A DNA stretch of 20,338 bases from the IMG/VR virus record IMGVR_UViG_3300024273_000183, positions 1 through 20,338 of that record; one strand, 5' to 3'. Of this stretch, positions 1 through 20,338 are shown piece by piece; the stretch's first letter is position 1; each line of letters opens with the position of its first letter. Both the position numbers and the translations under genes were made by a program. This DNA is from a virus. The notes beneath the pieces are model-generated. The model made no database searches, had not been told where the DNA came from, and saw only the letters and a program-made list of their open reading frames with translations.

Positions 1-124
1 TGAGGTCGCTTGTCGCACTGTCATTGTTCAGCAACACTGCCGCCGAACCACTGAGAAGCATGAACGCCCCGAGAGCGAACGCGGCGAAAATGTAGCGCCT
101 ACGGATTTTCCAACTTGGTTTCAT
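1..124 (-). CDS. Partial small membrane protein, holin candidate
   Basis: This is the 5' part of a gene cut by the left edge of the window; 41 residues are visible. The start ATG shares one base with the TAA of the upstream gene (TAATG), so translational coupling is likely. The N-terminus is strongly basic (MKPSWKIRRRYIF) and is followed by one hydrophobic segment at about residues 12-32, then a polar stretch (NNDSATSD). A basic cytoplasmic head followed by a transmembrane helix, placed directly after a lysin gene and a coiled-coil membrane protein, fits a holin or other lysis-cassette membrane protein. The fold and a second membrane helix cannot be judged because the 3' part is missing. The membrane topology is visible; the holin role is inferred from position. 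Confidence 0.6.
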   Translation of the reverse strand, partial: MKPSWKIRRRYIFAAFALGAFMLLSGSAAVLLNNDSATSDL

Positions 125-360
125 TATGGTATTAGCCTTACTAAGAATGGCACTGCTGCTGCGAGTAATCCAAAGCATCCAACCGCCCACCCTATTCTCG
201 TCTCTAATTTACGGATACGTTTCTCATGGTCATCAATCTTGTGGTTGCTTCCGGGGATTGCCCCCGCAATCTTTTCTAACAGCTTGCCTTGCCGTTGCAC
301 TTCCAAGTAAATGTCTCGCATGGAAACCCTAACCGCGACGTTGTCGCTGTCATCGGCCAT
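124..360 (-). CDS. Coiled-coil protein with C-terminal membrane anchor, lysis cassette
   Basis: A 78-residue protein starting MADDSDNVAV. I chose this ATG because it overlaps the TGA of the lysin gene by one base (TGATG); a longer frame starting 57 bases upstream would run back into the lysin. The first 50 residues are charged and helical, with a heptad-like stretch at about residues 15-55 (VQRQGKLLEKI and HEKRIRKLETRI). The last 20 residues form one hydrophobic segment ending LVRLIP. This soluble coiled coil with a C-terminal tail anchor resembles XhlA-type or accessory holin proteins that sit next to endolysins in siphophages. Family membership is not proven; an Rz-like or regulatory role is also possible. 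Confidence 0.72.
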   Translation of the reverse strand: MADDSDNVAVRVSMRDIYLEVQRQGKLLEKIAGAIPGSNHKIDDHEKRIRKLETRIGWAVGCFGLLAAAVPFLVRLIP

Positions 361-1049
361 CAGATTTTTCCGGCGTTCAGTTTGCGTTGTAACGCGCTTA
401 TGGTTAGCTTGCCCCACTTCCCGTCAGGTTTCACACCGAGCTTGGTTTGCACCGCCCTGCGAGTGTTGGGTCCGATGATGCCGTCGGCTTTGCAGCCCGC
501 CCACTTTTGCATGGCCGTGTAGGTGTGCCGTCCGGGGATACCATCAATGCGCCCCTTGTAGCCGTAATCTTTCAACGCTGTCTGCCATTGCTTCCACGTG
601 GTCTTGTCCAACCTGCCAGACACCTTGTTAGAGGCCACAGGAGCCCGCTCAGAGAGATACAACTCAGGGTCTACAGTATTGCCCCAGGTCTTAGATTTGC
701 GCACCTCAAAATGGAGATGGTTGCCGGTACTCGCGCCAGTTGTGCCAGACGTATAGATTGCATCGCCCGCCTCGACCCGTTGCCCTTTACGAAGTTTCGT
801 CGCATGCGCCCCGTGATAGTAGAAAGTCCACAAAGAACCGTGGTCAATGCCCACAACATGACCGCCACCGGAACGGCTCCACCCGATATGACCCACAACA
901 CCGTCACCGGCAGCGGTCACAGGGAACGAACCTGCTACGTCTACACCGCGGTGAAACTTGCGCTTCCCGCTAATAGGGTGACGTCTCCACCCATACGGTG
1001 AGGCTTTGTTTATGGTTTTGCCTTTAGGCCAAGGTTGTTGAAGTCGCAT
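360..1049 (-). CDS. Endolysin: M23 peptidase with peptidoglycan-binding tail
   Basis: This 229-residue protein should cleave peptide cross-links of host peptidoglycan at the end of infection. Residues about 15-125 carry an M23 (LytM-like) zinc peptidase domain: HRGVDVAG supplies H33 and D37, and HLHFEV supplies H111 and the metal ligand H113. The segment FYYHGAH (H79, H82) stands where the second catalytic His of the family lies. Residues about 148-229 contain two short repeats of the peptidoglycan-binding type, around GRIDGIPGRHTYTAMQKW and GVKPDGKWGKLTISALQ, with a third partial copy at KADGIIGPNTRRAVQ between them. There is no signal peptide, so a holin is needed for release. The start lies 7 bases from a TAGAAT box, which suggests a leaderless mRNA. 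The family call is firm; bond specificity is unknown. Confidence 0.9.
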   Translation of the reverse strand: MRLQQPWPKGKTINKASPYGWRRHPISGKRKFHRGVDVAGSFPVTAAGDGVVGHIGWSRSGGGHVVGIDHGSLWTFYYHGAHATKLRKGQRVEAGDAIYTSGTTGASTGNHLHFEVRKSKTWGNTVDPELYLSERAPVASNKVSGRLDKTTWKQWQTALKDYGYKGRIDGIPGRHTYTAMQKWAGCKADGIIGPNTRRAVQTKLGVKPDGKWGKLTISALQRKLNAGKI

Positions 1050-1055
1050 AACCTA

Positions 1056-1064
1056 ATTCTACCA
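1056..1064 (-). promoter_or_regulatory. Candidate lysin promoter (extended -10, leaderless)
   Basis: On the minus strand the sequence reads TGGTAGAATTAGGTT followed directly by the lysin ATG. TAGAAT resembles a sigma-70 -10 box, and the TGG before it matches an extended -10. The last base of the box is 7 nt before the A of ATG, so transcription would begin at or next to the start codon. No convincing -35 is visible. The core GGTAGAAT is shared with the 12-mer found at 7080, 8975 and 16853. Confidence 0.45.
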
Positions 1065-1086
1065 GCGTGTGACGCTCAGGCTATGG

Positions 1087-1188
1087 TCAGATATCGCAGC
1101 GAACAGGGCAAATGTGTGTCTCGCACCATTCCCCGCACGGCCCCGAGCAGTCATGCTCAATGTCGCACCAGGCACACGTCTTAGACAT
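1087..1188 (-). CDS. Cys-rich 33-residue peptide, putative zinc-binding
   Basis: A small gene below the size of usual ORF lists. It reads MSKTCAWCDIEHDCSG then PCGEWCETHICPVRCDI, with 7 cysteines and 2 histidines in 33 residues (C5, C8, C14, C18, C22, C27, C31, H12, H25). Its ATG lies 8 bases inside the end of the upstream tail gene, an overlap like that of other neighbours in this operon. The TCAWC and paired CxxxC patterns suggest one or two tetrahedral zinc sites. No function is known to me. The overlap, the packed cysteines and the good fit of the frame between two genes support it being real, but there is no independent evidence of translation. The 37 bases between it and the lysin hold the lysin promoter candidate. 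Confidence 0.55.
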   Translation of the reverse strand: MSKTCAWCDIEHDCSGPCGEWCETHICPVRCDI

Positions 1189-1513
1189 TAGCTACCCAGT
1201 CACCGGCTTGCTCATCCCAAACATAATCTGCCCCATCTGTAGGCATCGGGATAGGTGCCACCCATAAACAGGTTGCCTCATCGATAACCCAAGAAGGGTA
1301 AGGTGTCGGCGGTATGAAAGCGTCACGGGTCACATCGTAGGTGTAACCGATACCCGCAAAATTCTTGCGAACATTACCGTTGTACGATGTTTGCACCCAA
1401 GCGCCGCCCAGATTATCCACAAGCCACTGATAACCCTCATCCGGCGTATCATTGTTGCCCACGAGTACCCGAACCACAATGTTGTTGTTGTCAATTTCTG
1501 CCCAGTGTGCCAT
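1181..1513 (-). CDS. Tail-tip associated protein of aquatic phages (MAHWAEI family)
   Basis: A 110-residue protein opening MAHWAEIDNNNIVVRVLVG. I recognise this family from many aquatic phages, where a short protein with the same opening, a GYQWLVDNLGG segment, a central FAGIGYTYD and a late PPTPYPSW block is encoded near tail fibre genes. It has no membrane segment or catalytic motif. The many Trp, Tyr and Asn residues suit a beta-rich virion or fibre-chaperone protein. The ATG overlaps the TAA of the glycine-rich gene upstream (TAATG), which ties its translation to that fibre-like protein. A structural or fibre-assembly role is inferred from context; no biochemical function is established to my knowledge. 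Confidence 0.75.
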   Translation of the reverse strand: MAHWAEIDNNNIVVRVLVGNNDTPDEGYQWLVDNLGGAWVQTSYNGNVRKNFAGIGYTYDVTRDAFIPPTPYPSWVIDEATCLWVAPIPMPTDGADYVWDEQAGDWVANV

Positions 1514-2385
1514 TAGATTGAGTACCTAACTATTACAATTCCTGAGCCACCTGCGGCACCGGCACCAGCCCCGCCATCAGCACCACCACCACCACCGCCA
1601 GTGTTAGCGTCACCAGCCGTAGCACTCGCACCGCCCTCTGTCGCTCCAATGCCACCGCCACCAATACCACCAGCACCACCGCCTGTGCCAGCGTTGTCCC
1701 CACCACCGCCACCACCAGCATAGAATCCTGTGTCACCAGTTGACGTTGCGGTAGCCCAGTCTGAGAAGGGTAGACCATTGCCACCATCCCCGCCTGTGCC
1801 GTTGCCTTGGTTGCTCATTCCAACACCACCAGCACCACCACCACCGCCACCGTCAGAGCTGCCCGACCCAAAAGCATAGGTCGAACCGCCCGCGTTACCG
1901 TATCCAGGGCTTTGGGTGCTTGCACCACCAGCTCTAAAAGTAGTTGTGGTGATAGTCCCAGCGCCACCACCAGAGCCACCAGATATGCCAACGCCCGTAC
2001 TACCTTCCCCGCCACCAAGCGCGGTCAAAGCGAAGCCTGTGGTGTTATTGCCAACCGTACCAATAGCTCCACCGGAGCCAATCACAATCGAATAAGTTTG
2101 TGCGGTCACTGCCACGCTTTGATAGATTAGACCACCAGCACCACCACCGCCGTCCCCAGCACCATTGCCGTTATTGGCGGCACCGCCACCCCCACCAGCA
2201 ACCATAAGAACATCGACAGTGCCCGAAGAAACACAAACAAAGTTAGCCGATGACAAAAACGTGTGATAACGATAACCACCATCATCAACGACAGTCCCAC
2301 CCGTGCCCAATCCCGCAAGGTTGCCGGTAAGGGTATTCCTACGGTTTTGCCGTATAGAACTATTTGCAACCCGAGTAACAGCCAT
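1513..2385 (-). CDS. Glycine-rich tail fibre/tip protein
   Basis: A 290-residue protein dominated by runs of glycine from about residue 63 to the end (GGGGGA, GGGAGGIGGGG and similar), with Ala, Ser, Thr and Asn between. It ends GGSGIVIVRYSI, a C-terminal signature common to glycine-rich phage and bacterial surface proteins. Residues 1-60 are a short non-repetitive head (VANSSIRQNRRNTL, then YRYHTFLSSANFVCV) likely to dock on the tail. Polyglycine-II bundles are a known fibre-tip architecture in some phages, so host receptor contact is a fair inference. The start has a strong GGGAGGG ribosome site. It lies between small tail genes and shares TAATG with the next gene. Repetitive codons make it prone to length changes. 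Confidence 0.8.
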   Translation of the reverse strand: MAVTRVANSSIRQNRRNTLTGNLAGLGTGGTVVDDGGYRYHTFLSSANFVCVSSGTVDVLMVAGGGGGAANNGNGAGDGGGGAGGLIYQSVAVTAQTYSIVIGSGGAIGTVGNNTTGFALTALGGGEGSTGVGISGGSGGGAGTITTTTFRAGGASTQSPGYGNAGGSTYAFGSGSSDGGGGGGAGGVGMSNQGNGTGGDGGNGLPFSDWATATSTGDTGFYAGGGGGGDNAGTGGGAGGIGGGGIGATEGGASATAGDANTGGGGGGADGGAGAGAAGGSGIVIVRYSI

Positions 2386-2397
2386 CAGTTACCCTCC

Positions 2398-2736
2398 CTA
2401 AACTGTTACTTCAGCACCGAAAGCGTTGACACTCAGCAGGCTTGCAGTGCCAGCCGCCGCCACGCTAAGCACATCCGTCGCAACCATCGTGAGCCCCAAT
2501 GTGAGTGTGGTCGAATCGTTAGCCGCCACCGGCACATCATACGCCAAATAATGCTTATCAGAAATAGCATCCCCACCCGTACGCATAGCCAACCGGAAAG
2601 TGTCAGCACTCGTCGAACGGTTAGCAATGATGACCGTGGACACCACAGTCTCAGTGGATGTTGGACACGTGTACAAAGTCGTGAGCGCAGAACTCACCAA
2701 ATCTAACTGTCCCAAAGTTTTGTATGAACTAGCCAT
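2398..2736 (-). CDS. Small beta-rich tail protein
   Basis: A 112-residue protein (MASSYKTLGQLDLVSS...) of alternating polar and hydrophobic residues, rich in Thr, Ser, Ala and Val, with no charged clusters, membrane segment or catalytic motif. The pattern YTCPTSTETVVSTVIIANRS followed later by DSTTLTLGLTM is typical of small beta-sandwich proteins encoded in actinophage tail-tip regions. The ATG is preceded by GGGG AAAC, an acceptable ribosome site. Its neighbours are the 86-residue tip protein upstream and the glycine-rich protein downstream. It is probably a virion component that supports or decorates the fibre; the precise role is not known. Confidence 0.68.
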   Translation of the reverse strand: MASSYKTLGQLDLVSSALTTLYTCPTSTETVVSTVIIANRSTSADTFRLAMRTGGDAISDKHYLAYDVPVAANDSTTLTLGLTMVATDVLSVAAAGTASLLSVNAFGAEVTV

Positions 2737-2743
2737 GTTTCCC

Positions 2744-3004
2744 CTATGCTCCCATCAATAAGAATGTTTGTTCAAAACCTGCGGATGCGCCCCCAAGCGT
2801 AGTCCACGAACTGCCCGAATAAGTTTCCGTCGCATCCGTGTCGGAAAGATACGACACCATGCCCTCCGTCGGGGATGCTATAGCCGAAGAACGTGCGGCC
2901 GACGAACCGAACACCATGAACGCCTGGTTGATTGCGTAACCCTGCAAATCCGAGGCGGTCAAAACCTCCCCGGCGGTGAATATCTTATAGCCTAAACCCG
3001 CCAC
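2744..3004 (-). CDS. Small tail-tip protein (MAGLGYK type), GTG start
   Basis: An 86-residue protein starting at GTG with AGGAG seven bases upstream. It begins MAGLGYKIFTAGEVLTASDL and continues with a helical NQAFMVFGSSAARSSAI, then SPTEGMVSYLSDTDATETY and GSSWTTL. Short proteins with this layout (GEVLTA..., a run of AAR, SPTEGM, then D...YxGxxW) are common in actinophage tail regions and are usually called minor tail or hypothetical proteins. The C-terminal half resembles the repeat unit that introduces fibre domains. No enzyme motif is present. Its position between the 393-residue baseplate-like protein and the fibre genes suggests a connector for the fibre. Confidence 0.72.
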   Translation of the reverse strand: MAGLGYKIFTAGEVLTASDLQGYAINQAFMVFGSSAARSSAIASPTEGMVSYLSDTDATETYSGSSWTTLGGASAGFEQTFLLMGA

Positions 3005-3014
3005 GAAAACGCTC

Positions 3015-4196
3015 CTAAAATGCTAAGTAGTTATTCCCCATTGTACCGAACAACGCGTCATCCAACACTAAGAACGTCCAATCCAACGACGTCAACCCAA
3101 TCGTCACATCGTGACGTGACGCACTAATCGTCGAATCCAATTTGATGACCTGACCATACTGTGCAATCGGGTCGCCCACCCCATTAGGTGTGAACTTCAA
3201 CAACACCACGTCACCAAGTTCCAACCCCAACACGGTCACCTTGTCCGGTGCCGACAACGTGTCAACATTCATGCCAACGGATTGGATACGATATTCAGGT
3301 TCGGAAAACTTTTGCACCGTGAAATCTGCGAGGTTCTGCAACTGTGCCACAGTGGAAACGAGGGTTGCCGAATCTGTTTCGGTCACACCAAAGTTGGTGC
3401 GCGACGCCTGGTGCAAAGCCGTCGCCGTGCCCGCGTCGGATGTCACCGTCGCAGTGTTGACCAGCAACTCCGTCCCATAGTTCACATTGACCGAAGTGTA
3501 AGGGATACCCGTCCCATCATCCGCGAACGTAATCAACGAACCCGATGTTGGTGTTGCGTCGAGACGGCCACGGAAACGCAAATCGCCAGCCTTACCAATG
3601 AACACGTCACCAGCTTCAGACGTTGCAACCTTGTTCAGATAGTCCAACGCGTTCCCATCGAACACGTCCGCCCCAAGTGTGGAAGCCCCCACGTCAATGT
3701 CGCGTGACTTCGTCCAATCCACGGACACCATGTCCAACACCGCACCAACACGCTCACCCGACAGTTGTGGGGTTGCGGTCCCCGCCGTCAATTGTTGACG
3801 TGCGAGCAACGTGAAATCGTCCGACGCAACGAGGGCAGCCTTCGACCGGCCGGATGGGTCGTAGCTGAAATTCCAGTCATCGATGATGCCCGTGAACTGT
3901 CTCACACTATCAACGGTCAAACGGACTTGGCGGCGTGGAACAATGTCCCCGAAGTAGGGTGACAACGAATACAACGGGTCAAAATGGCGGTTCTCATTAT
4001 TCAGGGAAACACTCATCGCACCGGCAGAATATCTGTCCAGGTCACGGTTCTTCCCCCGTGTCACCTGCAAATCAATTACGGCGGACGTGATGTCCTTGAA
4101 CACTGTCCCACCAAGTTCCGACGTGTCCAACAAACCATCCAGGTGGTCGTCAAGGATGAACCCCTCGGTTGCCCCAATTTCTACAACGGTCGCCAT
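3015..4196 (-). CDS. Minor tail / baseplate-hub-like protein
   Basis: A 393-residue protein immediately downstream of the tape measure gene, sharing TAATG with it. The N-terminal third contains the lines VTRGKNRDLDRYSAGAMSVS, NENRHFDPLYSLSPYFGDIV and RQVRLTV with FTGIIDDW. These are typical of minor tail proteins that form a tail-tip hub in actinophages (the Gp37-like/baseplate-hub group). Such proteins attach to the end of the tail tube and carry the receptor apparatus. The C-terminal third is beta-rich (PEYRIQSVGMNV, LELGDVVLLKFTPNG). No peptidase or lytic motif is visible. No separate distal-tail or tail-associated lysin gene is seen, so this protein may cover those roles in a compact tip. 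Confidence 0.8.
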   Translation of the reverse strand: MATVVEIGATEGFILDDHLDGLLDTSELGGTVFKDITSAVIDLQVTRGKNRDLDRYSAGAMSVSLNNENRHFDPLYSLSPYFGDIVPRRQVRLTVDSVRQFTGIIDDWNFSYDPSGRSKAALVASDDFTLLARQQLTAGTATPQLSGERVGAVLDMVSVDWTKSRDIDVGASTLGADVFDGNALDYLNKVATSEAGDVFIGKAGDLRFRGRLDATPTSGSLITFADDGTGIPYTSVNVNYGTELLVNTATVTSDAGTATALHQASRTNFGVTETDSATLVSTVAQLQNLADFTVQKFSEPEYRIQSVGMNVDTLSAPDKVTVLGLELGDVVLLKFTPNGVGDPIAQYGQVIKLDSTISASRHDVTIGLTSLDWTFLVLDDALFGTMGNNYLAF

Positions 4197-6466
4197 TACG
4201 CCCTCGCGAACACGGGACCTGAAGAACGCTCATAAGATTTGATGGCCTTAATGACAGCCTCCCCAACCCGCGCCCCATCGGAACCCATCCCAGCGTTCAC
4301 CGTGATGTTATATGTTGACCCTAACCCGTTGGCCTTGTCCAATGGGATAATCGCTTCCGGTCCAGCCTCACCCACCATTCCGATTAGGGGACTTGTGACA
4401 ATGCCACCCTTAGCGAAAGCGGACACGGATTGGAAGTTTTCAGCGCCGAACATGTTTATCCCAAACTTGTTATCCAACGCCGTCCTAGCAGCCGTGGTGT
4501 TCAACCCGCCACCCGCGAAGAAGCTCGACGCGCCCCTCTCTCGCATCCCGCCACCACCAGAATCGAACGGTCCACCAGAATACCGGCCAAGAACATCCCG
4601 CACCCCAGTTGTGTCAACATTCCCGAAACGCATATTGTCATACTTTCCGGGCAAGTCTAACCGGTCGAAAGAAACCTGGGAAGCATCGAAATCAATCTGG
4701 ACACCCGGCAAAGAGTTGGCCTTGTCAATGAACCATTCCAGCCCACGGAGCGCGCCGTTAATCCAGTTTTCCATGTGGTCAATCATTAAGTTGAATGTGG
4801 TCGCCCAAGCAACCCTCATGTTGTAAACAAAATCTTCGAAGTCTCCAGAGAACTTCCCTAGGGATTCCATCAAACGGCCCAACCCAAAGTTGGTGAACAT
4901 TTCCATTGCCAACGGGAGGATGACCGACATCATCTCCGCGAACAAACCTAACGCTGGGATGACCACATCAACAAGTAGCGCTTCCAGTAGTGGCAGAACA
5001 TAATCCAGCAACGGGAGGAACATTTCAATGAGTTCCAACACAATCGGGATGATGGTTTCTAGAAGTTTCATGAACACCGGGAACGCAGCCTCGATGATGG
5101 GTTGCAGTGTGTCCGCGATGTCCATCAACACGGGTGCAAGCATTTCCAAGGCGTCACCAATGAACTCAGCCAGGACGCCCGTGAGGTCCGCAAACATTGG
5201 CATAAGAACATCCAACAACGCGATGACCGGTGGGAGTACCGTGGAAACAATTTCCATGAACACCCTGGCAATGTCACCAATTATGGGGATGATGGGGGAC
5301 AACGATTGGAGCAACGCCGGGAGTGAACCTAGAAGGTCGCTGATTACCGGACCCAACTCCGTGAACAAGTCCTGCAACAAAACACCGACGGTTGCAATCA
5401 CCGGACCGAGGTCGTCCAACACGGACGCCGCAATGCCCAACATGATGTCACCGATGGGAAGCAATTGCGCCTTCGCGGTTTCCATAGCCTTAGCGAACTT
5501 GAACCCGACAGTTTCTTCCGTCGCAGCGAACGCCTCATCCAGCGCACCAATGTCGTCTGTCATGTTGTTGAAGATTGCGCGGGTGCCTTCGACGTTGGAA
5601 CCCATCAAGTCGAGAACACCAGATAGTGCGCGAATGTTTCCGAACACCGATGTCGTTGCCTCAATGTTGCCATCGAACGCGCCGGTCAGAGTTTCAAGTG
5701 TGGCGAGAAGCCCTTCTTCTTTGATTTGTGTCCGCAAACCCTCCGCAGACAAACCCATCCCAGCAAGAGATGCCTCAGCCTCCGACGTAGGCTTAGCCAA
5801 TGTTGCCAAAATTTGACGCAACTGTGTGGCAGCCGTTGACGCGTCCGTACCCGTCCTAGACATTGCGGCCATCGCCGCACCAACCTCGTCAAAACCGACA
5901 CCCAACGCGGACGAGATGGGCAACACTTGCCCCATCGCACCAGCAAGTTCAGCCGGTTCCAACTTTCCTTCACGGACTGCCTCAGTGAGAACATCCACCG
6001 CCTTGGCACCATCTAGTTGTGCCGCACCGTAAGCGTTCACCGCCGACGTCGCAAGGTCAGCAATCGTCTTAGTGTCACCCAGTCCAGCCGCAGCACCCTT
6101 CAGAGATGCCTCAAGGACCACGATGGCGTCATTGCCGCGCAAACCCGCAGACGTAATGTAGAACAACGCTTCGGCGGCTTCGTTGGCCGACTTGCCGAAC
6201 TGTGGACCTAACGTCTTAGCGGCTTCCTCCAACGCCCCAATCTGGCTGGAGGCAACACCGACTAGACCCTTTATCTTCGCGAAGCTTGTTTCAAACTCCG
6301 CAGACATTTTCAGGGCAGCCCCACCGATGGCACCGATGGCGACAACCGAGGCCAACCCGATTTTCCCTGCCATCGCACCGAACTTCTTCAGTGACCCGGA
6401 AGCGTTGTTTATTCCTTTGTTGTTGAACTTTGAAACAATGTTCAGACGAATTGGACCGCCAGCCAT
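4196..6466 (-). CDS. Tape measure protein (TP901-like)
   Basis: A 756-residue protein that sets tail length and fills the tail tube before DNA ejection. Residues about 55-300 match the conserved TP901 tape measure core: MSAEFETSFAKIKGLVG, then EAAEALFYITSAGLRG and an MAAMSRTGTDASTAATQLRQ-like block. Residues about 340-530 form a long hydrophobic alpha-helical stretch with a recurring L-P-x-I/V/L pattern (LGPVI, LSPIIPII, LPPVIALL, LAPVL, LQPII, FPVF, LPLL). Near the C-terminus AFAKGGIVTSPLIG with EAGPEAIIPL (residues 683-709) is a well-known tape measure ending. The start has a GGGAG ribosome site. The frameshifted chaperone pair nearby is its usual partner. The tail should be of medium length by the rule that tail length scales with protein length. 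Confidence 0.95.
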   Translation of the reverse strand: MAGGPIRLNIVSKFNNKGINNASGSLKKFGAMAGKIGLASVVAIGAIGGAALKMSAEFETSFAKIKGLVGVASSQIGALEEAAKTLGPQFGKSANEAAEALFYITSAGLRGNDAIVVLEASLKGAAAGLGDTKTIADLATSAVNAYGAAQLDGAKAVDVLTEAVREGKLEPAELAGAMGQVLPISSALGVGFDEVGAAMAAMSRTGTDASTAATQLRQILATLAKPTSEAEASLAGMGLSAEGLRTQIKEEGLLATLETLTGAFDGNIEATTSVFGNIRALSGVLDLMGSNVEGTRAIFNNMTDDIGALDEAFAATEETVGFKFAKAMETAKAQLLPIGDIMLGIAASVLDDLGPVIATVGVLLQDLFTELGPVISDLLGSLPALLQSLSPIIPIIGDIARVFMEIVSTVLPPVIALLDVLMPMFADLTGVLAEFIGDALEMLAPVLMDIADTLQPIIEAAFPVFMKLLETIIPIVLELIEMFLPLLDYVLPLLEALLVDVVIPALGLFAEMMSVILPLAMEMFTNFGLGRLMESLGKFSGDFEDFVYNMRVAWATTFNLMIDHMENWINGALRGLEWFIDKANSLPGVQIDFDASQVSFDRLDLPGKYDNMRFGNVDTTGVRDVLGRYSGGPFDSGGGGMRERGASSFFAGGGLNTTAARTALDNKFGINMFGAENFQSVSAFAKGGIVTSPLIGMVGEAGPEAIIPLDKANGLGSTYNITVNAGMGSDGARVGEAVIKAIKSYERSSGPVFARA

Positions 6467-6474
6467 GATTCTCC

Positions 6475-7059
6475 CTAGACTCTAAATTTGTTGTTGTATG
6501 ACGCCATTAGGTCGTTTATGATTTTGCGTGATGTTTCAACAATGAAAGGTTTCTGACTCAAGAAACTGTCATAGGCGTAACGGCCAGCCTTGCCACGAAT
6601 CGGCTTGTCAGCGTTCAACCCGCGAATGAACGCGTCACCCTGACCTGTGACACGGTGAGTCATCTCCCTCGACCTGCCCCCACCCTTGACGCGTCTAGTG
6701 TACGGTTTGGAAACCGTCGCACCGGGCAACCGGCGGATGCCAGCAAGCTCCGCATAATCGAAACCTAGTTTGTTCTTGCCACCCGTGACAGTAATACGCA
6801 ACAAACTGTTCGTTCGTTTCTTAGAAAACCCGGGAGTGAACTCGACCTTCGGTTTGTTGATATGTTTCCACTTGGTTCCACCACGGGAGTTCATCCCCGA
6901 CAACGGCGCTTCTTTAGGCACGTCGGCCTGAATCTTCGCAACAACGGGAGCTAACCCGGCCCGCAACTTTACCCGCAACAACGACACAGACTTGGGGTCG
7001 ATAGTTTTCAGCTCACGGATAGCATAATTCAGGGACGAACGGTCCACGACAATGTCCAA
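6475..7059 (-). CDS. Tail completion / HK97 gp10-like protein, TTG start
   Basis: A 194-residue basic protein between the chaperone pair and the tape measure. The start appears to be TTG with GGAG seven bases upstream; a GTG four codons further in is the alternative. The N-terminal half (LNYAIRELKTIDPKSVSLLR, VAKIQADVPKEAPLSG) resembles the start of HK97 gp10-like tail completion and minor tail proteins, in which a helix is followed by a PxxTGxL-like loop. The middle is very rich in Lys and Arg (KPYTRRVKGGGRSREM). The C-terminus carries FIVETSRKIINDLMASYN, another helix. Location after the chaperone rather than before the tail tube is less usual for gp10, so a minor tail role is possible too. 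A 12-mer repeat ends 21 bases upstream. Confidence 0.6.
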   Translation of the reverse strand: MDIVVDRSSLNYAIRELKTIDPKSVSLLRVKLRAGLAPVVAKIQADVPKEAPLSGMNSRGGTKWKHINKPKVEFTPGFSKKRTNSLLRITVTGGKNKLGFDYAELAGIRRLPGATVSKPYTRRVKGGGRSREMTHRVTGQGDAFIRGLNADKPIRGKAGRYAYDSFLSQKPFIVETSRKIINDLMASYNNKFRV

Positions 7060-7079
7060 AGGGAAACTCCAATCCTCCC

Positions 7080-7091
7080 TCTATTCTACCG
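7080..7091 (-). promoter_or_regulatory. Repeated 12-mer, candidate late -10 element (copy 2)
   Basis: The minus strand reads CGGTAGAATAGA, identical to copies at 8975 and 16853. TAGAAT resembles a -10 box; the predicted start would leave a leader of about 17 nt holding the GGAG ribosome site of the 194-residue gene. It overlaps the stop codon of the frameshift extension. No clear -35 is present, so activity is unproven. Confidence 0.4.
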
Positions 7092-7250
7092 GCGACCCTG
7101 TGCCCGCTTCGACTTGCCAACCATATAACGCTGAATGGTGAACAACATCCGAGGTTCCAGGTTCAACAACTCAGTCGGAGACAAACCCGTCTCGACCGCA
7201 ATCGTCGCAACCAACCAATGCATCGAATCATCTCCGATGCCCTTGATTAT
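7086..7250 (-). CDS. -1 frameshift extension of the tail assembly chaperone (gpT-like)
   Basis: This is not an independent gene: it is the 54-residue extension read when ribosomes slip back one base at the end of the 82-residue chaperone. It reads IIKGIGDDSMHWLVATIAVE, then TGLSPTELLNLEPRMLFTIQ and RYMVGKSKRAQGRR, and ends at TAG. The ETGLSPTELLNLEPRML stretch is typical of the second half of siphophage chaperones. The frame has no stop from the slip site onward and overlaps the zero frame only at the heptamer. The fused product would be about 136 residues. In lambda the equivalent gpGT recruits the tape measure protein and tube subunits. It is followed by the tail completion gene, in the usual order. 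Confidence 0.85.
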   Translation of the reverse strand: MIKGIGDDSMHWLVATIAVETGLSPTELLNLEPRMLFTIQRYMVGKSKRAQGRR

Positions 7251-7256
7251 TTTGGG
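7220..7256 (-). other. Programmed -1 ribosomal frameshift signal (CCCAAAA plus hairpin)
   Basis: On the minus strand the zero-frame codons AAC CCA AAA TAA contain the canonical slippery heptamer C CCA AAA (7256-7250), directly before the stop. Nine nt after it lies GCATCG (7240-7235), which pairs perfectly with CGATGC (7225-7220). A G-U and an A-U pair can extend the stem to 8 bp with loop GATGA. Heptamer phase, spacing and hairpin all fit the established X XXY YYZ mechanism. The frequency of slippage cannot be seen from sequence. Confidence 0.87.
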
Positions 7257-7495
7257 TTAGCCGCCTCAACACTTTCGACATCTAGAAGCCATTCTTCGAA
7301 CGGCTTAGCCGTCGCCTTGGTGCGGTTCTCCACAGCCCAAGCGAGGAAGAAAAGGTGTGTGAGTTTCGCATCCTTTTGGAGACGCGACATCGACATGTCG
7401 AACTTGGTTTCGAACGCAACAATGTCCGCTGCGATACCAGTGACCAGTTTGGGTGTGTCTTGACCTGAATAGTGAATGTTTAGACTGAAGTTCAT
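7247..7495 (-). CDS. Tail assembly chaperone, zero-frame product (gpG-like)
   Basis: An 82-residue protein between the tail tube gene and the tape measure, where siphophages encode the short chaperone made without frameshifting. It is helical with a central DMSMSRLQKDAKLTHLFFLA and a C-terminal EEWLLDVESVEAANPK. The WAVEN...FEEWLLD segment is like other actinophage chaperones, which predict that 80-110 residues are followed by a slip. The gene ends in the slippery CCA AAA TAA. The 5' region lacks a strong ribosome site (ACTGGCG only). In other phages the two forms are made in a fixed ratio and neither is found in the virion. Function is assigned by position, size and the slip signal rather than by a conserved catalytic motif. 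Confidence 0.87.
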   Translation of the reverse strand: MNFSLNIHYSGQDTPKLVTGIAADIVAFETKFDMSMSRLQKDAKLTHLFFLAWAVENRTKATAKPFEEWLLDVESVEAANPK

Positions 7496-7514
7496 GACGC
7501 CAGTCTATAGCACG

Positions 7515-7931
7515 TTACGCAGTTCCGCGTGTGACTCCCGCAGTTCCAGCAAGGTTCCAGGAAACGGAAACGGTGGCCAAGTCACCAATCGATGAGCTAA
7601 ATGGGCTATAGGAGGAGCATAAAAATTCAGCCGTGTATGTCGGGTTAGTTGCCGACACAGCGCCCGAAGTAGGCTTCACAACCACAGTCGCGTTCGAACC
7701 GAGCAGCGGGAGCAAGGTGGCGTCAATCGATGCAGCCCCAAAGTCCTGGTGGAAGTCTAGTGTGATGCTCGCATCTTTTAGTCCACCAATGCGCGAACGG
7801 TAACCGGAACCGCCGAAAGCGGTGGTGTCCTGCTCGTCTACGCTAATGTCCCAAGTCACGGCGGCAATGCTGGAAGAAAAGTCCGTGCCGTTGATTGTAA
7901 TGTTATAGTCTGTGGCGACGAAACGTGCCAT
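7515..7931 (-). CDS. Major tail (tube) protein
   Basis: A 138-residue beta-rich protein just before the chaperone pair, the fixed position of the tail tube subunit. Its opening MARFVATDYNITINGTDFSS, then AVTWDISVDEQDTTAFG and GGLKDASITLDFHQDFGA, are typical of short tube proteins in actinophages, where the ASI/VTL..F.QD block forms one of the sheets of the tube fold. The last part (FLCSSYSPFSSSIGDLATVS and SWNLAGTAGVTRG) ends in a flexible tail. The start is an ATG with GGGG eight bases ahead. At 138 residues it lacks the extra C-terminal immunoglobulin-like domain found in larger tube proteins. Many copies should assemble around the tape measure. Confidence 0.87.
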   Translation of the reverse strand: MARFVATDYNITINGTDFSSSIAAVTWDISVDEQDTTAFGGSGYRSRIGGLKDASITLDFHQDFGAASIDATLLPLLGSNATVVVKPTSGAVSATNPTYTAEFLCSSYSPFSSSIGDLATVSVSWNLAGTAGVTRGTA

Positions 7932-7941
7932 CTTTTTCCCC

Positions 7942-8346
7942 TTAGTTTGCGTAAACCGTCACGGCAAAATCTGCCGATAGGTAACTTATGTCTCCCCCTA
8001 ATGATACCGCAGAGATGTTCGTCATCGTCTCGACGCGGACATCGTAAGCTTCACCACCGAGGGTTTTGTCTGACTCCACTGCGGCCTTGATGCTACCCGC
8101 ACCGGTTGACGCATAGGCGTTCAGTTTGATTTGCGCCGAGCGTTCCGCAGCCCTACCAACGAGGACAGTGACAAGAAACGAATACGTTGTTAGTCCGCCC
8201 TGGAACGCCCCGTCGTAGTCGACGGACTGGAGTTGCACGACGGCAATCGGTGGGTTGACCTGGTCCGGTATTTCGGCGGCTGTTCTCAGCCCGCTAATGG
8301 TGGCCAGGTTTGTTGCTAACCCGTCACGAATTGTTGTTATGCTCAC
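7942..8346 (-). CDS. Tail terminator-like protein, GTG start
   Basis: A 134-residue protein between the connector and tail tube genes, where the tail terminator (gpU-like) is normally found. It begins at GTG, which overlaps the TGA of the connector gene (GTGA), so its translation is probably coupled. The sequence MSITTIRDGLATNLATISGL opens with an amphipathic helix. Then EIPDQVNPPIAVVQLQSVDY and LTTYSFLVTVLVGRA follow, the alternating sheet-helix pattern of terminator proteins that cap the tube. SDKTLGGEAYDVRVETMTNI and ISYLSADFAVTVYAN complete the sheet. No catalytic motif is expected. The call rests on gene order plus this pattern; a head-tail stopper is the main alternative. Confidence 0.74.
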   Translation of the reverse strand: MSITTIRDGLATNLATISGLRTAAEIPDQVNPPIAVVQLQSVDYDGAFQGGLTTYSFLVTVLVGRAAERSAQIKLNAYASTGAGSIKAAVESDKTLGGEAYDVRVETMTNISAVSLGGDISYLSADFAVTVYAN

Positions 8347-8957
8347 GCCATTCTCAATTTCTGAAAGGGTGACAAAAGTTTGGAAACGTCCGGGTCGATT
8401 CTTCCGACGCGTAATGCTCCGAGTTCATCGAATGAGATTCCCAATGGGGTGTCATATCTTTTGAATCCGCGCATGGATAGGATGATGCAAGCCTGTTTGA
8501 CCGCGGTGGGTATCGCCGACCAACCGAACACGCCCGTGACTTGCACGGTCGCCTCATGCGAGTTGGTGTTCCGTGGGTTCCATAGTGGGAAAATGTTGGA
8601 GCCGATTGCACGGATGCGGGTTGTGGGGTAGTTGCGGAGCCCGCCTGAAATGTTGTTCAACGGTTCTAGCTGGTAGTCGCCTGTGGCGGACCAGGTGTTG
8701 TCGAACGATTCTCCGGTGGTGGAAGTCTTTAGTGTGGCGACCGATATGAGGTCGTCGGTTTCTGTGTAGAACGGGTCGGTGGGAATATAGACGCGTGTTG
8801 CGGTTCCGGCGTTGTAGAAGATGCGTTCACAGAACCCGTCGATTTCGCGTGATGCTGATTCGATGGTGAGTTCTATGAGTGCGTCGTCGACGGAATCAGA
8901 AATTCTGAACGCAGCCTTCACGTCTATAAGTGAGCAATATCCGTTTTCAATAGCCAT
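8343..8957 (-). CDS. Head-tail connector (HK97 gp6-like)
   Basis: A 204-residue protein at the head-tail boundary. Its N-terminus (LIDVKAAFRISDSVDDALIE, IESASREIDGFCERIFY) is the helical pattern of gp6/gp15-type adaptor proteins: a short turn and then two helices beginning LxxVKxxL...D..LI..I..A...I. A beta section (TATRVYIPTDPFYTETDDLI, VQVTGVFGWSAIPTAVKQAC) contains the GWxAIPxxVKxAC motif common in actinophage connectors. In HK97-like phages this ring docks below the portal and receives the tail. The ATG has a strong GGAGG site eight bases upstream and a 12-mer promoter candidate just before it. The gene is separated from the capsid module by the sugar cassette and a reversed gene. Confidence 0.85.
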   Translation of the reverse strand: MAIENGYCSLIDVKAAFRISDSVDDALIELTIESASREIDGFCERIFYNAGTATRVYIPTDPFYTETDDLISVATLKTSTTGESFDNTWSATGDYQLEPLNNISGGLRNYPTTRIRAIGSNIFPLWNPRNTNSHEATVQVTGVFGWSAIPTAVKQACIILSMRGFKRYDTPLGISFDELGALRVGRIDPDVSKLLSPFQKLRMA

Positions 8958-8974
8958 AGGGGAAGCCTCCAGGT

Positions 8975-8996
8975 TCTATTCTACCGGTGGACCGGT
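8975..8996 (-). promoter_or_regulatory. Repeated 12-mer (copy 3) with tandem ACCGGT palindromes
   Basis: The minus strand carries CGGTAGAATAGA (8986-8975) just upstream of the GGAGG site of the connector gene. TAGAAT would be the -10 box, giving a leader of about 14 nt. Two ACCGGT palindromes (8983-8988 and 8991-8996) overlap its upstream edge, a plausible operator. No clear -35 is seen. Divergent from it is the plus-strand promoter at 9029. Confidence 0.45.
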
Positions 8997-9028
8997 TCAG
9001 GTAGTCGAAAAAAAAGTTGTGGAATGAG

Positions 9029-9057
9029 TTGTGTTTTGTGTTCGTGGTGTGTATAGT
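9029..9057 (+). promoter_or_regulatory. Plus-strand promoter, TTGTGT-17-TATAGT
   Basis: TTGTGT (9029-9034), a 17 nt spacer and TATAGT (9052-9057) form a good sigma-70-like promoter. An A-tract at 9008-9015 lies where an UP element would. The same boxes with the same spacing occur at 13233-13261, and alignment of the two regions (9014-9070 against 13218-13274) is gap-free with about two thirds identity. The predicted start is near 9064, giving a 30 nt leader to the downstream ATG. Confidence 0.75.
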
Positions 9058-9093
9058 TATATACATAAGGCAACACCAACCGAAAGGAACATC

Positions 9094-9372
9094 ATGACCA
9101 CCAAGGCAGTCACAACCAGCACAATCGGAAGCATCGTCCGCAACGCCGTCGGACCCTACCAGTACCGCACACGCGGCACCAAGAACTTCATCTCCGGCGT
9201 CGAGGTCCAAGGAAACACCGGCAACATTGTCGCCAGGTTTGTCAACTATTCAGGCCTCGATGACTCTTACATCGACAACAAGGAAGAACTGCTAGTCACC
9301 ACCCAAGCCGCACTGGAGGCCAGCGGTTACAACACGAGTCGCGAGGGTAACGCCATCAGAGTCACAGCCTAA
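9094..9372 (+). CDS. Unknown 92-residue protein on the opposite strand to the late operon
   Basis: I do not recognise this protein. It starts MTTKAVTTSTIGSIVRNAVG; the ATG is chosen because GAAAGGAA (9082-9089) lies at the right distance and the 30 nt leader starts at a good promoter. An upstream extension from 9031 would begin inside the promoter. The protein has no cysteines and no membrane segment. The sequence GVEVQGNTGNIVARFVNYSG followed by LLVTTQAALEASGYNTSREG looks like a small alpha/beta fold. It is transcribed against the late genes and lies between the sugar cassette and the connector gene, with its own promoter and a strong terminator. This moron-like arrangement suggests expression at another time than the virion genes. 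Confidence 0.82.
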   Translation: MTTKAVTTSTIGSIVRNAVGPYQYRTRGTKNFISGVEVQGNTGNIVARFVNYSGLDDSYIDNKEELLVTTQAALEASGYNTSREGNAIRVTA

Positions 9373-9384
9373 CCGAAACACGAC

Positions 9385-9410
9385 AAGGACCCCGCTTCGG
9401 CGGGGTCCTT
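9385..9410 (+). terminator. Rho-independent terminator, 11-bp stem
   Basis: AAGGACCCCGC and GCGGGGTCCTT form a perfect 11-bp stem closed by a TTCG tetraloop, followed by CTATTT. It ends transcription of the plus-strand gene. It also lies directly behind the TAG of the GT2-like gene on the other strand, where the T-run is weaker (TTGTCG), so bidirectional use is possible but less certain. Confidence 0.92.
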
Positions 9411-10061
9411 CTATTTGTCCCAACTATTCACACGACGACGGCCCAAATCCCAGCGACCTTCGGACACATCACCACGGGAAACCTTCCCCTCGTAATAGTC
9501 ACGATTGTTCACAAACGTCGCATCGTTCAATTGTTGCAACCGCGCATCCGACTTGATGGTCGACGAATTATCATGACCGATAACAACATCCAATTTGCGG
9601 ACCGGGACACCAAAATGTTCACAACGTCGTTTCATGTCGTTGTCCTCGAAGTAGGCCGGGTATAACGACTCGTCGAACAAACCGACCCGTCTCAGCGCCT
9701 CGTCACCGACCGAGAACACGTGCCAGAAGGGAAAGTCCCCGGATAGGACTATCTCGTCCCTACCGGCGTCACACAGCTTCTCAAGGGCACCTGGACCAAA
9801 CCATGCATCGTTCGACGCAAACAACCACTTGTTGTGCTGCGGAAACAGCTTCACCCCAAGATTCCACGACCCAGACACCCCAAGGTTCGACGGCAACGGC
9901 ACAATGTGCGAGTTCAGAACATAATCAGGGAACCGCAACCTATCCACCTGCCCACCATTATCAATGATGAGCAAATCCCCAACCGGGAAGTCAATCGAAT
10001 CCAAAAGCCTTTGGAGCAGGTCGTAACGGTTCAACACCGGAATGATGATGTTAGGAATCAT
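9411..10061 (-). CDS. GT2-like glycosyltransferase
   Basis: A 216-residue protein. I start it at ATG 10061, which overlaps the TAA of the upstream gene (TAATG), rather than at a frame 30 codons longer that lies inside that gene. It has GT-A fold features in order: IPNIIIPVLNRYDLLQRLLD at the N-terminus, GDLLIIDNGG with D34 for nucleotide-sugar binding, LPSNLGVSGSWNLGV, then WLFASNDAWF in the place of the DxD metal motif, and LYPAYFEDNDMKRRCEHFG with E139/D140/D142 as the likely catalytic base region. It would transfer a sugar from a nucleotide donor to an unknown acceptor. Phage-encoded transferases near capsid genes are known to glycosylate virion proteins in some actinophages. The substrate here is unknown. 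Confidence 0.87.
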   Translation of the reverse strand: MIPNIIIPVLNRYDLLQRLLDSIDFPVGDLLIIDNGGQVDRLRFPDYVLNSHIVPLPSNLGVSGSWNLGVKLFPQHNKWLFASNDAWFGPGALEKLCDAGRDEIVLSGDFPFWHVFSVGDEALRRVGLFDESLYPAYFEDNDMKRRCEHFGVPVRKLDVVIGHDNSSTIKSDARLQQLNDATFVNNRDYYEGKVSRGDVSEGRWDLGRRRVNSWDK

Positions 10062-10726
10062 TAGACGCCCTGGAACGTGTGGCCTTCGAGGTTGAAGTTC
10101 ACAAACGGGTTCAACGAATACACGTTCGCCCCAAACTTGTCCCCAACCCACTTTTTCATCGTCATCAAATGGTTGTTATACAACTGCCACGGGTTATGCC
10201 CCACAGGGTAACCATCGACACGGTGGGCACCATCAATCGTCCCACAGTCAGCCCCAACCAACATGATGTTCTTCGCGCCCATATATGCGGCCAAATGGAT
10301 TGACCCATGAATGGATGACGAACCGAACACCAGCTCATCATCTTTGGAATGGTGGAACGGGTTGAAACTTGAACCCAACGGGTTGGTGAACGATAGCTTG
10401 TTGATGGTCACACTCTCTGGTGGAGGGTTACCGAAACACCACTCACCTTCCCCATAGAATCCCGTCCCTGACCAACGTGTCGAACACAAGTCATGTGTGA
10501 ACGCATGCAACAACCCAGGGTTCAACAACTGCCGGTTCACCGCCGGATGGTAATGGCTGAAAAGATAGAACTGTTGCAACGGCAGATGTTCCGCCACCAG
10601 GTTCGTTGACACACAAATCTTGTCATCGAAAAACGCTGGGTCCAGGAACCCGACCGACGCGCCGGAACCAAACACCCAAATGGTTTCACCCTCATGGATG
10701 TTCTTGAAATCTTGAAGTTCAGACAT
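10061..10726 (-). CDS. DUF115/MptE-like Rossmann protein, possible sugar transferase
   Basis: A 221-residue protein between two glycosyltransferases. It opens with GETIWVFGSGASVGFLDP (a Gly-rich nucleotide-binding turn, residues 13-30), followed by KICVSTNLVA. A second conserved block lies at residues 137-160, SSIHGSIHLAAYMGAKNIML then VGADCG. This layout (FGSGxS...N..., later A..LAxxMGxxxIxLVGxD) is that of the DUF115/MptE-like group and is related in pattern to GT42-type enzymes. DUF115 proteins elsewhere take part in surface sugar or flagellin glycosylation, which fits the neighbours. Specific activity is not known. It overlaps the GT4-like gene by 8 bases and shares TAATG with the GT2-like gene, so all three are probably made together. 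Confidence 0.68.
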   Translation of the reverse strand: MSELQDFKNIHEGETIWVFGSGASVGFLDPAFFDDKICVSTNLVAEHLPLQQFYLFSHYHPAVNRQLLNPGLLHAFTHDLCSTRWSGTGFYGEGEWCFGNPPPESVTINKLSFTNPLGSSFNPFHHSKDDELVFGSSSIHGSIHLAAYMGAKNIMLVGADCGTIDGAHRVDGYPVGHNPWQLYNNHLMTMKKWVGDKFGANVYSLNPFVNFNLEGHTFQGV

Positions 10727-11906
10727 AGAAGTCTTTCAGCATGGGCATCCAATACTTCTTCCACACTTTTTCCACATCGTATTGTTTCGCGAACTTGATT
10801 GACGGGAGACTGATTCCTCGCGGTTCCTTGTAGGCCAACTCTAGTGAGTTCGCGATAGAAGGAATCAACGGGATTTGAAAGAACGAGGCTTGGGGTTCAT
10901 CCCAGAATGGTTGCCCATCGACCAGGAACGAATCCGGTCCGGCAAGGTCCACTGAGGCCGTCCAGTTCGACGTGATGATACGTGTCCCGCACGCTTGCGC
11001 CTCAATACTGCAAACACCAAACCCTTCACCCAACGTCGCGTTCAACACAACATCGGATGCGGTATAGAACGCCGCTAAATGTTCCTGCGAATACCCGACA
11101 CGTAACGCGGTCGCGTTAGCTAAGATGACGTCCTTATCTGTCAACCCCAACGCCTTCACAATGACGGGAATGTTGAACCCGCCGAACATCGGCGACCCTT
11201 CCATGTGCAAATACAACATCGCGTCCTTGTGTGTTTGCTTGAAAATGCTGAACGCCATAATCTGTTCGACTAAAGCTTTCCTGTGCAATATCCCGTTAGA
11301 CTTGTTCGCAGCGAAAATGGACACCAAGAACTGGTCATCCTTCACACCCATGAACTCACGTGTCGGAACACCATCAATCGTGTGTGTCGGTGTGAACACT
11401 TTCGTGTCAACCGAGTGAGGTGCATACACGGATTCAATGTCACGCGCCTCCAACATGCGTTGACCATGCGCCGACATTGTGACCGGTGTCACGTTCTCGC
11501 GCAACAAAAACTTGTGGACCAACGGTGGCATGGTGAGATGGTCGATGGGGACATAGGCGAAGATGGGGTCGTCGAACACCAGCCGGTCGTAAACCCAAAC
11601 GTCATACAGGGTCATTATGGCTGACTTCAACCCTGGGTTTTGTGACTTCCAATCGTCATGCCACAACTTGATGACATCGTCCGAATAAGGTTTGAACCCC
11701 TTCGGGTAATGCATGACGTCACCATGTTCGGTGTGAATCTTGTCGAACCGTCCCTCCAGCCCATAGTTCGATTGCACCGCAGTCCGTAGTCCTTGACGGA
11801 CGAACCGGTCGACCAGATATTTTGCTTGCGTACCGTAACCGGTAGCAGCTCCGGGACTATTCGAAACGAGGCTTATGACACCCTTGAGTTGTTCGTTAGC
11901 TTCCAT
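10719..11906 (-). CDS. GT4-like (GT-B fold) glycosyltransferase
   Basis: A 395-residue protein starting MEANEQLKGVISLVSNSPGA. This ATG is preferred over an ATG/GTG-type start 33 bases further up because that would lie inside the capsid terminator. The N-terminal domain has a Gly-rich donor loop (SPGAATGYGTQAKYLVDRF), and FAYVPIDH and YAPHSVDTKVF lie near the domain boundary. The C-terminal domain contains the retaining GT4 signature EGFGVCSIEAQACGT, with E294 and E302 in the E-x7-E arrangement, preceded by SDVVLNATLG. It would use an activated sugar to start or extend a glycan. It follows the capsid gene and begins the sugar cassette. Donor, acceptor and virion target are unknown. Confidence 0.88.
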   Translation of the reverse strand: MEANEQLKGVISLVSNSPGAATGYGTQAKYLVDRFVRQGLRTAVQSNYGLEGRFDKIHTEHGDVMHYPKGFKPYSDDVIKLWHDDWKSQNPGLKSAIMTLYDVWVYDRLVFDDPIFAYVPIDHLTMPPLVHKFLLRENVTPVTMSAHGQRMLEARDIESVYAPHSVDTKVFTPTHTIDGVPTREFMGVKDDQFLVSIFAANKSNGILHRKALVEQIMAFSIFKQTHKDAMLYLHMEGSPMFGGFNIPVIVKALGLTDKDVILANATALRVGYSQEHLAAFYTASDVVLNATLGEGFGVCSIEAQACGTRIITSNWTASVDLAGPDSFLVDGQPFWDEPQASFFQIPLIPSIANSLELAYKEPRGISLPSIKFAKQYDVEKVWKKYWMPMLKDFYV

Positions 11907-11921
11907 GCCCCTAGCATACAG

Positions 11922-11954
11922 AAAACCCCCGTCGACCACTAGGACCGGCGGGGG
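11922..11954 (-). terminator. Terminator behind the capsid gene
   Basis: On the minus strand, 17 nt after the capsid stop codon, CCCCCG pairs with CGGGGG over a longer imperfect stem (CGGTC with GGTCG inside) and is followed by TTTTCTG. The hairpin lies between the capsid gene and the sugar cassette, so it probably limits readthrough and gives the capsid gene excess mRNA. Some readthrough is needed unless the cassette has its own promoter, which I do not see. Confidence 0.83.
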
Positions 11955-11970
11955 ATTCTGAAGTTACGGC

Positions 11971-13092
11971 TTAGGCCATAGCTAGGTAATGCACCATCGA
12001 GCTTCCGTTAGCTACGCCAGCGGCGATGCGGTAAACGAAACGATAGGTGGTGACGTCCTGGTTGAACGCGTAGTCCGGGGACATCGCAACGTCAAGACCA
12101 GTGGTCGCAACCTTGATTGACTCCAGGTTTCCAAACAACACTGGCTTAGTACCAGTGGCGATGGATGCGACCGATGGGGACTCATATACAGGGAAACCCT
12201 GAATGGTCGAAGCGCCACCAGCAACATAGTTCAGAACGTATGCTCCAGCGGTGTCCTTCAGTTTCCGAATGGCCGCCAGGGTCGAAGTGTTCACAACGAA
12301 CCCGGTGTTTGGCAAGGCACGCACGGCACCGTCAACGGAGTAAGCCAAATCAATCAGCTCGTCCGCGGTGATGGCGTTCGTGGTTCCTGCGGTTACACCA
12401 GAGCCAGCGACCGCAGTGACTGCGGTGTGGATGATGGCGTCGGCACGGTAGCCGATAGCGTTTCCGGCTTGCGCCGCAATGGTTGCTTCCAGCGGAAATG
12501 ATGCATCCGAGAGAAGTTCGTTCGCGACCGGCACCAAAAAAGCCTGCTTAGCGGGCTGGAGAAGGATGCTGGAGAACGTGGGGTTCGAATCGCTGATTGC
12601 AGAACCGGCAGCGTATTCGGCTGCGGTGCTGAACGCGGTCATCGTGGGGATGCGTAAATCGTTCCCCTGTGAGCGCTCATAGACATCTGCGACGGAAAGG
12701 AAAGGACCGGTGAGACGGGCCTTGGCCATGACCTGCGCGAGGAAGTCAACTGAGACAGTGTTAGCGGACGACACGAGTGCGGCACGCTTCTCGAACTTGT
12801 GTGAACGAATCTGGCCTTCAGCGAGTGCGCGGAAAATTTCCACGTCGCCACGGGCTTCTTCGGCGGGGACGAAACCACGGGCAGCGACTGCGGCCTCTGC
12901 TGCGCGGTCCTCGTTGCGCTTGGCCACTCCGATTGCTTCGTCGTGACGGGCAATGTCGGATTCGATGTTCTCGATTTTGCGAAGTTCTTCACTGGACAAC
13001 CCACGCGATTCAGACTCAGCGATGTCGATGACTTCGCGAACCTGGTGGATGAGGTTGCCACGTGCTTCTTCGCTGTTGCGAATAAATGACAT
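11971..13092 (-). CDS. Major capsid protein, HK97 fold
   Basis: A 373-residue protein with the layout of HK97-type capsids. Residues 1-65 form a charged coiled coil (GLSSEELRKIENIESDIARH), the scaffold-like delta domain. Residues 101-110 (EKRAALVSSA) look like a cleavage region for the prohead protease, with the mature protein beginning near residue 104. The body carries the E-loop and P-domain features (FLSVADVYERSQGNDLRIPT, TFSSILLQPAKQAFLVPVANELLSD with LEATI) and ends PDYAFNQDVTTYRFVYRIAA. The start has a GGAG site. It lies after the protease and 60-residue genes, in standard order. A degenerate 12-mer lies about 90 bases upstream. The cleavage site is inferred from the family. Confidence 0.95.
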   Translation of the reverse strand: MSFIRNSEEARGNLIHQVREVIDIAESESRGLSSEELRKIENIESDIARHDEAIGVAKRNEDRAAEAAVAARGFVPAEEARGDVEIFRALAEGQIRSHKFEKRAALVSSANTVSVDFLAQVMAKARLTGPFLSVADVYERSQGNDLRIPTMTAFSTAAEYAAGSAISDSNPTFSSILLQPAKQAFLVPVANELLSDASFPLEATIAAQAGNAIGYRADAIIHTAVTAVAGSGVTAGTTNAITADELIDLAYSVDGAVRALPNTGFVVNTSTLAAIRKLKDTAGAYVLNYVAGGASTIQGFPVYESPSVASIATGTKPVLFGNLESIKVATTGLDVAMSPDYAFNQDVTTYRFVYRIAAGVANGSSMVHYLAMA

Positions 13093-13180
13093 GTGTTTTC
13101 TCCAAATGTTAGTTTGACTAAATGGTTTGGTGGCGGATGACGCTCAACCTCATCGGTATCGCTAACGAACACCCGATGTT

Positions 13181-13192
13181 TCTATTGTACGG
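13181..13192 (-). promoter_or_regulatory. Candidate capsid-operon promoter (degenerate 12-mer)
   Basis: The minus strand reads CCGTACAATAGA, matching the 12-mer CGGTAGAATAGA at 10 of 12 positions. TACAAT is a reasonable -10 box, giving a capsid leader of about 85-90 nt. No clear -35 is present. It is divergent from the plus-strand promoter at 13233, with 43 bases between the boxes (45 in the 8983/9029 pair). Confidence 0.45.
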
Positions 13193-13232
13193 CGTGGGCT
13201 GTGGTTGGGGTTGAAATAGTTTGTGGATGGTG

Positions 13233-13261
13233 TTGTGTTCTCTGTGATATGTGTGTATAGT
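13233..13261 (+). promoter_or_regulatory. Plus-strand promoter, TTGTGT-17-TATAGT (second copy)
   Basis: TTGTGT (13233-13238), 17 nt and TATAGT (13256-13261) repeat the promoter at 9029 exactly in both boxes and spacing. Flanking bases also match: GTGTGTATAGTT and TACAT are shared, with GTTGAAA upstream corresponding to GTCGAAA. The predicted start is near 13268, at the ATG of the downstream gene. Confidence 0.78.
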
Positions 13262-13268
13262 TGTTTAC

Positions 13269-13850
13269 ATGAACACAATCACAACCCCCAACAACAACAC
13301 CGCCATGACAGTCGCCGGTGGATTCTCTCGCGTCTGTGGCAAGTGCGCCGGGACCGGCATCTACTACCGCCACATCCAAACCGCCGATGGTTGGGGAAAC
13401 GTCCAAGACGTATGCTTCCCCTGCAACGGTGGCGGATACGTTGGCAAAGCGTTCCCCACCGTCGAAGCCTTCGACAAGGCACGCGCAACCGCTGAGAAGG
13501 CCCGCGCACGACGCGAAGCCAAATCACAAGCAGAGTTCACCGCAACGCCCGTCGTCGAAACGGTTGCCATCGAAAAGGTTGCACACGTTCACCTCGACGC
13601 ACAGATTGGGGACACCGTCACCGTGACCGGCACCGTCGCCGTAGCAATCAGCGTCGACACTCAGTTCGGAACGTCTCGCCTCATCATCGTCGAGACTGAC
13701 AACAACGAAGCCGTCAAAATGTTCACGACCGCATCATGGGCATGGGACACCAACCGCGATGACAAGGTCACCATCCAGGGAACCGTCAAGGCTTTTGATT
13801 ACTACGACGGGGACGCGCAGACGGTCCTGAACCGCCCAAAAAGCGTCTAG
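13269..13850 (+). CDS. DnaJ-type zinc motif plus OB-fold-like protein
   Basis: A 193-residue protein starting MNTITTPNNNTAMT. The start is uncertain: ATG 13269 lies within a base or two of the predicted transcription start (leaderless), while ATG 13305 has no ribosome site. Near residues 23-60, CGKCAGTG and later CFPCNGGGYV form a pair of CxxCxGxG motifs like half of a DnaJ zinc finger. A Lys/Arg/Ala-rich helix follows (RATAEKARARREAKSQA). The C-terminal part, GDTVTVTGTVAVAISV then LIIVETDNNEAVKMF and DKVTIQGTVKAF, has the strand pattern of an OB fold and ends QTVLNRPKSV. Nucleic-acid binding is a reasonable inference. It runs against the late operon and shares CTAG with the convergent gene's stop. 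Confidence 0.82.
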   Translation: MNTITTPNNNTAMTVAGGFSRVCGKCAGTGIYYRHIQTADGWGNVQDVCFPCNGGGYVGKAFPTVEAFDKARATAEKARARREAKSQAEFTATPVVETVAIEKVAHVHLDAQIGDTVTVTGTVAVAISVDTQFGTSRLIIVETDNNEAVKMFTTASWAWDTNRDDKVTIQGTVKAFDYYDGDAQTVLNRPKSV

Positions 13851-14029
13851 CGCTTCTCGGACGCCTTCATCACACGCGTCTCACTCACAGGCGTGAACGA
13901 CTTCACCTCGGTCGCATCCAAAGCAACCACAGCATCCGCCATAGCACCAGACATCTCACGGATTACACCCGACTCAGGGTTCCCCGCAACCTTCAAAATA
14001 GCTTTCCGAATCTCATCACGTGATGCCAT
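13847..14029 (-). CDS. Small helical protein between protease and capsid
   Basis: A 60-residue protein, MASRDEIRKAILKVAGNPES then GVIREMSGAMADAVVALDAT and EVKSFTPVSETRVMKASEKR. Short proteins of this type, with an AGNPxSG motif and a C-terminal ETRV, occur in actinophages beside the prohead protease; no function is known to me. It has two predicted helices, a conserved Gly-Asn-Pro turn, and a basic end. Its ATG overlaps the TGA of the protease gene (TGATG), so it is probably co-translated at similar level, which suggests a head-assembly role. Its stop codon shares CTAG with the stop of the convergent plus-strand gene. A small scaffold-like or decoration role is conceivable but not supported by motif. 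Confidence 0.75.
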   Translation of the reverse strand: MASRDEIRKAILKVAGNPESGVIREMSGAMADAVVALDATEVKSFTPVSETRVMKASEKR

Positions 14030-15048
14030 CAGTACTTCTCCAATAACTCTAGTTTCTTCTTCTTCAAAGCGAGCATGTCAAAATCGCCCACAACTTCAGG
14101 TTCAACATCAACCGGTGCTGGCCTCAACTCATCCACAACCTTAGCCAACATTGTTGCCTCATCGGATGACAGTTCAGCGCCTTCCTCAATCTTCAACAAC
14201 GCGTCAGCCAACTCATCGGCGTTCACATTCGCACGGTGAGCAACCTTGTCCAGGCCGCGCATCGTCGTCGTCCCAGCCGTCCCACTATAAGCCGGAAACG
14301 AAACGATGCTTGCTTCGTGCAAACGGACAGAGTTCAAAGTGCGCTTAGTCCCGGAGTCATCCCAACTGTCACGGATGACAGAAAAACCAAACGACATCGA
14401 ATCAACAATTCCGGTCCGAATAAGTTCGGCCGTGTCCCGCCCCAACGTTGTGTCAGGTAGCACAGCGCGAACCTTCAACCCATGCTCATCCTCAGTCAAC
14501 GTCAACGACCCGGCACGCGTCGAACCCAACACGGCACCCGTGTCATGGTTCCACAACAACTTAATGTCATTACGTGACTGCAACGAACGCTTGAACGCTC
14601 CAGGTGCAACAAACTCACGGAACCCACCCAAGTCCTCAGACTCAGAATTGAACACAGACGCATAACCCTCGAAGGTCATCCCGTCCCCACCATCAAGTTC
14701 TCTCAGTTCAAACTCAGTGTGGTTCGTACGTGTCTCAAGTTTCTTCAATGCTTCACCCCTCGCAAGGCCTTCGTTTTGTTCTTCCAGTCTAGCAACCACA
14801 TCATTCGCATGGTTCAACAAACGACGTGCAACTGTTTCCGGCAAGTTCACATTCCACAGAACAGAACCTTCGGACAAGGCGTCACGGACGGTCGACCACA
14901 ATGTTGGGGTCATGTTGCCGTGTGCCACAGCGTTCACTTCGGAACCTGCGTCCACTGCCCGACGTGCCACAGCTCGCAACACGGCCGGGGGAAGCAAATC
15001 AACCTTCGGCACCTCATCGGTTTGGACATCCTCAACAACATCACTCAT
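14029..15048 (-). CDS. HK97-type prohead protease with N-terminal extension
   Basis: A 339-residue protein that should process the capsid delta domain during head maturation. The protease core spans residues about 111-265: MTFEGYASVFNSESEDLGGF, FVAPGAFKRSL, IKLLWNHDTGAVLGSTRAGS (H168), IVDSMSFGFSV (S217 or S219) and LHEASIVSFPAYSGT (E245). This is the family's His/Ser/acid order. The first 105 residues are an extra helical region (LLPPAVLRAVARRAV, LPETVARRLLNHANDVVARL) not part of the HK97 core. The last 60 residues are acidic and helical and end KKKKLELLEKY, possibly scaffold-like. The start overlaps the TAA of the 91-residue gene... in TAATG form is seen at its own 5' end with that gene's stop. 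The family call is firm; the role of the extension is unknown. Confidence 0.92.
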   Translation of the reverse strand: MSDVVEDVQTDEVPKVDLLPPAVLRAVARRAVDAGSEVNAVAHGNMTPTLWSTVRDALSEGSVLWNVNLPETVARRLLNHANDVVARLEEQNEGLARGEALKKLETRTNHTEFELRELDGGDGMTFEGYASVFNSESEDLGGFREFVAPGAFKRSLQSRNDIKLLWNHDTGAVLGSTRAGSLTLTEDEHGLKVRAVLPDTTLGRDTAELIRTGIVDSMSFGFSVIRDSWDDSGTKRTLNSVRLHEASIVSFPAYSGTAGTTTMRGLDKVAHRANVNADELADALLKIEEGAELSSDEATMLAKVVDELRPAPVDVEPEVVGDFDMLALKKKKLELLEKY

Positions 15049-15323
15049 TAGTCATTCATCCTAATATCCAGCACACCAACCACACGCGCTGTTGGGTCAG
15101 AAAGTGCGAACAATCTGTCACCAGGTCGCATGGTGAATTGGATTGTCTCAGACGGGTCAAGATGTGGCGCGTTAGTGAGGCTCACGTCTTCCCCGCCATA
15201 GTAGATGAACTCATTTGCACTTTTCGATAGGTTGTGCAAAATCACGTCATGGGACATGTTGTCACTCCCCACAATTTCCGTCGCAGCGGTTCCCAGTGTT
15301 ACCTGCCGATGAACAAACGTCAT
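15048..15323 (-). CDS. Small beta-rich protein between portal and protease
   Basis: A 91-residue protein, MTFVHRQVTLGTAATEIVGS, with LHNLSKSANEFIYYGGEDVS, PHLDPSETIQFTMRPGDRL and ARVVGVLDIRMND following. The pattern of short strands with a late IQFTMRPGDRLFALSD turn resembles small jelly-roll-like virion proteins that actinophages encode near the portal. No catalytic residue or membrane segment is visible. It shares TAATG with the portal gene upstream and with the protease gene downstream. A head decoration or fibre role is possible, since similar folds bind at capsid threefold axes or vertices, but this is inference from composition and location. I do not recognise a named family. Confidence 0.72.
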   Translation of the reverse strand: MTFVHRQVTLGTAATEIVGSDNMSHDVILHNLSKSANEFIYYGGEDVSLTNAPHLDPSETIQFTMRPGDRLFALSDPTARVVGVLDIRMND

Positions 15324-16687
15324 TAGGTCACCTCATCCTTGTAAACCGTGTCAGGGTTCTCAGGGTCAACCTGTGCAACACCCTGCAACTGAACCGACGC
15401 AAGACCAGTGTGCGAAATCGGCTCCACACCGATAACACTCAAAACCTGTTCAGGGGTGAACCCGGCATAGACAAGACTCTGAACCATCTTCACACGTTCC
15501 ATCTGCGCCTTCACATAGGAATCAGAAATGTTCACACTAGCCAACGGGACACGTGGTTGCGATGCCGCAGCATCCCCGATTGGTGGCATGTCCTCCAACG
15601 CCCGAACCTCGTTGATAGACATCGCCCCGGCTTGCAACATTGTCGAATAGGACGACGTCCGCGCCTGTAGGTCAGCACGCAAAAGTCCGTCAAGATTGAA
15701 ACGCAAGAAACTTTCGGACCCGCCACGATAACGCGACATGAGGACCGACATTGCCGATTCGACCTTGGATGCTAACGGGCGCAAATTGTGGGTGACCCAG
15801 GCAAGGTTGTTCATTTCTACACTGGCAAAACTGTTTGTCCCAGGCAACCCAAGCAAATGTGGTGGAATGTTGAAAGCGCGCGCAACGTCCTCCACAGCCA
15901 TCCTGCGAGCCTCAATCGCTTGAGACTTCTCAGGGTCCACCTGTGTCGTCTTAAAGCTTGCACCACCGGTCAGGACGCCCGTACGGTGCGCCTTCTTCCA
16001 ACCCGCGTGGTTCTGGTCAAACCCGTTGCGCAATTCCGCAGCCTGGTCAGCGGTCAACGCGCCAGGATATTCGATGACACCCTGCAAAGTTGTTCCACCA
16101 CCGAAAAAAGTTTGTGAATATCTTTCAAGCGCGAGTGCAAGACCGAACGATTCCTTAAGCGCCTCGGTCCTGGCAACACCACGAACCGAACCCGGCTTCA
16201 CAAGGTCAGGGATGAAAACAATGTCATCCGATGTTAGGGGTTCCGCTTCACCCTCGACATGGAAATTCAGGCGACCAAGTTTGTTCCGTGCCACACGAAC
16301 ACTCGTCGGATTCAACACAACAAGGTTCACAACCTCGCCACGGTTATTTGAGAACACGCGGATGAAAGCGTTCCCCTCCAAAAGCATCGACGAGAACACA
16401 GCCGAATAGAACGCCTCACGGGGAAGGTCCACATCGGGACGAGAAACCCACTCAGGCTTCGGCCGGAACGGTTTCCGTGTCCCATCGTTACGGATGAAAA
16501 CATCCAATGGGAGGGTCGACAATGTGGTCGAGATAAGGTTCACCGCAGAGAACACGGCGTTGACTGTGTAAGCGGTATCAGCGTTGATGTTCGTCCCGGA
16601 GTAAGTCCCGAAACTAATGTCATCACCGGAAGCGAACACGGACTGATAACTCACGGCCCGCTGCTCGAATAGCTTGTTGAAAATCAT
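15323..16687 (-). CDS. Portal protein, HK97 family
   Basis: A 454-residue portal that should form the dodecameric ring at one capsid vertex through which DNA is packed. HK97-portal features in order: YTVNAVFSAVNLISTTLSTL and PLDVFIRNDG near the N-terminus, FYSAVFSSMLLEGNAFIRV, then NLVVLNPTSVRVARN, IVFIPDLVKPGSVRGVARTE and FGLALALERYSQTFFGGGTT. VDPEKSQAIEARRMAVEDVA precedes RAFNIPPHLLGLPGTNSFAS with EMNNLAWVTHNLRPL, the most conserved stretch of the family. MLQAGAMSINEVRALEDMPP (near 370) is also typical. Length is as expected. The ATG overlaps the TGA of the small membrane gene upstream (ATGA) and its stop overlaps the next ATG, so it belongs to the coupled head operon. Confidence 0.95.
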   Translation of the reverse strand: MIFNKLFEQRAVSYQSVFASGDDISFGTYSGTNINADTAYTVNAVFSAVNLISTTLSTLPLDVFIRNDGTRKPFRPKPEWVSRPDVDLPREAFYSAVFSSMLLEGNAFIRVFSNNRGEVVNLVVLNPTSVRVARNKLGRLNFHVEGEAEPLTSDDIVFIPDLVKPGSVRGVARTEALKESFGLALALERYSQTFFGGGTTLQGVIEYPGALTADQAAELRNGFDQNHAGWKKAHRTGVLTGGASFKTTQVDPEKSQAIEARRMAVEDVARAFNIPPHLLGLPGTNSFASVEMNNLAWVTHNLRPLASKVESAMSVLMSRYRGGSESFLRFNLDGLLRADLQARTSSYSTMLQAGAMSINEVRALEDMPPIGDAAASQPRVPLASVNISDSYVKAQMERVKMVQSLVYAGFTPEQVLSVIGVEPISHTGLASVQLQGVAQVDPENPDTVYKDEVT

Positions 16688-16815
16688 TTACGTCCCAAGG
16701 CGATTCCGACGACGGTCATGAATACGCCGCCCACGATTATTCCGACCGGAACTGATATGACTGCAATCCCAATCGTTATCGCAACGACTCCGGCTATCTG
16801 AAATGTTGTTGACAT
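16684..16815 (-). CDS. 43-residue membrane peptide between terminase and portal
   Basis: A small gene below usual size limits: MSTTFQIAGVVAITIGIAVI, SVPVGIIVGGVFMTVVGIAL then GRK. Nearly the whole peptide is hydrophobic with small residues (Gly, Ala, Val, Ile), consistent with one long or two short membrane helices joined at the Ser-Val-Pro turn (residues 21-23), followed by a basic end. Its TGA overlaps the portal ATG (ATGA) and its ATG follows the terminase stop by nine bases, so it fills the space between two essential genes exactly. No function is known; small membrane proteins in this region could act in superinfection exclusion or inhibition. Reality is supported by its fit and composition, not by family recognition. 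Confidence 0.68.
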   Translation of the reverse strand: MSTTFQIAGVVAITIGIAVISVPVGIIVGGVFMTVVGIALGRK

Positions 16816-16824
16816 GTCCAAAGC

Positions 16825-18351
16825 CTATCCGAAAAATTGGGGAACAACTTCTTCTATTCTACCGACGGTCGCGCGGTCCACTGCTATGGTGAGCGCCACA
16901 GCTGCGTCGATTTTTCTAGGGCTGTTCCGTGATTCCTTCACAATGCGGGGACCAATGTTGTCATTCTTCACCACCGCGTTTTGCAGATGGCGGATGATTG
17001 TCCCATTACCATCATGCACAATCTGAGAATCCATCACCATGTCGAAGACCTTCTGTCCCGCCGCGACCATTCTGCGCGGAGAAGTTGACGGATATTCCAC
17101 AATGGGAAGACCCAGTTCCTCCAACACCATCATCGACCGTTGCCACCGGAAAGGGTCACAAGCTATCTCACGGACCTTCGGATGGGTTTGACAGTAAGCG
17201 ATAATGGTTTGCTCCACGTCCGCAATGTCCACACGCCATTCCTCACCATCCTCATCCGGGTTGCGTTCCCACACCTTCACAAGTTGGACCCTCACCGGCT
17301 CATCGGCCTTCGGAATGGTCGCAGCAACAATGACAGTGCAGTCACCAGAGAAGGAACCGTCGAAGCCAAGAATGATTTCATCGTCCGGCGTAATCTCCGC
17401 ATCACCCTCACACGCCTCCCACGCGCCCGTCGGCAACCAAGACAACTGTGACGACACCCATTGGTTCGTCCGCTTCGTCCTGAATTGCGCTTCCGGGGTG
17501 CGACGGACGGCAGACTCAAAATCGTCCGCAGAGTTCAAGTCCCCAAAGCCAGGGTTCGAACGTGCCCACGTCAACGGGTTCTTGTGGTCCCCGTCGTCCT
17601 CCCACCAGGCCATGAAAAATGTGGGGTCATCAACCTCACCATTGACAATCTGTTTCCCGTAATTGTAGGAACCGTATGCGATGGAATCCTGACCACGACT
17701 GTCAGACTTCACACCCGCAGTCGTGATGGCCACCATCGTCGCCAGGTCGCCACGTGCCGCCATAGCCAACGACATAACATCGAACAAGTCACGGTTGGGT
17801 TGCGCGTGCAACTCGTCAAACAAAACAAACGACGGGTTCAAACCCTCTTTTGAATAAGCCTCAGCCGAAAGGACCCGATACACCGACCCAGTCCCAGGGA
17901 ACTCCACCGCGTCACGGTACAACTTCACCATCGCCGACAACTGTGGCGACGACTCAATCGTGCGCTTAGCATCCGCGAAAACAATGCGAGCCTGTTCTTT
18001 TTCTGCCGCCACACTGAAAACTTCCCCACCGCGAGGACCCAAAAAAAGCGAATACAAGGCAAGGATGGAACCCATCGCCGATTTCCCATTCTTCCTTGGA
18101 ACACCCACCAGGGAAACAGAATGACGAAGATGAACACCATCACCCGCGAAAATATGGCGCACAAGTTGCCGTTGCCACTCGCGCAACACCAACGGTTCAC
18201 CAGAACGACCGCCGACACTGTCCTTCGTAATCATCCCAAACATGTCCGCGAACTCATTCACGTCCGCACCCTGACCAGACTTCAACGCCTCATCCGGGAC
18301 TGGCGTCAACCAACGAGGTGGCCACGCTTCAACGCTTTCGATAGAAGTCAT
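16825..18351 (-). CDS. terL: Terminase large subunit
   Basis: A 508-residue packaging motor and nuclease. The start MTSIESVEAW is chosen over one ten codons upstream because GGGGGAT precedes it. The ATPase half has the Walker A-like GVPRKNGKS (K90), Walker B FVLFDE (D179, E180) and a probable coupling motif at MVAITTAG (residues 206-213). The nuclease half has acidic metal sites at LGFDGSFSGD (D331), EIACDPFRW (D399) and KIDAAVALT (D482). It uses ATP to drive DNA into the prohead through the portal and cuts the concatemer. It follows the small terminase and P-loop genes and precedes the portal. The HNH gene nearby suggests a cos-type phage. The 3' end contains one copy of the 12-mer. Confidence 0.96.
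   Translation of the reverse strand: MTSIESVEAWPPRWLTPVPDEALKSGQGADVNEFADMFGMITKDSVGGRSGEPLVLREWQRQLVRHIFAGDGVHLRHSVSLVGVPRKNGKSAMGSILALYSLFLGPRGGEVFSVAAEKEQARIVFADAKRTIESSPQLSAMVKLYRDAVEFPGTGSVYRVLSAEAYSKEGLNPSFVLFDELHAQPNRDLFDVMSLAMAARGDLATMVAITTAGVKSDSRGQDSIAYGSYNYGKQIVNGEVDDPTFFMAWWEDDGDHKNPLTWARSNPGFGDLNSADDFESAVRRTPEAQFRTKRTNQWVSSQLSWLPTGAWEACEGDAEITPDDEIILGFDGSFSGDCTVIVAATIPKADEPVRVQLVKVWERNPDEDGEEWRVDIADVEQTIIAYCQTHPKVREIACDPFRWQRSMMVLEELGLPIVEYPSTSPRRMVAAGQKVFDMVMDSQIVHDGNGTIIRHLQNAVVKNDNIGPRIVKESRNSPRKIDAAVALTIAVDRATVGRIEEVVPQFFG
16853..16864 (-). promoter_or_regulatory. Repeated 12-mer inside terL, candidate promoter (copy 4)
   Basis: CGGTAGAATAGA on the minus strand, identical to copies at 7080 and 8975. 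Here it is part of the terminase coding region, encoding GRIE near the C-terminus. If it is a promoter, its start near 16849 would produce a leader of about 34 nt before the small membrane gene and the portal operon. No -35 is visible. Confidence 0.35.
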
Positions 18352-18733
18352 CAATCCCCCGCTTCCCACGAACCTGAACACTTACCGGACGTTCCGACAA
18401 CCTCGACAAACACACATCCCGGCCAGGGTCAACCATCTTCAAACGTGCGTTAGCCAACCGATATTTCAGCAACCAATCAGCCGGTGGGTCCGAATGAACA
18501 ATCCACACATTCACCCGCGACAACTCCCCAACCTGCAACGCAGCCTTCACCGCAGCACTACGCGCCCGCCACGCCACAGCCCGAACATGGTCCGCATAAT
18601 CGTGGACACCAGAACCAACCGTCAACGCTTGCGCCATCAAATCCATGTCAACAACAACATCGCCCGGTTCAGACATCTCCGAAACGTAAGTCGACTTACC
18701 GCCACACGGCGGACCCATCACAATCGTAATCAT
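18329..18733 (-). CDS. P-loop ATPase / kinase-like protein
   Basis: A 134-residue protein starting MITIVMGPPCGGKSTYVSEM, with a perfect Walker A (G7 to T15, K13). VVVDMDLMAQAL supplies D29 or D31, as in small nucleotide and polynucleotide kinases, and VNVWIVHSDPP is a later strand. A basic helix lies at the C-terminus (RPVSVQVRGKRGIDDFYRKR). Small ATPases of this type are found next to terminase genes in several actinophages, with annotations as AAA or kinase proteins; the substrate is unknown. It overlaps the small terminase (ATGA) and runs 23 bases into the large terminase. The close linkage suggests a role in DNA ends or packaging, but this is only inferred from context. Confidence 0.82.
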   Translation of the reverse strand: MITIVMGPPCGGKSTYVSEMSEPGDVVVDMDLMAQALTVGSGVHDYADHVRAVAWRARSAAVKAALQVGELSRVNVWIVHSDPPADWLLKYRLANARLKMVDPGRDVCLSRLSERPVSVQVRGKRGIDDFYRKR

Positions 18734-19173
18734 CGCAAATCACGCTTCGCCATCATCTCCTCCAACCGAGACTTCGCCTTCACCTCCGCAACACCCAACC
18801 TCGAACGGTCAGCCGGAGTGAAACCCATCAACGACAAATTCGAAACAATCTCAGCGTTCAACGCCCGCAACGCCCGACGGTCCCGAGAATCCTTACCCTC
18901 CGCCACCTGCTCCAACAACATCGCCCGCTCATCCAAAGACTCACACGTCATCATCAACAACTCCACATCCGTCACCGGACTAATCCAACCAAGACCAGCC
19001 GTCCACACCCGATGCCACAAAACAAAACCATCCGCACCCAAAGGACGAAAAGGGTCAGGCACACTCAACGCCGCCGGCAACACCTCCACAGCATCCGGCA
19101 ACGGACGCTTCCCAGGATTACCCAACAACCGTTTCTGCTCCACCGGCTTCGGCGGACGACCCATCTGCGACAT
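18730..19173 (-). CDS. terS: Terminase small subunit, P27 family
   Basis: A 147-residue protein with the P27-type N-terminus MGRPPKPVEQKRLLGNPGKR, followed by a proline-containing linker, the helix DGFVLWHRVWTAGLGWISPV, then a MTCESLDERAMLLEQV helix and LMGFTPADRSRLGVAEVKAK at the C-terminus. P27 small terminases recognise the phage packaging site and deliver it to the large subunit. I chose ATG 19173 because GGAGG lies five bases upstream; an ATG four codons earlier would overlap the ribosome site. The adjacent terL and P-loop genes support the assignment. Its TGA overlaps the next ATG (ATGA). Confidence 0.92.
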   Translation of the reverse strand: MSQMGRPPKPVEQKRLLGNPGKRPLPDAVEVLPAALSVPDPFRPLGADGFVLWHRVWTAGLGWISPVTDVELLMMTCESLDERAMLLEQVAEGKDSRDRRALRALNAEIVSNLSLMGFTPADRSRLGVAEVKAKSRLEEMMAKRDLR

Positions 19174-19185
19174 GACAACCTCCAA

Positions 19186-19292
19186 CCTCTAGCCTACCTC
19201 CCCAAGCCCAAAACAGTGACTTTCGCGACACTATACGCGTGGATGGGGCTGACGGGGTGCTGGGTTTTTGTTATTATGGTTTTACCCTACCC
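19186..19292 (-). promoter_or_regulatory. Intergenic region with a weak terS promoter candidate
   Basis: The 107 bases between the HNH stop and the small terminase ribosome site hold no credible gene or hairpin terminator. On the minus strand TATAGT (19235-19230) matches the -10 box of the plus-strand promoters and sits between CGCG palindromes (TCGCGA and ACGCGT). It would give a leader of about 50 nt. No matching -35 is present. The region is also a plausible place for a cos or packaging site, but no paired cos motif is visible. Confidence 0.28.
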
Positions 19293-19676
19293 CTATTTGT
19301 AGCCGGTGGTGGGGGGGTGTGGTGGTGTTGGTGTGTGTGTGTTGGGTAGTGGTTTGTTTCCTCGTTTGCGGTTGCATGACCGGTGTGCTGGTAGTAGTGG
19401 TGATGCGGAACCTAGTTCTGGGTTGGTGTGGTCTGCTTCCCAGGGGTCGCCTGGTCTCCCCCCCTCCCCGCACAGGTGACAGTTTGTTGCGGTGATGCGG
19501 ACAAGTTTTGCTTTCTTCTTGTAGTCGCCACCGTATAGGAGTGCCTTCTTCCCCCGGCGTTTTGTTGATTCTGGTCCTCTGTCACGTTTTGGTTTGTGTG
19601 TGTCGCAGTAGGTGCCTCGGGTTAGGGTGCCACATGTGATGCATGGACGGTTGAACTGGTAGGTGGGAGGTGGCAT
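19293..19676 (-). CDS. HNH endonuclease beside the terminase genes
   Basis: A 127-residue protein with HNH features: CITCG and YCDTH near the N-terminus, NCHLCGEGGRPGDPWEADH with the catalytic DH near residue 85, then LGSASPLLPAHRSCNRKRG with the Asn/His of the second and third parts. The zinc-type CxxC pairs would support the fold. HNH proteins next to terminases in cos phages are known to act with the large subunit in cutting the packaging site. The C-terminal NTHTPTPPHPPTT is a low-complexity tail encoded by GT-rich DNA on the plus strand. The start ATG has no ribosome site and no alternative in-frame start is better. A 34-base gap separates it from the upstream gene. Confidence 0.9.
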   Translation of the reverse strand: MPPPTYQFNRPCITCGTLTRGTYCDTHKPKRDRGPESTKRRGKKALLYGGDYKKKAKLVRITATNCHLCGEGGRPGDPWEADHTNPELGSASPLLPAHRSCNRKRGNKPLPNTHTPTPPHPPTTGYK

Positions 19677-19710
19677 TGTTTGTCAATCGTTTTCGTTTTG
19701 TTGTTTGGTG

Positions 19711-19854
19711 TTACTGCCCCGGCTTGAATAATGGTGCTGCGGTTTCTCGGTACCAGTTCATACGGTCGAGGATGTCTTCACGTGCTTGGGCTGTTTGGAG
19801 TTGTTCAATGTATTGTGTGGCGATGGTGAGGATTTGTTCTGGGTTGTTAGTCAT
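19711..19854 (-). CDS. 47-residue helical protein, unknown
   Basis: A small gene upstream of the HNH gene, absent from lists of longer frames. It reads MTNNPEQILTIATQYIEQLQ, TAQAREDILDRMNWYRETAA then PLFKPGQ. It is almost all one long helix with acidic and glutamine residues on the surface, ending with a Pro-Gly turn. The ATG overlaps the TAA of the upstream 97-residue gene by 8 bases, as seen with other gene pairs in this operon. I do not recognise it. The next gene (HNH) begins 34 bases after its stop. The lack of other coding frames at this place and the operon-like overlap are the main support. Confidence 0.68.
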   Translation of the reverse strand: MTNNPEQILTIATQYIEQLQTAQAREDILDRMNWYRETAAPLFKPGQ

Positions 19855-20140
19855 TGTCTGTCTCCAGTTTCTTTAGGTAGTCGGCGATATAGGTTTTGCC
19901 TAGGTGGGTTTGTAGGATGCGGTCGACTTCTATTGCTTGGTCGAAGAAGGTGTCGATGGTGTGGCATTCGTCTTGTGTCATGACACGTGTGTTGGTGACG
20001 TCGTGTTCGATGAGTTTGTAGGCGAAGAATAGGAGCGAGTTGTGTTGCCCTATGCGCATTACCTCTGTGAGTTGTGTGTAAAGTTCGAGGTGTATTTCGT
20101 CGGCCTCTGACCAGGTTTCCGTCCCTTTGTCCTTCACCAT
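19847..20140 (-). CDS. 97-residue hypothetical protein near the terminase end
   Basis: This protein starts MVKDKGTETWSEADEIHLEL. I prefer ATG 20140 because it overlaps the TGA of the HTH-like gene upstream; a longer frame from 20266 would cover the HTH coding region in a different frame. It is rich in acidic residues and helical (LYTQLTEVMRIGQHNSLLFF, DECHTIDTFFDQAIEVDRIL), with no signal or membrane segment apart from the LLFFAYKLI helix and no recognised motif. It lies between a DNA-binding-like protein and the HNH endonuclease, which suggests an early or packaging-related role, but this is context only. I do not recognise a family. Confidence 0.72.
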   Translation of the reverse strand: MVKDKGTETWSEADEIHLELYTQLTEVMRIGQHNSLLFFAYKLIEHDVTNTRVMTQDECHTIDTFFDQAIEVDRILQTHLGKTYIADYLKKLETDND

Positions 20141-20338
20141 GAACCTCCGACCTCGATGGGTGCCTTCAACCATTTGTTGATTGTGGTCAAGGGCACGTTG
20201 AACACGTCGGATAGTTCGGACTTGTTGTAGCCAAGATGACACATTTTCAGGGCACGGATTTGGCATAGGGTTTGGAGTTCAGTGGCGTGCTGTTTCGCTG
20301 CCTGGAACTCGTCTGCGAGTGCTACAACGTTGGCACAG
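20134..20338 (-). CDS. HTH-like DNA-binding protein, C-terminal part
   Basis: The 3' part of a gene that runs off the right edge, visible as 67 residues (ANVVALADEFQAAKQHATEL, QTLCQIRALKMCHLGYNKSE, LSDVFNVPLTTINKWLKAPI, then EVGGSW). The segment LGYNKSELSDVFNVPLTTIN followed by KWLKAP has the classic helix-turn-helix pattern of helix, turn with a small residue, then a recognition helix ending in a W-L. It is preceded by a long charged helix that could dimerise. Its stop overlaps the start of the 97-residue gene (ATGGTGA). It may be a regulator or a terminase/replication-linked DNA-binding protein; too little is present to choose. Confidence 0.7.
   Translation of the reverse strand, partial: CANVVALADEFQAAKQHATELQTLCQIRALKMCHLGYNKSELSDVFNVPLTTINKWLKAPIEVGGSW

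Follow-up and report, generated by a model that had tools for sequence, protein, structure and literature searches.

In bacteriophage lambda, −1 slippage produces gpG and gpGT at a ratio of about 30:1, the binding partner of G being the tape measure protein and that of T the tail tube protein (PMC5009743). This layout is widely conserved among long-tailed phages, and the heptamers named as very shift-prone in E. coli include C_CCA_AAG, but not CCCAAAA (PMC5009743). Here, we analyzed the window, namely the whole 20,338 bases of an IMG/VR virus record, in which a junction of this type is located on the minus strand, and we propose that a siphovirus-type phage very probably expresses two tail assembly chaperones from a single start codon through −1 slippage at C CCA AAA. 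To judge from the sequence, the locus is supported as a new, previously unannotated case of the known lambda G/GT-type frameshift and not as a new mechanism.

The locus resembles lambda G/GT in that two products would arise from one start through a −1 slip at the end of the first frame, in that the gene lies between those of the major tail protein and the tape measure, and in that neither product is expected in the virion. However, the slip site is G_GGA_AAG in lambda and C_CCA_AAA in the window (A_AAA_AAA in relatives), the proteins of the window are much smaller (82 and 136 residues) and have no detectable sequence similarity to those of lambda, an extra gene precedes the tape measure gene, and the stop codon abuts the slip site.

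Pontimonas phage phiPsal1 gp16 (MG835450) belongs to a homologous pair with the same −1 register and the same neighbors, showing 48.5% identity over both frames, although its site is A_AAA_AAA and no clear hairpin follows. Its database entry is a short hypothetical protein to which no frameshift is assigned, and the paper reporting phiPsal1 (PMC6106888), which describes the phage as no longer available, does not discuss the gene pair further. The preliminary description of the window anticipated that open reading frame callers would miss the fusion, and this is the case for phiPsal1 in GenBank, where only the short form appears and the start of the next gene has been placed within the extension in a wrong frame. 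The deposited start of that next gene, phiPsal1_017 (3338-3991 of locus L027), is a GTG within the −1 extension in the third frame, and the real start codon probably lies further downstream.

Gordonia phage Schiebs gp13/gp14 and Arthrobacter phage Maggie gp12, of family phrog_6889, share a related N domain and a C domain in the −1 frame, and the −1 frame gp14 of Schiebs matches the extension (hhalign E 2e-09). They differ in having no canonical XXXYYYZ in the 0/−1 overlap and in being annotated as separate or single genes. Both carry GTGGACCCTAC near the 0-frame end (Schiebs, L028, 2995-3395; Maggie, L105, 1357-1830), which may be a non-canonical slip site. EBPR siphovirus 6 gp13 (JF412301) has a similar −1 extension and a CCCTTTG heptamer in the overlap, but its slip site lies 24 nt before the 0-frame stop and its N domain is barely recognizable.

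Results

The 0-frame gene begins with an ATG at 7495 and runs for 82 codons on the minus strand to a TAA ending at 7247, so that the putative short product, a gpG-like N domain, occupies 7247..7495. The gene terminates with C CCA AAA TAA, in which the TAA (7247..7249) is the codon right after the heptamer (7250..7256). The exact X XXY YYZ motif that had been described at the gene end is thus confirmed at 7256-7250, and it constitutes a canonical 0-frame heptamer of the kind used in programmed −1 frameshifting. In the −1 frame, a TAA immediately 5′ of CCC limits the 0/−1 overlap to CCC AAA, and after the slip the frame reads IIKGIGDD...QGRR for 54 residues up to the stop that ends at 7086, the extension with its stop thereby covering 7086..7250 (minus strand). 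As the −1 frame is closed right before CCC and open for 54 residues after it, a slip at exactly CCCAAAA would give a 136-residue fusion; the span 7086-7495 and the 82 plus 54 residues claimed for it were matched exactly on re-reading the sequence.

In 22 of the window's minus-strand genes, an XXXYYYZ heptamer stands in frame at 22 of 5543 positions (0.4%; 0.2% with Y being A or T), and CCCAAAA is the only one within the last five codons of any of these genes. Since only about one position is possible in the overlap, the chance of a heptamer there would be about 0.2-0.4% from the window alone, and with the relatives added it is negligible.

Relatives were collected by querying viral contigs with the 82-residue protein, which gave 25 loci, and by a profile search, which gave 80 loci; the junction set comprised 54 distinct sequences, that is, uncultivated phage contigs, the window and phiPsal1. 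No relatives were found in the bacterial genome collection, and hence neither a prophage nor a host link. The preliminary description had named the absence of the heptamer or of the −1 frame from homologues as what would tell against the frameshift, but in 53 of the 54 distinct junctions both are present and the register is identical, with a canonical in-frame heptamer (CCCAAAA or AAAAAAA) in the 0/−1 overlap. The spacing is invariant across the 53, as CCCAAAA lies 36 nt and AAAAAAA 33 nt 5′ of the His-Trp codons of the −1 domain; several relatives carry both heptamers together as CCCAAAAAAA, and the in-frame heptamer and the register hold in phiPsal1 too. The 0-frame stop of lineages L058 and L088 is shifted 12 nt downstream while the distance from the heptamer to the −1 domain is unchanged, as would be expected of selection acting on the slip point itself. 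The lone exception, L059, has an A7 run but misses one base just after it compared with the near-identical L063 (TGTGG versus TAGTGG at about 3239-3260), by which its 0 frame becomes 103 codons; this loss is probably a contig error, an indel at the homopolymer.

The slip codons were excluded from the tree on which the heptamers were mapped; on it, the label A7-only required 7 changes, of which well-supported branches force at least 5, and the label CCC-only required 6, of which at least 4 are forced. The heptamer type has accordingly switched at least 4-5 times on the tree, with the register always kept and bridging CCCAAAAAAA forms present; the putative slip motif is replaced, not lost.

Selection and hairpin potential were evaluated in 33 representatives differing by more than 10% from one another. 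Over the extension, the −1 frame had a median pN/pS of 0.34 (the other two frames, 1.19 and 1.93), and changes were concentrated at the third codon positions of the −1 frame. This frame was free of stops in all 33 representatives, whereas stops occurred in the other frames in 32/33 and 29/33. By these sequence measures, and unlike the other two frames, the −1 frame is protein coding and under purifying selection, and a programmed −1 frameshift calls for just such a conserved coding frame downstream.

A potential structure lies a few nucleotides downstream of the heptamer in the window, namely the hairpin GCATCGGA-GATGA-TTCGATGC (7220..7240, minus strand), which begins 9 nt past the heptamer and is the probable stimulator. 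Its 6-bp stem, GCATCG/CGATGC, is extended by inward G-U and A-U pairs to 8 bp enclosing a 5-nt loop. In the minimum-free-energy fold, a predicted lower stem pairing UAAUCAA with UUGGUUG is added (7211..7249, minus strand) and begins directly at the 3′ end of the heptamer, and the 77-nt fold has −25.3 kcal/mol with a z of −2.1 versus dinucleotide shuffles.

Stability was compared with a null of random synonymous codons over the 30 nt that contain the hairpin, and the window ranks with the strong cases (z −2.88, p 0.006). For the 33 representatives, which are related and hence not fully independent, the stability beyond codon need had a mean z of −1.15 and a Stouffer value of −6.6, versus 0.1 to −2.6 in six control windows further along the same sequences. 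The excess reached p<0.1 in about 14 of the 33 (about 40% of lineages) and did not in 19, phiPsal1 included; therefore, the hairpin is to be regarded as an optional helper and not as a universal element. The 6-bp stem, its 8-bp extension and the 9-nt spacing of the stimulatory hairpin initially described were thus borne out, but its role appears to be that of a lineage-specific helper rather than a constant one. The covariation signal is only mild because lineages use different hairpin registers: in one register, one pair, chosen post hoc, was Watson-Crick in 16/33 against a shuffled mean of 10.2 (p 0.008). No Rfam match was found within the window.

Another candidate stimulator is a GAGG at 7264..7267 (minus strand), 7 nt 5′ of the heptamer, which could act in a Shine-Dalgarno-like manner. 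In relatives, the Glu/Gln codon 11 nt 5′ of the CCC position is G-ending in 20/23 cases, versus 122/278 elsewhere (Fisher p 5e-5), and such a codon creates GAGG or CAGG before the slip site; as this bias was spotted post hoc and position −47 is skewed as well, the upstream motif is only a lead.

The chaperone gene is directly preceded by the major tail protein gene (7515..7931, minus strand; phrog_4574, E 3.9e-33) and is followed by a gene without family match (6475..7059, minus strand) and then by the tape measure protein gene (4196..6466, minus strand; phrog_991, E 5e-66; PF10145, E 9.3e-28). This order, major tail protein, chaperone gene, intermediate gene and tape measure, recurs in 29 of 32 loci. 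The position typical of G/GT, after the major tail protein gene and ahead of that of the tape measure, is thus kept, with one extra gene in between, and a short and a −1 extended product from one start are predicted by sequence only. The intermediate gene, which is unusual for the G/GT layout, is conserved in position, with tblastn matches in 29/32 loci and a 26%-identical gene there in phiPsal1.

With regard to protein identity, 18 of 19 members match phrog_6889 in the N domain (best 1.6e-7), and this family also includes Schiebs gp13, annotated as a tail assembly chaperone (E 5.8e-23), and Maggie gp12; a profile-profile match of the N domain to Schiebs gp13 was obtained as well (E 4.2e-07). 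Fold prediction on the two domains separately gave a beta-beta-alpha fold for the N domain (pLDDT 79) and three helices for the extension, the putative gpT-like C domain (pLDDT 89). Neither domain had a significant chaperone family match in Pfam or NCBIfam, the 19-member fusion alignment included, and the PDB sequence search with this alignment returned no significant chaperone match. Phage_TAC_7 was matched weakly, with E 0.01 for the best member and 0.12 for the extension of the window, while Foldseek and VIA-align found nothing above Z 3.5 in the PDB for either domain, a missing match that is not evidence of a new fold. We therefore assign the putative chaperone role from the gene place, the two-product layout and the phrog_6889 relatives, and not from a profile match. 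The tail chaperone and gpT-like identity proposed at the outset gains from the gene order, the arrangement and the phrog_6889 link, but not from any significant gpT or Pfam profile match.

Elsewhere in the window, three sugar-transfer genes lie within the structural operon between capsid and neck genes (9411-11939, minus strand), belonging to phrog_29879 (galactosyl transferase), weakly to phrog_4603 (sialyltransferase) and to phrog_2170 (glycosyltransferase), and phiPsal1 likewise has glycosyltransferases just ahead of the neck gene. Two plus-strand open frames occur in an otherwise minus-strand region, of which 13251-13850 matches phrog_4095, of unknown function (E 2.9e-14), and 9031-9372 has no match.

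Discussion

The slip site, the frames, the hairpin potential, the conservation and the gene order can be read directly from the DNA, and from them we infer that slippage takes place, at what kind of rate, and the roles of both proteins, as follows. The majority of ribosomes would terminate after the 82-residue G-like protein. The downstream hairpin, possibly together with an upstream GAGG contact, would pause ribosomes at C CCA AAA, and on a minority of them both tRNAs would slip back one base to yield the 136-residue G-T-like fusion. The lambda analogy suggests that the N domain would serve as a coat for the tape measure protein and that recruitment of the major tail protein would fall to the T-like tail.

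Separate translation of the −1 domain, from an internal start or by reinitiation after the TAA, could be suggested by an in-frame ATG in the window, which encodes the M of DDSMHW and is preceded at about 9 nt by a GGAG. However, an ATG of this type is present in just 12 of 33 representatives, and the only start-like codon found in all of them, the M of RML, lies 24 codons past His-Trp and would halve the domain, so that an internal start as a general mechanism is refuted by the non-conservation of the start codon. Separate translation would also leave unexplained the heptamer in exact register and its repeated swaps for another slippery heptamer, and we consider it very improbable. Transcriptional slippage on the A run, giving a mixed mRNA instead of ribosomal slippage, would suit the A7 or A8 found at the site in many relatives, but the window and several relatives have AAAA only (CCCAAAAT, CCCAAAAG), which is far too short for transcriptional slippage, and nevertheless keep the same layout. 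As the conserved CCC before the A run, moreover, fits tandem tRNA slippage only, this origin of the fusion is extremely improbable.

The window is a metagenomic contig, and L059 resembles an indel artefact at the same site, as it might if both frames were once one gene that has been split by a sequencing or assembly frameshift or by decay. The same −1 offset recurs in phiPsal1 and in 53 distinct sequences that come from many samples, which refutes this, and the extension is under purifying selection, leaving such an origin a practically nil probability. It could also be that a genuine frameshift yields a protein with a role other than that of a tail assembly chaperone, in line with the lack of a significant gpT/TAC profile match and with phrog_6889 being without assigned function. 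Against this stand the major tail protein and tape measure flanks in 29/32 loci, the two-product layout itself and the homology to Schiebs gp13 with its chaperone annotation, which make it very unlikely. The reading of two tail assembly chaperones produced by −1 ribosomal slippage is the one we adopt.

We further put forward, tentatively and as somewhat doubtful, that C_CCA_AAA and A_AAA_AAA are swapped via bridging CCC AAAAAAA at constant register while the hairpin and GAGG are gained and lost, whereby the slip site and the stimulator would trade off to hold the frameshift rate fixed. This natural series of junctions with interchangeable slip sites would be useful for testing how a slip site and a stimulator together set a ratio. 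Family phrog_6889, listed as of unknown function, is suggested to be a tail assembly chaperone. G/GT-type frameshifting would thus be extended to an uncultivated phage family related to Pontimonas phage phiPsal1, where annotation has missed the longer protein.

Follow-up and report, generated by a model that had tools for sequence, protein, structure and literature searches.

Probable moron cassettes sharing a SigA-like promoter family face putative late promoters in the head operon of an uncultured phage

The 20,338-nt IMG/VR record IMGVR_UViG_3300024273_000183 (hereafter the window, i.e. the whole stretch analysed) carries two small non-virion genes, A and B, that are oriented against a minus-strand operon of head genes, and each lies behind a putative plus-strand promoter placed back to back with a minus-strand -10-like box (Table 1). 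Are these two sites copies of one divergent unit, or has each been assembled from independent parts? The initial annotation favoured a single cassette present twice, arising by duplication or controlled by a common regulator acting in both directions. The boxes lie where it had placed them, with 45 and 43 nt between the facing boxes, and the plus halves are indeed alike without gaps (9010–9064 versus 13214–13268, 40 of 55 positions identical). A search of the whole record for TTGTGT-N17-TATAGT with at most one mismatch returns these two sites only, both exact. The minus halves of the two sites are also alike (TTCTATTSTACSG). A megablast search of the whole window against phages gave no match. 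Judging from the sequences of the window and its relatives, the divergent "cassette" is made up of two independent parts, a late-strand motif and a SigA-like promoter family.

Table 1. Positions of the features discussed in the text (window coordinates)
Feature	Position	Strand	Remarks
Minus-strand -10-like box TAGAAT	8983-8978	-	site 1
Minus-strand -10-like box TACAAT	13189-13184	-	site 2
-35 box TTGTGT, promoter 1	9029-9034	+	
-10 box TATAGT, promoter 1	9052-9057	+	
-35 box TTGTGT, promoter 2	13233-13238	+	
-10 box TATAGT, promoter 2	13256-13261	+	
A-tract, UP-like, upstream of promoter 1	9008-9015	+	
Head-tail connector gene, gp6-like	8343-8957	-	phrog_442, 9.7e-14; PF05135 above cut-off
Major capsid gene	11971-13092	-	phrog_10, 2.5e-47; PF05065, 2.8e-36
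Gene A, 92 aa	9094-9372	+	without assigned family
Gene B, 193 aa	13269-13850	+	predicted leaderless start
Intrinsic terminator after gene A	9385-9410		11-bp stem, both directions
Dyad TGTGTATA-GTTA-TATACATA over -10/+1	9048-9067		candidate operator, site 1
Dyad TGTGTATAGTTGTTTACATG over -10/+1	13252-13271		candidate operator, site 2
Late-strand motif GGTAGAATAGAA before the connector gene	8974-8985	-	proposed late -10; exact match
Late-strand motif CGTACAATAGAA at the capsid gene	13180-13191	-	proposed late -10
Late-strand motif preceding the portal gene, within the terminal part of the terminase gene	16852-16863	-	exact
Late-strand motif GGTAGAATAGAG ahead of gene 7059-6475	7079-7090	-	
Leader of the capsid mRNA, a tandem pair of hairpins with U-N-A loops	13119-13180	-	61.9 bits

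Both plus sites appear to belong to one promoter family that is kept in relatives, and each heads a non-virion gene opposing the late operon, as had been proposed. The family has 21 members (16 non-redundant), collected via their slot or by pattern, and is characterized by a frequent A-tract, TTGYGT, a spacer of 16–18 nt, TATAGT and a dyad TGTGT-N10-ACACA over -10/+1. The hexamers are separated by 17 nt in 12 of the 14 members measured (16 in L048, 18 in L008); the A-tract is absent from L009, L033, L097b and L118, most other members being A-rich there. With a matrix derived from 15 training members, the 17 listed sites, mostly in-sample, score at least 46 bits; leave-one-out scores range from 3.8 to 80.9, and the maximum in 100 shuffled windows is -5.4. 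The family is narrow in distribution: among loci with at least 300 nt of upstream sequence, the plus promoter was found at the capsid slot in 4 of 70, all among the nearest relatives, and at the connector slot it was found in 4 of 19 loci, three of which have the same sequence as the window. A looser pattern matches in at least 89 distinct contexts (at least 19 with ACA at the right arm of the dyad), many of them in unrelated phages; membership among these matches was judged by context, and the counts give no rate. The 30.7-kb contig L255 also matches the promoter pattern but was left uncounted, as its context differs, is leaderless-like and has no A-tract at the usual place.

Instead of promoters, these plus blocks might be repeats to which a protein binds for another purpose (replication, packaging or start-associated signals for translation). 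The dyad is strong, the -35 box is weak (TTGTGT matches the sigma-70 consensus at only 3 of 6 bases), and related repeated motifs of other actinophages have a function called unclear in the accessible text of the reports (PMC3203893, PMC7302621). However, the spacing of the hexamers stays within 16–18 nt throughout, the blocks of the members directly precede a gene, and terminators close seven cargo loci, all of which makes a non-promoter role improbable.

The minus halves belong to the late-strand motif GGTASAATAGAR, which has four sites in the window and occurs in 305 kb of relatives at 34 sites on the late strand versus none on the opposite strand; it would be the conserved -10 region of late promoters that have no conserved -35. 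Of 15 relatives in which the connector slot has neither the plus half nor a divergent gene, 11 retain this motif; so do, at the capsid slot, 10 loci of the nearest relatives that bear a tmRNA-like element, devoid of a tag-coding part, instead. Both kinds of boxes are kept in relatives, as expected from the initial annotation, though not in all of them, and they form two families of their own. A single regulator bound between the facing boxes and switching both directions together would fit the back-to-back layout found in 14 aligned members and in G003, as well as the sequence GTYGAAA that is common to both window sites. Nevertheless, the facing boxes are separated by anything between 21 and 55 nt, the late half lacks its partner in the connector- and capsid-slot loci mentioned above, and in most relatives GTYGAAA forms the left border of an A-rich tract, which some members lack. 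A rigid two-way regulatory site was rejected on the gap lengths, and joint switching by one regulator is unlikely.

Duplication of one divergent cassette within the present genome would account for the same order of elements, the similar gaps and the identity of the plus halves, but it is more doubtful still and was rejected on pairwise identities. Over 69 nt, the connector-side site (W1) and the capsid-side site (W2) share 64% identity, versus 74% between W2 and L006 (same slot, same gene) and 83% between W1 and L007 (other slot, other gene), so that each is nearer to the copy of another phage than to the other copy in the window. Furthermore, genes A and B are unlike in length and in family matches, the minus half occurs without the plus half and the gaps vary between phages. 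Finally, a chance likeness of two TG-rich stretches, which could be suspected from the TG-richness of the region and from a generic sigma-70 scan that flags neither plus site (7 sites found versus 11.0 expected), is refuted by the lack of any TTGTGT-N17-TATAGT in 300 dinucleotide shuffles, by an alignment score of the plus halves of 25, where 150 shuffles reached 13 at most, and by the conservation of the plus sites in relatives.

Phage morons are extra genes that lie between late genes and have their own promoter and terminator. Judging from gene order and sequence, the cassettes found here look like morons that landed in two fixed slots of the late operon. The capsid-divergent slot is filled in the window and in L005, L006, L007, L015 and L118, and the connector-divergent slot in the window and in L008, L009, L012, L033, L048, L192, L210 and G003, whose record has both late slots occupied, as in the window. 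In relatives, family promoters precede small genes at four positions of the genome in all, the other two adjoining a replication initiator (L097 and, by position, L110 and L155) or lying beyond the lysis genes (L097, L104, L112). The cargo at one slot differs among relatives and some cargo recurs in other slots: the MTLHxMTxRAVSKGMNRDEAV cargo is found at the capsid slot of L007 and the connector slot of L012, and the MTxxELPEAVEA cargo at the connector slot of L009 and L048 and in the early region of L155. Insertion between neighbours is apparent from phiPsal1, in which 57 nt, with no gene annotated, separate the GT2 and neck genes, and from G002, in which a glycosyltransferase-type gene and the connector gene following it are 47 nt apart. 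A strong terminator lies within about 40 nt after the cargo gene in 7 of 12 loci, including that of gene A; a terminator search found none after gene B, its L006 relative and the L118 cargo, and the predicted transcription unit continues into a second small gene in L009 and L192. These elements resemble morons in that an extra gene separates genes that are neighbours in relatives. They differ in that all cargo is served by the same promoter family, in two fixed slots and head-to-head with conserved putative late promoters, and in that no terminator was found after gene B. This arrangement, in which a virus gene cassette of an already known type stands back to back with separate putative late promoters, is new.

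Gene A starts after a Shine-Dalgarno sequence, and a search with it retrieved only contigs carrying the identical gene. The mRNA of gene B would be leaderless, since the start codon lies 7 nt past the -10 box. Searches for relatives of the window through gene B, by tblastn in viral_contigs and in the phage collection, gave none. Its product carries a zinc-ribbon-like CxxCxGxG motif and an OB-like C-terminal part (weak PF00684 match, low-confidence model). The likeness to OB folds is only a hint, because the model has a mean pLDDT of 51.9, derives from a two-row alignment and has SSB-type OB folds as best Foldseek match with an E-value of 7.5e-3.

The dyad over -10/+1 is the best centre in the family alignment, with none of 2000 column permutations scoring as high, although this statistic calls for caution, as the patterns used to collect many of the members already fix part of the dyad and the invariant -10 enters the score. 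With the centre shifted by one base, the score is nearly equal (0.62 versus 0.65), and L118 departs from the family dyad. In G315, a distant phage record with 71% GC, (G/A)TGTATAGTCGTAGACA occurs in 7 copies with at most 2 mismatches, versus 0 for a control pattern. The dyad hints at a common regulator acting on the plus halves, which is plausible. In L097, a small HTH protein is encoded behind such a promoter (7927–8142 of that contig) and is a candidate for binding to the dyad.

Related systems are known from other viruses. According to the accessible text of PMC3203893 and PMC11373665, the ESAS of Cluster K mycobacteriophages combines a SigA-like promoter, whose hexamers are 17–18 bp apart, with an imperfect inverted repeat, is present in 7 intergenic copies in Adephagia and is conserved across phages, often before genes of different families. 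The family described here likewise has SigA-like hexamers, mostly 17 nt apart, but its sequence is different, two of its copies stand opposite putative late promoters within the operon of head genes, and its dyad is about 20 bp, shorter-armed and centred over -10/+1, whereas the ESAS repeat is 15–17 bp. Moreover, no SAS GGGATAGGAGCCC, a 13-bp sequence preceding the start codon, follows the promoters here: gene A has CGAAAGGAACATC at this place and gene B would have no leader. Repeated intergenic motifs, short and partly inverted, were also described in Microbacterium phages of clusters EC, EF, EG and EI, 14–30 bp before the start codons of mostly non-structural genes (PMC7302621). They have another consensus, e.g. 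GATCAACCNNGGTTGATC, and the accessible text of that report, which does not use the word 'promoter' at all, neither assigns them to promoters nor mentions any before head genes, unlike the window sites. In archaeal viruses, early-promoter motifs were used for finding anti-defence genes (PMC11065993, accessible text). As here, small and varied genes of no known function lie behind one conserved regulatory sequence; however, the hosts are archaea, and the link to anti-defence concerns the genes of the archaeal viruses.

Considering all these data, the presence of late promoters and of moron cassettes in two slots, the cassettes sharing one SigA-like promoter family, appears likely, and the following model can be drawn. 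Autonomous late promoters (GGTASAATAGAR) would precede several units of the minus-strand operon, including those of the capsid and connector genes. The DNA just upstream of these two genes would act as a slot for a promoter–gene–terminator cassette, transcribed away from the adjoining late gene, and all cassettes would be served by the same promoter family. The small genes would probably be made early by the host RNA polymerase, because relatives have promoters of this family in their early/replication region as well. Positions in other contigs are the basis for this timing; the window has no early region, and no long contig of the group spanning both early and late regions was found (2 of 14 searched records matched). 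A phage DNA-binding protein would then probably shut off or time these genes at the dyad. Once the late promoters are on, the two facing units would be transcribed apart.

The predicted capsid-side transcript opens with a tandem-hairpin leader that has a conserved fold and shows compensatory changes across 34 relatives. Each hairpin comprises a 3-bp inner stem, a U-N-A loop, a bulge and an outer stem. The leader is present in one copy per genome and is the sole strong match in the window. An Rfam search of the window gave no match at E ≤ 1 for 13119–13180, its sole match being a sub-threshold RsmY at 9386–9409, and the R1 search of 296 actinobacterial genomes gave one marginal match (31.4 bits) with no capsid gene seen nearby. 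In titles and abstract openings, a literature search found neither a comparable capsid-leader RNA nor a tag-less phage tmRNA, which is weak evidence of absence. We tentatively propose that the leader is an undescribed RNA control element of the capsid mRNA in a broad family of phages, that this mRNA starts about 10 nt or less from the late -10, and that the slot upstream is occupied alternately by a moron or a tag-less tmRNA-like RNA. If true, capsid synthesis would be under a new kind of control at the RNA level, acting for instance by stabilising the mRNA or by binding a phage protein.

Overall, this organization would allow small, probably host-directed genes to be exchanged inside an essential head operon without loss of late expression. 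The enabling parts would be slots at fixed places, a promoter that can be reused, a terminator and, on the opposite side, an independent late promoter. With the promoter family, such genes of uncultured actinobacterial phages may be listed, much as was done with early promoters in archaeal viruses. The capsid leader RNA and the adjoining tag-less tmRNA-like element are separate leads.

Two plus-strand promoter-like sites, TTGTGT-N17-TATAGT, lie within the late operon back to back with late-strand -10-like motifs: W1 (9029-9057) at the head of the connector gene and W2 (13233-13261) at that of the capsid gene. The boxes, coordinates and facing gaps given by the initial annotation are all correct, and so is the likeness that it saw between the plus halves, as 9010-9064 and 13214-13268 align without gaps (40 of 55 positions identical; score 25 vs at most 13 across 150 shuffles). 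The exact plus motif never occurred in 300 shuffles of the window. A generic sigma-70 scan of the window flagged neither site and found seven sites vs 11.0 expected by chance; it is therefore conservation, rather than closeness to consensus, that makes the case for these promoters.

The plus halves belong to a family of 21 members (16 once those at least 90% identical are removed) sharing a -35 GTTGYG (usually TTGYGT), a 16-18 nt spacing, an invariant TATAGT and, in most, an A-tract. A dyad of consensus TGTGTATAGTTATAGACACA surrounds the -10 and the start. The dyad scores best (0.65) when centred 5.5 nt downstream of where the -10 begins (next 0.62, one base off; others at most 0.43). This score was reached by 0 of 2000 column permutations, a result that is not a clean probability because many members were collected with patterns fixing part of the dyad. 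A second capsid subgroup (loci L032 and L034) carries a different, perfect dyad at the same place, GTTTAG-NN-CTAAAC; of the 70 loci whose upstream sequence reaches 300 nt, four have it at the capsid slot (79 of 80 capsid loci were examined, nine being too short; L048, which starts inside the gene, was excluded). In G315, a phage record of 71% GC, the motif (G/A)TGTATAGTCGTAGACA with at most two mismatches occurs seven times on one strand (reversed control: 0), and six copies have an ATG within about 60 nt downstream, after a purine-rich stretch. A small HTH protein (L097 7927-8142; phrog_7061, phrog_686), encoded in an operon behind a plus-family promoter, is a candidate regulator.

In relatives, plus promoters diverge from the capsid gene or from the connector gene, adjoin a replication initiator (L097, phrog_270, 3.8e-39; assigned by position only in L110 and L155) or lie beyond the lysis genes. 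The genes behind them vary: the capsid slot holds gene B in the window and in L005/L006, and other small proteins in L007, L015 and L118. The capsid-slot protein of L007 resembles the connector-slot protein of L012, and the connector-slot protein of L009/L048 resembles an early-region protein of L155. A family scan of nine cargo proteins besides A and B of the window assigned a function to none. A strong terminator follows 7 of the 12 cargo genes checked; the search found none after gene B, its L006 relative or L118, and the cargo of L009 and L192 reads on into a second small gene. These cassettes are probably morons, promoter-gene-terminator units sitting in late-operon slots. We infer their timing, the operator role of the dyad and the gene functions.

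The two explanations initially proposed for the resemblance fare poorly against these relatives. A common regulator acting on both directions does not agree with the facing gaps, which vary in the 14 members measured (45, 43, 55, 55, 54, 55, 21, 44, 45, 21, 27, 27, 27 and 54 nt). Duplication is disfavoured by W1 and W2 being 64% identical over 69 nt vs 83% for W1 and L007 and 74% for W2 and L006.

Scanned in the window as GGTASAATAGAA, the late-strand motif has four sites with no more than one mismatch (16863, 13191, 8985 and 7090), each of them on the late strand; two mismatches add one site (five in total vs 1.7 expected), and the plus strand has none up to two mismatches. A scan for GGTASAATAGAR with at most one mismatch across 37 loci oriented by capsid or connector (305,286 bases; some loci share contigs) gives 34 distinct late-strand sites, which come from related sequences and are not a tally of independent events, vs 0 on the opposite strand. 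Among the 19 connector loci with upstream sequence (of 20; L236 lacks it), the plus promoter is present in four and absent from 15; the late TAGAAT motif is retained in 11 of these 15 (missing in L237, L240, L241 and L245). No conserved -35 was seen for the late-strand motif. The copy within the terminase end is spelled with AGA and ATA, rare codons in the window (20/311 Arg, 27/297 Ile), which suggests that the DNA sequence itself is under constraint.

The stretch from the late -10 to the capsid start contains two hairpins. At least two such hairpins (3-bp stem, U-N-A loop) were found in 44 of 45 leaders (from 54 distinct ones, near-duplicates dropped) vs 5 of 900 shuffled leaders. In alignment A1 (34 of the 41 leaders cut), 86.5% of cells pair, and both sides are changed in 84 cells vs 29.6 in shuffles and at most 23 with partners slid; double changes affect 11 of 14 pairs, and G-U pairs are present. 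The derived model gives one hit in each of 13 of 14 related records (none in G011), including G003, G012 and G013, which contributed no leader and are not near-copies of contributors; among these three, the position beside the capsid gene was checked for G003 only. An Rfam search at the window leader gave no match at E 1 or below. This leader also supports a predicted minus-strand transcription start just after the late -10. A marginal match to the leader model lies in an actinobacterial genome (G116 C11:30762-30822, L254), with no capsid gene seen nearby.

In the nearest relatives, four loci carry a plus promoter at the capsid slot and 10 carry a tmRNA-like element instead. The latter is an RNA of about 80 nt directly upstream of the capsid gene whose two ends match the tmRNA model of Rfam at 54.6-68.9 bits (gathering 47) and whose tag-coding middle is missing. 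Matches were obtained in 5 of 5 loci picked for the test and 3 of 27 others, none in the window; ARAGORN found no tmRNA in 20 loci. Judged by eye, L009, L023 and phiPsal1 all retain G3.U70, the alanine identity pair, in their acceptor stems.

Coordinates of the features in the window and other records
Feature	Record	Positions	Strand	Remark
Tandem-hairpin capsid leader	window	13180-13119	minus	61.9 bits, sole strong site in the window by the A1-built model (window leader among the 34 used)
Late-strand motif within terminase end	window	16852-16863	minus	in frame with terminase codons
tmRNA-like element	L009	109-190		Rfam tmRNA match
tmRNA-like element	L010	1691-1772		Rfam tmRNA match
tmRNA-like element	L011	5289-5371		Rfam tmRNA match
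tmRNA-like element	L012	1132-1213		Rfam tmRNA match
tmRNA-like element	L014	4408-4489		Rfam tmRNA match
tmRNA-like element	L023	5787-5869		Rfam tmRNA match
tmRNA-like element	L030	5790-5871		Rfam tmRNA match
tmRNA-like element	phiPsal1 MG835450	5569-5650		Rfam tmRNA match
GTTTAG-NN-CTAAAC dyad, divergent capsid-slot promoter	L032	5159-5170		
GTTTAG-NN-CTAAAC dyad, divergent capsid-slot promoter	L034	129-140		
Seven -10/dyad motif copies	G315 (L256/L257)	5610, 7763, 9219, 10099, 20621, 24302, 27749	minus	

Compared with its L006 relative (63% identical), gene B of the window lacks about 21 nt between the -10 and the shared start, a segment that in L006 includes AACGAAAGG and an upstream in-frame ATG. 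Thus, the same promoter would drive a leaderless start in the window but a Shine-Dalgarno start in L006. Gene B (13269-13850) also shows, at low confidence, a CxxCxGxG zinc-type motif and an OB-like C-terminal part.

The window is an entire virus record (20,338 bases, classed as linear, without completeness estimate), whose minus-strand late operon encodes terminase, portal, protease, capsid, three genes including glycosyltransferases, connector, tape measure and a peptidase-like lysis gene, this last named from sequence and not from a family search. Its glycosyltransferase-type genes lie at 9411-11939, between capsid and connector; 10719-11939 resembles phrog_2170 (5.9e-28), and 108 bases near 9954-10061 match a GT2 gene of phiPsal1. 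Megablast against the annotated phage collection found no matching phage. The nearest named phage by capsid (44.9% identity) is Pontimonas phage phiPsal1, from which a Microbacteriaceae host may be inferred; its authors term it clearly lytic (PMC6106888).

Cluster K mycobacteriophages are already known to carry SigA-like promoters that recur together with inverted repeats (PMC3203893, PMC11373665), and Microbacterium phages to carry repeated intergenic motifs (PMC7302621). The novelty lies in the arrangement, in which fixed slots within the head operon receive cassettes that can be exchanged and that face predicted autonomous late promoters.
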